This document shows, piece after piece, positions 1 to 64,000 of a DNA stretch of 64,000 nucleotides (its first letter is position 1; the number at the start of each line of letters is the position of its first letter). The DNA lies in NCBI GenBank assembly GCA_902576815.1, contig CACGWQ010000004.1, positions 22,798-86,797 of the forward strand. Direction: 5' to 3'. Below the pieces are notes generated by a model. That model did not search any database, had not been told where the DNA came from, and saw only the letters and a list, made by a program, of their open reading frames with translations. A program made the translations under genes and the position numbers. This DNA is from an uncultured Pelagibacteraceae bacterium (GTDB taxonomy: Bacteria > Pseudomonadota > Alphaproteobacteria > Pelagibacterales > Pelagibacteraceae).

Positions 1-39
1 CCTAAAAGAAAAAAACCAATTAAAACAAAAAAAGCATAA
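1..39 (+). CDS. C-terminal tail of an upstream gene (partial)
   Basis: The first 39 bases read in frame as a basic tail, PKRKKPIKTKKA, followed by TAA. The stop lies one base before the ATG of the PfkB gene, as expected for an operon partner. Only 12 codons are visible, so the product cannot be named. It could also be chance coding in AT-rich DNA. Confidence 0.4.
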   Translation, partial: PKRKKPIKTKKA

Positions 40-40
40 A

Positions 41-976
41 ATGAAAATTTTAGGAATAGGAAATGCAATTGTAGATGTAATTTGTAAAGTTGATGAAAAC
101 TTTATTAATCAAAATAGTCTTACAAAAGGAACAATGAAACTAATATTTGATGATAAAGAATTTCAATCAATGCTATCAAATTTAGATATTGAAAAAACGA
201 TATCAGGTGGCTCAGTTGCTAATTCTATAGTAGGATTATCACAATTGGGAAATAAAGTAGGTTTTATTGGAAAAGTTAGCGATGATAAATTAGGTATCAA
301 GTACGAAGAAGGTTTAAGAACAGAAAATGTTGAATATTTTTACACTAAAAAGAAAGAAGAATTACCAACTGGTACCTGTTTAATTTTAGTAACTCCAGAT
401 TCAGAGCGAACAATGTGTACATTTTTGGGAACAGCAGGAAAAATTAATGAAAGTGATTTTAGTACAGATGTTATAAAACAGTCTGAAATGATATTTCTAG
501 AAGGATACTTGTGGGACGAAGGTGAGCCTAAAAGAGCTTTTGAAAAGGCCATTAATAGCGCAAATAAAGTTACTATGTCTATGTCAGATCAATTTTGTGT
601 TGATAGACACAAGCCACATTTTTTAGATTTAGTAAAAAACAAATTAGACATCACATTTGCAAATGAACAAGAAATGATGTCATTGATAGATGCTAAAAAT
701 TTTAATGAAGTAATTGAGTTTGGTAAAAATTTAAAAAAGATGATTGTTATAACTCGAGGGGAAAAAGGAGCAATATCTATATTTGGCAATGAAGTAGCAG
801 AAAATGATGTTAAAAAAAATTTAAACATAAAAGATCTTACTGGAGCAGGTGATTTATTTGCAGCAGGTTTTTTACATGGATATTTGCATAATAAAAGTAT
901 GATGGAGTGTTTAGACAAAGGACGAGAAATGTCTTCAAAAGTTATTCAGCAAATAGGTGCAAGACTACAAGTTTAA
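41..976 (+). CDS. PfkB-family carbohydrate/nucleoside kinase (adenosine kinase-like)
   Basis: This is a ribokinase/PfkB-fold kinase of 311 aa, the usual family length. It would phosphorylate a sugar or nucleoside with ATP in the cytoplasm. The glycine-rich N-terminal signature GGSVANSIVGLSQLG lies around residues 55-70. The C-terminal signature DLTGAGDLFAAGF lies around residue 265, and the Asp of GAGD is the catalytic base in the family. The adenosine-kinase-like subgroup is the best guess, but substrate cannot be read from sequence; fructokinase or another sugar kinase is possible. The stop codon overlaps the ATG of the next gene (TAATG), so the two are probably translationally coupled. Confidence 0.85.
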   Translation: MKILGIGNAIVDVICKVDENFINQNSLTKGTMKLIFDDKEFQSMLSNLDIEKTISGGSVANSIVGLSQLGNKVGFIGKVSDDKLGIKYEEGLRTENVEYFYTKKKEELPTGTCLILVTPDSERTMCTFLGTAGKINESDFSTDVIKQSEMIFLEGYLWDEGEPKRAFEKAINSANKVTMSMSDQFCVDRHKPHFLDLVKNKLDITFANEQEMMSLIDAKNFNEVIEFGKNLKKMIVITRGEKGAISIFGNEVAENDVKKNLNIKDLTGAGDLFAAGFLHGYLHNKSMMECLDKGREMSSKVIQQIGARLQV

Positions 977-1584
977 TGGAAGAAAAAAATTTATATAAAC
1001 TTTTTCCGCAACCTGTTTTTAAGTTTAAATTGAATAACTATGAAGAGCATAATAAAGATTTACTAAAATATATTTATGATCTCTACAATAAAGATAAAAT
1101 AGGAGTTCAAAGATCAAACGTTAATGGTTGGCACTCAAAAAGTTTTATAATGAGCAAAAAGGATACTCCGCCTTTCAAGTTCTTTCAGGAAACAAAAAGA
1201 TATGTTTTAGAAGTCTTTAAAAAATATGGATGGAAGTACGATCCAAATAATGTAAGATTGACAGAAATGTGGGCAATCATTAATAAGAAAAATAATTTAA
1301 ATACAGCTCATACCCATCCAAATAATTATTTGAGTGCAGCATATTATGTAAAGGTTTCAAAAAATTGTGGAACAATAAAATTCTTAAATCCTAATTCTAT
1401 TTCTAGAGAGAGACATCCATTAATTGAAAAAGATACAGATTTGAATAAGAACACTGTTGAAATTACACCCAATGAAGGTGATTTATTAATATTTCCAGCC
1501 TATTTAACACACTCTGTTAATAGAAATATGTCCGAGGAGGATAGAGTCGTGATTAGTTTTAACATAGATATATTAAAGTCATAA
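976..1584 (+). CDS. TIGR02466-family putative 2OG-Fe(II) oxygenase
   Basis: This protein of about 202 aa resembles the TIGR02466 group of putative 2-oxoglutarate/Fe(II) oxygenases. Two histidine-containing segments look like metal ligands: HTHPNNYLSAAYYV near residue 112 and FPAYLTHSVNRN near residue 175. The track ORF starts earlier at 907, but those residues are out-of-frame reading of the kinase gene. The ATG at 976 overlaps the upstream stop and gives the normal family N-terminus (MEEKNLYKLFPQPVF). The substrate is unknown; relatives occur widely in marine bacteria and cyanophages. It converges on the ArfA-like ORF, with a 6-nt overlap of the 3' ends. Confidence 0.75.
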   Translation: MEEKNLYKLFPQPVFKFKLNNYEEHNKDLLKYIYDLYNKDKIGVQRSNVNGWHSKSFIMSKKDTPPFKFFQETKRYVLEVFKKYGWKYDPNNVRLTEMWAIINKKNNLNTAHTHPNNYLSAAYYVKVSKNCGTIKFLNPNSISRERHPLIEKDTDLNKNTVEITPNEGDLLIFPAYLTHSVNRNMSEEDRVVISFNIDILKS

Positions 1585-1701
1585 CTCTTTTAACTTTGTA
1601 TTTCTTTTATAACTACCTTTCCCCTTTTTGGGTCTCACTACCTTATGTTTAAATTTTTTTGTAAATAATTCTTTAGCAATTTTATTTTTTTTCTTTCTCA
1701 A
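1579..1701 (-). CDS. arfA: ArfA-like alternative ribosome-rescue factor (40 aa, not in ORF track)
   Basis: This minus-strand ORF reads L(M)RKKKNKIAKELF..., ending in KLKEL and a TGA stop. Its core, HKVVRPKKGKGSYKR, matches the conserved part of ArfA (E. coli has LFRQRVEKNKKGKGSYMR). In that family the basic tail sits in the mRNA channel of stalled ribosomes and recruits RF2. The start is inferred as TTG at 1699-1701, which overlaps the stop of the upstream regulator gene as TTGA; no ATG is available. At 40 aa it fits a minimal alphaproteobacterial ArfA without the hydrophobic tail that targets E. coli ArfA for degradation. A short CCC/GGG hairpin lies in the coding region, but it is weak. The identity rests on motif recognition only. 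Confidence 0.75.
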   Translation of the reverse strand: MRKKKNKIAKELFTKKFKHKVVRPKKGKGSYKRNTKLKEL

Positions 1702-2255
1702 TTGATTAAGTATCCAACTCTATTGCGTAATAAAAATTTTTTATCATCAAATTTATCAAATATTTTTTTTTTTAATCTATGAATGTGAGTTTCAACAGTA
1801 TGCGTTTCAAGATCATCTTTGTATCTCCAAACATTTTTTTGTAATTCCTTGATTGTTGCATTTTTATTTTCTTTCAAAAAAAGCAAGATATTTAACTCTT
1901 TTTCAGTTAATTTTACTTTTTGTTTTTTAAAAATTAAATTTCTAGAATTTATATCCAATACATATTTTCCTAATTTTGAACTTGAATTTTTTTCAAATTT
2001 GTATTTTAAAATTGAAATATTTATTTGCTCTAGAATCTTAAAAATTGTCTGTGGCTTTTTATCTAAAAGAATATGATTTTTAAAGTTCAGTCTTTTGGAG
2101 GAAATTATTAAAGTTTCTTTTGACAAAATACTATTGTATTTTGTTAATTCATTTGCTTTAACGTTAATAAATTTATAGTTAAAATCATCCGATAATTCTT
2201 CAAATATTGCATAAAGGACTGGTAAATTATAAACTAATATATTAGGAAGACTCAT
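1698..2255 (-). CDS. Orphan OmpR/PhoB-type winged-helix regulator with degenerate receiver domain
   Basis: This 185-aa protein has a clear C-terminal OmpR/PhoB-type DNA-binding domain: KLTEKELNILLFL, ELQKNVW, then the recognition helix THTVETHIHRLKKK and a C-terminal wing ending GYLIN. The N-terminal ~100 residues occupy the place of a receiver domain but lack a recognisable acidic pocket and phospho-acceptor Asp, so I infer phosphorylation-independent control. No kinase gene is adjacent. The ATG at 2255 is preferred over the TTG at 2261 in the track. Its start lies 6 bp from the start of the divergent L,D-transpeptidase gene, which makes that gene a candidate target. It is probably co-transcribed with the ArfA-like ORF downstream. 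Confidence 0.75.
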   Translation of the reverse strand: MSLPNILVYNLPVLYAIFEELSDDFNYKFINVKANELTKYNSILSKETLIISSKRLNFKNHILLDKKPQTIFKILEQINISILKYKFEKNSSSKLGKYVLDINSRNLIFKKQKVKLTEKELNILLFLKENKNATIKELQKNVWRYKDDLETHTVETHIHRLKKKIFDKFDDKKFLLRNRVGYLIN

Positions 2256-2261
2256 TACCAA

Positions 2262-2750
2262 ATGTTAATTAAGTTGAAAGACAAAAACAAGCTTATTGTA
2301 GATGAATTTATATTTAAATGTTGTATTGGTAAAAAAGGTCTAACCAATTTTAAGAAAGAGGGCGATTTAAAAACACCAAAAGGTACATTTAATTTAGGGT
2401 CTTTATTTTACAAATATAAAGCTGATATAAAACATAGTTCTTTGAAAAAAATAAAAATAAAAAGAAATATGGGTTGGTGTAATGATGTTAAAAGTAAACA
2501 ATATAATAAACTTGTTGAAATTTCAAAAGAAGAAAGTTTAGAAAAGCTATTTAGAAAAGATTATAAATATGATTTGATGATACCTATAGAGTATAACTAT
2601 AAAAAAGTTGTTGCAAATAAAGGTAGTGCGATTTTCTTGCATTTAACTAAGAATTATAACGGAACTGCTGGATGTATTGCTTTGAAAAAAAGAGATTTTT
2701 TAATAATGATAAAAATATTAGATAAAAGAAACCAAATCCTTATCAACTAA
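2262..2750 (+). CDS. YkuD-domain L,D-transpeptidase family protein
   Basis: This 162-aa protein matches the compact, signal-less YkuD group (COG3786-like). The N-terminal half carries CCIGKKGL...KEGDLKTPKGTF. The active-site region reads FLHLTKNYNGTAGCIAL, with the catalytic Cys in the AGC position and an upstream His. Family members form 3-3 cross-links in peptidoglycan or attach proteins to it. No signal peptide is visible, so how the product would reach the periplasm is unclear. It diverges from the orphan regulator and ends in a 4-nt stop overlap with yggS. Confidence 0.8.
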   Translation: MLIKLKDKNKLIVDEFIFKCCIGKKGLTNFKKEGDLKTPKGTFNLGSLFYKYKADIKHSSLKKIKIKRNMGWCNDVKSKQYNKLVEISKEESLEKLFRKDYKYDLMIPIEYNYKKVVANKGSAIFLHLTKNYNGTAGCIALKKRDFLIMIKILDKRNQILIN

Positions 2751-3409
2751 TTTCTTTCTCCAAATATTTTAGAACCAATTCTAAGATACGTAGATTTATA
2801 ATTCAAAGCATCTAAATAATCATTAGACATTCCCATACTTATTTGACTAATATTATATTTGATACTGATTTCTGACATTTTTGAAAAATAAGCAGAGGAT
2901 TTTTTATTAAATGGTGGAATACACATTATACCTATCACATCTAAGTTGAGACTTTTACAAAAATTATAAAATGCTCCAATTTTATCTTCATTAACACCAG
3001 ACTTTTGTTCTTCTTTCCCAATATTAATTTGAATAAAAACTTTTATATTTTTTTTTTGTTGTTCGCACTCTTTTGCTATCTTTAAAGCTAATTTCTCGCT
3101 ATCAAGAGAGTGAATATAATCAAATAGACTTACTGCTTGTTTTACTTTGTTAGTTTGTAGTCTTCCAATCATGTGAAGTTTTATTTTATTATTCTTTTTT
3201 TTTATATCATTCCATTTTTCAAATGCCTCTTGAACTTTATTTTCACCAAAATCTTCGTGACCATAATCTATCAAATGAGAAATATAAGTAATACTAAATG
3301 TTTTTGAAACGGCTATTATTTTTGGATTATATTGATTAATGTTTATTTCTGATATTTTTTTTTTTATTTTATTATTAATTTCAATTAAGTTCTGTATGGT
3401 AAAATGCAT
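2747..3409 (-). CDS. yggS: YggS/PROSC-family pyridoxal-phosphate homeostasis protein
   Basis: This 220-aa PLP-binding protein has the fold-type III barrel of the YggS/PLPBP family. The PLP lysine lies in IIAVSKTF near residue 36. HEDFGENKVQEAF and SLDSEKLALKIAKE follow, and the phosphate-binding ISMGMSNDY is near the C-terminus. Family members are not enzymes in the usual sense but buffer PLP and affect amino- and keto-acid pools. The start codon is half of a palindromic ATGCAT shared with the divergent ThiE-like gene. The stop shares CTAA with the convergent L,D-transpeptidase gene. Confidence 0.9.
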   Translation of the reverse strand: MHFTIQNLIEINNKIKKKISEININQYNPKIIAVSKTFSITYISHLIDYGHEDFGENKVQEAFEKWNDIKKKNNKIKLHMIGRLQTNKVKQAVSLFDYIHSLDSEKLALKIAKECEQQKKNIKVFIQINIGKEEQKSGVNEDKIGAFYNFCKSLNLDVIGIMCIPPFNKKSSAYFSKMSEISIKYNISQISMGMSNDYLDALNYKSTYLRIGSKIFGERN

Positions 3410-3964
3410 AAATTTTTAAAAAAATATTATTTTATTAACAAGTTTGATCCTACTGAACTTAATTTACTAAATAAAGATATAATTTTAATTTACAGGAATT
3501 ATAATATTAAGGTAAAAACAAAAAATATAATTAATCTTAAAAAATATTGTAAAAAGAACAGAAGAATCCTCTTAATTTCTAATGATTTTAAAATGGCATT
3601 AAGTTTAGATTTAGATGGAGTTTATTTACCTTCATTTAACAAGGAAATAAAATTTAATAATTTTGCAATCAAAAAGAAATTTAGAATTTTAGGATCTGCT
3701 CATAACTACAAAGAGATAAGAATAAAAGAAGCACAAAAAGTAAATGAAATATTTATTTCATCTCTTTTTAAAAAGAAAAGTACTTTCTTAGGTTTTAATA
3801 AGTTCAATATTTTAAATAAATTAACCAATAAAAAAATTATTGCCCTTGGAGGTATAAATAGCAAAAATATTAAGCTTTTAAAACTTTTGAAAGTGAGAGG
3901 GTATGCTGGAATTAGTTTTTTTCAAAAAAAAAAGGGGGGCCGAAACCCCCCTTTTAATAAGTAA
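3404..3964 (+). CDS. ThiE/TenI-like thiamine phosphate synthase family protein
   Basis: This 186-aa protein resembles the TMP synthase/TenI barrel. LDLDGVYLPS corresponds to the family DGxHL strand, GSAHNYKE to the segment after it, and IIALGGINSKNIKLL to the C-terminal GGI phosphate-binding loop. ThiE joins HMP-PP and thiazole phosphate. The N-terminal part is divergent, so a TenI-like or degenerate role is possible. The last residues (GGRNPPFNK) are encoded by the G-rich hairpin that serves as the porin terminator. The gene starts in the ATGCAT shared with yggS, so its promoter must lie inside yggS. Confidence 0.65.
   Translation: MHKFLKKYYFINKFDPTELNLLNKDIILIYRNYNIKVKTKNIINLKKYCKKNRRILLISNDFKMALSLDLDGVYLPSFNKEIKFNNFAIKKKFRILGSAHNYKEIRIKEAQKVNEIFISSLFKKKSTFLGFNKFNILNKLTNKKIIALGGINSKNIKLLKLLKVRGYAGISFFQKKKGGRNPPFNK
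3924..3955. terminator. Intrinsic terminator of the porin gene, embedded in the ThiE-like CDS
   Basis: GGGGGG at 3934-3939 pairs with CCCCCC at 3946-3951 around a 6-nt loop. Read on the minus strand, the stem is followed by about ten T residues, which is a strong intrinsic terminator for the porin gene ending at 3980. Read on the plus strand the T-run is only four long, and the hairpin lies inside the last codons of the ThiE-like gene. Confidence 0.85.
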
Positions 3965-3979
3965 TCTAAATAAACTTAT

Positions 3980-4951
3980 TTAGAATGCAAAACTTACTGA
4001 TACTTCATAACCTTCTTCATCGTTACTTGAATTACCAGCTACGTTATCAGTTGAGTTAAATGCACCACCAAATGTCATTGATCCCATTGTGTAAGAAACA
4101 CTGAAACCTGATGACTCTTGGTCAACTAATGAAGTATTACCGTATTCATATTCATGAATACCGTAACTGACTGATAGATCATCGCTAACTGCGTAAGAAG
4201 CAGAATAAGCTAAAGTATCAGCATCACTAGTTACGCCACCTTGAACATCAGACTCTGCAGTTTGATATCCAACTGTTACTGGTCCATAAGCATATGTAAT
4301 GAACATAGTTTCTTGTTCATCAAATGCTGCAGAAGTTTCTTTGTTTTCACCTTCTGCGTAACCAATTGTTAATCCTTCTACACCTGTGTATGTAACACCA
4401 AAGTCAGAATATGACTCTACTACACCAGCTTCTTGGTTGTAGTATGATGCATATACACTTATAGAATCCGCGAAAGTGTTTGAGTAACTAAACATATCGT
4501 TTCCACCACCATCATCAGCAGCAGCACCGTTGTTATTTAGCACATCCCATACTTCTTCATAAGCGTGTGGCATCATATCATCATATTTTCCAACAGCTGT
4601 ACTTCCGCCGTGACCAGCGAATGTTATTGTACCCATTTCATTCATATCGATTGAGATAGAGTGCGAGTCAAATGGACCGCCATCCATTGCACCTTGATCT
4701 AACTCAAAGCTTGTTGACACAGTCATACCGTTATCCATTTCACCTGATGCAGTAAAAGTTACACTGTTACCCATTGTGAAACCGTTACCAGATGTATTTG
4801 ACAACGCTGTTGCAGCACTATCAGGATATGTCTCAGAAATGCTTGTTAAACCGATAGATGAACTACCAGAAACAGACATGTCTGCCATAGCTGATGTAGC
4901 TACTAGGGAACCTGCAAGAGCAGTTAACCCTACTTTTTTTAGTTTGTTCAT
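3980..4951 (-). CDS. Major outer-membrane porin (Porin_4-like)
   Basis: This 323-aa protein is a gram-negative general porin. A signal peptide MNKLKKVGLTALAGSLVATSAMA ends before DMSVSGSSS. Alternating amphipathic strands, many Gly/Ser/Thr/Tyr and few Lys follow. The C-terminus VSVSFAF ends in Phe, the usual BAM recognition signal. Base composition is visibly richer in GC than its neighbours, consistent with optimised codons of a very abundant protein. A strong Shine-Dalgarno AAGGAG precedes the ATG by 8 nt. The gene stands alone, with its own terminator and a roughly 220-bp upstream region containing tandem AATTACCAAA repeats. Confidence 0.9.
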   Translation of the reverse strand: MNKLKKVGLTALAGSLVATSAMADMSVSGSSSIGLTSISETYPDSAATALSNTSGNGFTMGNSVTFTASGEMDNGMTVSTSFELDQGAMDGGPFDSHSISIDMNEMGTITFAGHGGSTAVGKYDDMMPHAYEEVWDVLNNNGAAADDGGGNDMFSYSNTFADSISVYASYYNQEAGVVESYSDFGVTYTGVEGLTIGYAEGENKETSAAFDEQETMFITYAYGPVTVGYQTAESDVQGGVTSDADTLAYSASYAVSDDLSVSYGIHEYEYGNTSLVDQESSGFSVSYTMGSMTFGGAFNSTDNVAGNSSNDEEGYEVSVSFAF

Positions 4952-4993
4952 ATTTATACTCCTTATGTATATAATTAATTATAAACATTGCCA

Positions 4994-5003
4994 AATTACC
5001 AAA
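4994..5003 (+). repeat. Direct repeat AATTACCAAA, copy 1, upstream of porin
   Basis: A 10-bp direct repeat lies 43 bp upstream of the porin ATG. An identical copy starts at 5034, exactly 40 bp away (about four helical turns), so a tandem operator is conceivable. In AT-rich DNA a chance match cannot be excluded. Confidence 0.4.
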
Positions 5004-5033
5004 AAAATGTTGGAATTCTTGATTTTTTCATAG

Positions 5034-5043
5034 AATTACCAAA
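5034..5043 (+). repeat. Direct repeat AATTACCAAA, copy 2, upstream of porin
   Basis: This is the second copy of the 10-bp repeat found at 4994-5003. It lies on the same strand, 40 bp further from the porin start. Confidence 0.4.
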
Positions 5044-5172
5044 TTAATGTGTATGTGTTGTATTTATGCATCACTTTTTACACTTATTATCCTTACCCTT
5101 TTCGATGTATTTAAAATATAAAATTGAAATTTAAGTTTAAATATTAGCAAATCGTATGTAATTAACACTATC

Positions 5173-5733
5173 ATGCAAAACAAATTAACATCAATTATAG
5201 TAGGATTTTTAATAATTCTTTTCCTAAACTCTTGTGCAGGCTTCAAACCAGGAGATGCTCGTAAAAACCCCCCAGATCCCAGAGAAAGGGTAAAAAGAAA
5301 TATTGAAGAAGGAAGAGGTTTTAGATTGATGGACTCTATAAACACTAGCGGAACAAATTTTGAATTTGCAACTTCAAACGAGTTATGGAGAGCAAGCTTG
5401 GATACCATTGATTTCATGCCTTTAGCTTTAGCAAATTATAGTGGAGGAATTTTAGTTACAGATTGGTATTCAGATGGTGGGAATAATAATGAGTCAATAA
5501 AAATTTCAATTCGTTTTTTATCGAATGAAGTTAGAGCTGATGCGCTAGACATAAAGATCTTTTACAAACAATGTTCAAGTGTTTCACAATGCTCTGTTAG
5601 TGAAAGAGGTGGGCAGATAGAAAAAGAATTAAAAACAAAAATTTTAAGACAAGCAGCTATTTATGTAAAAATTAAAGAAGAAAACAAGGAATTCAAAGAA
5701 TACGAAGGTAGACTTGAAACCCCAGGTGATTAA
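5173..5733 (+). CDS. DUF3576-family outer-membrane lipoprotein
   Basis: This 186-aa protein begins with a lipoprotein signal, [16 protein letters not shown], with the lipobox Cys near residue 22. The remainder matches the alphaproteobacterial DUF3576 domain, including [23 protein letters not shown] and ILVTDWYSD. The function of the family is unknown, but it is regularly found next to leuS and lptE, as here. It probably sits in the outer membrane facing the periplasm. The gene is the first of a plus-strand run with leuS, lptE and holA. Confidence 0.85.
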
Positions 5734-5750
5734 GTGCAAAATCTTTTAAA

Positions 5751-8294
5751 GTGGAAAGATACAATTTTAAAACTGTAGAAAGAAAATGGCAAAATTTATG
5801 GGAGAAAAATAATTTTTTTTCTACCAAGCTAGATAAGACAAAGAAAAAATTTTATTGTCTTGAAATGTTTCCGTATCCATCAGGAAAAATTCATATGGGA
5901 CATGTTCGAAATTATACAATTGGTGACGTATTATCTAGATATAAAACTTTGGAGGGTTTCAATGTATTGCATCCAATGGGATGGGATGCTTTTGGTATGC
6001 CTGCAGAAAATGCAGCCAGAGATAATAATTTAGATCCAAAAGATTGGACAAACTCAAATATCGACACAATGAAAAAACAGCTAAAAAAACTTGGATTATC
6101 TATAGATTGGGATCGCGAAATTTCAACATGTTCAGAAGATTACTACAAACATCAACAAACTTTTTTTCTAGAACTTCTTGAAAAAAAACTGGTCTACAGA
6201 AAAGAAAATTATGTTAATTGGGATCCAATAGATGAAACAGTTCTTGCAAATGAGCAAGTGATAGATGGAAAAGGATGGAGGTCAGGTGCTGTAGTTGAAA
6301 GAAAAAAATTAAGTCAATGGTTTTTCAACATTTCAAAATTTTCACAAGATTTATTAGATGGTTTAGAAAAATTAGATACATGGCCTAATAAAGTAAAAAC
6401 TATGCAAAAAAATTGGATTGGTAAATCATTTGGATGTGAAATAGAGTTTAAAGTTGAGGGAAATCTTCCAGTTGAAAAGATTAAATGTTTTACTACCAGA
6501 CCGGATACACTTTTTGGATTTTCTTTTTTAGCACTATCAGTTGATCATGAGGTATCAAAATACTTCATAGATGATGAGGAATTCATTAAATTTAAAGAAG
6601 AGTGTTCGAAAATGGGTACCACTGAAGAGGCTATAGCAGTTGGGGAAAAGATAGGCTTTAAAACTGGTCTTGAGGCCATAAATCCTTTAAAACCAAATGA
6701 AAAGGTACCGATTTATTTCGCTAATTTCGTTTTAATGGATTATGGATTTGGAGCAGTATTTGGCTGTCCAGCACATGATCAAAGAGACTTCGATTTTGCT
6801 AAGAAATATAAACTTGATATCAAAACAGTTGTAAGACCTTTTGATAAAGATGATACATTTAAAGTAGATGACGAATCCTATCCTGGTGCAGGAATATTAA
6901 TAAATTCAGAATTTCTAAATGGTCTTGAAGCTCCGAAAGATTCGGTCACCAAAACTATAGAAATATTAGAGAAGAAAAAATTGGGCAATAAACAAATTAA
7001 TTATAGACTAAAAGACTGGGGTGTTTCTAGGCAAAGATACTGGGGTTGTCCTATACCAATAGTTTATGATGAAAAAGGAAAAATACATCCAGTTCCTAAA
7101 TCTATGTTGCCAGTAAAATTACCAGAAAATATAGACCTTAATGTCAAAGGTAATCCTCTAGATAATCAAAAATCATGGAAGGAAGTGACTATAGATGGGA
7201 AAAAGTACACAAGAGAAACTGATACACTTGATACCTTTGTATGTTCATCCTGGTATTATTTAAGATTTTGCTCTCCTAATGAGAGAAGCTATGGTTTTAA
7301 AAAAGAAGAAATAGATTATTGGATGCCAGTCGATCAATATATAGGTGGAGTTGAGCATGCAATATTGCATTTATTGTACTCAAGATTTTTTACAAGAGCG
7401 ATAAATTATGAAAACAAAAATTTTAACGTAACTGAACCATTTAAAAGTTTATTCACTCAAGGCATGGTGTGTCATGAGACTTATAAGGATAAGGATAATA
7501 ATTGGTTAAGTCCCGATCAGGTAGAAAAAGTTAATAACAAATACTTTATTAAGGGTAGAAATAATGAAATTGTAAAAGTGGGGCCCTCAGAGTCAATGTC
7601 TAAATCAAAAAAAAATGTAATTGATCCTGAATTTATAATTGAAAATTATGGTGCTGACTCTGTTAGACTATTTATTTTATCAGACAGTCCTCCGGAAAAA
7701 GATGTACAATGGTCAGAACAAGGAATGGTGTCTTCGTATAAGTTTATTCAAAAATTATGGACGTTGCATAATGAAATAATGATAAATATAAAAAAAGAAA
7801 ATTTAGGTGAAATCGATTTAAAAATTGAAAAATTTACTAACCAGACGATAGCAAAGATAACTAATAATTTAGATAAATTTAATTATAATGTAATTATAGC
7901 AAATATGTACGAAACATATAATTATTTAGCTAATTATATAAAAAATAGTAAAAATATAAAAAATTTATCTGAAAATTATAAGAAAATACTAATTTGTTTT
8001 TCACCTATAATACCTCATTTCTCAAGTGAATGTTTAAGTGATCTTGGTAGCGAAGGTAATTTGAATTGGCCAAAATATGATGAAAATCTTTTAGAAAACG
8101 ATAAAATTAATGTTGTTATACAAATAAATGGAAAAAAAAGGACTGTTTTAAACGTGAACAAAGGTATTGAAGAAACAAAACTTTTGGAAACTGTAAAAAA
8201 AGATAAAATGACAAGTAAATATTTAATTAATATTAGTATAAAAAAAATTATCTATATCCAAGATAGGTTAATGAATATTTTAATAAATGATTAG
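5751..8294 (+). CDS. leuS: Leucyl-tRNA synthetase
   Basis: This 847-aa class Ia synthetase charges tRNA-Leu with leucine in the cytoplasm. The HIGH motif is HMGH at residues 48-51 in [16 protein letters not shown]. The CP1 editing domain follows (TTRPDTLFG, then [17 protein letters not shown]). The KMSKS motif is MSKSK at about residue 616. Length is normal. Translation starts with GTG at 5751; no upstream ATG in frame gives the family N-terminus. It overlaps lptE by 8 nt, a typical alphaproteobacterial leuS-lptE-holA arrangement. Confidence 0.97.
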
Positions 8295-8760
8295 ATTTAT
8301 AAATACAATATTTGTTTTATTATTTATTACAAGTTGTGGGTATAGTCCAATGTTAGCGGGAAAGGATTATCCTTTTATTATAAATGATATAAAAGTCGAA
8401 GGAAACAAAAGAAAAGTTAATTCTTTACTTATAAATAATTTAAAAAATTCTATAAGCAAAAGAGATAAGGGAGAAGCTATCAATAAAATTAAATATGACT
8501 TGGAAATTATTACCAACTTTTCAAGATCAGTAATTTCTAGCGACTCGAAAGGTGATCCAACTACTTTTGAGCAAAATATTGAGGTTGAAGTTATAATTTT
8601 TAAAGATGGAAACATGTTGAAGGAAGTTACTATAAAAAAGAAAAATACTTATAATAATTTAGAGGATAAATTTGAACTAGAAAAATACGAAGATAATTTA
8701 ATAGAAAATTTGTGTTATAATATTGCCGATAGAATAATGACGATTCTTTCAAATGTTTAA
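8287..8760 (+). CDS. lptE: LPS-assembly lipoprotein LptE
   Basis: This 157-aa lipoprotein has signal [21 protein letters not shown], whose CGYSP lipobox is characteristic of LptE/RlpB. LptE plugs the LptD barrel, which inserts LPS in the outer leaflet. The rest is weakly conserved, as usual for the family. Position between leuS and holA, with an 8-nt overlap on one side and a 1-nt TAATG overlap on the other, supports the call. Confidence 0.88.
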
Positions 8761-9734
8761 TGATATATAAACCACATGAAATAAGTAATAAATCTATTAC
8801 AAAGGGCATATTATTATTACACGGCCTTAATGAAGGGTACAAAATTGAAATAATTAAATCACTATGTGAGGCTAGAAAGAATTCTGAAATAATAAAATAT
8901 GAGGAAAATGAAGCAATAAGTAACAAAGAGAATGTTTTTAAGGAATTGAATAACCAATCTTTATTTATTCAAGAAAAAACAATTATAATAAGTAGAATTT
9001 CTAATAAATTTTATAATTTTGTTGAAGATATTAAAGATCTAAATTTTAATAATATATTGATAATTCTAAATTCAGATAGTTTAGAAAAAAAATCAAAATT
9101 AAGGCAATTGATTGAAAAGCATAAATTGCACTCATGTATTGCTTTTTATGAAGATAATGCCGATACGTTATTAAGAATTATTGATAAACGATTAAATGAA
9201 AATAAAATTAAATTATCAAATGAAAGTAAATCATTAATTATTGAAAGAAGTAGTGGCGATAGAATAAATCTATTAAATGAATTAGATAAAATAATAAACT
9301 TAAGTTTAACAAAAAGTAAGATTGAAATAGATGATGTTATGCAATTAAGTAACATGAGTAGTGATTACAGTGTTTTTGAATTAGTTGAGAATTATTTATC
9401 AAAAAATAAGAAAAAAATAGCAAAAATATTAAATGAAAGTAATTATAAAAATGAGGACTGCGTATTAATAACAAGAACACTATTAAATAGATTAAAGAGA
9501 TTATTAAAATTATCATCAAACTTCGAAAAAAATAACAATGTTAGCTTAACAATATCAACTTTTAAACCACCAATTTTTTGGAAAGAAAAGGAAATTGTTG
9601 CAAAACAAATACGTTTATGGGACTCAAAAAATATAAGAGAAAAAATATATGAAATTTACGATTTAGAAATAAATATTAAAAAAAATACTTATAATTCTTT
9701 TAATATTCTCTCAGATTTTGTTTTAAATTTTTAG
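8760..9734 (+). CDS. holA: DNA polymerase III delta subunit
   Basis: This 324-aa protein would be the delta subunit of the clamp loader, which opens the beta clamp. HolA sequences diverge strongly. The visible support is length, the N-terminal LLLHGLNEGYKIEII in place of an AAA+ P-loop, SLFIQEKTIIIS, the DYSVFELVENYLSKNKKK segment and LLNRLKRLLKLS. Position directly after lptE and convergent to parB also supports it. The stop shares a 4-nt TTAG with the parB stop. Confidence 0.88.
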   Translation: MIYKPHEISNKSITKGILLLHGLNEGYKIEIIKSLCEARKNSEIIKYEENEAISNKENVFKELNNQSLFIQEKTIIISRISNKFYNFVEDIKDLNFNNILIILNSDSLEKKSKLRQLIEKHKLHSCIAFYEDNADTLLRIIDKRLNENKIKLSNESKSLIIERSSGDRINLLNELDKIINLSLTKSKIEIDDVMQLSNMSSDYSVFELVENYLSKNKKKIAKILNESNYKNEDCVLITRTLLNRLKRLLKLSSNFEKNNNVSLTISTFKPPIFWKEKEIVAKQIRLWDSKNIREKIYEIYDLEINIKKNTYNSFNILSDFVLNF

Positions 9735-10582
9735 TAATTCTCTTTAATAATTTTAATCAATCTCTCTAATTGATCTAGTTCTTTGTATTCTAAAATAAAG
9801 GCTCCACTATTATTTTTTTTATTTTTTAAAAAAACATTCAGACCAGTTTTCTCTGACAATTCCTTTTCTAAATTAACAATATTAACATCTCTTTTTAAGT
9901 TTGATCTTAAAGAGGAGTGTTTTAATAGTCTTATTAAATTTTCAGTTTGCCTGACAGACAATTTTTTTGATATTATCTTATCGGCTATTATATCTGCATT
10001 TTCTACCCCGACCAATACTTTAGCATGCCCATAAGATAAGTTACCTTCGACAATATAGTTTTTTAATTTTTCTGATAGGCTCAATAATCGCAAACAATTT
10101 GAAATATGAGATCTGCTTTTCCCAATAAATTTTGAAACCTTGTATTGATCATAACTAAATTCATCAATAAGTCGCTGGTAGCTAGTCGCCTCTTCAATAA
10201 TATTTAAATCTTTTCTTTGAACATTTTCTATGATTGCAAATTCCAGTGATTTCAAATTATCGATATCGATTATTATTACAGGTATCTCATGTAAACCTGC
10301 TCTCTGGGCTGCTTGCCATCTTCTTTCTCCAGCGACAATCTCATATTTACCGTTTTCATCTTTTGAATGTCTAACAATAATTGGTTGTAATATACCTCTT
10401 TCTTTTATTGAATTAGCTAACTCCTCTAGATCCAAATTATCAAATTTTTTTCTTGGTTGAAACTTGTTAGGTATAATTGAACTTATAGACATTTTATTTG
10501 TCTCTTGCTTTAAGTTTGAGTCCCCTATCAATGATGACAGTCCTCTACCTAATCCCCTTTTATTCTTGAAAGGATTAATCAC
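9731..10582 (-). CDS. parB: Chromosome-partitioning protein ParB
   Basis: This 283-aa ParB/Spo0J family CTPase binds parS and spreads as a sliding clamp to drive origin segregation. The N-terminus KRGLGRGLSSLIGD is the ParA-stimulating motif. The ParB/Srx domain contains GERRWQAAQRAG near residue 85, followed by ENVQRKDLN. A HTH (YKVSKFIGKSRSHISNCLRL) and a C-terminal dimerisation region complete it. Two parS sites are visible at 12003 and 12335. The gene overlaps parA by 4 nt. Confidence 0.96.
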   Translation of the reverse strand: MINPFKNKRGLGRGLSSLIGDSNLKQETNKMSISSIIPNKFQPRKKFDNLDLEELANSIKERGILQPIIVRHSKDENGKYEIVAGERRWQAAQRAGLHEIPVIIIDIDNLKSLEFAIIENVQRKDLNIIEEATSYQRLIDEFSYDQYKVSKFIGKSRSHISNCLRLLSLSEKLKNYIVEGNLSYGHAKVLVGVENADIIADKIISKKLSVRQTENLIRLLKHSSLRSNLKRDVNIVNLEKELSEKTGLNVFLKNKKNNSGAFILEYKELDQLERLIKIIKENY

Positions 10583-11379
10583 GCAGCACTCTCCACTTGT
10601 TTGTCCTGTTCTAAAAATTCCTCAGTAAATTTGAAGTAAGCCTTGCTACCTGGACAAATCTTATCGTACAATAATACTGGTATACCATGAGATGGGGCCT
10701 CTGAGAGCCTAACATTTCTTGGAACCGCAGTAGAGTATACTTTTTCCTTAAAATAATTTCTTGCTTCTATCTCAACTTGTCCTGAGAGCTTATTTCTTTT
10801 ATCAAACATTGTAAGAAGTATCCCCCTTATCTCTAGTGATGGATTTAAGTTAAACTTTATTCTATCGATTGTTTTCATAAGTTGAGTTAACCCCTCCAAT
10901 GCAAAAAATTCTGTCTGAAGTGGTACTACTAAAGCATCCGAAGCCACTAATGCCATAATTGTCAGCAGACTTAGTGATGGAGGGCAATCGATTAAGATAT
11001 AATCATATGACGCTCCAGAATCATTTAAAATCGGGGTTAATTCATCTTTCAATTTAAAAGCTCTACGATTATCTCCGGCTGTTTCTACCTCAAGTCCTGA
11101 TAAATCTACATTAGATGTGATTAAATTCAGGTTGTCAAAATTTGTTTCTTGGACTACTTCTAAAATTTTTTTATTTCCATTAAGGACACTATAAATAGTG
11201 GTTTCCGAATTTGTAGTATTTGATAGACCGAGACCAGTTGTTGCATTTCCTTGAGGATCAAGGTCTATGACTAATATTTTTTTTCCTTTCATAGACAAAC
11301 CAGCCGCAAGATTGATTACTGTAGTAGTCTTCCCAACACCTCCTTTTTGATTTATTACCGAAATAATTTTTTTATCCAT
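10579..11379 (-). CDS. parA: Chromosome-partitioning ATPase ParA (Soj)
   Basis: This 266-aa MinD/ParA-type ATPase has the deviant Walker A KGGVGKTT at residues 12-19. DLDPQGNATTGLG and the Walker B-like DYILIDCPPSLSLLT follow. With ParB it moves the parS-bearing origin region. It lies upstream of parB in the same minus-strand operon and downstream of mnmG-rsmG, the usual alphaproteobacterial order. Confidence 0.97.
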   Translation of the reverse strand: MDKKIISVINQKGGVGKTTTVINLAAGLSMKGKKILVIDLDPQGNATTGLGLSNTTNSETTIYSVLNGNKKILEVVQETNFDNLNLITSNVDLSGLEVETAGDNRRAFKLKDELTPILNDSGASYDYILIDCPPSLSLLTIMALVASDALVVPLQTEFFALEGLTQLMKTIDRIKFNLNPSLEIRGILLTMFDKRNKLSGQVEIEARNYFKEKVYSTAVPRNVRLSEAPSHGIPVLLYDKICPGSKAYFKFTEEFLEQDKQVESAA

Positions 11380-11414
11380 TTTTTTTTAATTTTTTATTTT
11401 TTTATTTAATTTTT

Positions 11415-12065
11415 TCATTTTGAAATTTTTTTTTCTCTTAGGTTGGAAATTTTAACAATTACAGATTCATCGTTTGTTAAACTTCTTTTTTCCTCATAAT
11501 CAAATTTCCATGTTTCGAGAGCATCATCTAAAATTTTTTTTCCACTTTTGCCTAAAAACAAAATAATATACTTAAAATTTTTAAAATTATTTTTTGCGAT
11601 TTGGAAAATTATAGGCAAAGGTTTAAATGCTCTTGAAATAATTACGTCTGTACATAAATTTTTTTCGTTAAAAATATTTTTTTGATGAATTTCTGAGTTT
11701 AAATTAAATTTTTTTGTCATTTCTTTTAAAAAAACACTCTTGTGATAGCTTTTTTCATAGAAAATTAGCTTAAATAGTGGTTTTTTTGGTTTCATCAATA
11801 TACCCAAAACTATACCAGGTAGCCCAGCTCCCGACCCAAGATCTGTACATATTTTGATATCATTTTTATCAATAAAATCAATAGTTTGTGCACTATCTTC
11901 AATATGCCTTGAATTTATTGATTTTTCTGTGCTTTTGCTGATTAAATTTATGCTTTTATTTTTTGAGATAATCGCTTTTGAGTAATCTTCAAGTTCTTTG
12001 TATGTTTCACGTGAAACATTTGTGAGTTTAAAATTATATATTTTTATAAAATTCGAATCAATCAA
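11415..12065 (-). CDS. rsmG: 16S rRNA (guanine-N7) methyltransferase RsmG
   Basis: This 216-aa SAM-dependent methyltransferase modifies G527 (E. coli numbering) of 16S rRNA. The SAM-binding motif [17 protein letters not shown] lies around residues 63-79, and IISRAF follows further on. The start overlaps the mnmG stop by 4 nt. Its N-terminal coding region contains a perfect parS palindrome, which constrains codons NVSRET. Confidence 0.95.
12003..12018. promoter_or_regulatory. parS site 1 (exact consensus), inside rsmG
   Basis: TGTTTCACGTGAAACA is the exact 16-bp parS palindrome bound by ParB in most bacteria. It lies within the first codons of rsmG, about 1.4 kb from the parB start and about 7.2 kb from the candidate oriC. 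Confidence 0.95.
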
Positions 12066-13939
12066 GCTATATGCTTAATAGACTTTCTTTTAAGATGAGA
12101 CAACAAAATATATACTGCTGCAGGTGTAATTCCATCAATTCTCAAGGCCTGACCCATTGTTTTAGGTCTAATTTTCTTGAATTTTGACTTTACCTCATTA
12201 GATAGTCCAGAAAAATCATCATAATTAAGGTTATTTGGAATAATTAAATTTTCATCTCTTTTAAAAGCCAAAATATCTGATTTCTGTTTTTTTAAATAAC
12301 CTTTATAATGTGAATTAATTTCTAATTGCTCATCTATTTCACGTGAAACATACTTAATTTCAGGCCAAATTTCTCTTATTTTAAACATATTTACTGATTT
12401 TTGTCCTAATACCTGATTTGCAGACCTACTAATTCCATCTTTTGCTATATTAATCCCAAATCTTTCTACTTTTGAAGGAGTTATCTTTAATTTATCCATT
12501 TGATTCTGAATTTTTGATAATTGAAGGTATTTCTCTTTATATATTCTCTTTCTTTCTTTATTTACAATTCCGATTTTTATGCCTTTTTTAGTTAATCTCA
12601 CATCTGCATTATCAGATCTTAACGAAAGTCTATATTCAGCTCTTGATGTGAACATCCTGTAAGGTTCTGCTACACCTTTAGTTACGAGGTCATCTATCAT
12701 AACACCTATATACGCCTCTGATCTATCTAAAATAAATGGTTCTTCACCTTTAAAAGCAAGAGCTGCATTTGCCCCTGCTATCAATCCTTGCGCAGCTGCT
12801 TCTTCATATCCTGTTGTTCCATTGATTTGGCCTGCAAGATATAGATTTTTTATTTTTTTAGTCTCTAATGTTAAAAAAAGTTCCCTTGGGTCAACAAAAT
12901 CGTATTCAATAGCATATCCAGGCCTTAAAATTTTAACGTTTTCTAAACCATTGATTTTATTGCATATTTCTTGTTGTACATCAGCTGGTAAAGATGTTGA
13001 AATACCATTTGGATAAATTGTGTGATCATTTAAGCCTTCTGGTTCTAGAAAAATTTGATGTCTCTGCTTATCTGCAAATTTTTTTATTTTATCCTCTATA
13101 GATGGGCAATATCTTGGACCAACTCCTTTTATGCTTCCAGAATACATAGCGCTTCGCTTTATATTTTTTGAAATAATTTTATGAACTTCATCATTTGTAT
13201 AAGTGATACGACATGAAATTTGTTTATTAAAATTTTTTTTAGTTAAGAATGAAAAGAAGTATGGATCATCATCTGCATGTTGCTCCTCTAAGCTTTCAAA
13301 ATTTATTGTACGGGCATCTAATCTTGGGGGAGTTCCAGTTTTTAATCGTCCAATTTTAAATTCATATTTTTCTAATTGCTCGCTCAAACCTGTTGAAGGT
13401 TTCTCATTAAATCTTCCAGCGGGAGTTTTTTCCTCACCAATATGAATTAAACCATTTAAAAAAGTGCCAGTTGTTAAAATTATCTTTGATGATATGATTT
13501 CTTTACCAGATTGCGTTTTAAAACCAATTAAACTGTTATTTAGAAAATTAAATCTAATTACAGGATCTGAAAAAATGCTTAAATTACAGTAGTTTACAAG
13601 TTTTTCTTGCATATATTTTTTATATAGAGATCTATCACTTTGTGTTCTTGGTCCTCTCACAGCTGGGCCCCTGCTTCTATTAAGCAATCTAAATTGTATA
13701 CCTGATTTATCTGCTACAACCCCCATGACACCATCTAATGCATCTATCTCTCTAACCAGATGCCCTTTGCCCAAACCTCCGATGGCTGGGTTACAAGACA
13801 TTTCTCCAATGGTATCAAATTTGTGTGTGAATAGGGCAGTGTTAACTCCCAATCTTGCTGATGCTGTTGCTGCTTCACAACCTGCATGTCCACCTCCTAT
13901 TACAACAACATCAAAAGATAATTCATTTTTCATAGACAT
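12062..13939 (-). CDS. mnmG: tRNA uridine-5-carboxymethylaminomethyl synthesis enzyme MnmG (GidA)
   Basis: This 625-aa FAD enzyme works with MnmE to install (c)mnm5 at U34 of several tRNAs. The FAD-binding [10 protein letters not shown] lies near residue 15, followed by [36 protein letters not shown]-like text and [18 protein letters not shown]. The C-terminal domain ends [17 protein letters not shown]. Length is normal. A parS-like site lies inside the gene. It is first in the mnmG-rsmG-parA-parB operon. Confidence 0.97.
12335..12350. promoter_or_regulatory. parS site 2 (one mismatch), inside mnmG
   Basis: TATTTCACGTGAAACA differs from the parS consensus at one position (A for G at position 2). 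It lies 332 bp from site 1. Two sites this close to parAB make a functional segregation centromere likely. Confidence 0.88.
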
Positions 13940-14009
13940 AATCTATTATCGAAATTAAAATTTACAAGAAAACACTTAAAAATGTTTAAAAAACATTTAT
14001 TATCAACGA
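13940..14009. promoter_or_regulatory. mnmE-mnmG intergenic gap with hairpin
   Basis: This 70-bp AT-rich gap separates the mnmE stop from the mnmG start on the same strand. The minus-strand text contains an 8-bp inverted repeat, AAATGTTT...AAACATTT with a 3-nt loop. It could be a weak terminator after mnmE or an mnmG leader structure. Confidence 0.35.
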
Positions 14010-15341
14010 TTATTTACCTATACAGAAATCATTAAAAATAGAACCTAAAATCTCTTCAATATCTACTCTTCCTACTATAATTCCAAGATATCTAGTTGCT
14101 AACCTTAGATCTTCGGCAGCTTTATCAAAATCTTCTAAAGATTTTTTTTCCTCAAAATTTTTTAAACTCATATAACACTGTTCAAGATTTATCCTGTGTC
14201 TTTCTCTCGTTATAAAAATTTCTTCTGATGATATAAATTTATTTTTTAAATTTTCTTTTATCGAATTGATAAGTTTGTCTAAATTTTTTTCTTGTTTAAT
14301 AGATATGTAAATTGGGTTATGTTTTTTTGTTTCATCACTAATTTGATCTATACCTAAATCCATTTTATTAATAACCAATATTGCTTTTCTTGATATTTTA
14401 TCATTAAAAAATTCAGTAAAATCAACGCTTTTAGGCTCTATTACAATTATATTTAAATCAGCATTTTCGGCTTTTTTTAAGGCCAATTTTATACCTTTTT
14501 TTTCGATTTCATCTTTTGAGTCTCTGATCCCAGCAGTATCAGAAATAACAACGGGATATCCATCTAAGTTTAAATGTGTTTCTATAATATCCCTCGTTGT
14601 CCCAGCAATTTCTGAGACAATAGCCACATCCCTCTTAGATAAATAATTTAACAAGGATGATTTGCCTGCGTTTGTTGGACCTACTATTGAAATTTTAAAT
14701 CCTTCTCTAATTCTTTCTCCAACTTTTTGATCATTTAAAATTTTTATAATTTCTTCTCTAATACTTTTAACTTCTTTGTGAATATTTAGTAAAATATCAT
14801 CAGGCAAATCATCTTCTGGAAAATCAATTTTAGCTTCTACTTTCGATAAAATTTTTAAAAGTCTATCTCTAAGTGAATTAAATTTGTCTGAACTTTTTCC
14901 AGACATAACGTTTATAGCCTGTTGTCTTTGGATTTCTGTTTCTGATGCAATTAAATCTGCAACACTTTCAGCTCTTAACAAATTAATCTTACCATTTTGA
15001 AATGCTAATTTTGTAAATTCGCCAGCCTCTGCCATTCTTAAATTTGATATTTGAGATAAAGTGTTCTGGATTTCTTTTATAACGGCCCTACTACCATGAA
15101 CATGCAATTCGGCCATATCTTCGCCTGTGTAGCTTGCTGGTCCAGGAAACCATAGTAATATGCCTTCATCAATTAGCTGATTGTCGGTGATTTTGTTGAA
15201 TTTTCTCTTAACCGCAGTTCTTGGCTTTGGAACGCTTTTTCCAGTTATTTTCCTTATAGCTACTCGAGTGTCTTTGCCAGATATTCTAATTACAGCTAGT
15301 CCGGAAACACCTGGTCCTGTGGAAAGCGCATATATTGTCAT
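14010..15341 (-). CDS. mnmE: tRNA modification GTPase MnmE (TrmE)
   Basis: This 443-aa GTPase is the partner of MnmG in U34 modification. An N-terminal tetrahydrofolate-binding domain precedes the G domain, with G1 GPTNAGKSSL near residue 225, then IAGTTRD, DTAGIRD and NKMD. The protein ends FCIGK, the conserved C-terminal Cys motif. The ATG at 15341 (MTIYALSTGPG) is chosen instead of the TTG six bases upstream that the track uses. The mnmE-rho order is standard for alphaproteobacteria. Confidence 0.97.
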   Translation of the reverse strand: MTIYALSTGPGVSGLAVIRISGKDTRVAIRKITGKSVPKPRTAVKRKFNKITDNQLIDEGILLWFPGPASYTGEDMAELHVHGSRAVIKEIQNTLSQISNLRMAEAGEFTKLAFQNGKINLLRAESVADLIASETEIQRQQAINVMSGKSSDKFNSLRDRLLKILSKVEAKIDFPEDDLPDDILLNIHKEVKSIREEIIKILNDQKVGERIREGFKISIVGPTNAGKSSLLNYLSKRDVAIVSEIAGTTRDIIETHLNLDGYPVVISDTAGIRDSKDEIEKKGIKLALKKAENADLNIIVIEPKSVDFTEFFNDKISRKAILVINKMDLGIDQISDETKKHNPIYISIKQEKNLDKLINSIKENLKNKFISSEEIFITRERHRINLEQCYMSLKNFEEKKSLEDFDKAAEDLRLATRYLGIIVGRVDIEEILGSIFNDFCIGK

Positions 15342-15377
15342 TAACAAAGTATAACAGGTATTTTTAAAAAGGGTTTA

Positions 15378-16649
15378 TTAAGATGGTTTGTTCATTGAAT
15401 TAAAGAATTCAGCATTATTTTTAGTATCCTTTAATTTAGAGTTGATAAACTCTATTGCATCCATTGAGCCCATAGGTGCAATTATTCTTCTTAAAACATT
15501 CATTTTTTGAAGATCATTTTTATCAAAAATCAATTCTTCTCTTCTTGTTCCAGATTTAGTTATATCTATAGCTGGGTAAATCCTTTTCTCAGAAATTTTT
15601 CTGTCCAATATAGTTTCGCTATTTCCAGTCCCTTTAAACTCCTCAAAAATAACCTCATCCATTCTACTACCAGTATCAATTAATGCTGTCGCAATTATTG
15701 TAAGAGATCCGCCTTCTTCAATATTTCTTGCTGCACCAAAAAACCTTTTTGGCCTTTGTAACGCGTTTGCGTCAACACCTCCCGTTAAAACTTTACCTGA
15801 ACTTGGAACAACTGCATTATATGCTCTACCTAGTCTAGTTATAGAGTCTAATAGTATTACCACATCTTTTTTATGTTCAGTCAATCTTTTTGCTTTTTCA
15901 ATTACCATTTCAGCAACTGCTACATGCCTTTGAGCTGGTTCATCAAAAGTTGAACTTATCACTTCCCCTTCTACAGTTCTTTGCATATCTGTAACTTCTT
16001 CGGGCCTTTCGTCAATTAGAAGAACCATTAAATATACCTCTGGGTGATTGGCGGTTATTGAATTTGCTATGCTTTGTAATATCATTGTTTTTCCTGCTTT
16101 AGGGGGAGAAATTATCAAAGATCTTTGACCTTTTCCAATTGGGCTTACTAAATCAATAAGCCTTGGAGTAAGGTCAATCTTTTTTTCAACTTTATTACTT
16201 TCAACTTCCATTACTAATTGTTTATTAGGATACAATGGAGTTAAGTTGTCAAATGCAATTTTATGTTTAGATTTTTCAGTTTCTTCAAAATTTATTTTGC
16301 TCACTTGCAACAATGCAAAATATCTTTCTCCATCTTTGGGTGCTCTTATTGGTCCTTCAACTGTATCGCCTGTCCTTAAACCAAACCGTCTAATTTGGTT
16401 GGGGCTTACATATATATCATCTGCACCTGGCAAATAATTTGATTCCATTGCTCTTAGAAATCCAAATCCATCCTGGAGCAATTGAAGGACACCACCACCC
16501 GTTATTTCTTCACCTTTTTCAGCTAGCTTTTTTAATATTGCAAAATAAATTTCTTGTCTTCTTAACGTACTAGCGTTTTCAATTCCTAAGTTTTCAGCTT
16601 CGGTGATAAGTTTTTCGGAGCTTTTTTCTTTTAATTCTTGTATATTCAT
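15378..16649 (-). CDS. rho: Transcription termination factor Rho
   Basis: This 423-aa hexameric RNA helicase ends transcription at untranslated C-rich RNA. The N-terminal Rho-N domain ([18 protein letters not shown]) and cold-shock-like RNA-binding domain precede the ATPase domain. The latter has Walker [24 protein letters not shown] and [12 protein letters not shown]. Since many convergent genes here have overlapping 3' ends and no hairpins, Rho probably carries much of the termination load. A clear promoter lies directly upstream. Confidence 0.98.
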
Positions 16650-16678
16650 TATGTAGGGATTAGTAGTTAGATAAATAT

Positions 16679-16707
16679 ATTATAGTTATCAGTTGTTAAG
16701 ATTTCAA
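16679..16707 (-). promoter_or_regulatory. Sigma-70-type promoter for rho
   Basis: On the minus strand TTGAAA (16707-16702) is separated by exactly 17 bp from TATAAT (16684-16679). The -10 box ends about 29 nt before the rho ATG. It lies between the rho start and the hemJ stop, so rho can be transcribed independently of the hem genes. Confidence 0.75.
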
Positions 16708-16709
16708 GC

Positions 16710-17144
16710 TTATAAAGGCTTATAAATTACAACAAAAATGATCAAAATGAGCAATAATGTTGGTATTTCGTTGATAATTCTAAAATATTTAGGAGAGTGA
16801 ATATTCTCGTTTAATTTAAACTTATTAAGAATTCGCCCTAAATAGAAATGGTAAGCGGTAAGTATTAAAACTAAAATTATTTTTAATAACATCCACTTTT
16901 GCCCTAATTGCTGAAACCCTATGCTATGTATTAATAACAAACCAAAGAGCCAGGACAAGATCATGGCAGGTGTCATAATATAAAAATATAATTTTCTCTC
17001 CATAGTTTTGAATATCCCAGAAGTTATTGGTTCTGAAAAATTTTCAGCGTGATAAACAAAAATTCTTGGAAGGTATAACAATCCAGCCATCCATGATATT
17101 ACTGCAATTAAATGCAATGACTTAAACAAGAGATAAAAATTCAT
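16710..17144 (-). CDS. hemJ: Protoporphyrinogen oxidase HemJ (UPF0093)
   Basis: This 144-aa integral membrane protein has four predicted helices. The N-terminal helix FKSLHLIAVISWMAGLLYLPR carries the conserved His of the HemJ family. A later KWMLLKIILVLILTAYHFYLG also fits. HemJ oxidises protoporphyrinogen IX to protoporphyrin IX, the step before ferrochelatase, and the gene sits directly after hemH. The ATG at 17144 is preferred; the TTG at 17150 would overlap the hemH stop. Confidence 0.9.
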   Translation of the reverse strand: MNFYLLFKSLHLIAVISWMAGLLYLPRIFVYHAENFSEPITSGIFKTMERKLYFYIMTPAMILSWLFGLLLIHSIGFQQLGQKWMLLKIILVLILTAYHFYLGRILNKFKLNENIHSPKYFRIINEIPTLLLILIIFVVIYKPL

Positions 17145-17146
17145 TA

Positions 17147-18136
17147 TCAAATATTTCGCTTTATTAGAGTGTTTAATAATTTTATATGATCATCATTATC
17201 ATTAAGACATGGTATCATATCAAAATTTTCTCCTCCAGATTCCATAAAACTTTCCTTGCCTTGAATTGAAATTTCTTCTAAGGTTTCAACACAATCTGAT
17301 GAAAAACCAGGACAAATAGTAAGGACATTTTTTATTCCTTTCTTTGGTAGTTCTTCTAAAGTCTTATCAGTATAGGGTTTAAGCCATTCTTGTGGACCAA
17401 ATCTTGATTGAAATGTTGTTTTAATTTCGATGGAAGTAAATTTTTCTGAAATAAGTCTTGTCGTCTTATGACAATAACAATGGTATGGATCTCCTTTATC
17501 AAAATATTTTTTGGGTATACCGTGATATGATGCCAAAATTAAATCTGGTTTCCAACTTAAAGTCTTTATTTTATTATTTATGGAATTAACCAAAGCTTCG
17601 ATATAAAAAGGTTCAGATTCATAATGAGGAATAATTTTAAGCGAAGGTTGCCATCTCATTTTCATTAATGTTCTATATACTTCATCACACACAGTTGCTG
17701 TTGTCGCGGCCGCATATTGAGGGTACAGAGGTAGTATTATAAGGTTTTCACATCCATCATCATGAAGAGCCTTTATTTTGCTTTTAATACTCGGGTTTCC
17801 ATACCTCATAGCAAAATCAACAACTAAATTTTTATCAGACATGTTTTTTGAAACTTTTTCTGTTTGTTTTAAAGTATAATACAAAAGCGGGGACATATTT
17901 ATATCCTTCATCCATATCTCCTTGTAAGCTTTTGCAGTTTTTGATGGTCTAAAATTTAAAATGAAAGTATTTAAAATAATTTTCCATAAAATAGGGTTGA
18001 TTTCTATTACTCTTCTGTCTGATAAAAATTCTTTTAAGTATTTTCTTATATCAAGCCAGTTTGTGGAGTCGGGAGTTCCAAGATTTATTAATAAAACTCC
18101 TGTTTTACCAAAATTTATTTTAGGGTGATTTTCCAT
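17147..18136 (-). CDS. hemH: Ferrochelatase
   Basis: This 329-aa enzyme inserts Fe2+ into protoporphyrin IX. It shows GVLLINLGTPDS near the N-terminus, LPLYPQYAAATTATV, the active-site His in ASYHGIPKKYFDKGDPY, and FQSRFGPQEWLKPYT. CPGFSSDCVETLEEI at the C-terminus is typical. It overlaps hemE by one base and is followed by hemJ, giving a three-gene haem end-pathway operon. Confidence 0.96.
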   Translation of the reverse strand: MENHPKINFGKTGVLLINLGTPDSTNWLDIRKYLKEFLSDRRVIEINPILWKIILNTFILNFRPSKTAKAYKEIWMKDINMSPLLYYTLKQTEKVSKNMSDKNLVVDFAMRYGNPSIKSKIKALHDDGCENLIILPLYPQYAAATTATVCDEVYRTLMKMRWQPSLKIIPHYESEPFYIEALVNSINNKIKTLSWKPDLILASYHGIPKKYFDKGDPYHCYCHKTTRLISEKFTSIEIKTTFQSRFGPQEWLKPYTDKTLEELPKKGIKNVLTICPGFSSDCVETLEEISIQGKESFMESGGENFDMIPCLNDNDDHIKLLNTLIKRNI

Positions 18137-19137
18137 TATGTAAAATCTCTAACAATTTTTATTAATTCGTGTACCATCTCTATTTTTGTTTCAGGCAAAA
18201 TACCATGGCCCAAATTGAATACATAAGGATGATCTTTAAAGACTCTAAGGTATTTGTTTACTTCTAAATTTAGATTTTCTCTGTTTGTAAGTAGTATTTT
18301 TGGATCTAAGCCACCCTGAATTGGTATTTTTATTTTATTTAATAAATCTTTTGGTTCGATATTATAGTCTATGTTTATCATATTTGGTCTAACTTCATCA
18401 CAAAATTTATTGTAGTCTGAAATTCCTCTAGGAAAGCAAATAACAGGTACCCCTAGACTTTTCGTATATTCAACCAAAGAAGTTGTGGGTTCGTATAGAT
18501 ATTTACTTAAATCTTTATTTACCAATCCCGCCCAGCTATCAAAAATCTGAATTAATGTTGCTCCTGACTCAATTTGTTTTCTTATATGTATTTTAATAAA
18601 TTTATCTAATATTTTTAAAGTTTTACTTATTAAATCTTTATCATGAAAAAAAACTTTAGATAGGCCGTTTTTTGGTGATAATTTATTTAGCATATAGACA
18701 AGTAGTGTCCATGGTGCACCTACAAAACCAATTAAGTCTTTGTTTTTTAATTTCTTATTATTCTTTAAATTTTCTAAAAGTCTATAAATTGGGTCTAATC
18801 TAGATTTAAAATCATTTTCATCTAAATCTAATATGTTATTTATATTTAAATTCCCAAGCTTGGGGCCAAAATTTTTTTTAAACTCAACATCTTGACCCAT
18901 GCCATAAGGAATCATTAGAATATCCGAAAATATTATAGCAGCATCGAAGTCAAATCTGTCTATAGGTTGTAAAGTAATAGTTTCAGAAAGTTCCTCATTT
19001 AAACATAAATCAATAAAATTTGGATTTTTTTTCCTAATTTCTCTAAATTCAGGCAGATACCTTCCTGCTTGTCTCATTAACCATATAGGATTAATATCTG
19101 TTTTATTATTTATTAAACATTCTTTAATTGGCGTCAT
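18136..19137 (-). CDS. hemE: Uroporphyrinogen decarboxylase
   Basis: This 333-aa enzyme converts uroporphyrinogen III to coproporphyrinogen III. PIWLMRQAGRYLPEFRE near residue 18 is the signature, followed by FSDILMIPYGMG, GFVGAPWTLL and FNLGHGILPET. It is first in the hemE-hemH-hemJ operon. In Caulobacter and relatives hemE borders the chromosome origin, and here it borders the AT-rich gap at 19138-19415. Confidence 0.97.
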   Translation of the reverse strand: MTPIKECLINNKTDINPIWLMRQAGRYLPEFREIRKKNPNFIDLCLNEELSETITLQPIDRFDFDAAIIFSDILMIPYGMGQDVEFKKNFGPKLGNLNINNILDLDENDFKSRLDPIYRLLENLKNNKKLKNKDLIGFVGAPWTLLVYMLNKLSPKNGLSKVFFHDKDLISKTLKILDKFIKIHIRKQIESGATLIQIFDSWAGLVNKDLSKYLYEPTTSLVEYTKSLGVPVICFPRGISDYNKFCDEVRPNMINIDYNIEPKDLLNKIKIPIQGGLDPKILLTNRENLNLEVNKYLRVFKDHPYVFNLGHGILPETKIEMVHELIKIVRDFT

Positions 19138-19415
19138 TTATTCTAAGAATATATATTAAGATTTAGTATTAGTATGAATTGTAAATAACGTAAATTACTC
19201 AAATTAAACAAATTATACACTATTTATACATTATTAACCGTCATAAGTGCACTAAATACTTAGTTATTTGATATTTATAATAATATCAAAATAGTGGATA
19301 AAATATTCACATTTATAATTATGTTAATTAAACAATTATAAATAATAAATATTTGATCTGCTTGCTTAAATAATAATATTTCTTATTTTGTTAATAAATT
19401 ATAGACAAGTTATAC
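19138..19415. other. Candidate chromosomal replication origin (oriC)
   Basis: This 278-bp, very AT-rich gap lies between divergent hemE and ppsR. It contains DnaA-box-like 9-mers: TTATACACT (19213-19221), TTATACATT (19224-19232), TTATCCACT on the minus strand (19301-19293), ATATTCACA (19303-19311) and TTATACATG (19410-19418, running into ppsR). An almost pure A/T stretch around 19321-19400 could be the unwinding element. The hemE-adjacent position is the known oriC location in Caulobacter and relatives. Genes on both sides point away from it, and parABS is nearby. It must also carry the hemE and ppsR promoters. No function test is possible from sequence. Confidence 0.72.
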
Positions 19416-20237
19416 ATGAAAAACACACACCAAGTTTATTTAATTTCGGACTCCACAGGAGAAACACTTGATAGAATTTTTATGGCTCTAAAAGCCCAAT
19501 TCAATAATTTTACTTATGAATTAAATCAATACTCTTTCACAAGAACAGAAAATCAAATATCAACGATATTAAATAAAGCTATTAATCAAGATAGTCCCAT
19601 AATATTATACACCGTAGTTAATAGTAAACTTGCAAAATTTCTTGCGGAAGAAGCAAATAGAAAAAAAATACCTTGTTTTGGTGTTCTAGGTGATTTAATA
19701 TTAAATTTTTCAAAAATATTAAATCAAAAAGCCACACATCAACCCAGCGCTCAACACGTTCTAGATGAAGATTACTATAAAAGAATTGAGGCGATACAAT
19801 TTACAATGAGCCACGATGATGGAAATAATACAGAAAATATTTTAGAATCGGATATAATTTTAGTTGGTGTTAGCCGTACTAGTAAAACACCTACGTCTAT
19901 TTACCTAGCCAACAAAGGCCTCAAAACATCGAACATACCTTTGGTTAACGAAATGAATATCCCTAATGATATTACAAATTCCAAAAAAATTTGTGTAATA
20001 GGATTAACAACCGAAGCTGAAAGGTTATTTGATATTCGAAGGAATAGATTAAACTCAATAAAAGAAAACGAAGCTTCAGACTACACAAATTTAGAGAAAA
20101 TTAAGGCTGAAGTATTACAATCTAAAAAGATATTTAAGCAAAACAAGTGGCCTACAATTGATGTTACGAGGAAATCCGTCGAAGAAACTGCTGCATCAAT
20201 AATTAAAATCTATGAAATAAAAAATAAAAATGCATAA
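19416..20237 (+). CDS. ppsR: PEP synthase / PPDK regulatory protein (DUF299 kinase-pyrophosphorylase)
   Basis: This 273-aa bifunctional protein phosphorylates and dephosphorylates pyruvate phosphate dikinase or PEP synthase. It starts QVYLISDSTGETLDRIF, the DUF299 signature, and has the P-loop-like GVSRTSKTPTSIYLA near residue 150. TEAERLFDIRRNRL follows. In alphaproteobacteria this gene sits between hemE/oriC and maf, as here. It overlaps maf by 8 nt. Confidence 0.93.
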   Translation: MKNTHQVYLISDSTGETLDRIFMALKAQFNNFTYELNQYSFTRTENQISTILNKAINQDSPIILYTVVNSKLAKFLAEEANRKKIPCFGVLGDLILNFSKILNQKATHQPSAQHVLDEDYYKRIEAIQFTMSHDDGNNTENILESDIILVGVSRTSKTPTSIYLANKGLKTSNIPLVNEMNIPNDITNSKKICVIGLTTEAERLFDIRRNRLNSIKENEASDYTNLEKIKAEVLQSKKIFKQNKWPTIDVTRKSVEETAASIIKIYEIKNKNA

Positions 20238-20814
20238 AATTGTATTAGCTTCTAAAAGTAAAATAAGGGAAGAAATTTTAGTAAAAAATAATATTGAGTG
20301 TACAATAATGCCATCAAATGTCGATGAAGATCCAGTAAAAGAAAGTTTGCTTAAAGAAGGAGTTTCACCAGAAATAATATCTAAAAATTTAGCAGAATTA
20401 AAAGCCAATAAAGTTAGTCAAAAAATTAGTAATATACTTGTTCTTGGTGCAGACAGTGTAATAGATTTGGATGGTGAATTAATTTCAAAACCAGAAAGCA
20501 GAGATCAAGCATTCAAAATTTTAAAAAAACTAAATGGTAAAAAGCACTCTCTTATCAGCTCAGTATGTATTTCAAAAAATGGCTCTATGATATGGAACTA
20601 TACAGATAAGGCCTTTTTAACAATGAAACAACTCTCAGAAAATCAGTTAAAAAAATATTTAAATAAAATTTCAGATGAAATTTTATATGCTTATAATGTT
20701 TATCAAATCGAACGAGAGGGAAAAAATTTATTTGAAAAAATTGATGGAGATCAAAACACTATTATGGGGCTACCTGTAAGAATAATTAAAGAGTATATAA
20801 AAAATTATAAATGA
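20230..20814 (+). CDS. maf: Maf-like nucleoside triphosphate pyrophosphatase
   Basis: This 194-aa protein hydrolyses non-canonical or pyrimidine NTPs to NMPs, a house-cleaning role. The Maf signature is LASKSKIREEIL at the N-terminus, followed by VLGADSVIDLDGELISKPE and the C-terminal IDGDQNTIMGLPV. Which Maf subgroup it belongs to cannot be decided by eye. It overlaps both neighbours (ppsR 8 nt, aroE 4 nt). Confidence 0.92.
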   Translation: MHKIVLASKSKIREEILVKNNIECTIMPSNVDEDPVKESLLKEGVSPEIISKNLAELKANKVSQKISNILVLGADSVIDLDGELISKPESRDQAFKILKKLNGKKHSLISSVCISKNGSMIWNYTDKAFLTMKQLSENQLKKYLNKISDEILYAYNVYQIEREGKNLFEKIDGDQNTIMGLPVRIIKEYIKNYK

Positions 20815-21623
20815 AACAATATTTAGTGATAGGTAAACCGATTGAACACTCGTTATCACCAGCACTTCATAATTATTGGATTAAGAGTAAAAATTTAGAA
20901 GCAATTTATGGAAAATTGGAAGCGCACGAAAGCGATTTGGCCGAAATATGTAAAAATCTAAGAGAAGGTAAAATAAATGGGTTAAATGTAACGATTCCCT
21001 ATAAAAAAACCATTATTCAGTACTTAGATGTCTTAAGTGAACACGCTCTAAAAACTCAATCCGTAAATACCATTACCATAAATAACGGAAATCTTGTAGG
21101 CCACAATACTGATATTGATGGTTTTGAATTAAGTTTAGAAAAAATAAATTATAATGTATGCAATAAGACAGCATTAATACTTGGGGCCGGAGGAGTTGTG
21201 CCCTCAATAATATATGTATTAAAAAAAATGAAGGTCGGTAAAATTTTAATTAGCAATAGAACAAAAAAAAATGCCGAATATATGAAGCAGTTTTTTGATG
21301 ATGTATCCATAATAAATTGGGGTGATATACCTAATTTTGATATAATTATTAACGCGACAAGCCTTGGCTTAAGACAAGGGGATAAGTTTGGAATTGATTT
21401 TAACCAAAAAGAGAAAAACAAATTATTTTATGATGTAATTTATAATCCTCATCCAACAGAATTTTCAAGAGCAGGAAAAATTTTTGGCAACAAGCTTGAG
21501 AACGGATTAAATATGTTTTTATTTCAAGCCCAAAAAGCATTTAATATTTGGCATAAAATCGAACCAGCAATTAACGACCAACTAAAGGAATTTTTAAAAA
21601 TAAATTATGAGATTAAAAAATAA
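20811..21623 (+). CDS. aroE: Shikimate dehydrogenase
   Basis: This 270-aa NADP-dependent enzyme reduces 3-dehydroshikimate in aromatic amino acid synthesis. The N-terminus VIGKPIEHSLSPALHN is diagnostic. GLNVTIPYKKTII has the catalytic Lys, GHNTDIDGF binds substrate, and ALILGAGGVVPSI is the nucleotide loop. The C-terminus has ENGLNMFLFQAQKAF. It overlaps the following SDR gene by 17 nt. Confidence 0.96.
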   Translation: MKQYLVIGKPIEHSLSPALHNYWIKSKNLEAIYGKLEAHESDLAEICKNLREGKINGLNVTIPYKKTIIQYLDVLSEHALKTQSVNTITINNGNLVGHNTDIDGFELSLEKINYNVCNKTALILGAGGVVPSIIYVLKKMKVGKILISNRTKKNAEYMKQFFDDVSIINWGDIPNFDIIINATSLGLRQGDKFGIDFNQKEKNKLFYDVIYNPHPTEFSRAGKIFGNKLENGLNMFLFQAQKAFNIWHKIEPAINDQLKEFLKINYEIKK

Positions 21624-22347
21624 AATTGCAATTATTACTGGGGCAGCATCAGGATTTGGGAAAGGAATTGCAGAAAAATTCTCAAATGAAGGCGCAAAAC
21701 TAATACTAGTAGATATAAATAAAAAACTATTAAAGAATGTTGCTAAAAATTTATCTCAAGATTATTTTGTCGCTGATGTATCGAGTAATGATAATTTTAA
21801 ATCCTTGCTAATCTATAGTTATAAGAAATATAAATCAGTAGATATAGTGGTAAACAACGCTGGTATAACTCACAACCCAAAACCAATGGAAAGTGTAACT
21901 GAAAAAGAATTCGATAAAGTTTTCAACGTTAATTCGAAATCTGTTTATTTCTGTGGAAAATATTTTGTACCTAAAATGAAAAAAAGTAAAAAAGGAGTTA
22001 TTTTAAACGTTGCTTCAACGGCAGGAATATCACCTAGACCTAAGTTAAACTGGTATAATGCAAGCAAGGGATGGATGATTACTGCCACTAAAGCAATGGC
22101 AATAGAATTAGCACCTTATAAAGTTAGAGTAAATGCAATAGCGCCAGTTGCAGGACAAACACCTTTATTAAAATCATTTATGGGCGGTAGTTCTCAAGGT
22201 AAAATAAAGGCTTTCTTGTCAACAATTCCATTAGGTAGATTTTCAAATCCACAAGATATGGGAAATGCAGCCTGTTTTTTGTGCTCTGATGAAGCAAGCA
22301 TGGTTACAGGAGCTATACTTGAAGTTGACGGTGGCAGATGTATTTAA
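21607..22347 (+). CDS. Short-chain dehydrogenase/reductase (FabG-like)
   Basis: This 246-aa classical SDR has the cofactor motif ITGAASGFGKGIA at the N-terminus, NNAGITHNP, the catalytic Ser in NVASTAG and YNASKGW as the YxxxK motif. The C-terminus DEASMVTGAILEVDGG is typical. The substrate is unknown. FabG is an alternative, but the long insert before the C-terminus (KSFMGGSSQGKIKAF) fits a catabolic alcohol dehydrogenase better. It is inserted between aroE and coaE, which are normally adjacent in alphaproteobacteria. Confidence 0.85.
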   Translation: MRLKNKIAIITGAASGFGKGIAEKFSNEGAKLILVDINKKLLKNVAKNLSQDYFVADVSSNDNFKSLLIYSYKKYKSVDIVVNNAGITHNPKPMESVTEKEFDKVFNVNSKSVYFCGKYFVPKMKKSKKGVILNVASTAGISPRPKLNWYNASKGWMITATKAMAIELAPYKVRVNAIAPVAGQTPLLKSFMGGSSQGKIKAFLSTIPLGRFSNPQDMGNAACFLCSDEASMVTGAILEVDGGRCI

Positions 22348-22363
22348 TTAATTTTATAATAAA

Positions 22364-22951
22364 ATGATTAGAATTTGTGTTATAGGAGGCATAGGATCTG
22401 GTAAAACATTTGTCTCAAAATTATTTAGATTTCCAGTTTTTAATGCAGATGATGAGGTCAGAAATATTTATAAAAAAAATAAGGAATGCTTTAAAAAATT
22501 AAAACAAAAATTGCCAAGCTATATTAAATCTTTTCCTATTAAAAAAACTGAGTTAACAAAGGCTGTTATTGCAAGGAAATCAAACCTTAAAACTATTTCT
22601 TCAATAGTTCATCCCTTAGTCAGAAAAAAAATGAAGATTTTTATTAATAAGAATAAAAATACAAAATATATAGTATTGGATGTCCCTTTAATTTTAGAAA
22701 ATAAATTGAACAAAAAGGGAGATATATTAATATTTGTAAAAACAAGCCCAAAAAAAATATTAAATAGGTTAAATAAAAGGTCTAATTTTAATAAAAATAT
22801 TTTTCGAAAATTAATTAATAACCAGATGAGTTTGCAAAAAAAAATTAAACTATCAAATTATATAATTGAAAATAATTTCCCACCAGATACGGTAAAAAAA
22901 AAAGTAATACTTCTAAAAAAGAAAATAATGCATGAAAGAAATTGTTCTTGA
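22364..22951 (+). CDS. coaE: Dephospho-CoA kinase
   Basis: This 195-aa P-loop kinase catalyses the last step of CoA synthesis. It shows CVIGGIGSGKTFVSKLF near residue 5, the lid region HPLVRKKMKIF and LDVPLILENKLNKKGD. It is very lysine-rich, as expected for AT-driven composition. The 3' end overlaps dnaQ by 20 nt, the usual coaE-dnaQ pairing. Confidence 0.93.
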   Translation: MIRICVIGGIGSGKTFVSKLFRFPVFNADDEVRNIYKKNKECFKKLKQKLPSYIKSFPIKKTELTKAVIARKSNLKTISSIVHPLVRKKMKIFINKNKNTKYIVLDVPLILENKLNKKGDILIFVKTSPKKILNRLNKRSNFNKNIFRKLINNQMSLQKKIKLSNYIIENNFPPDTVKKKVILLKKKIMHERNCS

Positions 22952-23603
22952 TACTGAAACAACAGGCTTATCTTTAAAAGATGGTCATCGAATAGTAGAA
23001 ATAGGATGCATTGAATTGGATAATTTAGTTATAAGTAAAAATGTGTTTCATACCTATTTAAACCCAGAAAGGAAAGTATCTGAAAAAGCTTTTAATGTTC
23101 ATGGTTATTCAGATAATTTTCTTTCAAATAAGAAAAAATTTTATGAAGTTGTAGATGATTTTCTTGATTTTATAGAAAATAAAAAATTAGTTATACATAA
23201 TGCAGATTTTGACATAGCTTTTTTAAATAACGAACTAACAATTGCAGGAAAAAAAAAAATTGATATTGCAAATGTTGTTGATACTCTTGAAATAGCAAGA
23301 AATAAATATCCAGGATCTGGTAACAGTCTTGATGCACTTTGTAAAAGATACAGGATAGATAATTCACGAAGAACAAAGCATACAGCTTTAATTGATTGTG
23401 AATTACTGTCAAAAGTTTATATTAATTTACTTGATCAAAAATCACCAAAGTTAAATTTTAATAATAATGAGCTTTATAAAAAGAAAAATATAAATATTTC
23501 AAAGATAAATTACTCAAAAAAAATAATTTACCCATCGAAACAAGAATTAACTGATCATAGAAATTTCTTAGAAAAAAACTTGAAAAAAAACTTTTTTAAT
23601 TAA
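22932..23603 (+). CDS. dnaQ: DNA polymerase III epsilon subunit (3'-5' exonuclease)
   Basis: This 223-aa DEDDh exonuclease proofreads for the replicative polymerase. Exo I is LDTETTGLSLKDGHRIVEIG at the N-terminus. Exo II is IHNADFDIAFLNNEL, and Exo III is HTALIDCELLSKVY near residue 155, with the catalytic His. A tail of about 60 residues (the alpha-binding region) follows. It overlaps the convergent secB gene by 8 nt. Confidence 0.95.
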   Translation: MKEIVLDTETTGLSLKDGHRIVEIGCIELDNLVISKNVFHTYLNPERKVSEKAFNVHGYSDNFLSNKKKFYEVVDDFLDFIENKKLVIHNADFDIAFLNNELTIAGKKKIDIANVVDTLEIARNKYPGSGNSLDALCKRYRIDNSRRTKHTALIDCELLSKVYINLLDQKSPKLNFNNNELYKKKNINISKINYSKKIIYPSKQELTDHRNFLEKNLKKNFFN

Positions 23604-24021
23604 ATTTTTTTTTATATAGCTTTTCAAAGTCTAGCTTTTTTTTAAATTGTATATCTGGAAAACCACTATATTTTATAATATTGAGTAAAATATTTTCTAA
23701 TTCTTTGTAAATCTCAATTTGGACATCACATAATATTATTTTTTCCAATTCATTTTTATCTTTTAAGTTTTTTTCTATTTTAATAACTGTTGCGTAGACA
23801 ATTTGAAAAAAAACTTCTTTTTTTTTAATTTCTTTATCGTGGTATGTTAATTTTGTATTTATTTCTATCATTTTATTCTTTAAAGGTTTTGATGAAATAT
23901 CTAGATCAAGTTTGTATTTTAAAATTCTTTCCTTAGCGATTAATAATGCTTCAGGATCTTTTACCTCAGCTGATAAATCATTAATATACTTTAAAATTAT
24001 TCTGTACTTTTTTTCACTCAT
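23596..24021 (-). CDS. secB: Protein-export chaperone SecB
   Basis: This 141-aa protein fits SecB, a tetrameric chaperone that keeps preproteins unfolded for SecA. It shows the N-terminal YINDLSAEVKDPEALL, the beta-strand pattern LDISSKPLKNKMIEIN and the C-terminal SGFPDIQFKKKLDFEKLY, close to the family GFPPxxLxPIDFxxLY. The sequence is divergent, but the position next to dnaQ is conserved in alphaproteobacteria. It overlaps fxsA by 4 nt. Confidence 0.88.
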   Translation of the reverse strand: MSEKKYRIILKYINDLSAEVKDPEALLIAKERILKYKLDLDISSKPLKNKMIEINTKLTYHDKEIKKKEVFFQIVYATVIKIEKNLKDKNELEKIILCDVQIEIYKELENILLNIIKYSGFPDIQFKKKLDFEKLYKKKFN

Positions 24022-24431
24022 TTATCATCAATATCTTCGTATTCACCTTCTATAAATTTTTTGTTTTTTTCTGTATCATTTTTTTTTATTTTTTTTGAAA
24101 ATAATTTAATTATTAATTTTCTTGTAAAAGGGATAATCAATACAATACCTATTATATCAGTAGCAAAACCTGGAAGTATTAATAAAATCGAAGCTACAGC
24201 AAGTGCAGCACCTGAGATAATTTCATAGATCGGTATTAAGTTATTAATCAAGTTTTTAGTGGCTGATTTAAGGGTATTTATTCCCTCAAATTTTGCGTAA
24301 CTAACACCCAAGACTGCAGTTATAAGAATTAATAAAATAGTATTAAAAGCCCCAATCTTTGCTCCTATTTTTATAAAAAGATATATCTCCAGCATTGGTA
24401 TTCCTATTATAAGCAATAAAAGTGTGTTCAT
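24018..24431 (-). CDS. fxsA: FxsA-family membrane protein
   Basis: This 137-aa inner-membrane protein has helices at about residues 1-20, 25-45 and 70-100. The N-terminus LLLIIGIPMLEIYLFIKIG and LPGFATDIIGIVLIIP are family marks. E. coli FxsA (suppressor of F exclusion of phage T7) gives the name; the physiological role is unclear. A charged Lys-rich tail lies in the cytoplasm. It diverges from the Tim44-like gene. Confidence 0.88.
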   Translation of the reverse strand: MNTLLLLIIGIPMLEIYLFIKIGAKIGAFNTILLILITAVLGVSYAKFEGINTLKSATKNLINNLIPIYEIISGAALAVASILLILPGFATDIIGIVLIIPFTRKLIIKLFSKKIKKNDTEKNKKFIEGEYEDIDDK

Positions 24432-24488
24432 TTGTCTATAATCTAATTACCCTGTTGAAATTTGACATATAGTAAATATTATCATCTT

Positions 24489-25076
24489 ATGAATTATAGT
24501 TTCGAATATATAGATATAATACTTTTAGCAATGATTGCAGGGTTTATTTTCTTAAGGTTAAGAGGAATTTTAGGAAAAAAGACTGGTTTTGAAGAAGATA
24601 TTAATGCAAGTTTCCCTCATGAAGCTCCTCCAGCACAAACAAAAACCCAAATTAATGAGAAAAACTTTGATGAAAGCGCAAAAAATGAATTTTTAAAAGG
24701 TGCTAAGATTGCCTATGAATCAATTATTACAAGTTTTTCAAATGGTAAATTAATAGATATCAAAAACTTATTAAGCAAAGATGTTCATGACCAATTTGAA
24801 GATGCTCTAAAAGAGAGGAAGAATAAATTATTGAAATCAGAAACTACATTCATAGGAATAAATTCTGCGATTATAAAAGAACACCAGCAAAATAAAAATA
24901 TGTTAGAAGTTACAGTTGAATTTGTAAGCGAAATAATTTCGTGTGTTAAAGATAAAGAGAATAAAGTCATAAATGGAGACCCTCAGAAAATTAAAAAAGT
25001 TCACGATATGTGGAAATTTTCAAAGGACACGACATCTTCAAATCCAAACTGGCTTTTAATTGATACTCAGGCTTGA
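24489..25076 (+). CDS. Tim44/TimA-like domain protein
   Basis: This 195-aa protein has one N-terminal membrane helix (IDIILLAMIAGFIFLRLRGILG), followed by the GKKTGFEEDI linker and a Tim44-like domain (FLKGAKIAYESIITSFSNGK through HDMWKFSKDTTSSNPNWLLI). Alphaproteobacterial Tim44 homologues are inner-membrane anchored and may assist respiratory-complex or export assembly. The ATG at 24489 is preferred over the TTG at 24462. The next gene begins with TTG inside its stop (TTGA). Confidence 0.85.
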   Translation: MNYSFEYIDIILLAMIAGFIFLRLRGILGKKTGFEEDINASFPHEAPPAQTKTQINEKNFDESAKNEFLKGAKIAYESIITSFSNGKLIDIKNLLSKDVHDQFEDALKERKNKLLKSETTFIGINSAIIKEHQQNKNMLEVTVEFVSEIISCVKDKENKVINGDPQKIKKVHDMWKFSKDTTSSNPNWLLIDTQA

Positions 25077-25486
25077 CAGATAAGCTATCAGATAAAGATA
25101 AAAAAGATTGGCAAAATTTTTTAAATAGCGCAGATCATATTTACTCAAAAGATAAAGAAGATATCCAAAAATCTGATATTTATGAAAAAAAAATAGATCT
25201 TCATGGATATTCTTTAGAGGATGCAAACAAGAAAATATATGAATTTATAAATTATTGTTACGAGAATAGGGTAAAAAAAATTGTCGTTATAACTGGAAAA
25301 GGTTTAAGATCAAAAAATTTAAGTGATCCATATCAATCTAAAGATTTAAGTATTCTCAAATATTCTGTACCTGAATTTATTAAGAATAATCCTGAGCTTA
25401 TGAAAAAAATTATTAAGATTGATTTTGATGCTATTAATAGTGTTTCAAAAGGAAGTTTTGATATATTTTTAAAAATTACAAAATAA
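25073..25486 (+). CDS. Smr-domain protein
   Basis: This 137-aa protein carries a C-terminal Smr domain: [20 protein letters not shown] is the LDxHG motif near residue 41, and [11 protein letters not shown] is the TGKG motif. Smr domains act as endonucleases on DNA or mRNA; some cut mRNA in collided ribosomes. The protein is a stand-alone Smr of the alphaproteobacterial type. It probably starts with TTG at 25073, overlapping the upstream stop. The 3' end overlaps hslU by 11 nt. Confidence 0.82.
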
Positions 25487-26843
25487 ATTTAGATAAGTCA
25501 GTATCTTTAACTAATTCCCCAATGTTATCCTTAATGTATTTGCTGTCTACAGTAATCTTTTCTCCGGCTCTATCTGTTGCTGTAAAGCTGATTTCATCTA
25601 ATACTCTTTCAATTATTGTGTGCAATCTTCTTGCTCCAATATTTTCAACAGATAAATTAACTTCACTTGCTATATGAGCAATTGTATTAATGCCATCTTC
25701 TGTAAACTCTAAATCTACATTTTCAGTTTTCAAAAGAGCTTTGTATTGTTTTATTAAGCTGTTATCAGGCTCTTTTAAAATCCTAATAAAATCATCACTA
25801 TTTAATGCATCTAATTCAACCCTTATAGGAAGCCTACCTTGTAATTCAGGTAATAAATCTGATGGTTTAGCTAATTGGAATGCTCCAGATGCAATAAATA
25901 ATATATGATCAGTTTTTATAGGTCCATACTTAGTGCTAACAGTTGTACCCTCTATCAAAGGTAATAAATCCCTCTGTACACCTTCTCTAGATACATCGCC
26001 TCCAACTCTGTCAGTTCTTGCCGAGATTTTATCAATTTCATCTAAAAAGACGATACCATTATTTTCTGTTGAGTCTTTTGCTGATTTAATAATTTTATCC
26101 TGCTCTATCAGCTTATCAGATTCTTCATTTATCAAAATTTCGTGAGACTCTTTTACTGTCATTTTCTTTTTTTTTGGTTTTTGTCCCATGGATTTTCCAA
26201 GCATATCTGAGATATTAATCATACCCACATTAGCACCAGGCATACCTGGTATTTCAAATGATGGCATTTGATTAGATTCACTTACAGCAATCTCGATTTC
26301 GTTGTTATCTAGGTCTCCATCTCTTAATCTTTTTCTAAAACTCTCTCTAGTCGCAACACTTGCTTTATTACCAACCAAAGCATCTAAAACTCTATCTTCA
26401 GCCAGTTTTTGTGCTTGAGCATGAACTTCCTTTCTCTTTTTCACCTTTTCCATCGCGATTGCAATTTCTAAAAGGTCTCTAACGATTTGTTCTACATCAC
26501 GTCCAACATATCCAACTTCTGTAAATCTTGTTGCTTCAACTTTTACAAATGGTGCTTCTGCTAATTTAGACAATCTTCTAGATATTTCAGTTTTACCTAC
26601 TCCTGTTGGTCCAATCATTAAAATATTTTTTGGAAGAACTTCATCCTTCATTTCATCTTTTAAAGCTTGTCTTCTCCATCTATTTCTTAGTGCAATCGCA
26701 ACAGCTCTCTTAGCTTTATTCTGACCTACAACAAACCTATCTAATTCAGATACAATTTCTCTAGGAGATAATGAATTTGCTATTATTGTTTTTTCTTTTG
26801 TGACTTTCTCTTTCGGAAATGATGCTATATTTGAATTTTCCAT
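25476..26843 (-). CDS. hslU: HslU ATPase subunit of the HslUV protease
   Basis: This 455-aa AAA+ unfoldase feeds substrates to HslV. Walker A is [14 protein letters not shown] near residue 73, followed by [22 protein letters not shown] with the pore loop GYVG, Walker [12 protein letters not shown], and the sensor region [25 protein letters not shown]. The C-terminus DLSKFIL inserts into HslV. It starts one base inside the hslV stop. Confidence 0.97.
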
Positions 26844-27358
26844 TAAATTTTCTCCACATTAAGATTATCATTTGTGAAGACACAGATTTCTGATGCAACC
26901 TTAATTGATTTCTTAGCTATTTCTTCAGCAGACATATCTGTATCAATTAAAACTTTTGCTGCTGCTAAAGCATAATTTCCGCCTGAGCCAATTCCAATAA
27001 CATCACCTTCAGGTTCCAAAACATCACCTGTTCCAGAAATTATAAAACTTTTTTCTTTGTCACCTATTGCCATTAAGGCTTCTAATCTTCTTAAATACTT
27101 ATCAGTTCTCCAATCTTTGGCTAATTCTACAGCAGCTCTTGTCAAGTTTCCTGCATGCTTTTCTAATTTGGACTCTAATCTTTCAAATAGAGTTAGTGCA
27201 TCTGCTGTTGATCCTGCAAATCCTGCAATCACATTTCTTTTCTCAATTTTACGAACTTTGTTAGCAGTTTTCTTAATAACTGTGTTACCCATGCTAACTT
27301 GACCATCACTAGCCACAACTAGGTCATTATTTTTTCTTACAAGTACAATTGTTGTCAT
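26843..27358 (-). CDS. hslV: HslV peptidase subunit of the HslUV protease
   Basis: This 171-aa Ntn-hydrolase forms a dodecameric proteolytic chamber. The mature N-terminal Thr is residue 2 of [68 protein letters not shown] and ICVFTNDN are family segments. It is first in the hslVU operon and diverges from hisB across 90 bp. Confidence 0.97.
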
Positions 27359-27410
27359 GGAGTATAAATGGATATGAATTTAAATAGTTCAAGCCCAGGT
27401 TTAGTATTAT

Positions 27411-27419
27411 TGATATAAT
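27411..27419 (+). promoter_or_regulatory. Extended -10 promoter for the his operon
   Basis: TGATATAAT (TGn plus TATAAT) lies 29 bp before the hisB ATG. No good -35 is seen at 17 bp, which fits an extended -10 promoter. It would drive the six-gene his operon. Confidence 0.55.
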
Positions 27420-27448
27420 CAAAAATACCTATATACCTAAATTAAATT

Positions 27449-28039
27449 ATGAAAAGAAAAGCAAAAATAGCTAGAAAAACAAAAGAAACTAATATCAGTG
27501 TGGATCTTAATATTGATGGCAAAGGTAAGTACAAAGTTGACACAGGAATAGGTTTTTTAGATCACATGCTTGAACAGTTATCCAAGCACTCATCAATGGA
27601 CTTAACTGTTAAAGCTAAAGGTGACACACACATAGATCTTCATCACACAACTGAAGATACAGGTATTGCTATTGGAGAATGCTTAAAAAAAGCATCAAAA
27701 AAATTTGTAGGTATTAAAAGATATGCTCATATTTTATTACCAATGGACGAAACATTAACAAGAGTTGCAATAGATGTCTCAAACAGACCTTATTTAATTT
27801 GGAATGTGAAATTAAAAGTTGAAAAACTTGGTGAGATGGACACAGAATTATTTAAAGAGTGGTTTCAAGCATTTTCACAAGCTGCTGGAATTACTTTACA
27901 TGTTGAAAATATATATGGTGATAATAGTCACCACATTATAGAGTCTTGTTACAAAGGTCTGGCTAGAACTTTAAGAGCCGCATTAGAATTGGACCCAAGA
28001 AACAAAAGTACAGTTCCTTCGACAAAAGGATCTTTATAA
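27449..28039 (+). CDS. hisB: Imidazoleglycerol-phosphate dehydratase
   Basis: This 196-aa monofunctional HisB dehydrates IGP in histidine synthesis. [20 protein letters not shown] and the metal-binding [15 protein letters not shown] are clear, as is the repeat [19 protein letters not shown]. There is no phosphatase domain, which is normal outside enterics. It is first in the hisB-hisH-pilin-hisA-hisF-hisE operon. Confidence 0.97.
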
Positions 28040-28044
28040 GGTTA

Positions 28045-28671
28045 ATGGACGTCACAATTGTTGACTATAAATCTGGTAATATCAGTTCTGTAATTAACTC
28101 CTTTAAGGAAGTTGCCAAAGATAAAGTTAATATCGAAATAACTTCAGATTTAAATAAAATTAAATCAAGCGATAAAGTAGTTTTACCAGGGCAGGGCTCA
28201 TTCAAGAGCTGCGTAGATGGTTTAAGTGGCATAAAGGGCTTAATAGATACTCTAAGTGAATTTGCATTAAATAATAAAAAACCACTTTTAGGTATTTGTG
28301 TAGGTCTTCAAATGTTTGCTGATGTTGGCTATGAGGAAGTTGAGACAAAAGGATTAGGTTGGATTTCTGGCAAAGTATCTAAAATTGATAATCAAAATGG
28401 AAAATATAAACTACCACATATTGGTTGGAACCAAATTAATATCGTCAAAGAAAGTAAAATTTTAAAAAATGTAGAAAATAACTCTCATATGTATTTTGTT
28501 CATAGTTATGAATTTATACCAAATGACAATTTAGTTACTGCTGCAACAACTGATTATTCATCTAAAATAGTTTGTGCAGTTGAGAAAGAGAATATATTTG
28601 GAACGCAGTTTCATCCAGAAAAGAGTGACAGTATAGGATTAAAAATTATCAAAAATTTTCTAGACTTATAA
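28045..28671 (+). CDS. hisH: Imidazole glycerol phosphate synthase glutaminase subunit HisH
   Basis: This 208-aa class I glutamine amidotransferase delivers ammonia to HisF. The oxyanion region is LPGQGSF. The nucleophile Cys lies in PLLGICVGLQMF, and the catalytic His-Glu in TQFHPEKSDSIG near the C-terminus. It is separated from hisB by 5 bp and from hisA by the inserted pilin gene. Confidence 0.96.
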   Translation: MDVTIVDYKSGNISSVINSFKEVAKDKVNIEITSDLNKIKSSDKVVLPGQGSFKSCVDGLSGIKGLIDTLSEFALNNKKPLLGICVGLQMFADVGYEEVETKGLGWISGKVSKIDNQNGKYKLPHIGWNQINIVKESKILKNVENNSHMYFVHSYEFIPNDNLVTAATTDYSSKIVCAVEKENIFGTQFHPEKSDSIGLKIIKNFLDL

Positions 28672-28673
28672 TT

Positions 28674-29147
28674 ATGGATAATAAAGGGTTTACATTAATT
28701 GAGTTATTGGTTGTAGTTTCGATCATTGGTATATTAGCTGCGGTAGGAGTAGTTGCTTACAGTGGATATACAGAGAGTGCAAAAAAAAAAATTTGTCAGG
28801 ATAATCACAGCAAAATTGTGAAAGCAATCATAGAAAAAAAAGCATTTTGTGAATTTGAAAATACCATAAAACTCAGGCAGTGGTATAGTGGACATAAACA
28901 GGGATCTGAATATAATTTTAAATGTTCTAATAGTTTTGAAAGTTTAGCTCAAAATGTTGGTATTGATATGACAAATTATCTTAAAAATGTTTATAGCCCT
29001 AAGGATCATTGGGGTTATTCTTGGATGGGTAACAGCGGAACTCCTACGACAAATGGCCAATCTTTTTATTACACCAATAATAATTCTATTAGAATTAGAA
29101 CATTATGCAATAACGAGGTCACTGAAACAACTATAAATGGCAATTAA
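28674..29147 (+). CDS. Type IV prepilin-like protein within the his operon
   Basis: This 157-aa protein begins MDNKGFTLIELLVVVSIIGILAAV, a textbook prepilin peptidase site (cleavage after G5, F1, E5 in the mature protein) and N-terminal helix. The C-terminal part has four to five Cys (KKICQDN, AFCEFEN, NFKCSNS, TLCNNE) and a Gly/Asn-rich tail, resembling a minor or major pilin head. It lies 2 bp after hisH and shares TAATG with hisA, so it is co-transcribed with histidine genes. No pilus assembly genes are in the window. Confidence 0.85.
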   Translation: MDNKGFTLIELLVVVSIIGILAAVGVVAYSGYTESAKKKICQDNHSKIVKAIIEKKAFCEFENTIKLRQWYSGHKQGSEYNFKCSNSFESLAQNVGIDMTNYLKNVYSPKDHWGYSWMGNSGTPTTNGQSFYYTNNNSIRIRTLCNNEVTETTINGN

Positions 29148-29866
29148 TGAAAATATTTCCAGCAATTGATATTAAAGATAAAAAGTGCGTTAGGTTAATT
29201 AAAGGAGATTTTGAAAATAAAACTGAATATGAAATGTCACCAGTCGAACAAGCGGGAAAATATGAAGAAAGAGGTTTTAAAAATTTGCATATAGTTGATT
29301 TGGATGGTGCATTAACTGGGGAGCCAATTAATACTGATATTATTCAAGATATTATTGGAAAATTTGACCTTAAAATAGAAGTAGGAGGTGGTGTAAGAAA
29401 TTTTGAGACTATTCAAAAATACATTGATGCTGGTGTTGAAAAAGTAATTTTGGGTAGTGCTGCTATAAAAGATAGAAGATTTTTAGAGGAAGCTTGTAAT
29501 AAATTTCAAAACCAAATTGCACTAGGTTTGGATGCAAAAGATGGTCATCTTGCTATTTCTGGCTGGACTGAAGAGTCGGATAAATTAACAACAGAATATT
29601 TAAAAAAAGTAAATGATTACGGAGTTAGTAGGATCATTTATACAGATATAAATAGAGATGGAACCAAGCAAACTCCAAATTTTGAGGAAACTCAAAAAGT
29701 GGCAGATATTTCAAATTGTCCAGTAGTTATATCTGGTGGTGTTTCGTCAATTAATGACATTAAAAAAGCTAAAAATTTAAATAATATTGAAGGTGTTATA
29801 GTCGGAAAAGCTATATACGATGGTGACATAAAGTTAGACGAGCTTGTAAAAGAAATAGATGCTTAA
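29147..29866 (+). CDS. hisA: ProFAR isomerase HisA
   Basis: This 239-aa TIM barrel isomerises ProFAR to PRFAR. It starts [19 protein letters not shown], with the N-terminal catalytic Asp, and has [21 protein letters not shown] and the C-terminal [10 protein letters not shown] with the second catalytic Asp. [13 protein letters not shown] and [10 protein letters not shown] bind phosphate. It overlaps hisF by 8 nt. Confidence 0.97.
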
Positions 29867-30611
29867 AAATAGAATTATACCTTGTTTAGATGTTAAAAAT
29901 GGTCGTGTTGTAAAAGGTATTAATTTTGTAGATCTGAAAGATGCTGGAGATCCTGTGGAACAAGCAAAAATTTATAGCGATGGCGGTGCAGATGAAATTT
30001 GCTTTTTAGACATCACAGCTTCAAATGAAAATAGAGACACTATTTATGAAGTAGTAGAGAAAACTTCTAAGAAATGTTTTGTTCCTTTAACAGTAGGTGG
30101 TGGTGTTAGAAGTATTGATGATATTAATAAATTGCTTAATTGTGGGGCTGATAAAGTATCAATCAATACAGCAGCTGTTCAAAATTCAAAAGTAGTTGAG
30201 GATAGTTCTAGAAAATTTGGATCACAGTGCATTGTTGTTGCAATTGATGCAAAGAGAAAAGACGATGGATGGGAAATCTTTACCCATGGGGGAAGAAATC
30301 CAACTGGCATAAATGCGTTAGTATTTGCATCAAAAATGGAAAAATGTGGTGCTGGCGAGTTATTAGTGACCTCTATGGATAAGGATGGAACTCAGTCTGG
30401 ATATGACATTGAGTTAATGCAAAAGATATCATCAATGGTCAATATTCCAGTTATTGCATCAGGTGGAGTTGGTACATTAGATCATTTAGTAGATGGAATA
30501 AAATCAGGTGCTAGCGCTGTTTTAGCTGCATCTATATTTCACTATGGTACTTATTCAGTAAATGAAGCAAAGCAATATTTGGCTTCAAAAGATATACCTG
30601 TTAGGATTTAG
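29859..30611 (+). CDS. hisF: Imidazole glycerol phosphate synthase cyclase subunit HisF
   Basis: This 250-aa TIM barrel joins HisH-derived ammonia to [61 protein letters not shown] with a catalytic Asp, and [12 protein letters not shown] are all present. Length is normal. HisE follows after 1 bp. Confidence 0.97.
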
Positions 30612-30612
30612 T

Positions 30613-30885
30613 ATGTTAAAGATTTTAGAAGATCTCGTTAGCCTTGCAAGAGAGCGAAAAAGCAATCCTGTTGAAGGATCATACACTAATAAGCTCCTAG
30701 AAGATCAATTTTTAGCGAAAGAAAAGTTATTAGAAGAAATAAATGAATTAATAGAAGCTGTAAAGCAAGACTCAAACAAAATTCATGAAGCAGCAGATGT
30801 TTTATATCACTTAATTATGTATCTTGAAAAAAGCGGTATAAAAATTGAAGAAGTAATGGAAGAACTGAATAGTCGAAAGAAATAA
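30613..30885 (+). CDS. hisE: Phosphoribosyl-ATP pyrophosphatase HisE
   Basis: This 90-aa MazG-like enzyme removes PPi from PR-ATP, the second step of histidine synthesis. The EExxE/ExxD metal motifs are seen as KLLEEINELIEAV and HEAADVLYHLIMYL. The track ORF starts at 30562 inside hisF, but the ATG at 30613 gives the family N-terminus MLKILEDLVSLARER. It is a stand-alone HisE, not fused to HisI. Confidence 0.93.
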   Translation: MLKILEDLVSLARERKSNPVEGSYTNKLLEDQFLAKEKLLEEINELIEAVKQDSNKIHEAADVLYHLIMYLEKSGIKIEEVMEELNSRKK

Positions 30886-30887
30886 TT

Positions 30888-31031
30888 ATGATGCAAGGTT
30901 ATATAAATTGGGAAAAAAGGCAAATTCAGTGGTGGAAGAAAAAACTTGGAGTATCCGGGCACGAACTTGCTTGGATATCTTTCATTAAGGGAATTTTAGT
31001 AGGATTATTAGTTTACCATTTCTTTTTTTAA
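30888..31031 (+). CDS. 47-aa small membrane protein at the end of the his operon (not in ORF track)
   Basis: The ORF begins ATG ATG CAA two bases after the hisE stop and encodes MMQGYINWEKRQIQWWKKK, then a linker and a C-terminal hydrophobic helix WISFIKGILVGLLVYHFFF. It looks like a basic, Trp-rich amphipathic head with a single C-terminal anchor. I do not recognise a family. The tight spacing and clean helix argue that it is real; conservation would decide. Confidence 0.6.
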   Translation: MMQGYINWEKRQIQWWKKKLGVSGHELAWISFIKGILVGLLVYHFFF

Positions 31032-31079
31032 ACATTATTAAGACTAATTAATAACAATTAAATTTATAAAAAAAATAAT

Positions 31080-31448
31080 ATGAGATTATTGTTAATTTTT
31101 CTTATATTCCCAACGTTACTTTATGCAGACCAAGGAGTGAATATTTCATGTGTTAACATGAAAAATTTATTAGAAAAAAATCCAAGAACACATAAGTTTA
31201 AATTTGATGTGGTGACATTCCAGTATTTTGACCAAAATAAAAATTCATTTGTAGAAGTAGCTAATAAGAATATGATCATCAAAGAAGATTTCTTCGCAGC
31301 AAGGTTTCCAGAATATGAATTAGGTTTTCAAATTAATGTATTTGAAGATGATAAAAAGCCTATTATGTCTATGTCAAAATACGATTATAGAAATAATATA
31401 TTCTTAGAACATTATATTTGTGATGTTCAAGTTGCTAATATAAATTAA
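31080..31448 (+). CDS. Small exported protein of unknown function
   Basis: This 122-aa protein has a signal peptide (MRLLLIFLIFPTLLYA before DQGVN). The mature part of about 106 aa is mixed alpha/beta with two Cys (NISCVN near the N-terminus and YICDVQ near the end), which could form a disulfide in the periplasm. No family is recognised. It lies 48 bp after the small membrane ORF and may be the last gene of that transcript. The promoter of the next ORF lies within its last codons. Confidence 0.7.
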   Translation: MRLLLIFLIFPTLLYADQGVNISCVNMKNLLEKNPRTHKFKFDVVTFQYFDQNKNSFVEVANKNMIIKEDFFAARFPEYELGFQINVFEDDKKPIMSMSKYDYRNNIFLEHYICDVQVANIN

Positions 31449-31460
31449 ATTATATATAAT
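31432..31460 (+). promoter_or_regulatory. Sigma-70-type promoter for the 50-aa ORF
   Basis: TTGCTA (31432-31437), 17 bp, then a perfect TATAAT (31455-31460). The expected start near 31467 gives a leader of about 60 nt before the ATG at 31528. The -35 lies in the last codons of the upstream gene. Confidence 0.65.
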
Positions 31461-31499
31461 ATCATTGTCCTGATTTAGAAAATAACTCTACTTGCTGGG

Positions 31500-31524
31500 A
31501 CTTTAAACATAATGCTAAAGGAGG
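31500..31524 (+). promoter_or_regulatory. Leader hairpin overlapping a strong Shine-Dalgarno
   Basis: CTTTA and TAAAG can pair around a 10-nt loop, and the right arm includes the first bases of AAAGGAGG (31517-31524), the strongest SD seen in the window. This could gate translation of the 50-aa ORF. The stem is short, so a regulatory role is speculative. Confidence 0.35.
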
Positions 31525-31527
31525 CAA

Positions 31528-31680
31528 ATGAAACTAATAATACAATCAATCAAAAACTATTTTAAATCTAAAAAGGATAGAGGATTAGAACCTGTATTCT
31601 TTGAAAAAATAGGAGATCAAAAAACATCAAGAGATAAGATGAAAAAAAATTTAATTAAAGCATTAGAAAAGAATGGTTAG
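31528..31680 (+). CDS. 50-aa basic small protein (not in ORF track)
   Basis: The ORF encodes MKLIIQSIKNYFKSKKDRG, then LEPVFFEKIGDQKTSRDK and a helical Lys-rich C-terminus. It has a promoter with perfect -10, a 60-nt leader and a near-perfect SD four bases before the ATG, which is unusual among the genes here. No signal peptide or membrane helix is seen. I do not recognise a family. The strong expression signals argue for a real, possibly abundant small protein. Confidence 0.6.
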   Translation: MKLIIQSIKNYFKSKKDRGLEPVFFEKIGDQKTSRDKMKKNLIKALEKNG

Positions 31681-31719
31681 ACAATAAAAAAATAATTTAC
31701 AATTTACCAGATAACCATG

Positions 31720-31748
31720 TTGAGAATATTGGAAATAGCTTATATAAC
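31720..31748 (+). promoter_or_regulatory. Candidate promoter for the autotransporter-like gene
   Basis: TTGAGA (31720-31725), 17 bp, TATAAC (31743-31748). It lies in the 191-bp gap between the 50-aa ORF and the 895-aa gene and would give a leader of roughly 115 nt. The rest of the gap is AT-rich with no clear structure. Confidence 0.5.
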
Positions 31749-31871
31749 GATTTAAATTTAATCATTTTCCCTCTCTTTTTTAATAATATATCTTATTATT
31801 TATGTTGATTTTAACAATGAAAAATTTCTTCAAATTCCATTAATATTAAATTAAATTTTAAGAAACAAAAA

Positions 31872-34559
31872 ATGAAATTGAATCTTATCATAACAACAAA
31901 ATTTTTATTCGCTATATTAATAACAATTTTTATTACAAATTCTGCAAAAGCTGGGCCTTGTTTAACAACGATTGCAAGTGCATCAACAAACCAGTTAGCA
32001 TGTGCAGATGATGATATTTTAAATGTTACTTCTGCTGGTTCTATTACTTACAATGACCATAAGGCGGTTGATCTAGAGGATGAAACTGGAGTTCAGATTA
32101 CAAATGATGGAACAATTGAAACAGAAAATGGAACTAATAAACAAAAAGCAATTCACGCTGAATCATCTTTAAATACAACAATAACTAATAATGGAACTAT
32201 CAACTCAGACAATAATGAAGGGATTTATATAGATTACGCAGAAAATATAACAATTACAAACAATGCAAGTGCCACTATTAGCGCTGAAGCAGGAAATGCG
32301 ATTGAGGGTCGAAATGTTGGTTGGTGTGACAAGGCTGGTAATAATGAAAATTGTCAATCTAGTTTATCATCTTCGGGCTCTACTGCAGTTGGGCTAATAT
32401 TGCATAATCACGGTATGATTAGTGCAACACAAGGAACAATTTTGTTAGGCACTGGAGGAGGAGGTTCACCACGAAGTCGAGGTGTTAAAATTTATAACTA
32501 TGATGGAGGAACAATTAAATCTACATCAGGTAATTCCCCAATTGTTGCAAAATATCTTACAGATAGTGAAATTATAAGTTATGAGGGAGCAACAATAGAG
32601 AGTGCAGGTAGATATGGTATACTAGCTGAAAATGGATCAAATATTACAATAGATAATCGCGGGACAATAACCTCAGATAGAAATACTATTTATTGTAGAG
32701 AGTGTTCCGGAGTTACATTTACAAATTCAGGAACGATTAGCTCATCAAATACAGGCACTAATACAGGCACAGTTCTTATTGATAGACAGGGAGACAGTGA
32801 CGACGCTCATACGATTACTAATAGTGGCACTATTGAATCAGCTTTCGGAGCAGCAATACAAGTAGCTAGAAACACTGGTGGAACAACTATCAACAATACC
32901 GGGACAATAACATCATCAACAGGTGCTATTGGAGCTGGCAGAACAAAGAACCTCACTATTAATAATCATGGAACGATTACATCAACAGGTGAGAATAATA
33001 CAGGTCACTTTGGAATTGGATTTGGCAATGACTCTACAACTATAGAAGCTGGTGAAAATGTAGTTCTAAATAATTTTGGAACAATTAGCGCAATTAATGG
33101 TAATGCAGATGGAATTAAAATTGGAGATTATCACGCCAATAAAAACTTTAATGGCTTAACGATTAATAATTCAGGAACTATCTCAGGAGGCGACAATTCT
33201 ATTGTAATGGCAAATTCAAATAATACAGGATTAGAAATAGTTACTAAAGGTGATGGTTCTTATCTTGGTGAAATTGAATTAAATAGTACCACTACTACGA
33301 TGACATTAGATTGTAGTATTTCAAAAGATCAAAAAATAGAAATTCACAACAAAACGAATATGGTAATCACTAATAATCTTTGTGGAAATGATACATATGA
33401 AATATTAGATAGTAATAGTGATCTGGATGCAGACAACTCAGAGACAAATGGGTTTTTATATGTTTACGGTGAAGATTTAGATATTGATAGTCATAATAAA
33501 AAATATCGAACAGAAATATTTTTGTCTAATTTAAGTAGTACTTTTGACTCAGTAATTGATAATAAAGAACATTCATTTTTCAGTTCAAAAAAAAGTAGAA
33601 ATGATATTTACTCAAGTTCTGAAAATGGTGCCTCTGGGTTTTTTAAAAATTACATAAACGCAGATTACAAACCTTTTATAAGCTATTCATTACAAAATGT
33701 AGATTTTAATAACAAAGAAAAAATTAATACTGAAAATTTATATTTTGGTTTTAAGAAAGAATTTAGCTCTGAGAAATTTATTTCATCAGTAATACCTATG
33801 ATTGGTATAGTGCAAAACAATGTAACCGATATAGAAACAGAAACAAATCAAACTATCGAAAAGCAAACTATCAGTCATCTTGCTGCCATAAACTTAAAAA
33901 CAGCAAAAACTAAAAGATTTGATAACAATAAAAATTTAGTAATTGAAATAGACGGCAAATATGGGGTTCATAGATTGCCATCTTACTTATCATCATTCAC
34001 AGATGGGGATCTTTCTGTAAGTCAATCTGTTGATCAAGTATTGGCAGCTGGTTTTAAAGTAAAATATTCACACGAAAATCAAAATGGTTTCATTATAGAA
34101 CCATATTCTAAATTTTCATTAAATAAGACATTAAGCAATGATATTTCAATTATTGGAGATGGTGAAAATAAAAACGCAGTAAACATAATGGATGATGCGA
34201 TTTTAAGAAAAGTTGGTTTGAATGTTACAAAAAAAACAACAGTTATGAATTTAAACTTAAATGTTCAAAGAGAACAACAGGGAGATTTATCGGGTAACAA
34301 AGTTCATTTCTCAATTAGTAAAAAGCTTCAAAGATTGGCAAAAATTAAAAGACTCAAAGAAAGAGCTGACCCTGAATTGGAAAAACTCTTTGATCAATTA
34401 CAGTTGGTAAAAGAAAACGAGAGAATAGCTGAATTAGCTGGTAATTTAAATGAAGAAAACAGAATACTGAAAGATTTAATAATTCAATTGATTAAAGATA
34501 ATCAAAAACTTAAAACTGAGAATAATTTATTAATAAAAAACATTAAAGATTTAAATTAA
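31872..34559 (+). CDS. Autotransporter-like adhesin: beta-helix passenger, beta-barrel and C-terminal coiled coil
   Basis: This 895-aa surface protein has a signal peptide ending ITNSAKA before GPCL. From about residue 50 to 490 it carries many repeats of the form (I/T)xNxGTIxS, typical of right-handed beta-helix passengers. Residues about 570-816 look like an outer-membrane barrel: alternating strands such as KPFISYSLQNVDF, LYFGFKKEF and NGFIIEPYSKFSL, ending VHFSISKKL. Unlike classical autotransporters the chain does not stop at the barrel. About 79 more residues form a charged, heptad-like coiled coil (ENERIAELAGNLNEENRIL onwards). Closely spaced Cys pairs (WCDKAGNNENC, YCREC) occur in the passenger. 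The HIT gene follows after 3 bp. The call is from architecture; no homologue was searched. Confidence 0.72.
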   Translation: MKLNLIITTKFLFAILITIFITNSAKAGPCLTTIASASTNQLACADDDILNVTSAGSITYNDHKAVDLEDETGVQITNDGTIETENGTNKQKAIHAESSLNTTITNNGTINSDNNEGIYIDYAENITITNNASATISAEAGNAIEGRNVGWCDKAGNNENCQSSLSSSGSTAVGLILHNHGMISATQGTILLGTGGGGSPRSRGVKIYNYDGGTIKSTSGNSPIVAKYLTDSEIISYEGATIESAGRYGILAENGSNITIDNRGTITSDRNTIYCRECSGVTFTNSGTISSSNTGTNTGTVLIDRQGDSDDAHTITNSGTIESAFGAAIQVARNTGGTTINNTGTITSSTGAIGAGRTKNLTINNHGTITSTGENNTGHFGIGFGNDSTTIEAGENVVLNNFGTISAINGNADGIKIGDYHANKNFNGLTINNSGTISGGDNSIVMANSNNTGLEIVTKGDGSYLGEIELNSTTTTMTLDCSISKDQKIEIHNKTNMVITNNLCGNDTYEILDSNSDLDADNSETNGFLYVYGEDLDIDSHNKKYRTEIFLSNLSSTFDSVIDNKEHSFFSSKKSRNDIYSSSENGASGFFKNYINADYKPFISYSLQNVDFNNKEKINTENLYFGFKKEFSSEKFISSVIPMIGIVQNNVTDIETETNQTIEKQTISHLAAINLKTAKTKRFDNNKNLVIEIDGKYGVHRLPSYLSSFTDGDLSVSQSVDQVLAAGFKVKYSHENQNGFIIEPYSKFSLNKTLSNDISIIGDGENKNAVNIMDDAILRKVGLNVTKKTTVMNLNLNVQREQQGDLSGNKVHFSISKKLQRLAKIKRLKERADPELEKLFDQLQLVKENERIAELAGNLNEENRILKDLIIQLIKDNQKLKTENNLLIKNIKDLN

Positions 34560-34562
34560 ATT

Positions 34563-34928
34563 ATGGCCTATGATGATAACAATATATTTGCAAAAATTCT
34601 TCGAGGTGAAATACCTTGTAACAAAATATATGAGGATGAATTTGTATTATCATTCTACGATATAAATCCTCAAAAAAAAATTCATGCTTTGGTTATACCA
34701 AAAGGGAGATATATAGATTTAGATGATTTTAATTTAAATGCATCAGATCAAGAAATAGTTGGGTTAATGAGAGGAATAACACATGTATCAAAAAAACTTG
34801 GCATATCTTCTCAAGAAGGAAAGGGATATAGAGCGTTGGCTAACATAAGTGAATTTGGTGGGCAAGAAGTTCCTCACTTACATTTTCATTTATTTGGTGG
34901 TGAAATAGTTGGAAAAATGGTTTCGTGA
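34563..34928 (+). CDS. HIT-family nucleotide-binding protein (HinT-like)
   Basis: This 121-aa HIT protein carries the histidine triad HLHFHLFGG near residue 107, preceded by GGQEVP. The N-terminus NNIFAKILRGEIPCNKIYED and ALVIPKGRYIDLDDF match HinT. Family members hydrolyse AMP-lysine-type phosphoramidates. The stop overlaps the GTG start of the next gene (GTGA). Confidence 0.93.
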   Translation: MAYDDNNIFAKILRGEIPCNKIYEDEFVLSFYDINPQKKIHALVIPKGRYIDLDDFNLNASDQEIVGLMRGITHVSKKLGISSQEGKGYRALANISEFGGQEVPHLHFHLFGGEIVGKMVS

Positions 34929-35437
34929 TAACTAAAGTTCAAAGAAAATACTTGGAAATAAATGCTTTAAATGACATTAATGTTTCTGATAAGCCGAATC
35001 CAAGTTGCAAAATTGAGGCAAGAATACCACCAGATTTTCAAATAAATAAGTTTTTTTATAAACAAATTGGAAAAAATTATAGATGGATCGACAGACTTGT
35101 CTGGAATGATTTAAGATGGATTAATTATACTAATAATAAGAATCTAGAAACTTACGTTTTAAGTGATAATTCAAATTTGATTGGTTTTTTTGAATTAATT
35201 TTTCATCCAGATGAAAAAAAATGTGAAATTGCTTATTTTGGTATTCTAGATCAATATATAGGTAAAAAATATGGTGGCTACTTACTTTCTGAAGCCTTGA
35301 AGCTTGGATTTAGGAAAAATACAAATAAAGTTTGGCTTCATACATGTACACTAGATCATAAAAATGCTTTAAAAAACTATATTAAAAGAGGTATGAAAAT
35401 TTTTAGATCTGAAACAATTAACGTTGATATTAGTTAA
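34925..35437 (+). CDS. GNAT-family N-acetyltransferase
   Basis: This 170-aa protein shows a GNAT fold: LIGFFELIFHPDEKKCEIAYFGILDQYIGKKYGGYLLSEAL spans beta4 and the acetyl-CoA loop (GKKYGG in the Q/RxxGxG/A position). WLHTCTLDHKNALKNYIKRGMKIF is the C-terminal part with the N-Y-x-x-x-G pattern. The substrate is unknown. Translation starts with GTG at 34925. The stop overlaps the convergent lolA stop by 8 nt. Confidence 0.82.
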   Translation: MITKVQRKYLEINALNDINVSDKPNPSCKIEARIPPDFQINKFFYKQIGKNYRWIDRLVWNDLRWINYTNNKNLETYVLSDNSNLIGFFELIFHPDEKKCEIAYFGILDQYIGKKYGGYLLSEALKLGFRKNTNKVWLHTCTLDHKNALKNYIKRGMKIFRSETINVDIS

Positions 35438-35984
35438 GATATTTTTGAACAATAAATATTTTCTCATCTATCATTAAATTAGTTTGGACATCAAACAATT
35501 TGGTTTCAACTTTGTTTTGATAAATATCTAATGTTGTCCAACCAATTATATCATAATTGTTCTTATCAAAATATATTGTAATTTTATTTTTTTCTTGCGT
35601 TATATCAAAATAAAAAGTTTCGTTATTTTCCTCTACCTTTTCTATTTCATCTAGCTTTTTTAATAAAAAGTTCTTATCCAATATTAAGTTTAGTGGGGTA
35701 TCTTTAATTTTATAATTTAAATAGTTTCTAATTTTTTTACTATTTATAATTAAAGAATTACCATTAGAAACAATTATTTTTTCATATAAATCATTATATT
35801 TACAAAAAATCTTTTTTGGATAAGAAATTTTACATTCACCTTCTTCCATCTTTTTATTTATTTTTTGCGTAAATTTAAAATATACATTATTTGTTTCTTT
35901 TAATTTTAATTTCAAATCATCTTTGATATTTGCATATAGATTGAAGGGATATAAAATTAAAAATAGAATAAAGAAATATCTCAT
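35430..35984 (-). CDS. lolA: Outer-membrane lipoprotein carrier protein LolA
   Basis: This 184-aa periplasmic protein has a signal peptide (MRYFFILFLILYPFNLYA). The mature part shows FKFTQKI-like VYFKFTQKINKKMEEGECKISYPKKIFCKY, then a LolA-type half-barrel with GWTTLDIYQNKVETKLFDVQTN near the end. It would shuttle lipoproteins from LolCDE to the outer membrane. It sits directly after ftsK (1-nt overlap), a common alphaproteobacterial pair. Confidence 0.87.
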   Translation of the reverse strand: MRYFFILFLILYPFNLYANIKDDLKLKLKETNNVYFKFTQKINKKMEEGECKISYPKKIFCKYNDLYEKIIVSNGNSLIINSKKIRNYLNYKIKDTPLNLILDKNFLLKKLDEIEKVEENNETFYFDITQEKNKITIYFDKNNYDIIGWTTLDIYQNKVETKLFDVQTNLMIDEKIFIVQKYLN

Positions 35985-38098
35985 TATTTGAGTACTTCTC
36001 TTTTTCCAGTTTGACTTGCTTTGCTTATTTCTCCGTTCGCTTCCATTTGGTCCATTATTCTAGCCGCTCTATTATAACCTATTTGCAATTTTCTCTGCAA
36101 AAAAGATGTTGAGGCTTTTCTCTCTGATTTAATAATAGCTAATGCATCATGGTACAAATCATCTAAATCATTATTATTACCATCTAAATTTTTATTTTCT
36201 ATTTTCTCATTAAAGTTTAAAATTTCATCTATATAGTCAGGCTCAGCTTGATCTCTTAAAAAATTGTTTACTTTTTCTATTTCATTTTCAGAGACATATG
36301 GTGCATGAATTCTAACTATTCTATTAGCTGAAGACATAAATAACATATCTCCCTTTCCTAACAATTGCTCTGCACCTTGTTCGCCTAGTATAGTCCGGCT
36401 GTCAATTTTTGATGTCACCTGGAATGAAATTCTTGTGGGAAAATTGGCCTTTATTGTTCCAGTTATTACATCTACACTAGGTCTTTGTGTAGCCATAATT
36501 ATGTGTATTCCTGCAGCCCTTGCCATTTGCGATAATTTTTGAATGTAATTCTCAATTTCTTTTCCTGCAACAAGCATTAAATCTGACATTTCATCAACTA
36601 TCACTACGATATAAGGCATCGGAGTTTTATGCTTTTCATTGTATCCATCAATGTTTCTGACACCTACTTTAGTCATTAGTCTGTATCGGCTTTCCATTTC
36701 TTTAACAACCCACCCAAGAACTGATGCTGCCTTCTTCGGTTCTGTAATTACAGGGCATAATAAATGTGGAACACCTTCATAAGTGGATAATTCTAACATT
36801 TTTGGATCTATTAGAATAAATTTACAAATTTCAGGCTTATGTTTGAATAATAGAGACAAAATTATTGTATTTATACAAACTGATTTTCCTGAACCTGTAG
36901 TACCAGCGATTAGTAGGTGTGGCATTTTACTTAAATCTCCTACAATTGGTTTTCCTGAAATATTTTTTCCTAGTGCAATTGGCAATTTAATATCTTTTTT
37001 TTTAAAATCTTCATGAGAAATAATTTCACTCAAGTAAACCTCTTCCCTTGAGGTTTTTGGTAATTCTATTCCAATGGTATTACTACCAGGTATTGTTGCG
37101 ATTCTGGTTGATTCTGAACTAGTATTTCTAGCAATATCTTCAGATAAGGAAATAATTTTAGAAACCTTAACCCCGGGTGCTGGCTCAAACTCATTTAAAG
37201 ACACCACAGGTCCTTTGCTAATTTTTTTTATTTTGCCTTCCACACCAAAATCTAAAAGAATTTTTTCTAAGCTTTCGGCGCTTATATTTTCGTCTTTATT
37301 ATTTTTATTTTGTTTAGTTATTTTTTTTAAAAATTCTATCGACGGAAGTATAAATCTAATTGTTTTTTTTTCAGATGAATTCGGTTTTTTACTAAAGTCA
37401 AAATTCTCTTGAATTGGATTTTTTTCTTTTAAATCTCTAGACTCCATTTCATCAATTATTTTTTGATTTATATTACTTTCAGATTCTTTTTTTTTAAAAA
37501 CTTGACTTAATTTTGAATTAAATTTTAATAAAAAATTGAGATTAAAATTTATACTTAGTAAAAATAGTATCGTAATAAGTGATATTAAAACATAATAACT
37601 AATATCAAAATTTAATTTTATGATATTTATAACTAAATTATTTAAAGAATTTCCAACAAACCCTCCATTTCCATAAATAGCTAGTGAAAAATTCTCTGAA
37701 TAAAAATTTGAAAAAAATATTGATCCAAAAGATGAATATAAAATTATATAAAAGAAATTTTCTATAATTATAATGAAATTCTTATTTATAACTATATTAA
37801 TACCCGTAATTAAAATTGATAATGGTATAATGAATGAAACTAAGCCTATTGATTGTAAAAAAAAATCTGAAATATAGCTTCCGTTTACACCCAGTTTATT
37901 TTTTATTACTAAATTCTCAGAAAAAATAAAGTTTGGATCATCCGGAGAATATGTCATTAAAGCTATAAACAGTAAAAAGGATACTATTATTAGCGTAATT
38001 CCAAATAGTTCAGATAATCTTTTAAATAAAAATATTTTAGAATTATTTATAATATTTTTCATATCCATATAAAAAACAGATTTGTCACTTTGTATCAT
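35984..38098 (-). CDS. ftsK: DNA translocase FtsK
   Basis: This 704-aa protein couples chromosome dimer resolution to division. Four N-terminal membrane helices (residues about 25-200) are followed by a short charged linker. The alpha/beta motor has LPKTSREEVYL, Walker A IAGTTGSGKSVCINT and Walker B YIVVIVDEMSDLM. The C-terminal gamma winged helix (TSFLQRKLQIGYNRAARIMDQMEANG) reads KOPS-type sequences. The linker is much shorter than in E. coli, as in many alphaproteobacteria. Confidence 0.96.
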   Translation of the reverse strand: MIQSDKSVFYMDMKNIINNSKIFLFKRLSELFGITLIIVSFLLFIALMTYSPDDPNFIFSENLVIKNKLGVNGSYISDFFLQSIGLVSFIIPLSILITGINIVINKNFIIIIENFFYIILYSSFGSIFFSNFYSENFSLAIYGNGGFVGNSLNNLVINIIKLNFDISYYVLISLITILFLLSINFNLNFLLKFNSKLSQVFKKKESESNINQKIIDEMESRDLKEKNPIQENFDFSKKPNSSEKKTIRFILPSIEFLKKITKQNKNNKDENISAESLEKILLDFGVEGKIKKISKGPVVSLNEFEPAPGVKVSKIISLSEDIARNTSSESTRIATIPGSNTIGIELPKTSREEVYLSEIISHEDFKKKDIKLPIALGKNISGKPIVGDLSKMPHLLIAGTTGSGKSVCINTIILSLLFKHKPEICKFILIDPKMLELSTYEGVPHLLCPVITEPKKAASVLGWVVKEMESRYRLMTKVGVRNIDGYNEKHKTPMPYIVVIVDEMSDLMLVAGKEIENYIQKLSQMARAAGIHIIMATQRPSVDVITGTIKANFPTRISFQVTSKIDSRTILGEQGAEQLLGKGDMLFMSSANRIVRIHAPYVSENEIEKVNNFLRDQAEPDYIDEILNFNEKIENKNLDGNNNDLDDLYHDALAIIKSERKASTSFLQRKLQIGYNRAARIMDQMEANGEISKASQTGKREVLK

Positions 38099-38126
38099 TT
38101 AATTATTCCTGATAAAATTAATTTTT

Positions 38127-39215
38127 ATGAAAATTTGTCTAATTGGAAATAACTTAACAAATTTAATATTAGCAAACTGTCTTGCTAAGCTTGATTTGGA
38201 TATAAACATATATAATCAAAATAAGACTAATTTTACTAAGACAAATAGAACTTTGGCTATCTCTAATGATAATTTAAAGTTTTTAAAAAGTTTTTTTAAG
38301 AATTTTAATATAAGTTATAAAATTTCAAAGAAAATAAAAATTTACTTAGATAATAACAGTTCTAATCAACTATTGGAATTTACAAATAATTCAAATCAAG
38401 TTTTTAATTTATTCAAGTATAAAGATATTTACTCTTTTTTAGAAAAGTCTTGTAAAAAAAACAAAAAAATTTCTTTTTTTAAATTTAGCAATAGTCGCAA
38501 AAAAATTGAAGAATTAAACAGAAATTATAATCTAATAATTAATTCTGAAATAAATAATATAATAACTAAAAAATATTTTTATTCAAAAATAACTAAAAAT
38601 TATAATAGTACTGCATATACATTAAATATTAAACATAAAAAGTTAGATAATGAGGAAGCTTGTCAAATTTTTACTAAATTTGGCCCTTTAGCCTTTTTAC
38701 CAATATCTGATACTGAGACCTCTATAGTTTTATCATACAAAGGTAATAAAAAATTATCCATTAAAGATTTAAAGGACTTTGTTAATAAATATAATAATAA
38801 ATATAAAATTAAAAGTTTTACAAGTTATCAATTTAAACCATTAAAGATGAAATTATTAAGAAACTATTATTATAAAAATTTTTTATGTTTTGGAGACGTT
38901 TTGCATACGATTCACCCTTTGGCCGGGCAGGGACTTAATATGACTATAAGAGATATTAAAATTCTTTTAGATATAATTAAAAAAAAAATTGTTTTAGGTA
39001 TAGAATTAAATTCTGATGTTGCTGAAAATTTTGAGAAAAAAACAAAACATTTAAATTTTATTTATAGTTATGGAGTAGATTTTATTTATGAATTTTTTAA
39101 TTTTGACAATAAATTTGTCAATTTAATATCCAAATCTACTGTAATTAATTTAACAAAAAATAGTTTATTCAAAAGGTATATTAATTATGCTTCTGACAAG
39201 GGTTTATATTTTTAA
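38127..39215 (+). CDS. UbiH/Coq6-type FAD monooxygenase (ubiquinone hydroxylase)
   Basis: This 362-aa flavoprotein matches ubiquinone hydroxylases mainly through the C-terminal motif CFGDVLHTIHPLAGQGLNMTIRD near residue 255-277. The N-terminal Rossmann loop is degenerate (LIGNNLTNLILANCLA instead of GxGxxG). TRTLAISNDNLKFLKSF and TETSIVLSYKG also fit. It probably hydroxylates the ubiquinone ring; which carbon cannot be told, so no symbol is given. It diverges from ftsK across 28 bp and abuts the convergent LON-domain gene. Confidence 0.8.
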   Translation: MKICLIGNNLTNLILANCLAKLDLDINIYNQNKTNFTKTNRTLAISNDNLKFLKSFFKNFNISYKISKKIKIYLDNNSSNQLLEFTNNSNQVFNLFKYKDIYSFLEKSCKKNKKISFFKFSNSRKKIEELNRNYNLIINSEINNIITKKYFYSKITKNYNSTAYTLNIKHKKLDNEEACQIFTKFGPLAFLPISDTETSIVLSYKGNKKLSIKDLKDFVNKYNNKYKIKSFTSYQFKPLKMKLLRNYYYKNFLCFGDVLHTIHPLAGQGLNMTIRDIKILLDIIKKKIVLGIELNSDVAENFEKKTKHLNFIYSYGVDFIYEFFNFDNKFVNLISKSTVINLTKNSLFKRYINYASDKGLYF

Positions 39216-39851
39216 CTATTGAACAGTTGTATTGCTAAAACTATCTTTTAAATATGTATCTATAATATTGTTTAGATTAACATGTCTGTCATTTATACTT
39301 ATACTTTCAAGTAATACTTGTTTTTCTTCTCTAGAAAATGGAGAAGCCATTGCTAGCGAATTTATCATTTTTACATTATCTTGTTTTTCAATGTCATTCC
39401 AATCAATGGAATAACCTAGTTTTTCAAATAATTCTCTGAATTTCTTTAAAAGTTCTTCAGAATGAATATTAGTTTTCTTCTGTTCTACAAGATCCTCCAA
39501 GTAGTCTTTATAACTAACATCACACTCTCTATACAATTTTGGTGTATTTAATTCTTTGTTTATTTTGAACCTACAAATACCATTTATTAAAATTAAATAT
39601 CTGCCATCATCAGTTTCGTTAAAACTCGTAATTTTTCCTGTACAACCAGTTTCAAACAAATCAGGTTTTTTTAATTTTCCACTTTTTCTTGGTTGTATCA
39701 TTCCGATACATCTTTCATTCTTCATGCAATCATCTACCATTTGTAGGTATCTGGGTTCAAAAATATTTAATGGGACAGTTGTTTCTGGAAAAATAATAAA
39801 GTTAGATAAAGGAAAAACAGGGATTTTAGATGGTAGTTCTTCTTTTTTCAT
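39216..39851 (-). CDS. LON substrate-binding-domain protein
   Basis: This 211-aa protein consists of the N-terminal domain of Lon protease without ATPase or peptidase parts. The text IPVFPLSNFIIFPETTVPLNIFEPRYLQMV near the N-terminus is diagnostic, followed by CIGMIQPR and TGCTGKITSF. Such stand-alone proteins are common in alphaproteobacteria next to thioredoxin or ubiquinone genes; the role is unknown. Its 3' end abuts the UbiH-type gene. Confidence 0.9.
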   Translation of the reverse strand: MKKEELPSKIPVFPLSNFIIFPETTVPLNIFEPRYLQMVDDCMKNERCIGMIQPRKSGKLKKPDLFETGCTGKITSFNETDDGRYLILINGICRFKINKELNTPKLYRECDVSYKDYLEDLVEQKKTNIHSEELLKKFRELFEKLGYSIDWNDIEKQDNVKMINSLAMASPFSREEKQVLLESISINDRHVNLNNIIDTYLKDSFSNTTVQ

Positions 39852-39896
39852 ATGTAATAAGATATTAAGTTTATTTTATAAAGTATAGGTAAAATT

Positions 39897-41240
39897 ATGA
39901 ATATTGAATTTGGTCGCAATTTAATCAAAAAAAGAGAATTTTCTGAAGCTCTTGATTTTTTTTTAAAGATTAAAGACAACGAAAAAGATAAAGCAAGAGT
40001 ATATTTCTTTTTAGGATTGATCTATTCAGAGTTAAACAATTACAAAAAAAGTATTGAAAATTATGAAAAATGTTTAGAATTAAAGCCAAATTCAGTCCAA
40101 GCTATATTCAATCTTGCCGTTGAAAAACAAAACATTGGAAAAATTCATGAAGCAAAATCACTTTATCTAAAAATATTAGATATAGACAAAAAAAATATCA
40201 GAATTTATTTTGCCCTTTATTCCCTTGATCCAAATTTCATAAACACTGACTATTACAAATTTGTAGAAGGCATAGAACAAAATAATAAACTTGATAAATA
40301 TGAAAAGAGTTTAATCTATTTCTTAAAATCGAAAAAAGCAAAATTAATAAAAAATAAAAAAAAAGAAATAAAATATTTAGAAGAATTTCATAAATATTGT
40401 TTTGATCAGAATAAACAAACAAATGAACAATCTCAATTTTATTACACAAATATCATCAATCTTTTATATGATAAAATATCATTTAAAAATTTTAAGAAAA
40501 CCAATCTTAAAAATCTAAATCCAATTTTTATTATTGGTCTGCCAAGATCTGGCTCGACACTTATAGAGTCTTTGATTACATCTTCAAACCAAAATATTCC
40601 AAGTGTTGGTGAAAGCAATTTTTTTAATATTTGTATGTTAAATCAAATTGATAAAAGCTTATTAGTTAAAAAAAAAAGAATTAATAATTTAATAATTGAT
40701 ATTGAAAAATCACATGAATTTATATTGAATAAATATAATAGTCTGGGTGTTTTGAATAATCGGAGATTTATTGATAAATCGTTAGAAAATTTCTTTAATG
40801 TCAAATTGATACTTAAAATTTTTCCAAACGCCAAATTTATACATTCTTATAGAAACTATAATGATAGTGTAATTTCGATTTATCAATCATATTTAGACCA
40901 ACTTTCTTGGACACATAGTATTGAGGATATATTAGACTACGTAAATCAATACATTAAAATAATAAATTATATTAATAAAAATTACAAAAATAATCTTATT
41001 AATATTGATTTAAAAAAATTAACAGAGAACCAAGAACTTTTTAGTAAAAAAATTTTTGAATTTTGCAACTTAGAATGGTCAGACAAAATATTGAATTTTT
41101 ATAAACGTGAAGATTTATTTATAAAAACATTGAGTAGTTCTCAAATAAGAAACAAAATATTTAGATATGATGAAAATAAGTACAAGAGTTACTATTATTT
41201 ATTAGATAATTACAAAACCAAATATTCTTGGATTAATTAA
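39897..41240 (+). CDS. TPR-sulfotransferase fusion protein
   Basis: This 447-aa protein has N-terminal TPR repeats (residues about 1-125; FLGLIYSELNNYKKSIENYEKCLELKPNSVQ). A sulfotransferase domain begins near residue 205: PIFIIGLPRSGSTLIESLI is the 5'-PSB loop for PAPS, and IHSYRNYNDSVISIYQSYL fits the 3'-PB region. It likely sulfates a surface glycan or protein. It is very AT-rich and lies just before the truncated tRNA-Gly, in a region with other surface-modification genes. Confidence 0.85.
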   Translation: MNIEFGRNLIKKREFSEALDFFLKIKDNEKDKARVYFFLGLIYSELNNYKKSIENYEKCLELKPNSVQAIFNLAVEKQNIGKIHEAKSLYLKILDIDKKNIRIYFALYSLDPNFINTDYYKFVEGIEQNNKLDKYEKSLIYFLKSKKAKLIKNKKKEIKYLEEFHKYCFDQNKQTNEQSQFYYTNIINLLYDKISFKNFKKTNLKNLNPIFIIGLPRSGSTLIESLITSSNQNIPSVGESNFFNICMLNQIDKSLLVKKKRINNLIIDIEKSHEFILNKYNSLGVLNNRRFIDKSLENFFNVKLILKIFPNAKFIHSYRNYNDSVISIYQSYLDQLSWTHSIEDILDYVNQYIKIINYINKNYKNNLINIDLKKLTENQELFSKKIFEFCNLEWSDKILNFYKREDLFIKTLSSSQIRNKIFRYDENKYKSYYYLLDNYKTKYSWIN

Positions 41241-41309
41241 AAGTCAATTTTTCTCAAATATACTGCTTGCTAAATCAATAGTTAGGATTTAATTTGTTTT
41301 AAATATCAA

Positions 41310-41350
41310 GCGGGCATAGCTCAGTGGTAGAGCGTCTCGTTGCCAACGAG
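41310..41350 (+). pseudogene. Truncated tRNA-Gly(GCC): 5' part only
   Basis: These 41 nt are identical to positions 42957-42997, the acceptor 5' strand, D arm and anticodon arm of the intact tRNA-Gly(GCC). Identity extends 3 nt upstream. After the anticodon stem the sequence diverges and no T arm or acceptor 3' strand follows, although faint similarity (GTC, GGTT, CC) persists for about 25 nt. It cannot fold as a tRNA. Confidence 0.9.
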
Positions 41351-41543
41351 GTAGTCCTTGGTTTTTTATCCTTGCTAATCTTAGTCTTTCTCAACGTCTA
41401 GTTAATCTTGACACACTCACGACACACTTTGACACAGAAAAGAAAAATTATGGTGAGTGGAATAAAATATAATTGTAATTAAACTGTTACAAATTTTTCA
41501 TCTTGTTTTGATAACTTTTCAGAAAATCAAATAGGAATATATA
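41351..41543. other. Gene-free left flank of the tRNA-bounded cassette
   Basis: This is 193 bp between the truncated tRNA and the beta-propeller gene. It holds a decayed tRNA 3' half, GACACA-type repeats at 41410-41437, a 10-codon ORF (MVSGIKYNCN) that is probably meaningless, and an SD-like AGGAAT before the next gene. No integrase gene is seen. Confidence 0.6.
41410..41426 (+). repeat. Direct repeat GACACACTCACGACACA, left copy
   Basis: This 17-bp sequence recurs exactly at 42865-42881. A third GACACA follows at 41431. The copies lie inside the tRNA-bounded segment, 60 bp from the left tRNA part and 75 bp from the right tRNA, like arm-type sites of a tyrosine integrase. Confidence 0.85.
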
Positions 41544-42794
41544 ATGATAAAATTAATCTTAGCAGGCCTTCTGGCCTCAACTGCATTTGTTAGCACAGTA
41601 AATGCAGACTTTAAAGAAATTGGGAAATTTGGAACACCAGCAAATAACCCTAGTGCAGAAGAAACTTCAGCAGAAATAATTGCAGCAACAGCAGATGGCA
41701 TGAAACTGGTATATAGCGATAGCCCTGCAAACGCATTAGGCATGATTGATATTACTGATCCAGCAAATCCGAAACCATTAGGCCACATGCATTTAGGTGG
41801 TGAACCAACTAGTGTTGCAATCAAAAATGGACAAGCATTTGTAGGTATTAATACTTCTTTAAACTACGTAGAGCCAAGTGGTCACTTATTAATTGTTGAT
41901 CTTGACTCAGGAAAAGAAGTTACAAAAGTAGAACTAGGTGGACAACCAGACTCGGTTGCAGTTAGTCCAGATGGAACTTTTGTAGCAATAGCTATTGAAA
42001 ATGAACGTAACGAAGATATCAACGATGAAAAAATTCCACAACTTCCAGGAGGTTTTGTGGCAATCGTTAATTTAGCAGATAACAGTGTTACTAAAGCGGA
42101 CTTAGTTGGTTTTTCAACTATTGCTCCTAACGATCCAGAGCCTGAGTTTGTTGATATCAATAATTTAGGTGAAATAGTTGTTACTATCCAAGAGAATAAC
42201 TGGATGGCGGTTATTGATCGAAGTGGAAAAGTAATTTCAGAGTTTGATGCAGGACTAGTAACATTAGAAGGTGTTGACAATAAAAAAGACGGTGAACTAA
42301 AGATGGTTGATACCATTGAGAATGTTCGTAGAGAACCAGACGCAGTTAAGTGGATTGACAATGATCATTTTGCAACTGCAAATGAAGGTGACTATAAACA
42401 TGAAGCACCGGGTCAAGCAAAACGTGGTGGTAGTCGTGGATGGACAATCTTTAATAAAAATGGTTCGGTGGTATACGAGTCAGGTTCGTCATATGAAAGA
42501 GCACTCGCTTCAGCAGGTTACTGGCCAGAAAAACGTGCAGAGAAAAAAGGTGTAGAACCAGAGTCAGTTGAAGTAGCAATGTATGGTGATACACGTTATA
42601 TCTTTGTTGGTGCTGAAAGAGCAAATGCTATCGGTGTTTATAAAGCAAATGATTTAACAAACCCAGAATTAGTTACTATATTACCAACAGGTATTGGACC
42701 AGAAGGTTTAGTTGCAATTCCACAACGTAACTTATTTATAAGTGCTAACGAAAAGGACTTAGAGAAATCAGTTACAATTTATAGCTTAGATTAA
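41544..42794 (+). CDS. Exported beta-propeller protein (choice-of-anchor I-like)
   Basis: This 416-aa protein has a signal peptide (MIKLILAGLLASTAFVSTVNA before DFKEIG). Repeated blade-like segments follow: GMIDITDPANPKPLGH, LLIVDLDSGKEVTKVELGGQPDSVAVSPDGTFVAIA and IGVYKANDLTNPELV. It resembles periplasmic propellers of the choice-of-anchor I / mesenchyme-specific glycoprotein-like group, shortened. Base composition is clearly richer in GC than neighbours, and Arg is often CGT (CGTGGTGGTAGTCGTGG) where neighbours use AGA, suggesting transfer or high expression. It is the only gene of the tRNA-bounded cassette. Substrate unknown. Confidence 0.75.
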   Translation: MIKLILAGLLASTAFVSTVNADFKEIGKFGTPANNPSAEETSAEIIAATADGMKLVYSDSPANALGMIDITDPANPKPLGHMHLGGEPTSVAIKNGQAFVGINTSLNYVEPSGHLLIVDLDSGKEVTKVELGGQPDSVAVSPDGTFVAIAIENERNEDINDEKIPQLPGGFVAIVNLADNSVTKADLVGFSTIAPNDPEPEFVDINNLGEIVVTIQENNWMAVIDRSGKVISEFDAGLVTLEGVDNKKDGELKMVDTIENVRREPDAVKWIDNDHFATANEGDYKHEAPGQAKRGGSRGWTIFNKNGSVVYESGSSYERALASAGYWPEKRAEKKGVEPESVEVAMYGDTRYIFVGAERANAIGVYKANDLTNPELVTILPTGIGPEGLVAIPQRNLFISANEKDLEKSVTIYSLD

Positions 42795-42809
42795 TAACTA
42801 AATTTAACT

Positions 42810-42829
42810 TGTGGGGGCGTTAGCCCCCA
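42810..42829 (+). terminator. GC-rich hairpin after the propeller gene
   Basis: GTGGGGGC pairs perfectly with GCCCCCAC around GTTA, 15 nt after the stop codon. No T-run follows, so it may act as an mRNA 3' stabiliser as much as a terminator. It resembles the hairpins at 3934 and 48492. Confidence 0.7.
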
Positions 42830-42864
42830 CCATAAACTTTCATGTAAAGTTTTAAAAAAATCTC

Positions 42865-42881
42865 GACACACTCACGACACA
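42865..42881 (+). repeat. Direct repeat GACACACTCACGACACA, right copy
   Basis: Exact second copy of the 17-bp repeat at 41410-41426, preceded by a similar ATCTC/ATCTT. It lies 75 bp before the intact tRNA-Gly. Confidence 0.85.
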
Positions 42882-42914
42882 GTTGGTGATAAATTTTACT
42901 AATTTAACTAATAC

Positions 42915-42943
42915 TTGCATTTCTAAAAAGCGCTATCTATAAT
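42915..42943 (+). promoter_or_regulatory. tRNA-Gly promoter
   Basis: TTGCAT (42915-42920), 17 bp, TATAAT (42938-42943), ending 13 bp before the tRNA 5' end. It is among the best promoter matches in the window. The left tRNA fragment has only a poor equivalent upstream. Confidence 0.8.
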
Positions 42944-42956
42944 AGTTTTTTAACAA

Positions 42957-43031
42957 GCGGGCATAGCTCAGTGGTAGAGCGTCTCGTTGCCAACGAGAAG
43001 GTCGTGGGTTCGAGTCCCATTGCCCGCTCCA
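42957..43031 (+). tRNA. tRNA-Gly (anticodon GCC)
   Basis: The 75-nt cloverleaf is complete: acceptor GCGGGCA/TGCCCGC, D stem GCTC/GAGC, anticodon stem TCTCG/CGAGA with loop TTGCCAA, T stem GTGGG/CCCAT (one G-T pair) with loop TTCGAGT, discriminator T and encoded CCA. Its first 41 nt are duplicated at 41310. An FkbM gene starts 5 nt after the CCA. Confidence 0.97.
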
Positions 43032-43036
43032 TTAAA

Positions 43037-43957
43037 ATGTTAAATATTTATTCCAAATTTTTCCAAAATTATATTAGTGAAAAAAACATAAGAAATTTTA
43101 AACATAGTTTTTTTTATTATTTACTATTTAGATTTTTGCGAAAAAAATTGAATGGTAGCATTAAAGTAAAGATATATAACTTTTACATTTGGGCTAGTAA
43201 TAGTCCATACAAACAATCGTACTCAATATTAAGGAAATGTGACTTTGAAGATTTAAACGAACTTAATTTAATTAAAAAAATATCAGAAAATAATTCTATA
43301 TTTTTGTTAGATTGTGGTTCCAATTTTGGATTTTACTCATTATATTCAGCATCGCTATCAAATAATAATTTAATATTGGCTTTTGAGGCATCTTCAAACA
43401 CATTTAAAGACTTAAAGAAAAATATTAGCTTAAATAATTTTAATAATATAATTCCATTTAACTTAGCTGTTTTAGATAAAGATAATAGTTTTGTTTATTT
43501 AAATGAGAGTAAAAAGGATTGGGAGAGTTCAATTTTGCATGATGAGTTTGAATTAATAAATAAGTCTAAAATTGAAACAGCCAAAATTGATACAATATTA
43601 GAAAAAAGAAACTTAGAAGATAAAAATGTTATTATAAAGATTGATATTGAGGGAAATGAATTAGAGGCAATTCATGGAGCAACAAAGTGTATCGAAAAGT
43701 ACTCCCCTTTAATAATTATTGAATTTTCAAAATATATAAAAAAAAATTTAAACAAAGGTTATAAACAATTAGAAAAATTTTTAATTGATTTCAATTATGT
43801 TGTTTATGATGCTAGTTATCAAAAAATTAGTATGAACGATGTTTATAATAGACTTGATAAGTTACCAAAAAATATGTATGGAATTGGAAATAATTTTTTA
43901 GTAAAAAAAAACTCTAATATAGAAAGTATTTTACAAAATGTCAGATCTAGCAAGTAA
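43037..43957 (+). CDS. FkbM-family methyltransferase
   Basis: This protein of about 306 aa is a SAM-dependent methyltransferase of the FkbM group, often O-methylating surface glycans. SAM motif I is IFLLDCGSNFGFYSLYS, and VIIKIDIEGNELEAIHGA is the conserved IDxEGxE motif. The track ORF begins at 42971 inside the tRNA; those 22 residues are tRNA sequence. The ATG at 43037 lies 5 nt after the tRNA CCA, so it is probably co-transcribed with the tRNA. It overlaps the pterin dehydratase gene by 20 nt. Confidence 0.87.
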   Translation: MLNIYSKFFQNYISEKNIRNFKHSFFYYLLFRFLRKKLNGSIKVKIYNFYIWASNSPYKQSYSILRKCDFEDLNELNLIKKISENNSIFLLDCGSNFGFYSLYSASLSNNNLILAFEASSNTFKDLKKNISLNNFNNIIPFNLAVLDKDNSFVYLNESKKDWESSILHDEFELINKSKIETAKIDTILEKRNLEDKNVIIKIDIEGNELEAIHGATKCIEKYSPLIIIEFSKYIKKNLNKGYKQLEKFLIDFNYVVYDASYQKISMNDVYNRLDKLPKNMYGIGNNFLVKKNSNIESILQNVRSSK

Positions 43958-44276
43958 AAAATGTGTACCTTGTGAGGGAAACATACCACCTTTTAGTGTA
44001 GATGAAATACATAAGTATTTAAAAAGGGTAGATGGATGGGAAGTTGTTGAAGATAAAATTGATGGCTTCCATTTGTTAAAAAATTTTAAATTTGAAAATT
44101 TTTTAAAAAGTCAAGACTTTATAAATAAAGTTGGCGAGATTGCAGAAGAAGAGGGCCATCATCCAGATCTTTGGTTTGGTTGGGGTTATGCTAGTATAAA
44201 AATATATACTCATGCTATTAAAGGCTTAGCAGAAAGTGATTTTATACTTGCTGCCAAGATAGATAAAATTGTTTAG
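43938..44276 (+). CDS. Pterin-4a-carbinolamine dehydratase
   Basis: This 112-aa protein shows the PCD/DCoH signature EEEGHHPDLWFGWGYASIKIYTHAIKGL with the active-site His pair. It recycles 4a-hydroxy-tetrahydropterin, which normally serves phenylalanine hydroxylase. In many alphaproteobacteria the gene stands alone and may serve molybdopterin or other pterins. The stop shares TTAG with the convergent purH stop. Confidence 0.92.
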   Translation: MSDLASKKCVPCEGNIPPFSVDEIHKYLKRVDGWEVVEDKIDGFHLLKNFKFENFLKSQDFINKVGEIAEEEGHHPDLWFGWGYASIKIYTHAIKGLAESDFILAAKIDKIV

Positions 44277-45832
44277 TGATTAAAATGTCTAGTTTTTGAA
44301 AAAACTAATATAGTATTAGTTTTGTTAGCAAACTTGATCACTTCTTTATCATTAATTGATCCATATGGTTGAATAATTGCCGTAACGCCTGCTTGAATTA
44401 ATGTTTCTATACCATCTACAAATGGAAAAAATGCATCTGAGGCAGCTAACAATTGATCGTTATTTTTTAATTTCTGAAACTTTCTCATTTTATCTATAGC
44501 AATTTTGCAACTATCCAATCTACTAGGTTGCCCAGATCCAATCCCAACAGTTTGGTAATCTTTTGTGATTACGACTGCATTAGATTTCACATTTCTACAT
44601 ACATTAAACGCAAAAATAAGTTTACTTAAAGTTTTATTATTAGGTTTTCTTTTTGAAACTACTTTAAAATCATTTTTCGAATATATTATGTTATCAGGAT
44701 CTTGTACTAAAATAGAATTAAATCTACTAGTAAAATTTAACTTAATATTTTCTTTCAAATTTGAAGAATCAATTAATCTTAAATTTTTTTTCTTTCTCAA
44801 AATTGTTAAGGATTTTTTATCAAAACCATTTGCTATTATTACTTCAAAAAAAATTTTTTTTATTTTTTTTGCTAAATTCGAGTTAATTTTAAAATTGCAC
44901 GACAATATACCTCCATATGCACTTATTGGATCACTCATTAATGCCTCATTAAAACATTTAATTTTGTTAGAATTAATTGACACTCCACAAGGATTCGCGT
45001 GTTTGATTATTGCTACACCCAGATTCTTCGGAAAAGACTTTGTAATACTTAAAGCAGCATAAAGATCATTGTAATTGTTGTAGCTGAGTTTTTTTCCATT
45101 TAATTGAAAAATTCTTCCTTCATTATCTTGATCATAAATAGCTGCCTTTTGATGAGGATTTTCGCCATACCTTGGAATATCTCTCAACTTTCCAGAGAAA
45201 ATATTTTTTAAAGGAAATACATTTTTAACTTTTTCATTTATATAACCAAAAATTTTCGACTCATAATAGGCTGTTTCCATAAAAGCATCTGCTGCTAATT
45301 TTTCTCTAAAATCTAAAGTAGTTGATCCACTATTTTTTTTAATCTCGTTAACAAATTTTTCATACTGTTTTGAGCTACTTATTACCACAACATCTTTATA
45401 GTTTTTAGCCGCCGACCTAATCATTGTAGGTCCTCCTATGTCAATATTTTCTATAATTTCTTCATGTTTGGAATTTCTTTTCAAAGTATTTTCAAATGGA
45501 TAAAAGTTCACAATAACTAAATCAATATTACTGTAATCATATAACTTCATTTGTTTTTGATGTTTTGAATTATTTCTAACATTAAGAATGCCAGCATGAA
45601 TTTTAGGATGCAAAGTTTTAACTCTACCATCTAATATTTCATTCACGTTGGTAAACTTTGAAACTTCTATGCACTTATAACCCAATCTTTTAATAGCTTT
45701 ATATGTTCCACCAGAACTAATAATACTAACTTTAAATTGTTCTAAATATTTTAATATTAACTTTAAATTCGATTTATCTGATAAAGAAATCAAAGCAGTA
45801 TTAATTTTTATTATATTTTTTCGAATTCCCAT
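44273..45832 (-). CDS. purH: Bifunctional AICAR transformylase / IMP cyclohydrolase
   Basis: This 519-aa enzyme carries out the last two steps of IMP synthesis. The N-terminal IMPCH (MGS-like) domain has LISLSDKSNL and ISSGGTYKAI. The AICARFT domain has the catalytic KHANPCGV and SDAFFPFVDGIE near the C-terminus, ending in RHFNH as is usual. It overlaps the heparinase-family gene by 22 nt, a common alphaproteobacterial neighbourhood. Confidence 0.97.
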   Translation of the reverse strand: MGIRKNIIKINTALISLSDKSNLKLILKYLEQFKVSIISSGGTYKAIKRLGYKCIEVSKFTNVNEILDGRVKTLHPKIHAGILNVRNNSKHQKQMKLYDYSNIDLVIVNFYPFENTLKRNSKHEEIIENIDIGGPTMIRSAAKNYKDVVVISSSKQYEKFVNEIKKNSGSTTLDFREKLAADAFMETAYYESKIFGYINEKVKNVFPLKNIFSGKLRDIPRYGENPHQKAAIYDQDNEGRIFQLNGKKLSYNNYNDLYAALSITKSFPKNLGVAIIKHANPCGVSINSNKIKCFNEALMSDPISAYGGILSCNFKINSNLAKKIKKIFFEVIIANGFDKKSLTILRKKKNLRLIDSSNLKENIKLNFTSRFNSILVQDPDNIIYSKNDFKVVSKRKPNNKTLSKLIFAFNVCRNVKSNAVVITKDYQTVGIGSGQPSRLDSCKIAIDKMRKFQKLKNNDQLLAASDAFFPFVDGIETLIQAGVTAIIQPYGSINDKEVIKFANKTNTILVFSKTRHFNH

Positions 45833-47433
45833 TTTATTTCCTGAACATCATTGTTTATATTGCCCGAAATGCATATATTTTGATTTTCATTAGATAAATT
45901 TTTATTACCAAAATACACCCCACTTTCTATATTAATAATCTCACAATTTGTCATAAATCTCCATCCAGAGTTTTCTATCTCTATTAATATTATTTTACCA
46001 TCTAATGTCTTTACTATTTTAACTCCTGGCAAAAAGTGGAATCTTATATCAAATTTTTTTGAAGATACTTCTCTTTTTTTTATTAGTTTATCTTTCCCGA
46101 AAAGTTTGTTTTCTGCAACTAGTAGCTCAACTGATCTTTGATGAATAATTCCAAATCTTTTTAAATATCCATCATGAGATGCTTTAATCAAGCAATAATT
46201 TTTTTCATTAACAACTTCTTTATCTAAAATATTGAGTCCATTCTCAATTTTTTTATAATTTAAAGATTTTTTTTCAAATGAACAACTTGAGTGATTATCT
46301 ACTACCAACGTAGACTGAGCTGCTGTAGACTTTGAAATTAAGTTAAATTTATCCTTATAATTTTGAAAATACCCTGAATTAGAAACTAATTTTATACCTT
46401 TATAAATAAATTCGAAAGACAAGGCTCCACTTTGGTAATTATTTGAAAATTTTCTAGATGGGGATGGACCAATATCCATTGCCAAAATTGATGCCTTTTT
46501 TTTTAATATTGCATAACCTCCAACTTCGCTATCTGTATTTTCAAATTTATATCTATGCATAGAGAGATATTTATTAAATTCTGAAGATGAAATCTGATGG
46601 TTTCCATTAAATAACAAACTTTTTTCTATATCACTAAAAATAGAGTAAGATTTTCCAAGGTAAAATATTGCCTCATCCAGGTACTCAGGTATTTCATTTA
46701 AAGATTCTTTCAACAATTCTCTTATCAAAACAAAATATTTTAAGTAAAAATTTAACTGTCTAATACTTCTTGTTTTAGGAAAAAAATCTTTATCAAAAGA
46801 GGATTGTATTATTTTTTTTAAAAGTAATAGACCAAAATTTAGAAATCTTGTGTTTTTATAAGATAGACCAGTAATAGTTATTGCTGTACAACCTAATAAT
46901 TTATCGTCAACAGAGATAGATCTTTTTATTTCATTTATTAAATGATTAACTTGTTTATTTATAGATAGATTAAATTTATTTTTATAAGAAATATCACTTT
47001 CATCATAGACAATATTGCTGTTAGATATCCATGAAATAATTCTTTTTGATAACACATCTACTTGCCAATTTTTGAAATTATAAGTTTTATTAATATCGAT
47101 CCATTTTTCCACAATAGATTGAGTAACAAAATTTGAGGATTTTAAGTCGATACTAAATAGCCAAAAAAAGTTGTTCAGTTTATTATGAATTTTGTTTGAT
47201 ACTTCTTTATTCCAAATATTGTCTTTGTCTAAATCTTCTATTTTTATTTTTTTTTTTTCATATTTAATTAGGCAACTCAAAATACTTAAACTTGGTTTGT
47301 ATTTAATATTACTAATTTCTAATTTTGATATTTTATTATTATAAAATGATGATCTTAAATAAATATTTCTAATATGAGTTGATAATGAGAAAAAAAATTC
47401 ATTTATAAAATTTAAAGAATTTCTTAAATTCAT
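45811..47433 (-). CDS. Heparinase II/III family protein
   Basis: This 540-aa protein has an N-terminal alpha-helical toroid region and a C-terminal heparinase II/III-like beta-sandwich. Segments such as YLSMHRYKFENTDSEVGGYAILKKKASILAMDIGPSPS, FNLISKSTAAQSTLVVD and YLKRFGIIHQRSVELLVAE fit the alphaproteobacterial group found beside purH and rpe. No signal peptide is seen. The conserved location in bacteria that do not grow on heparin suggests an envelope or glycan role, which is inference. Confidence 0.8.
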   Translation of the reverse strand: MNLRNSLNFINEFFFSLSTHIRNIYLRSSFYNNKISKLEISNIKYKPSLSILSCLIKYEKKKIKIEDLDKDNIWNKEVSNKIHNKLNNFFWLFSIDLKSSNFVTQSIVEKWIDINKTYNFKNWQVDVLSKRIISWISNSNIVYDESDISYKNKFNLSINKQVNHLINEIKRSISVDDKLLGCTAITITGLSYKNTRFLNFGLLLLKKIIQSSFDKDFFPKTRSIRQLNFYLKYFVLIRELLKESLNEIPEYLDEAIFYLGKSYSIFSDIEKSLLFNGNHQISSSEFNKYLSMHRYKFENTDSEVGGYAILKKKASILAMDIGPSPSRKFSNNYQSGALSFEFIYKGIKLVSNSGYFQNYKDKFNLISKSTAAQSTLVVDNHSSCSFEKKSLNYKKIENGLNILDKEVVNEKNYCLIKASHDGYLKRFGIIHQRSVELLVAENKLFGKDKLIKKREVSSKKFDIRFHFLPGVKIVKTLDGKIILIEIENSGWRFMTNCEIINIESGVYFGNKNLSNENQNICISGNINNDVQEIKWEFEKI

Positions 47434-47435
47434 TA

Positions 47436-48095
47436 TTACATTGATCTAAGCTGACTTATATTATTTTTTATATCACCATCATTTTCTTTAAATATTGTTG
47501 TTCCTGAAACTAATATATTAGCCCCTGCTTTTATAATATCTTTTGAATTTGAAAAGTTTACTCCACCATCAACCTCAATATGAAAGTTTAAATTTTTTTC
47601 AATCCTAATTTTATTTAATTTCTCTATTTTTTTTATTGTATCAGGAATAAATTTTTGGCCGCCAAAACCAGGATACACACTCATCACCAAAACTAAATCT
47701 ATTCTATCAAGATGATTTTTTATTAAATCTATTTTTGAATTTGGATTTAGTGAAATTCCAACTTTTTTTTTTAAATTTTTTATCAAATTAATCGATTCGA
47801 CCAGATTTTGAGTTGCTTCTGGGTGTATTGTTATTATGTCAGAACCTGCATCAGCAAAATTTTTAATATATTTATGCACTGGCGATATCATCAAGTGCAC
47901 ATCAAAAGGTAAACTTGTATATTTTCTTAAAGTTTTAATTACTGGTGGTCCAATAGTGATATTTGGCACAAAGTGTCCATCCATCACATCGACATGAATT
48001 AAATCAGCACCACCATTTTCTAATTTCTTAATTTCATTACCAAGTTGGCTAAAATCTGCTGAAAGTATAGAGGGTGAAATTTGTATTTTTTTCAT
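47436..48095 (-). CDS. rpe: Ribulose-phosphate 3-epimerase
   Basis: This 219-aa TIM barrel interconverts ribulose-5-P and xylulose-5-P. ISPSILSADFSQLGNEI, DLIHVDVMDGHFVPNITIGP with metal-binding residues, FDVHLMI, VLVMSVYPGFGGQKF and IEVDGGVNF are all present. It is 2 bp upstream of the heparinase-family gene on the same strand, giving rpe-hepII/III-purH. Confidence 0.96.
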   Translation of the reverse strand: MKKIQISPSILSADFSQLGNEIKKLENGGADLIHVDVMDGHFVPNITIGPPVIKTLRKYTSLPFDVHLMISPVHKYIKNFADAGSDIITIHPEATQNLVESINLIKNLKKKVGISLNPNSKIDLIKNHLDRIDLVLVMSVYPGFGGQKFIPDTIKKIEKLNKIRIEKNLNFHIEVDGGVNFSNSKDIIKAGANILVSGTTIFKENDGDIKNNISQLRSM

Positions 48096-48142
48096 TAATA
48101 ATTAAAAACTAGTAGTATCAATTTTTAATTAGATTTGAATTA

Positions 48143-48478
48143 TTATTTACCAAAAACTTTATAAATTTCAGTTGCTATTTCACTTTCCAATGGAAATGAC
48201 AACATTCCCATTACAGAATAACCCATTAAATAAGGCATTAAGTAAAATCTAAACATGTAAAAGAACCATGCAACATACAAAGGCACTAGAGGTCCAATTA
48301 TAAAACTTGGAGTTATAAATTTAAAAACTTTTATTATTGGGTTTGTATATTTTACAAAAACCTTCATAAAAAAAAATTCTGAGTCTTCTTTTTGGAATAT
48401 ATTCATTGCAGATCTTCCAATCAAAGTCCACATGATGATACCTAGAATATAATCTATAACTAAAATATATATTGGCAT
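48143..48478 (-). CDS. Small membrane protein, possibly YggT-like
   Basis: This 111-aa protein has three hydrophobic segments (residues about 3-25, 50-72 and 75-100). The N-terminal YILVIDYILGIIMWTLIGRSAMNIF and the KYTNPIIKVFKFITPSFI segment recall YggT proteins, which have NPIIRPIRRxxP. No confident family call can be made. It lies after the symporter gene on the same strand, separated by a GC-rich hairpin. Confidence 0.55.
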   Translation of the reverse strand: MPIYILVIDYILGIIMWTLIGRSAMNIFQKEDSEFFFMKVFVKYTNPIIKVFKFITPSFIIGPLVPLYVAWFFYMFRFYLMPYLMGYSVMGMLSFPLESEIATEIYKVFGK

Positions 48479-48491
48479 TTACTGAAGAGAT

Positions 48492-48510
48492 GGGGGCGAA
48501 TATCGCCCCC
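48492..48510 (-). terminator. GC-rich hairpin after the symporter gene
   Basis: GGGGGCGA pairs perfectly with TCGCCCCC around a 3-nt loop. It lies 13 nt past the symporter stop on the minus strand. The T-run is on the 5' side in that direction, so intrinsic termination would be weak; it may stabilise the 3' end or partially attenuate the next gene. Confidence 0.65.
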
Positions 48511-48523
48511 AAAAAAGGTTAAT

Positions 48524-50362
48524 TTAGTGTTGCTTACCAAGTATAGTCTTACCTGACGGAACACGAACTTCATCTACCATTTGCTGTGTAGCTTTATCTG
48601 GCTCTTCGGTCATTAAACTTACTACAACCATCACAACTAAACAGACCGACGCTCCAATTATACCAAAACGTAAATGGTCAATACCTAACCAAGGTGCATT
48701 ACCCATAAACTTAGGATACACATAAATTAGATAAGCTGTTCCTGATGCAAGACCTGCTATCATACCTGCTATTGCTCCTTGTCTTGTTGCTCTCTTCCAC
48801 CATACACCAAGTATTAATGGGAAGAACAATCCTGACATTGCAAAGTCAAATGCCCAAGCAACTGCACCAAGGATACTAGTGATCCTCATCGACGCAATGT
48901 ATGCTCCAGCAGCACCAATAACTATTAGAAGTGCTCTAGCAACTAATAATCTTTTTCTTACATCCGCTTTTGGATCAATGATTTTGTAATAGATATCATG
49001 TGATAAAGCGTTTGCGATAGCAAGAATTAGACCATCAGCAGTTGACATTGCAGCAGCCATTCCTCCTGCAGCAACTAGTCCAGAGATTACGTATGGTAAT
49101 CCAGCAACTTCAGGAGTTGCTAATACAACTACGTCACCTCTCATAAACCATTCATTTAACTGAAGAATACCATCTCCGTTAAAATCTGCTATGAAGGCTT
49201 GTTTTACATTAATCCAAGCATTTACCCACTCAATTTGCATAATTTCAGCAATTGGTTTTCCAATAATACCTGTTGGTAAATTTGGATCTATAAGTGAGAT
49301 TTTGGATAATGTTGCAAGCATTGGCGCTGAAGTATAAAGCAATGCAATAAAGAATAGTGACCATGCCACTGATTTTCTTGCAGCTTTAACACTTGGAGTA
49401 GTGAAGTATCTCATTAAAATGTGCGGTAAAGAAGCTGTTCCTACCATCATACATAGTGCTAATGAAATAAACTTCCATGCAGCCATTCCACCTTCTGGCA
49501 CACCTGCGTGTGATACAGCGATAGATTTTAGACCACCTGGTACACCTGCAGCTTTGACGTCTGCAGCAGCGTTTTTAACTAATCCAAATTGTGACTCAAG
49601 TGCACCTAATCTAGCTACTTCCTCACCTAGCATAAAGTGTGGAAAGAAACCAAATCCTGATTTATTACTAATCCAGAATACTGGAATTAAGTAAGCAATA
49701 ATCAATACTATGTATTGTGCAACCTGTGTCCAAGTTACCGCTCTCATTCCGCCTAGCATTGAACAAAGTAAAATACTTACTAGTCCAACCCAAACTCCTA
49801 ATTCAAATGGAATACTTAGTGCTCTTGATGCGATTGTTCCTGTTGCGTTAATTTGAGCCGTTACATAAGTGAAAGAAGCCAATGTTAAAACAACTACAGC
49901 ACAGAATCTTGCAAAGTTTCCGCCGTATCTTGTTCCAATGAAATCTGGCACAGTATAACATCCAAATTTTCTTAAGTATGGTGCTAAAAGTGATGATACT
50001 AAAACGTATCCCCCAGTCCATCCGACTAAGAAAGCCATATAAGTATAACCACCAAAGTAAATACCACCAGCCATTGCAACGAATGATGCACCTGACATCC
50101 AGTCAGCTGCAGTTGCCATTCCGTTAAATACTGTTGGCACTTGTCTTCCAGCAACATAATAAGCATCAACCTGAACAGTTCTAGATAAATACCCGATTAA
50201 GGCATATATACAAACTGTAAAGGCGACAAACAAAATACCAATTGTTTTAGCGGTCATACCTGCTTGCTCCGCTATCGCCATCAATATGATGAATACAATG
50301 AAGCCCCCAGTATATGTCCCGTAAATTTTTGGTAGGTTGTCAATAAAATTGCCTTTAAACAT
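48524..50362 (-). CDS. Sodium:solute symporter, ActP/VC_2705-type large subunit
   Basis: This 612-aa SSS-family permease has 13-14 predicted membrane helices. The segment VDAYYVAGRQVPTVFNGMATAADWMSGASF and the later SGLVAAGGMAAAMSTADGLIL are typical of the group that pairs with a DUF4212 subunit. Base composition is less AT-rich than the average here, which suggests strong expression. Acetate or another short monocarboxylate is the probable substrate, since acs lies 1 kb away. The start overlaps the small-subunit stop (TAATG). Confidence 0.88.
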   Translation of the reverse strand: MFKGNFIDNLPKIYGTYTGGFIVFIILMAIAEQAGMTAKTIGILFVAFTVCIYALIGYLSRTVQVDAYYVAGRQVPTVFNGMATAADWMSGASFVAMAGGIYFGGYTYMAFLVGWTGGYVLVSSLLAPYLRKFGCYTVPDFIGTRYGGNFARFCAVVVLTLASFTYVTAQINATGTIASRALSIPFELGVWVGLVSILLCSMLGGMRAVTWTQVAQYIVLIIAYLIPVFWISNKSGFGFFPHFMLGEEVARLGALESQFGLVKNAAADVKAAGVPGGLKSIAVSHAGVPEGGMAAWKFISLALCMMVGTASLPHILMRYFTTPSVKAARKSVAWSLFFIALLYTSAPMLATLSKISLIDPNLPTGIIGKPIAEIMQIEWVNAWINVKQAFIADFNGDGILQLNEWFMRGDVVVLATPEVAGLPYVISGLVAAGGMAAAMSTADGLILAIANALSHDIYYKIIDPKADVRKRLLVARALLIVIGAAGAYIASMRITSILGAVAWAFDFAMSGLFFPLILGVWWKRATRQGAIAGMIAGLASGTAYLIYVYPKFMGNAPWLGIDHLRFGIIGASVCLVVMVVVSLMTEEPDKATQQMVDEVRVPSGKTILGKQH

Positions 50363-50619
50363 TAATCATCCTCCTTTTCGGTAAAACCAAACTCTTCATC
50401 GATTTTTTCCTGTCTATTTGCAAACCAAAAAATTAGGACCACAAATGCAATGATGGAACCTTGCGCACACATGTAATACGCTAATGGATATCCCATGAAA
50501 CTTGAAGTGTTTAGGTCAGAACCAAACATGAAGATCAGATAACCGAAAACAAACCAAATAATTAATGTAATAATCATCAATCCTTTGGTTTTTTCCCAGT
50601 GCTTTTCTTTGTTTGACAT
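50362..50619 (-). CDS. DUF4212 small subunit of the sodium:solute symporter
   Basis: This 85-aa protein has two membrane helices and the family start KEKHWEKTKGLMIITLIIWFVFGY, then MGYPLAYYMCAQGSIIAFVVLIFWFANRQEKIDEEFG. It always pairs with an SSS permease, as here with a 1-nt overlap. An SD-like GGGAGGA lies before the ATG. Confidence 0.92.
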   Translation of the reverse strand: MSNKEKHWEKTKGLMIITLIIWFVFGYLIFMFGSDLNTSSFMGYPLAYYMCAQGSIIAFVVLIFWFANRQEKIDEEFGFTEKEDD

Positions 50620-50730
50620 TATTTTAATCCTCCCTATAGGTTAAAGATATAATTCATACTCATTTAATGTGATAATTAAAGGGTAAAAAATGGCATATAT
50701 TTATAGTAAAAGTAGTAATATTGGTTCTAA

Positions 50731-51360
50731 ATGGGCATTAAATACAAATTAAAGCTCAAAGACTTGAAATTTGAGTATTTAAAGGAATATTTCATTCCAT
50801 TCTTAAAATATTTCAAAAAAACAAAAAAAATCGAAAATTATTCCGATTTAAAAGAATTCATTCAAAAAAAATCTGCATGGGTAAGCCAAGTAACTCTTTA
50901 CGGTTACCTTAAAACTAGGATGGGAGCAAAATATGTCCTAATGTTTGAGGATGAGATATTTTTAGGTTCAATTAATAAAGCTAAATGGAATATTTATTCA
51001 ACTGCATTACAGGATTTAACTTTTTATACGATCTCATTTTTAAAAAATATAAGAAATCAGCATGATACTGAAAAAGCAAATGAAATTTATTTTGAAATTT
51101 TAGATAATGAACTTCAAAAAAATGAAATGCCAAAAGACATACATGAAAACGCAAAAAAAAATTTTCTTGAAAGATATGAAAAAATTAATTGGAATGAATA
51201 TCACGATTCATTACCATTTAACAGAAGCGCCCTATCATTATATGAATGGTCTCCAATCGCTGAAGAATTAAAATCTTTAGACAAAAAAATAGTTTTGAAT
51301 TCTATGATCTTAAAATGGGACAATGTTAAAAAAGAATTTATTGAATTAATAAATTTTTAA
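50731..51360 (+). CDS. Conserved protein of unknown function between symporter and acs
   Basis: This 209-aa protein has no signal peptide or membrane helix. The most distinctive text is [30 protein letters not shown], then [14 protein letters not shown] and a helical middle. I recall similar proteins next to acetate uptake genes in other alphaproteobacteria but cannot name a domain. It starts with ATG at 50731, diverging from the symporter pair, and its stop shares TTAA with acs. Confidence 0.7.
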
Positions 51361-53369
51361 GTATTTTTTCTATTTTCAACTAAACTTTTTACAACACTAG
51401 GATCTGCCAAGGTGGTTGTATCACCTAATTGATCATGTTCATTTGCTGCAATTTTTCTAAGTATTCTTCTCATAATTTTGCCCGATCTAGTCTTTGGAAG
51501 TCCAGGTGAAAATTGTATTAAATCTGGTGTTGCTATTGGACCAATTTGTTTTCTAACCCAAAGTTTTAAATCTCTCTCTAAATCTAAAGTCGACTTTTCT
51601 CCAACATTTAAAGTTACATAACAATATAAGCCATTACCTTTAATATCATGAGGATATCCAACTACAGCAGCTTCTGCTACTTTTGGATGAGCAACAAATG
51701 CACTTTCTATTTCAGCAGTTCCAAGGTTATGTCCTGAAACAATAATTACATCATCAACTCTTCCTGTGATCCAGTAATACCCATCCTTATCTCTTCTGCA
51801 CCCATCTCCTGTAAAATATTTTCCATCAAATTGAGAGAAGTAAGTATCAATAAATCTTTGGTGGTCTCCATAAACAGTTCGCATTTGACCTGGCCAAGAT
51901 TGTCCAATACATAAACGACCTTCAGCCTCACCTTTTAAAACTTTACCGTCTTTGTTAACTATCAATGGTTTGATCCCATAGAATGGTTTTGTTGCAGAAC
52001 CTGGTTTTAGGTTTATAGCTCCTGTTTGTGGACTAATTAATATTCCACCAGTTTCAGTTTGCCACCAGGTATCAACAATCGGACAATTAGAATCCCCAAC
52101 AGTTTTATAATACCATTCCCAGGCTTCCGGATTTATTGGTTCACCTACTGTTCCTAACAATTTTAGAGATTTTCTTGAAGTTTTTTTAACAGGCTTATCC
52201 CCCTCTCTCATTAAAGCTCTTATTGCTGTCGGAGCAGTATAAAAAATGTTAACTTTATACTTATCAACAATTTGCCACCACCTCGAACTGTCAGGATAAG
52301 TTGGAATTCCCTCGAACATTATTGTTGTTGCCCCATTTGATAATGGTCCATAAATAATATAACTATGACCAGTTACCCAACCAATATCAGCTGTACACCA
52401 ATAAATATCTTTAGGTTTATAATTGAATATATATTGATGGGTCATTGATGCATAAACCATATACCCGCCAGTTGTATGCATCACCCCTTTTGGTTTTCCT
52501 GTTGATCCTGAAGTATATAAAATAAATAAAGGGTCTTCTGCATTCATTTCTTCTGGCTCACACTTATTTGAAACTTTTTTTGTTAACTCGTGGTACCATA
52601 CATCTCTTCGTTCATCCCAATTTATTCTATTACCCGTTCTTTTGACCACTATACATTTTTTTACATTTGGACAATTTACTAAAGCTTCGTCTGCAATTGA
52701 TTTTAAAGGTATAATTTTTCCACCTCTTACTCCTTCATCGGCAGTAATTAAATAATCCGACTCACAATCATTTATTCTTCCAGAAATACTATCGGGAGAA
52801 AAGCCTCCAAATATTATTGAATGCACCGCACCTATTCTTGCACAAGCTAACATAGTGTATGCAAGTTCTGGTATCATAGTTAAATAAATTGTAACTCTGT
52901 CCCCTTTTTTAACTCCTAATTCTTTAAGTCCATTTGCAGCTTTAGAAACTTCTTTGTGTAATTCTTTATAAGAAATTTTCTTTTGAACTTTTGGATCATC
53001 ACCAACCCAAATTATAGCAGTCTTATCTTTATTCTTTTTTAAATGTCTATCAATACAATTTGCCGATGCATTAAGAGTACCATCGTAAAACCATTTTATC
53101 TTAACATCCGATTTACTATATTTAACATCTTTAATTTTTGTATATGGTTTTATCCAATTAATTCTTCTTCCTTCTTTTTTCCAAAATCCATCATTATCTT
53201 TTATAGAAACTTTATATTTTTTTTCATATTGCGATTTATTTACGAGAGCTTTGCTAATCCAGTCTTTCTTTGTTCTATATATAAGTTCTTTTTCTTGCTT
53301 TGGAGCTGAAGACTTTGACTTAGTTTTTCTTTTTGTGATTATTTTTTTCTTTCTTTTTTTTTTTGGCAT
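51357..53369 (-). CDS. acs: Acetyl-CoA synthetase with polybasic N-terminal extension
   Basis: This 670-aa ANL-family ligase makes acetyl-CoA from acetate. The P-loop [16 protein letters not shown], the motif [11 protein letters not shown] and the C-terminal [14 protein letters not shown] with the acetylatable Lys are clear. The first ~30 residues ([19 protein letters not shown]...) are a poly-Lys/Arg extension absent from ordinary Acs; there is no in-frame alternative start before the conserved part. It lies 14 bp after the EVE-domain gene on the same strand and near a probable acetate symporter. Confidence 0.95.
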
Positions 53370-53383
53370 GTATTATAAATTTT

Positions 53384-53797
53384 CTAGATACTACTCATCT
53401 TCAAAATAATTTTCCAGCATTTAGTGTCTATTGGCATGACAGACAGCCTGCTTTGTTTTATTAGTGCAATATCTTTTAAATCTTTATTGTTTTTAATATT
53501 TTCAAGAGAAACTGGTGATTTTAGTTTGCTTTTATACTTAACTTTTACTGCCACAAATCGCTTCTCTTTATCTGTTGGGTCAATAAAAGCTGTTTTAATT
53601 ACTTCAACAATCCCAACGATTTCTTTACCAATATTTGAATGGTAAAAAAAACAAAGATCACCCTTCTCCATTTTTTTTAAATTATTTGCAGCTTGATAAT
53701 TTCTAACTCCATCCCAGTCAACACCTTTTGGACCAACCTTTAATTGTTGATCTATCGACCAAACATTAGGCTCTGATTTGAGTAACCAATAGCTCAT
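53384..53797 (-). CDS. EVE-domain protein
   Basis: This 137-aa protein matches EVE/YTH-like proteins: MSYWLLKSEPNVWSIDQ at the start, WDGVRNYQAANNLKKMEKGDLCFFYHSN, then IVGIVEVIKTAFIDPT. EVE domains bind modified bases in DNA or RNA. The track start at 53830 adds 11 unlikely residues; the ATG at 53797 gives the normal N-terminus. It probably shares a transcript with acs. Confidence 0.9.
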   Translation of the reverse strand: MSYWLLKSEPNVWSIDQQLKVGPKGVDWDGVRNYQAANNLKKMEKGDLCFFYHSNIGKEIVGIVEVIKTAFIDPTDKEKRFVAVKVKYKSKLKSPVSLENIKNNKDLKDIALIKQSRLSVMPIDTKCWKIILKMSSI

Positions 53798-53932
53798 AAG
53801 ATTAAGATTATAATACACATATATATACAAAGTTTAATTATTTATTTATTTTAGTTTGTCAAACCCCAAATTATCAAACAATTCAAACTACAATTTTAAA
53901 TATTTCTGATATTAATATTTATAAAATTGCTA

Positions 53933-55042
53933 ATGAAAAAAAATAAAAAAGGAATTTTATTTGTTATAGGATCTTATTATCCTGAAATTACTGGTGGAGG
54001 ATTACAGACATATCGTTTAGTTAAAGTTCTAAAAAAAAAATTTAAATGTTTTATTCTAACAACAACAAAAAACAAAAAAATATTAAACCAAAAAAATATT
54101 TATAGAATTAACTATAGCAATAATAAATTTTTAAAATTTTTTTTAGTTTTCGAAATTTTCATCTATTTATTTAAAATAAAAAATAAAATAGATGTTATTT
54201 ATTTGAGAGGTTTTACAACGAAAATTTTTATAATTATATTATTAGGAAAAATCTTTGGCAAAAAAATTATATATTCAGCAACCCGATATAGAGAAGACGA
54301 TATAAAAACTTTAAAATCACGCTTTCCAATCTTAATTATGATACTTAAACTTTGCGATAAAAATATATATATGAGCAATATTTTGAAACAAAATATAAGT
54401 AAAAAAATTAATAATTACTATTTGCCCAACTTTGTTGATAGATTAAGTTCAAAAAAAAAAAAAATAAATAAAATTCCAATTATAATTGCAGTTGGTTTTT
54501 TTTCAAAAATAAAGAATACAAAATTGACTTATTTAGTTTGGAAGAATTTATTTTTGAAAGGGTATAAATCAAAAATTATTTTTGTAGGTAAATATAATTC
54601 AGATTATTATCTTCAAGATAATGAAATTTATAGTTATATAATTAAAGACGCAAAAAAAAATTGCATTCAAGAATATTTGGAAATCAAGGGACAAGTTAAA
54701 AATATTAATAAATATTATCAAATATCTGATATTTTTGTTTTACCGTCTCAAACTGAAGGATTTGGTGGTTCAATAATTGAGGCGATGAGTTTTAAAAATG
54801 CTTCAATCGTCACAAATCTAAAGAAGATACATGATATTTATATTAATAATTATAATTGCTTAAAAATTAAAAAAAATTCATTTCAGGATTATTATTTAAA
54901 ATTGAAAAAATTGATAACAAATAAAGAGTTAAGAATAAAATTGTCAATTAACGGATATAATTTTGTAAAATCAAATTATTATATTAATTCAAAACAAAAC
55001 AAGAGATTTATATATAACTTGTTTGATCCAAAATATTTTTAG
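53933..55042 (+). CDS. Glycosyltransferase family 4-like protein
   Basis: This 369-aa GT-B glycosyltransferase shows ITGGGLQTYRLVKVLKKKF at the N-terminus, and the C-terminal donor-site region IFVLPSQTEGFGGSIIEAMSFKNASIVTN near residue 270, with the EGFG...EA motif. It probably adds a sugar to a surface polysaccharide or LPS. It is exceptionally AT-rich and stands alone between EVE and tsaD, suggesting insertion of a single surface gene. The ATG at 53933 is preferred over the TTG at 53927. Confidence 0.87.
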   Translation: MKKNKKGILFVIGSYYPEITGGGLQTYRLVKVLKKKFKCFILTTTKNKKILNQKNIYRINYSNNKFLKFFLVFEIFIYLFKIKNKIDVIYLRGFTTKIFIIILLGKIFGKKIIYSATRYREDDIKTLKSRFPILIMILKLCDKNIYMSNILKQNISKKINNYYLPNFVDRLSSKKKKINKIPIIIAVGFFSKIKNTKLTYLVWKNLFLKGYKSKIIFVGKYNSDYYLQDNEIYSYIIKDAKKNCIQEYLEIKGQVKNINKYYQISDIFVLPSQTEGFGGSIIEAMSFKNASIVTNLKKIHDIYINNYNCLKIKKNSFQDYYLKLKKLITNKELRIKLSINGYNFVKSNYYINSKQNKRFIYNLFDPKYF

Positions 55043-55051
55043 GCTAATAAA

Positions 55052-56128
55052 TTAATCTAAAGTTACCCCCGGACCTTTTAAAAACTTAGCATTTTCATCA
55101 AGAGGTAGTCTTGGGCTTGTTGCCAACTCTAAATTATCAAATTGCTTATTTTTAAATTTCTCTAATCCAACCATTGCAATCATAGCCGCATTATCCCCAC
55201 ATAACTTTAGGTCAGGAAATATTGATTTAAAATTATTCTCTTCACTTACCTTCTTCAATTTATTTCTAATTCCACTATTTGCAGCAACACCACCGGCGAC
55301 AACAAAATTATATTTATTGGTAGTATTTATTTTCTTAAATCTTTTAAATGCCTCTTTAGTTTTTACATATAATATTTCCTCTATCGTTTTCTGAAATGAA
55401 GCAGCAAGATCAAATTTTTCTTGTTCATTTTTTATCTCTCTTGATGTTCTCAAAATAGCAGTTTTAAGTCCTGCAAATGATAAGTTGCAACCACCTTTAT
55501 TTAGAATAGGTTTAGGAAGTTTAAATTTATTAGGATTACCTCTTTTTGCAAATTCCTCTAGTTTAGGACCACCAGGAAATTCTATCCCTAAAATCTTTGC
55601 TGTTTTATCATAAGCTTCTCCTAAAGCATCATCAATAGTTGTACCTAATCTTTCGTACTCTCCTAACCCGTTTACAATTAAATACTGAGAATGACCTCCA
55701 GATATTAGCAAAAGTAAATATGGATATCTTAATTTTGTATGTAATTTTGGACTAAGCGCATGTCCTTCCAAGTGATTAATACCAATGAAAGGAACTTTTA
55801 AAGCAGATGCCATTCCCTTTGCAAAATTTAAACCAACGCTAAGACATATTATTAAGCCAGGACCAGATGTACATGCTATCCCAGAAATTTCATTAATCTT
55901 CACATTACTTTCCAAAATAGCTTTATTTGCAATTAAATTTATCTTTTCTAAATGTGATCTAGCAGCGAGCTCAGGTACAACTCCACCAAATTCTTTATGA
56001 ATATCAAATTGACTAGATATTACATTTGATAATATTTTCGGTATATCATCATCGCTATCTTGAACTAATGCTACAGCAGTTTCATCACAACTTGTCTCTA
56101 TTCCTAGAATTATTGATTTTTTGGTCAT
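55052..56128 (-). CDS. tsaD: tRNA N6-adenosine threonylcarbamoyltransferase TsaD
   Basis: This 358-aa ASKHA protein makes t6A37 in ANN-decoding tRNAs. GIETSCDETAVALV at the start, the iron-binding NHLEGHALSP, LLISGGHSQY and VVAGGVAANSGIRNKL are diagnostic. Length is normal. It diverges from hemC over 60 bp that contain a perfect 10-bp inverted repeat. Confidence 0.97.
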   Translation of the reverse strand: MTKKSIILGIETSCDETAVALVQDSDDDIPKILSNVISSQFDIHKEFGGVVPELAARSHLEKINLIANKAILESNVKINEISGIACTSGPGLIICLSVGLNFAKGMASALKVPFIGINHLEGHALSPKLHTKLRYPYLLLLISGGHSQYLIVNGLGEYERLGTTIDDALGEAYDKTAKILGIEFPGGPKLEEFAKRGNPNKFKLPKPILNKGGCNLSFAGLKTAILRTSREIKNEQEKFDLAASFQKTIEEILYVKTKEAFKRFKKINTTNKYNFVVAGGVAANSGIRNKLKKVSEENNFKSIFPDLKLCGDNAAMIAMVGLEKFKNKQFDNLELATSPRLPLDENAKFLKGPGVTLD

Positions 56129-56146
56129 AAATTTATTTTTTTATAA

Positions 56147-56177
56147 TTATTACAATTATTCTATAAGATTGTAATAA
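56147..56177. promoter_or_regulatory. Inverted repeat TTATTACAAT-N11-ATTGTAATAA between tsaD and hemC
   Basis: The two 10-bp arms (56147-56156 and 56168-56177) are perfect reverse complements with centres 21 bp apart, two helical turns. The repeat ends 11 bp before the hemC ATG. It could be an operator for a dimeric regulator or a leader hairpin. Confidence 0.55.
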
Positions 56178-56188
56178 AAATAAGTTTT

Positions 56189-57100
56189 ATGAAAAAAAAT
56201 ACTTTAATAATTGGAACACGAAGTAGCAAGTTAGCATTAATTTATGCGGAAAAAGTAAAAAAAGAATTAGGTAAAATATTTCCAAATGAAATAAAACTAA
56301 AAAAAATATTAACAACTGGTGACCAAAAACAAGACCAAAGGTTATCAGATATAGGTGGCAAAGGATTATTTGCAGAACAAATTGAAAAAGAATTACTTAA
56401 TAATAACATTGATGTCGCCGTGCATGCATTAAAAGACATGCCAACAATTGAAACAAAAAGCCTTTTTACAAATAATTTTTTAAAAAGAAACTCACCAAAG
56501 GAAATACTAATAAGTAGAAACAATACTAAATTTGACGATCTAGCTACTGGCTCTGTAATTGGTACTTCTTCCTTTAGAAGAGAATTTCAATTAAAAAAAA
56601 AGAGATCTGATTTAAAATATAAGTTAATCAGAGGAAATGTAGATACTAGAATTCAAAAATTAGAAAATGGTGAGTTTGATGCAATACTACTTTCTAAAGC
56701 TGGTATAGACTCATTAAAAATACAAGAAAAAATTACCCAAGAATTTAGTGTTGAGGAGCTTATACCTTGTGCTGGGCAGGGAATTATCGCAATACAGTGT
56801 AAAAAAGATGATAGTGATATTATAGATATGCTAGAAAAAATTAATGATGTTGATACTCGAATTGTAGCAAATGCTGAAAGAGAAGTTTTAAAAGTTCTAG
56901 AGGGAGATTGTGAAACTGCAATAGGTGTATTTGCGAAAATAATTGGTGAAAAAGTGGACTTAGCAACTGAGCTCTTTTCTGTAGATGGAAAGCAGAGATA
57001 TTTTATTAGAGAAATAGTAAAAAAAGATAAAATAGAAACTGCTAGTAGAATGATTGGAGAAAAGCTTAAATTACAATCAAAAGGTTCTTATAAAAATTAA
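56189..57100 (+). CDS. hemC: Hydroxymethylbilane synthase (porphobilinogen deaminase)
   Basis: This 303-aa enzyme links four porphobilinogens. IGTRSSKLALIYAEKV starts the protein. VHALKDMP, IGTSSFRREFQLKKKR and the cofactor-binding Cys in LEGDCETAIG near residue 242 are present. HemD follows after 1 bp. The tsaD/hemC/hemD neighbourhood is typical for alphaproteobacteria. Confidence 0.97.
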   Translation: MKKNTLIIGTRSSKLALIYAEKVKKELGKIFPNEIKLKKILTTGDQKQDQRLSDIGGKGLFAEQIEKELLNNNIDVAVHALKDMPTIETKSLFTNNFLKRNSPKEILISRNNTKFDDLATGSVIGTSSFRREFQLKKKRSDLKYKLIRGNVDTRIQKLENGEFDAILLSKAGIDSLKIQEKITQEFSVEELIPCAGQGIIAIQCKKDDSDIIDMLEKINDVDTRIVANAEREVLKVLEGDCETAIGVFAKIIGEKVDLATELFSVDGKQRYFIREIVKKDKIETASRMIGEKLKLQSKGSYKN

Positions 57101-57101
57101 A

Positions 57102-57800
57102 ATGCATATTTTATTAACCAGACCATTAGACGATTGTAAAGAATTAATTTTAAAATTTACTTCGATGAAACATAAAGTTTCACATTTACCTTTGTTGCAA
57201 ATAAAAAAAATAGAAACACATGAAATAGATTTTAGCCAATTCAAAGGTGTTATTTTCACGAGCGCCAATTCTTTAAAAAATTTAAATATTTCAAAAATAG
57301 ATAAGAAAATAATTTGTTTTTGTGTTGGTCTTGCAACAGAGAGAAAGGCAAAAGAAGTAGGATTTCAAAATATTTTCTGCGCTGAAGGTAACGTAAATAA
57401 TCTTAAAGAATTAATTTTACAAAACTTTGACCCAAAGATTGGACCAATGGCCTACATTAGTGGAGAAATTATTTCTTATAATCTTGATCAAGACTTAATT
57501 TTAGAAAACTATGTTATCAAGAGAATTATAAATTATACTGCAATACCCAATGAAAATTTAAGTGACGATTTTTTAAAAGATATTAAATCTTCTGTGCCAG
57601 AAATTGTTTACATATATTCTGAAAATAGTGCGAAGACATTTTTTACATTAATAAAAAAATATAATTTAGATAATATTTGGATGGAAACTAACCTAATGTG
57701 TATGGGCGAAAAAGCATCATCAGCATTGAATGACATAAAATGGAAAAAAATTTTTCTTTTTAACCCTGGTGAAGAGGAGTTTTTGCTATATAAAATTTAA
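57102..57800 (+). CDS. hemD: Uroporphyrinogen-III synthase
   Basis: This 232-aa protein fits HemD, which cyclises hydroxymethylbilane with D-ring inversion. HemD is poorly conserved; visible marks are ILLTRPLDDCKELI, GVIFTSANSLKNL, CFCVGLATERKAKEVGF and YIYSENSAKTFF. The track ORF starts 48 nt upstream inside hemC; the ATG at 57102 is used. The mitofilin-like gene often found downstream is absent and mscS follows. Confidence 0.88.
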   Translation: MHILLTRPLDDCKELILKFTSMKHKVSHLPLLQIKKIETHEIDFSQFKGVIFTSANSLKNLNISKIDKKIICFCVGLATERKAKEVGFQNIFCAEGNVNNLKELILQNFDPKIGPMAYISGEIISYNLDQDLILENYVIKRIINYTAIPNENLSDDFLKDIKSSVPEIVYIYSENSAKTFFTLIKKYNLDNIWMETNLMCMGEKASSALNDIKWKKIFLFNPGEEEFLLYKI

Positions 57801-57802
57801 AA

Positions 57803-58888
57803 ATGGACGTTTTAAATAAACTAAATGAGTTATTTTTATCTGTTTGGAAGCAGGGGATCCTTGGGGTAGATTTCTTTCAGATAATAGTAGGTCTTGGAAT
57901 ATTTGTATTATTTTTAATATTTAGAGGTCTAATCAGCAAACTTGTAATAAAAAAATTGGAATTAATTTCAAAAAGAACAACTAATAAATTAGATGATACG
58001 TTTGTAAAATCCATGGAAGGTCCTGCCAGGTTTCTTCCAATTGTGCTCGGTGTCTTTTTTGCTAGTTACTATATGTCATTTGATAATGAGACTAGGGGTT
58101 TCATAGATAACGTTAACAGAACTCTAATAACAATTTTAATATTTTGGATAATTCATCAAATAATTGAACCAATATCATATATTTTAAGTGGATTAGATAA
58201 AGTTCTTACAAAAGAATTAATAGGCTGGATTATAAAGTCTCTTAAAATTTTAATTTTTATTTTAGGCGCAGCAGCTGTTCTTGAGTTATGGGGAATTAAA
58301 ATTGGACCAATAATTGCAGGGTTAGGTTTATTTGGAGTAGCAGTAGCATTAGGCGCTCAGGATTTATTTAAAAATTTAATCTCCGGAATTTTAGTTTTAG
58401 TTGAAAAAAGATTTAGAATTGGTGATTGGATTAAAGTTGAGGGAGTTATCGAAGGGGTTGTTGAGAACATTGGCTTCAGATCAACTGTTATAAGAAAATT
58501 TGATAAATCACTAGCAATTATTCCTAATTTTCAATTTGCAGAAAATGCAGTGATTAATAACACAAGAAAAACTAACTGGGCTATTAGTTGGATAATAACT
58601 CTTCAATATGACACTACAATTGATCAATTGAAAACAATAAGAGATGAGATTGAACATCATATAAATAAAGGTGACGATTACGACCAATCTGTAGGAGTTG
58701 CTGTAAGAATAGATAAGTTTTCAGATAGTTCGATTGATATGTATGTTAGATGTTTTACAAAAACAAATAGTTGGACTAATTATTTACAAGTAAAAGAAAA
58801 TTTGGCACTTGAAATAAAAAAAATTGTTGAAGGTAAGGGAGCTGCTTTTGCATTTCCAAGTCAGTCTATTTATGTTGAAAAAAAATGA
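57803..58888 (+). CDS. MscS-family mechanosensitive channel
   Basis: This 361-aa channel has several N-terminal helices and the pore helix/beta region typical of MscS: GPIIAGLGLFGVAVALGAQDLFKNLISGILVLVEKRFRIGDWIKV, then GVVENIGFRSTVIRKFD. The cytoplasmic cage domain ends FAFPSQSIYVEKK, a family hallmark. It protects cells during osmotic downshock. It starts 2 bp after hemD and overlaps the YggT gene by 4 nt. Confidence 0.93.
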   Translation: MDVLNKLNELFLSVWKQGILGVDFFQIIVGLGIFVLFLIFRGLISKLVIKKLELISKRTTNKLDDTFVKSMEGPARFLPIVLGVFFASYYMSFDNETRGFIDNVNRTLITILIFWIIHQIIEPISYILSGLDKVLTKELIGWIIKSLKILIFILGAAAVLELWGIKIGPIIAGLGLFGVAVALGAQDLFKNLISGILVLVEKRFRIGDWIKVEGVIEGVVENIGFRSTVIRKFDKSLAIIPNFQFAENAVINNTRKTNWAISWIITLQYDTTIDQLKTIRDEIEHHINKGDDYDQSVGVAVRIDKFSDSSIDMYVRCFTKTNSWTNYLQVKENLALEIKKIVEGKGAAFAFPSQSIYVEKK

Positions 58889-59175
58889 TTGCTATATTTT
58901 ATTTAGCTCTTCAAATTTTAAAACTTTATTCATATGTTGTAATTGCCAATGTCGTTACAAGTTGGTTGGTCGCTTTTAATGTACTAAATACAAGCAATCG
59001 GTTTGTATATTTAATATTAGATTTCACTTATAAAATGACAGAGCCGATTTTAATGAGAATAAGAAGATTTTTACCTAACCTTGGTGCTTTTGATATTTCT
59101 CCTATCGTGCTTCTTTTGTTGATATGGTTCATAGAAATGTGTATGAAACTCTACATTGCACCACTAATATTTTAA
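58885..59175 (+). CDS. YggT-family membrane protein
   Basis: This 96-aa protein has two membrane helices and the conserved YggT middle, YLILDFTYKMTEPILMRIRRFLPNLGAFDISPIVLLLLIWF. The function is unknown; YggT has been linked to osmotic tolerance and cell envelope, which fits its place after the mechanosensitive channel gene. It is 3 bp upstream of folD. Confidence 0.9.
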   Translation: MIAIFYLALQILKLYSYVVIANVVTSWLVAFNVLNTSNRFVYLILDFTYKMTEPILMRIRRFLPNLGAFDISPIVLLLLIWFIEMCMKLYIAPLIF

Positions 59176-59178
59176 TTA

Positions 59179-60024
59179 ATGATTTTAATTGATGGAAAAA
59201 AAGCTGCTGCTGATTTAAGAGAAGAGCTCAAAAAAGAAGTCTTATTTTTAAAGGATAAGCACAATAAAGTACCAGGTTTAACAGTCATATTGATTGGTGA
59301 TTTAGCACCTAGTCAAATTTATGTTAGAAATAAAGAGAAATCTGCCAATGAAGTAGGTCTTAAATCAGAGGTGATTAGATACCCTGACAGTGTTGAAGAA
59401 AGTGAAGTTTTAAAAAAAATCGATGAACTTAATAATGATGATTCTGTTTCAGGAATTTTAGTTCAGCTACCACTTCCAAAGCATATAGATAAACAAAAAG
59501 TTATAGAGGCAATTTTGCCAGAGAAAGATGTAGATGGATTTCATCCAATGAATGTTGGCAATCTATCTTCAGGTTATGAAAGTTCTATTCCATGCACTCC
59601 TCTAGGTTGTTATTTATTAATAAAAAAAATTGAACCAAACCTTAATGGAAAAAAAGCCGTAATTGTTGGAAGATCAAACTTAAATGGTAAGCCAATGACA
59701 CAGTTGCTGTTAAAAGAAAATTGCACGGTTACAATTACTCATTCGAAAACAAATGATCTTAAGGATGAATGTTTAAAAGGTGACATTATAGTTGCTGCAG
59801 TCGGAATCCCTGAGCTTGTAAAGGGTGATTGGGTGAAAAAAGATGCAATTGTGATTGATGTTGGAATTAATAAAACTGAAAATGGCCTAGTTGGCGATGT
59901 TGCATTTGATGAAGTATCAAAAGTTGCAAAAGCTTTAACTCCAGTTCCAGGTGGAGTTGGACCTATGACTATTGCATGTTTGCTTAAAAATACAATCGAG
60001 TGCTTTAAAAGAGCGAATAAATAA
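59179..60024 (+). CDS. folD: Methylenetetrahydrofolate dehydrogenase / cyclohydrolase FolD
   Basis: This 281-aa bifunctional enzyme interconverts methylene- and formyl-THF with NADP. YVRNKEKSANEVGL has the catalytic Lys, VQLPLPKHID, DGFHPMNVGNL, GRSNLNGKPMTQLL for NADP, and PVPGGVGPMTIACLL at the C-terminus are all present. SAR11 cells use such C1 enzymes for methylotrophic oxidation, so it may matter for energy too. Confidence 0.97.
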   Translation: MILIDGKKAAADLREELKKEVLFLKDKHNKVPGLTVILIGDLAPSQIYVRNKEKSANEVGLKSEVIRYPDSVEESEVLKKIDELNNDDSVSGILVQLPLPKHIDKQKVIEAILPEKDVDGFHPMNVGNLSSGYESSIPCTPLGCYLLIKKIEPNLNGKKAVIVGRSNLNGKPMTQLLLKENCTVTITHSKTNDLKDECLKGDIIVAAVGIPELVKGDWVKKDAIVIDVGINKTENGLVGDVAFDEVSKVAKALTPVPGGVGPMTIACLLKNTIECFKRANK

Positions 60025-60030
60025 AATATA

Positions 60031-62568
60031 CTATTGATTTCTTATTAATGGATAAACTTTAGGACTTAAGTATTTAAGATTAGTTAGCATAATTAAAATC
60101 AAGGTCACAATTCCTATAGAGGCACCAAGGTAAATTAAAACTTCAAAATCAAATTGCCAAACTAATTCAAAAATATTCTCCATAATAAATTTTGATCCTA
60201 TTACTGCAAAAAAAATTGCAATTAATATTACCGACGTAAAAATAATTATAAATTCTATCAAAGACGAAAATATAATTTCTTTTTTTGAAAAACCTAAAAT
60301 TTTAAATACAAGATTTTGGTACTCTTTTACTTTTCCTTGGACCATTATAGCACTTGAGATAACAATCAATCCAATTATAATTGTTACACCAGAAATTAGG
60401 GTTACAGCTATGAAAACTTTATTCAAAACTGATGTTACTTTGTTTAAGTAATCAGCAATTTTTATCATAGACAAACTCGGTAATACTTCTAACATTTTGA
60501 TTTCATCAAAATTATCTGGATTTTTAAACTTAGCAGTTGCTAAATATTCATGAGGAATTTTTTTTGCAAATTGTGGATTAAATAACATGGCAAAATTAAT
60601 ACTCAGATCACGATAATCAACTTCTCTAAAATTAACTATTTCTCCATCAATTTCTCTGCCATAAATGTTTAAAGTAAAAATATCTCCCAACTCAATATTA
60701 AAATCTTTAGCCACTTTTGCATCAAGTGATATCTGTAGTTGGCTAGGTTTAGATAAATCCCACCATTCTCCTTTTAAAATTGGGTTGTCTTTAGGTATAT
60801 TCTCAACCCAAGAAGATCTTCTTTCACTTCCAATTACCCAATAACTATCATTATCTGGTTTAATATATCTATTTGGATTGACACCATTAATTTTTACTAT
60901 TCCGGAAGAAACCATAGGCACTATTTCAATATTCGCATCAGGGTTCATTTTGTAAACACCTTGTTCAAATTTTTTCTTTTCACCTTTTTGAATTCCAACA
61001 AAAAAATAATCAGGTGCAATATCTGGAATAGATCTTGCAATTTCTCTTTTAAAATTTGTTCCAACTAAAGCTAAAGTTAATAATAAAGTTACACCTAAGC
61101 CTAAAGACATAATTGTGATAGGAGTGATACTTTTTGTTTGAGTTATATTTTTTATCGATACTTTTAAAGAGATATTTGCAATAAAATTAAACTTTTTCAG
61201 TAAATAAATTATAACTTTCGAAAGTAAAAAAAATACAATTAGACATACAAAAAAAGCCAGAAAATAACCCAAACTATAAGAAGGCCTTTCAGATCCTAGT
61301 GTAAACAATAAAACTAAAAATGATAACAAGATAAAACTAAAAATAACTGACTTTTTTGAGTAATAAAATTGTAGGTTTTGGAATACATTTCTAAATAGGT
61401 TTGATGCTTTAACTTGATCAATTGAACTTATTGTTGGAATAGAAAAAATTATAAGAACTAACAAACCAACAATAAATATTTTTATAAAATTAATTAAAGA
61501 GAATTTTGGATAAACATTTAATCCCAACCCATCAGATAAATATTTATCTGCAATTGGTACAATTAAAAAACTTGAGCCATAAGAAATTACAGTAATAATA
61601 AATAATAATATTAATAATTGAAGATAATAAAGTGTTTTTATATTCCCTGAATAAAATCCTACAGCTTTTCTTACAGCTATAGACATATTATTCTGGTTTA
61701 TAAATGACAATAATGTATTAGCGATACCTATTCCAGCAATTAACATTGCACTAATTGAAACTAAAGAGAGAAACTGTGAAAAATTATTAATTATCCTTTT
61801 TAAGCCACTAGCTGAATTTTCTGGAAATCTAAGTTTTACTTTTTGGTCATCTTTAAAAATATCTTTGATCTTACTTTCTATTTTTTCTGGATCATCACTT
61901 GGTTTAAACTTTACTTTATATTCATAATTTAAAAAACTACCTATTCCATTTAGTTTTAGTATCTCCAAAGTTTGTTTTCCTGCTAATGCCCAATCTCCAA
62001 AAGCTACAAACCCACTGACATCAGGTACAGATTTTATAATTCCAACAACTATGAAACTTTGATCTTGTACCTTAACTTTGTCGTTTATTTTTATCTTTAA
62101 AGTTTTTGATAAACTTTCATTAATCAAAATTGTCTTGGGTTCATTTTGCATTCTTTCATAAGCATCTTCCGGCTCATAAACAACTTCACCGTATAACGGG
62201 TATTTTTTATCAACTGTTTTAATTCTTGTAAATAATGATTTATTTTTTTTTCTGCCTGTCGTAGAAAGCATTGTACTGAACTCTATCATTTGTGAGACAG
62301 TTGAAAATTCCTTTACTTCATTGACTAAATTAAGATCCCCCTGATTACGGTTGTAATCGATTTCGAGATCTCCACCCAAAAGAGTTTTTGCATTATCATT
62401 AAGCTCTTTTTTTAAACTATCTTCGATTGTAAAGATAGCACTCAAAATAAAAAGACTGATAAACAGCGTTACAATAATGCTTGAAATTTTTTTATAATTT
62501 CTGCTTAAATCCCTTAAAGCATATTTAAATATTAAACTTAACTCCGAAGGATTATTTAATTTTTCCAT
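60031..62568 (-). CDS. ybbP: FtsX-like ABC transporter permease (YbbP-type)
   Basis: This 845-aa permease has two FtsX-like membrane domains with large periplasmic domains, about ten helices in all. The N-terminal LIFKYALRDLSRNYKKISSIIVTLF and the repeat LKVSIKNITQTKSITPITIMSLGLGVTLLLTLALVG match the YbbP/MacB-like family. With the ATPase below and a divergent TesA-like gene it reproduces the E. coli tesA-ybbA-ybbP arrangement. Its substrate is unknown; lipid or lipoprotein-linked export is possible. Confidence 0.87.
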   Translation of the reverse strand: MEKLNNPSELSLIFKYALRDLSRNYKKISSIIVTLFISLFILSAIFTIEDSLKKELNDNAKTLLGGDLEIDYNRNQGDLNLVNEVKEFSTVSQMIEFSTMLSTTGRKKNKSLFTRIKTVDKKYPLYGEVVYEPEDAYERMQNEPKTILINESLSKTLKIKINDKVKVQDQSFIVVGIIKSVPDVSGFVAFGDWALAGKQTLEILKLNGIGSFLNYEYKVKFKPSDDPEKIESKIKDIFKDDQKVKLRFPENSASGLKRIINNFSQFLSLVSISAMLIAGIGIANTLLSFINQNNMSIAVRKAVGFYSGNIKTLYYLQLLILLFIITVISYGSSFLIVPIADKYLSDGLGLNVYPKFSLINFIKIFIVGLLVLIIFSIPTISSIDQVKASNLFRNVFQNLQFYYSKKSVIFSFILLSFLVLLFTLGSERPSYSLGYFLAFFVCLIVFFLLSKVIIYLLKKFNFIANISLKVSIKNITQTKSITPITIMSLGLGVTLLLTLALVGTNFKREIARSIPDIAPDYFFVGIQKGEKKKFEQGVYKMNPDANIEIVPMVSSGIVKINGVNPNRYIKPDNDSYWVIGSERRSSWVENIPKDNPILKGEWWDLSKPSQLQISLDAKVAKDFNIELGDIFTLNIYGREIDGEIVNFREVDYRDLSINFAMLFNPQFAKKIPHEYLATAKFKNPDNFDEIKMLEVLPSLSMIKIADYLNKVTSVLNKVFIAVTLISGVTIIIGLIVISSAIMVQGKVKEYQNLVFKILGFSKKEIIFSSLIEFIIIFTSVILIAIFFAVIGSKFIMENIFELVWQFDFEVLIYLGASIGIVTLILIMLTNLKYLSPKVYPLIRNQ

Positions 62569-63217
62569 CTTTGATTTTAATTTTTCGTTTTGCTTTTTCT
62601 GCTAATTTTGGATCATGTGTGACCATTATTAAAGAAGACCCTTCTTCTTTAACGTATTTAAATAAAATTTCAGAGATCATTATTGAGTTATCGGTATCTA
62701 GGTTACCAGTTGGTTCATCAGCTAAAATCAAATCTGGCTTCATTGCAATAGCTCTTGCAATCGCCACACGTTGTTGCTCTCCGCCAGATAATTGACTTGG
62801 AAGATTATTGAATCTATGTTTTAGACCAAATCGATCTAATAAACTTTTTGCTTCTTTCTCAGGATTTTTAAATTCATTAAGTTCAAGTGTTAAAGATACA
62901 TTTTCAACAGCTGTATAATTTGGAATTAAATAGAAAGATTGAAATATAATTCCTATATTTTGCTTTCTAATTTCAGATACTTCGTCCTCATTAAGATTTG
63001 TTATTTCTCTGTCTTGAAATATAATTTTCCCTGAGGTTGGACGTTCTAGACCACCAATTAACATAATCAAGCTTGTTTTCCCTGACCCACTTTCTCCAAC
63101 CACAGACACAGTTTCTTTTTTTTTTATAGTTAAATCAATATTTTTTAAAACATTGATATTGTCCTTTCCAGTTTGGTATTTGAGATTTATTTTTTTTAAT
63201 TTAAGAAGTGTGTTCAT
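62552..63217 (-). CDS. ybbA: ABC transporter ATP-binding protein (YbbA/LolD-type)
   Basis: This protein of about 221 aa has Walker A GESGSGKTSLIMLIGG, the Q-loop IGIIFQSFYLIPN, the signature LSGGEQQRVAIARAIAM and Walker B LILADEPTGNLD. It drives the FtsX-like permease, which it overlaps by 17 nt. The ATG at 63217 (MNTLLKLKKINLKY) is chosen over the upstream start of the track. This ATG overlaps the ATG of the divergent esterase gene in the tetranucleotide CATG. Confidence 0.93.
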   Translation of the reverse strand: MNTLLKLKKINLKYQTGKDNINVLKNIDLTIKKKETVSVVGESGSGKTSLIMLIGGLERPTSGKIIFQDREITNLNEDEVSEIRKQNIGIIFQSFYLIPNYTAVENVSLTLELNEFKNPEKEAKSLLDRFGLKHRFNNLPSQLSGGEQQRVAIARAIAMKPDLILADEPTGNLDTDNSIMISEILFKYVKEEGSSLIMVTHDPKLAEKAKRKIKIKDGKIK

Positions 63218-63824
63218 GAATAAAAGTTTATTTATAAAAATATTGTTATTCTTTCTAGTGCACATAAATGCAAGTGCAATAGAAAAGGTATTATTATTTG
63301 GAGATAGTTTGATGGCTGGTTATGGATTATCAAAAGAATACCACCTATCGTCGGTTTTAGAAAATAATTTTAAAAAGGATGGATTAGATATTAAAGTTCT
63401 TAACGGTAGTGTGTCAGGAAGTACTTCCTCAGGCGGAGCAAACCGAGCAGAGTGGACATTATCGGAGCCTGGCATAGATTTTATAATATTGGGACTAGGT
63501 GCAAATGATATGCTTAGGGGAATTAATCCCTCTGAAACAAAAAAAAATCTAGAGAAAATCATTTTAATTGCAAAGAAAAAAAATATTAAAATAATTTTAG
63601 CTGGAATGATAGCTCCCACAACGCACGGACTAAATTATAAAAAAAAATTTGATAAAATTTACCCAGATTTATCAATTGAATATAATTTACAACTTATACC
63701 TTTTTTGTTGAAAGGTGTTGCAATGAAACCAAAGTTTAATTTAAGCGATGGTATACATCCAAACAAAGAAGGTACAAAAATAATTAGTCATACAATAAAA
63801 AAAATTATTTTAAAGAATTTATAA
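63216..63824 (+). CDS. TesA-like SGNH/GDSL esterase (arylesterase, lysophospholipase-type)
   Basis: This protein of about 202 aa has a signal peptide (MNKSLFIKILLFFLVHINASA) and SGNH blocks: VLLFGDSLMAGYGL with nucleophile Ser, NGSVSGSTSSGG, LGLGANDMLRG and the catalytic DGIHPN near the C-terminus. It probably acts as a periplasmic thioesterase/lysophospholipase. The ATG at 63216 overlaps the ybbA ATG. The track start at 63153 lies inside ybbA and would hide the signal peptide. Confidence 0.92.
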   Translation: MNKSLFIKILLFFLVHINASAIEKVLLFGDSLMAGYGLSKEYHLSSVLENNFKKDGLDIKVLNGSVSGSTSSGGANRAEWTLSEPGIDFIILGLGANDMLRGINPSETKKNLEKIILIAKKKNIKIILAGMIAPTTHGLNYKKKFDKIYPDLSIEYNLQLIPFLLKGVAMKPKFNLSDGIHPNKEGTKIISHTIKKIILKNL

Positions 63825-63826
63825 TA

Positions 63827-64000
63827 ATGAAAAAAAAATATCATCATTTAAATAATGGAAAATTTCAAAATCCTGAAGGATCAAAAGCAATAGATATAAA
63901 TTTCAATTGGTCATTCAAAATTTTTAATCAAGAGAAAAAAAAACTGGATATGAATTTTCCAGATAGCAACATTGTTAAAAAAGAAAAAGTATTATCCGAT
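63827..64000 (+). CDS. Probable MBL-fold hydrolase, N-terminal part (runs off the window)
   Basis: An open frame starts with ATG at 63827, 2 bp after the esterase stop, and stays open for 58 codons to the end of the window. The start KKKYHHLNNGKFQNPEGS resembles the N-terminus of NAPE-PLD/RomA-type metallo-beta-lactamase-fold proteins (HHxxxGFRNPxGS). The metal-binding HxHxDH motif would lie beyond the window, so the call is tentative. Confidence 0.55.
   Translation, partial: MKKKYHHLNNGKFQNPEGSKAIDINFNWSFKIFNQEKKKLDMNFPDSNIVKKEKVLSD

Follow-up and report, generated by a model that had tools for sequence, protein, structure and literature searches.

Cis-mobilizable elements and integron gene cassettes are units that lack an integrase, carry recombination sites, and are moved by an integrase acting in trans. 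Tycheposons were defined in Prochlorococcus (Hackl et al. 2023, as cited by PMC12416821 and PMC10872708) and are described in the available text of PMC10872708 as being 4 to 200 kb long with a tyrosine recombinase. The same text assigns the islands with tRNA-Lys repeats to the Methylophilaceae, in which the last 20 nt of tRNA-Lys recur in the additive islands of Methylopumilus (fGI-2). In Pelagibacter AG-899-N21, lateral transfer of phnCDEubiE was reported, and adjacent tRNA genes and tyrosine recombinases were noted, in the available text of PMC12416821; the phosphate islands of HIMB59 have no tRNA at their boundaries (PMC10734472).

The window analyzed in this study is a 64,000-nt stretch from an uncultured Pelagibacteraceae (SAR11) bacterium. 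The unit at 41310-42997 of the window is very probably a non-autonomous integrative cassette that is moved in trans by a tyrosine integrase recognizing GACACA arms. It is bounded by an exact 44-nt direct repeat (41307-41350 and 42954-42997), both copies of which include the first 41 nt of tRNA-Gly(GCC). The cassette measures 1,647 bp from copy to copy, with a truncated tRNA-Gly(GCC) at one end and an intact tRNA-Gly(GCC) at the other, and its features are as follows.

41310-41350, + strand: attL-like site, truncated tRNA-Gly(GCC) (5′ 41 nt), remnant of the host gene; the 44-nt repeat begins at 41307
41351-41409, + strand: left inner end of the cassette (GTAGTCCTTGGTTT...), common to other Gly cassettes
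41410-41436, + strand: left arm-type array, GACACA three times (at 41410, 41421, and 41431)
41473-41501, + strand: Pho-box-like triple direct repeat TTGTAAT-TAAA-CTGTTAC-AAAT-TTTTCAT with an 11-bp pitch, upstream of the cargo gene
41544-42794, + strand: cargo gene for a 416-aa protein with a choice-of-anchor I domain, predicted β-propeller
42811-42830, + strand: GC-rich hairpin GTGGGGGC-GTTA-GCCCCCAC, 3′ of the cargo gene and kept among carriers
42865-42881, + strand: right arm-type pair GACACACTCACGACACA
42915-42943, + strand: promoter-like sequence TTGCAT-N17-TATAAT for the tRNA, cassette-borne, with a weak −35 match
42957-43031, + strand: attR-like site, intact tRNA-Gly(GCC), with a 5′ half of cassette origin, ending near 42997, and a 3′ half of host origin

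The only ORF of the cassette is the cargo gene, and no integrase was found in its ORF and domain content. The GC content is 36% in the cassette interior and 38% in the cargo ORF, compared with 28.5% in the window. The 17-mer GACACACTCACGACACA occurs exactly at 41410-41426, 59 nt past the truncated tRNA-Gly copy, and at 42865-42881, 75 nt ahead of the intact copy. No other site with up to 3 mismatches was found in the window or in the rest of the genome, and 100 shuffles of the window gave no match. A third GACACA at the left end (41431) extends the motif to an array of three with 11- and 10-bp pitch. The initial annotation had described the exact repeat, the identical 17-mers inside both ends, and a single GC-richer cargo gene with no integrase, all of which were confirmed; the objection that it named, a 17-mer that is a common genomic repeat, does not apply, as the genome has two sites only. 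The hairpin at 42811-42830 is possibly a terminator, though it has no T-tract and was not listed by the terminator scan, and the consensus promoter scan did not list the sequence at 42915-42943. The truncated tRNA-Gly copy has decayed in carriers L021, L029, and L058.

The cargo protein has a signal-peptide-like N terminus and matches the choice-of-anchor I family (PF22494); its match to NF038117 is below the cutoff of that model, and its PHROG match is a family with no assigned function. It shares 55% amino acid identity over 394 aligned positions with a protein of cyanophage S-SM2 that is annotated as PhoA and encoded directly after pstS. On viral contig L374 (IMG/VR 3300017914_001598), an 86% identical relative of the cargo is directly followed by a PstS-like gene, called below the curated cutoff, and a peroxiredoxin gene. 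Among the matches listed in a BLAST search with the cassette, those to plasmids and to most phages other than cyanophages are tRNA matches. The AlphaFold model, built on a shallow alignment of nine sequences, is a β-propeller (mean pLDDT 74.5, pTM 0.81); its PDB matches are propellers of the WD type and one subunit of hydrazine synthase. The name alkaline phosphatase, which comes from the phage annotation only, was rejected for the cargo, since the model is a β-propeller and not the classical PhoA fold. A Pho-box-like repeat was present in 26 of 26 cargo copies, with the best 18-mer scoring 13 to 14 of 18; random 125-nt windows reach a score of 14 at a rate of 0.4%, although the box was first spotted by eye and this rate calculated afterwards. 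As the cargo copies are near-identical by descent, conservation of the box is weak evidence by itself. Judged from homology and gene neighborhood, the cargo is probably a phosphorus-scavenging gene, and it may act under phosphorus stress.

An exact scan of the genome collection for the 17-mer gave 63 stretches, 12 of which have a higher GC content, one motif each, and no called tRNA. The other 51 are low-GC SAR11 loci with copy-to-copy intervals of 0.8 to 5.2 kb; with the window counted in the tally, 27 have a tRNA-Gly half, 17 have a tRNA-Thr(TGT) half, and 7 have neither. The cassettes of the window and L033 (AG-916-P21) differ by one mismatch in 1,688 bp, whereas the flanks are unrelated (34-78% per 100 bp only); on the left, the identity ends where the tRNA starts (41309/41310), and on the right it ends within the tRNA 3′ half, at 43005. 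Among 18 carriers, including the window, the cargo is more similar than the neighboring genes in 153 of 153 pairs, with a median identity of 0.973 for the cargo and of 0.720 and 0.744 for the neighboring pterin dehydratase and purH segments, respectively. The cargo is 95-100% identical in many divergent hosts with different flanks, and the cassette is mobile and has spread recently between divergent SAR11 species. The 3′ half of the intact tRNA-Gly differs by host while the cassette is nearly invariant across carriers, which indicates that the tRNA 5′ half travels with the cassette and places the crossover in the anticodon arm or close to it.

At the locus of the window, a single tRNA-Gly with no truncated copy was found in all 40 genomes of the genus that were opened; these were hand-picked from 98 with a tRNA-Gly match, on contigs with enough upstream sequence, and therefore demonstrate empty sites and do not estimate prevalence. 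The comparison with relatives that the initial annotation had proposed thus turned up empty sites here and other cargo between the same ends elsewhere, and the stepwise decay of a plain tRNA duplication, which would have spoken against its reading, was not seen. The cassette has the partial-tRNA direct repeat at both ends, the intact tRNA at one end, the empty attB sites in relatives, and the sharp boundaries in carriers that characterize tRNA integrative elements, without an integrase of its own next to an att site. It also has the properties of a non-autonomous derivative, namely, no recombinase, retained att and arm sites, and recent movement.

At 44 of the 51 SAR11 loci, a Gly or Thr half-tRNA lies beside the motif, and the cargo varies. 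The tRNA-Gly cassette ends enclose phnD-phnC-phnE and a methyltransferase gene in L021 and L043 and sulfotransferase genes in L018 and L038; two kinds of tRNA-Gly cassette, phoA-like and phnCDE, carry phosphorus-related genes, as judged by homology. L038 (PAGT01000030), classified as Flavobacteriales MED779, has SAR11 gene content and order around its tRNA-Gly cassette and is probably mis-binned. The tRNA-Thr cassettes carry genes for small proteins and a trypsin-like peptidase, and four of these loci (L012, L014, L034, and L063) have three half-tRNA copies each and thus tandem units. Unlike the tRNA-Gly cassettes, which repeat the 5′ half of the tRNA, the tRNA-Thr cassettes repeat the 3′ half; in both, the anticodon arm is where the repeated segment stops, and roughly 55-75 nt separate the right arm array from the core. 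In L037 and L066, the tRNA-Thr cassettes adjoin prepilin-like (N_methyl) genes in tandem arrays. Nearly the same signal peptide (MKKLLGIVVLGLLL) is found on different small cargo proteins of the Thr cassettes L026, L027, and L063 and at L297:8141-8587, which suggests a reused start segment. GACACA arms also flank a unit at tRNA-Met in L242, and in L237-L239, from a second family of Pelagibacterales, variable genes enclosed by GACACA arm pairs lie between constant neighbors, beside a tRNA that Rfam detects (L239) and ARAGORN misses.

The seven SAR11 loci with no Gly or Thr half-tRNA show that some copies of the motif do not fit the simple cassette picture. Five of them (L011, L036, L039, L041, and L069) have a common chromosomal context, DUF1800-DUF1501-phoA-like, with tRNA-Gly on a separate contig in the three checked, and L030 and L057 have the same phoA-like arrangement with other neighbors. 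The phoA-like gene at these loci ends in the right-end motif of the cassette, directly followed by left-end-type sequence, an arrangement suggestive of fused cassettes or of an ancestral source.

In 397 Pelagibacterales genomes, GACACA-N5-GACACA has 75 matches, compared with 2 for the reversed pattern. A minority of the 75 (GACACAAATGAGACACA with an AAGTGA variant) share a gene context with no tRNA at the two loci opened (L254 and L255), and not all of the matches are therefore att arms. The GACACA triplet has 19 matches in 18 of 399 genomes of the genus, many with Thr-cassette sequence. GACACA triplets also lie near integrase genes in unrelated viral contigs of IMG/VR, and in several of these contigs another cluster of arms lies at a distance of about 205-265 bp; the computed spacing of the cassette arms across a circle junction would be 192 bp. 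It is mainly this proximity to integrases in unrelated contigs that leads us to call GACACA a putative arm-type site, to which an integrase would bind.

None of the 51 SAR11 17-mer loci has an integrase. When 397 genomes were searched with the integrase of L240, an element with GACACA arms and half a tRNA-Met, 29 gave matches, which were strong in about 20. Of 17 further integrase regions opened, 13 have a direct repeat that overlaps a tRNA call; L296 is the 14th with a repeat, which is 49 bp long and has no called tRNA. The integrase genes in these regions begin shortly after one repeat copy, and most elements have, as seen by eye, short repeats of about 11-bp pitch immediately before the start codon of the integrase gene and again inside the other end. 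The arm word, also read by eye, varies by element: GACACA in L240, GGTCGCA in L288, TGTCACA in L290 and L291, GACGTC in L292, CGGCACA in L295, GAGCACA in L296, GGGATGCA in L297, and TGCTCCA in L298. The integrase-bearing elements L303 (6.1 kb) and L297 (8.4 kb) are located in tRNA-Gly(GCC) with the same core, orientation, and arm geometry as in the window, whereas their arm sequences are of the GGTCGCA and GGGATGCA types. The first bases after the core, which belong to the left inner end of the cassette, are common to L303 and the window (GTAGTC-TTGGTTT). Like phage satellites, both L303 and L240 have genes for primase-like proteins. The left ends of the cassettes resemble those of the integrase elements, with cargo where the integrase would start.

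No element in which an integrase goes together with GACACA arms and a Gly or Thr core was found in the SAR11 genomes, at the 17-mer loci, or in IMG/VR. The exact 17-mer occurs in one IMG/VR contig (L009), which is unrelated, has 57% GC, and has no called tRNA; no IMG/VR contig combines the arm with a Gly or Thr core, and the search of IMG/VR with the L297 integrase gave no match. Among 93 IMG/VR loci scanned with the arm plus ATGGC, 4 have an adjacent integrase, and the AT-rich one of these (L385) has a tRNA-like stretch between the arms that is not the Gly or Thr core. No phage or IMG/VR contig with both matching arms and matching core was found. The genome of the window itself contains a second integrated element on contig C2, as judged from its gene content: the integrase at L200:7386-8492 is 34% identical to that of L240, adjoins a half tRNA matching the L302 repeat, and is followed by other element-like genes. 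No GACACA pair was found near it. A conserved SAR11 tyrosine recombinase of about 318 aa, the gene of which has glycosyltransferase-like genes nearby, was weighed as a possible helper encoded by the chromosome and is not favored because no GACACA arms are near it.

Several other histories could place such a unit between two tRNA-Gly copies. With frequent recombination reported in SAR11 (PMC12374537) and 41-75 bp of identity offered by the tRNA, the unit might have entered tRNA-Gly a single time, e.g., as a decayed prophage or satellite, and then passed from one tRNA-Gly locus to another through RecA-dependent homologous recombination or transformation. We regard this as unlikely: the identity between carriers ends at the tRNA edges, and hence no flanking tract was co-transferred, and exchange at one locus would not yield unrelated cargo in the same ends or the motif at tRNA-Thr and tRNA-Met units. 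As for decayed phage in general, the initial annotation had offered a prophage remnant as an alternative, which we rejected, since the cassette contains no phage structural or replication genes and its one cargo gene matches a PHROG family of no assigned function.

The likeness of the left ends to those of integrase elements, with cargo replacing the integrase start, and the decay of some left tRNA copies would also be expected of immobile remnants whose integrases were lost independently after integration. However, an integrase-less unit that is near-identical across many divergent hosts with different flanks must have moved after losing an integrase or without ever having one, which makes this explanation very improbable. 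A plain tandem duplication of tRNA-Gly with a gene inserted later between the copies accounts for two copies in the same orientation and little else; only the 5′ half is present twice, each end has arm repeats on its inner side, the relatives opened are empty, and the recurrence of the same ends in unrelated flanks refutes it, leaving it a negligible chance. Movement in trans of an integrase-less cassette remains the preferred reading. The interpretation of the two ends as attL and attR with arm-type sites and an anticodon-arm crossover, made in the initial annotation, is supported by the empty sites, the unrelated flanks, the other cargo, the integrase elements in the same tRNA, and the arm motif beside integrases. 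Its proposal of a non-autonomous integrative cassette is likewise supported, whereas the pelagiphage-type integrase that it suggested gained no support, the nearest SAR11 integrases being on elements of 5-8 kb, two of which (L303 and L240) have primase-like proteins.

With near-identical copies in distantly related SAR11 species and no enzyme to move itself, the cassette appears to hitchhike on the integrase of another element. On excision, the cassette would circularize and form an attP-like site consisting of the right arm, 75 nt, the 41-nt core of the tRNA-Gly 5′ half, 59 nt, and the left arm; the junction TATAATAGTTTTTTAACAAGCGGGC...GCCAACGAGGTAGTCCTTGG (right end, core, left end) would exist only in this circle or in a head-to-tail tandem. 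A tyrosine integrase from a co-resident satellite-like element or phage, acting in trans, would bind the GACACA arms and recombine the core with the chromosomal tRNA-Gly by crossing over in the anticodon arm. This would leave the host with a working tRNA, the 5′ half and upstream region of which are now cassette-derived, with the old 5′ half left as attL, and the restored tRNA would be driven by the upstream sequence of the cassette itself.

More tentatively, and leaning slightly to the side of doubt, we consider that the loci may represent a SAR11 cassette system in which small integrase-less units with a half-tRNA core and GACACA arms insert into a small set of tRNA genes (Gly, Thr, and probably Met) and can form tandem stacks at tRNA-Thr. 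Satellite-like elements would supply the integrases that move these units in trans, the choice of integrase being set by an arm-sequence code. Such a system would be integron-like, with tRNA genes for the units to dock at, and genes for phosphorus acquisition would be passed between species by it. SAR11 bacteria are among the most abundant in the ocean and have streamlined genomes, and the cassette is a concrete vehicle for gene flow among them. The cassette route would cover both the phnCDEubiE transfer (PMC12416821) and the spread of the phoA-like gene, almost unchanged, across divergent species, a prediction being that tRNA cassettes of 1.6-3.9 kb, carried by the integrases of other elements, can spread adaptation to phosphorus-poor water. 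GACACA-N5-GACACA beside a half tRNA can serve as the search motif for such cassettes.

No earlier description of these cassettes was found in the open-access literature searched, outside of which the tycheposon and VEIME papers lie, and their novelty is accordingly provisional. AG-899-N21 is the source of L043, which has a phnDCE and methyltransferase cassette at tRNA-Gly with GACACA arms; the cassette, its ends, and its relatives are not described in the available text of PMC12416821. Integron cassettes resemble those of SAR11 in lacking an integrase and, at tRNA-Thr, in forming tandem units, whereas in SAR11 a tRNA half with arm sites for a tyrosine integrase takes the place of the attC hairpin, and a platform integrase was not found. 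The islands of Methylopumilus fGI-2 are also similar in having recurring partial-tRNA repeats and variable cargo in a streamlined aquatic bacterium; they belong to another lineage and tRNA, and arm-type sites or the transfer of one identical cassette are not described for them in the available text. With tycheposons and tRNA-targeting phage satellites, the cassette shares the tRNA boundary, the metabolic cargo, and the marine streamlined host, and a related SAR11 element with an integrase and a primase-like protein (L303) occupies the tRNA of the window. On the other hand, at 1.65 kb, with one gene and no recombinase, it falls outside the size and recombinase content given for tycheposons in the available text, and it differs from both groups in itself supplying the tRNA 5′ half. 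The SAR11 elements L303 and L297 at tRNA-Gly(GCC) have their own integrases and other arm sequences, unlike the GACACA cassette, but match it in attachment core, orientation, crossover zone, and arm layout.
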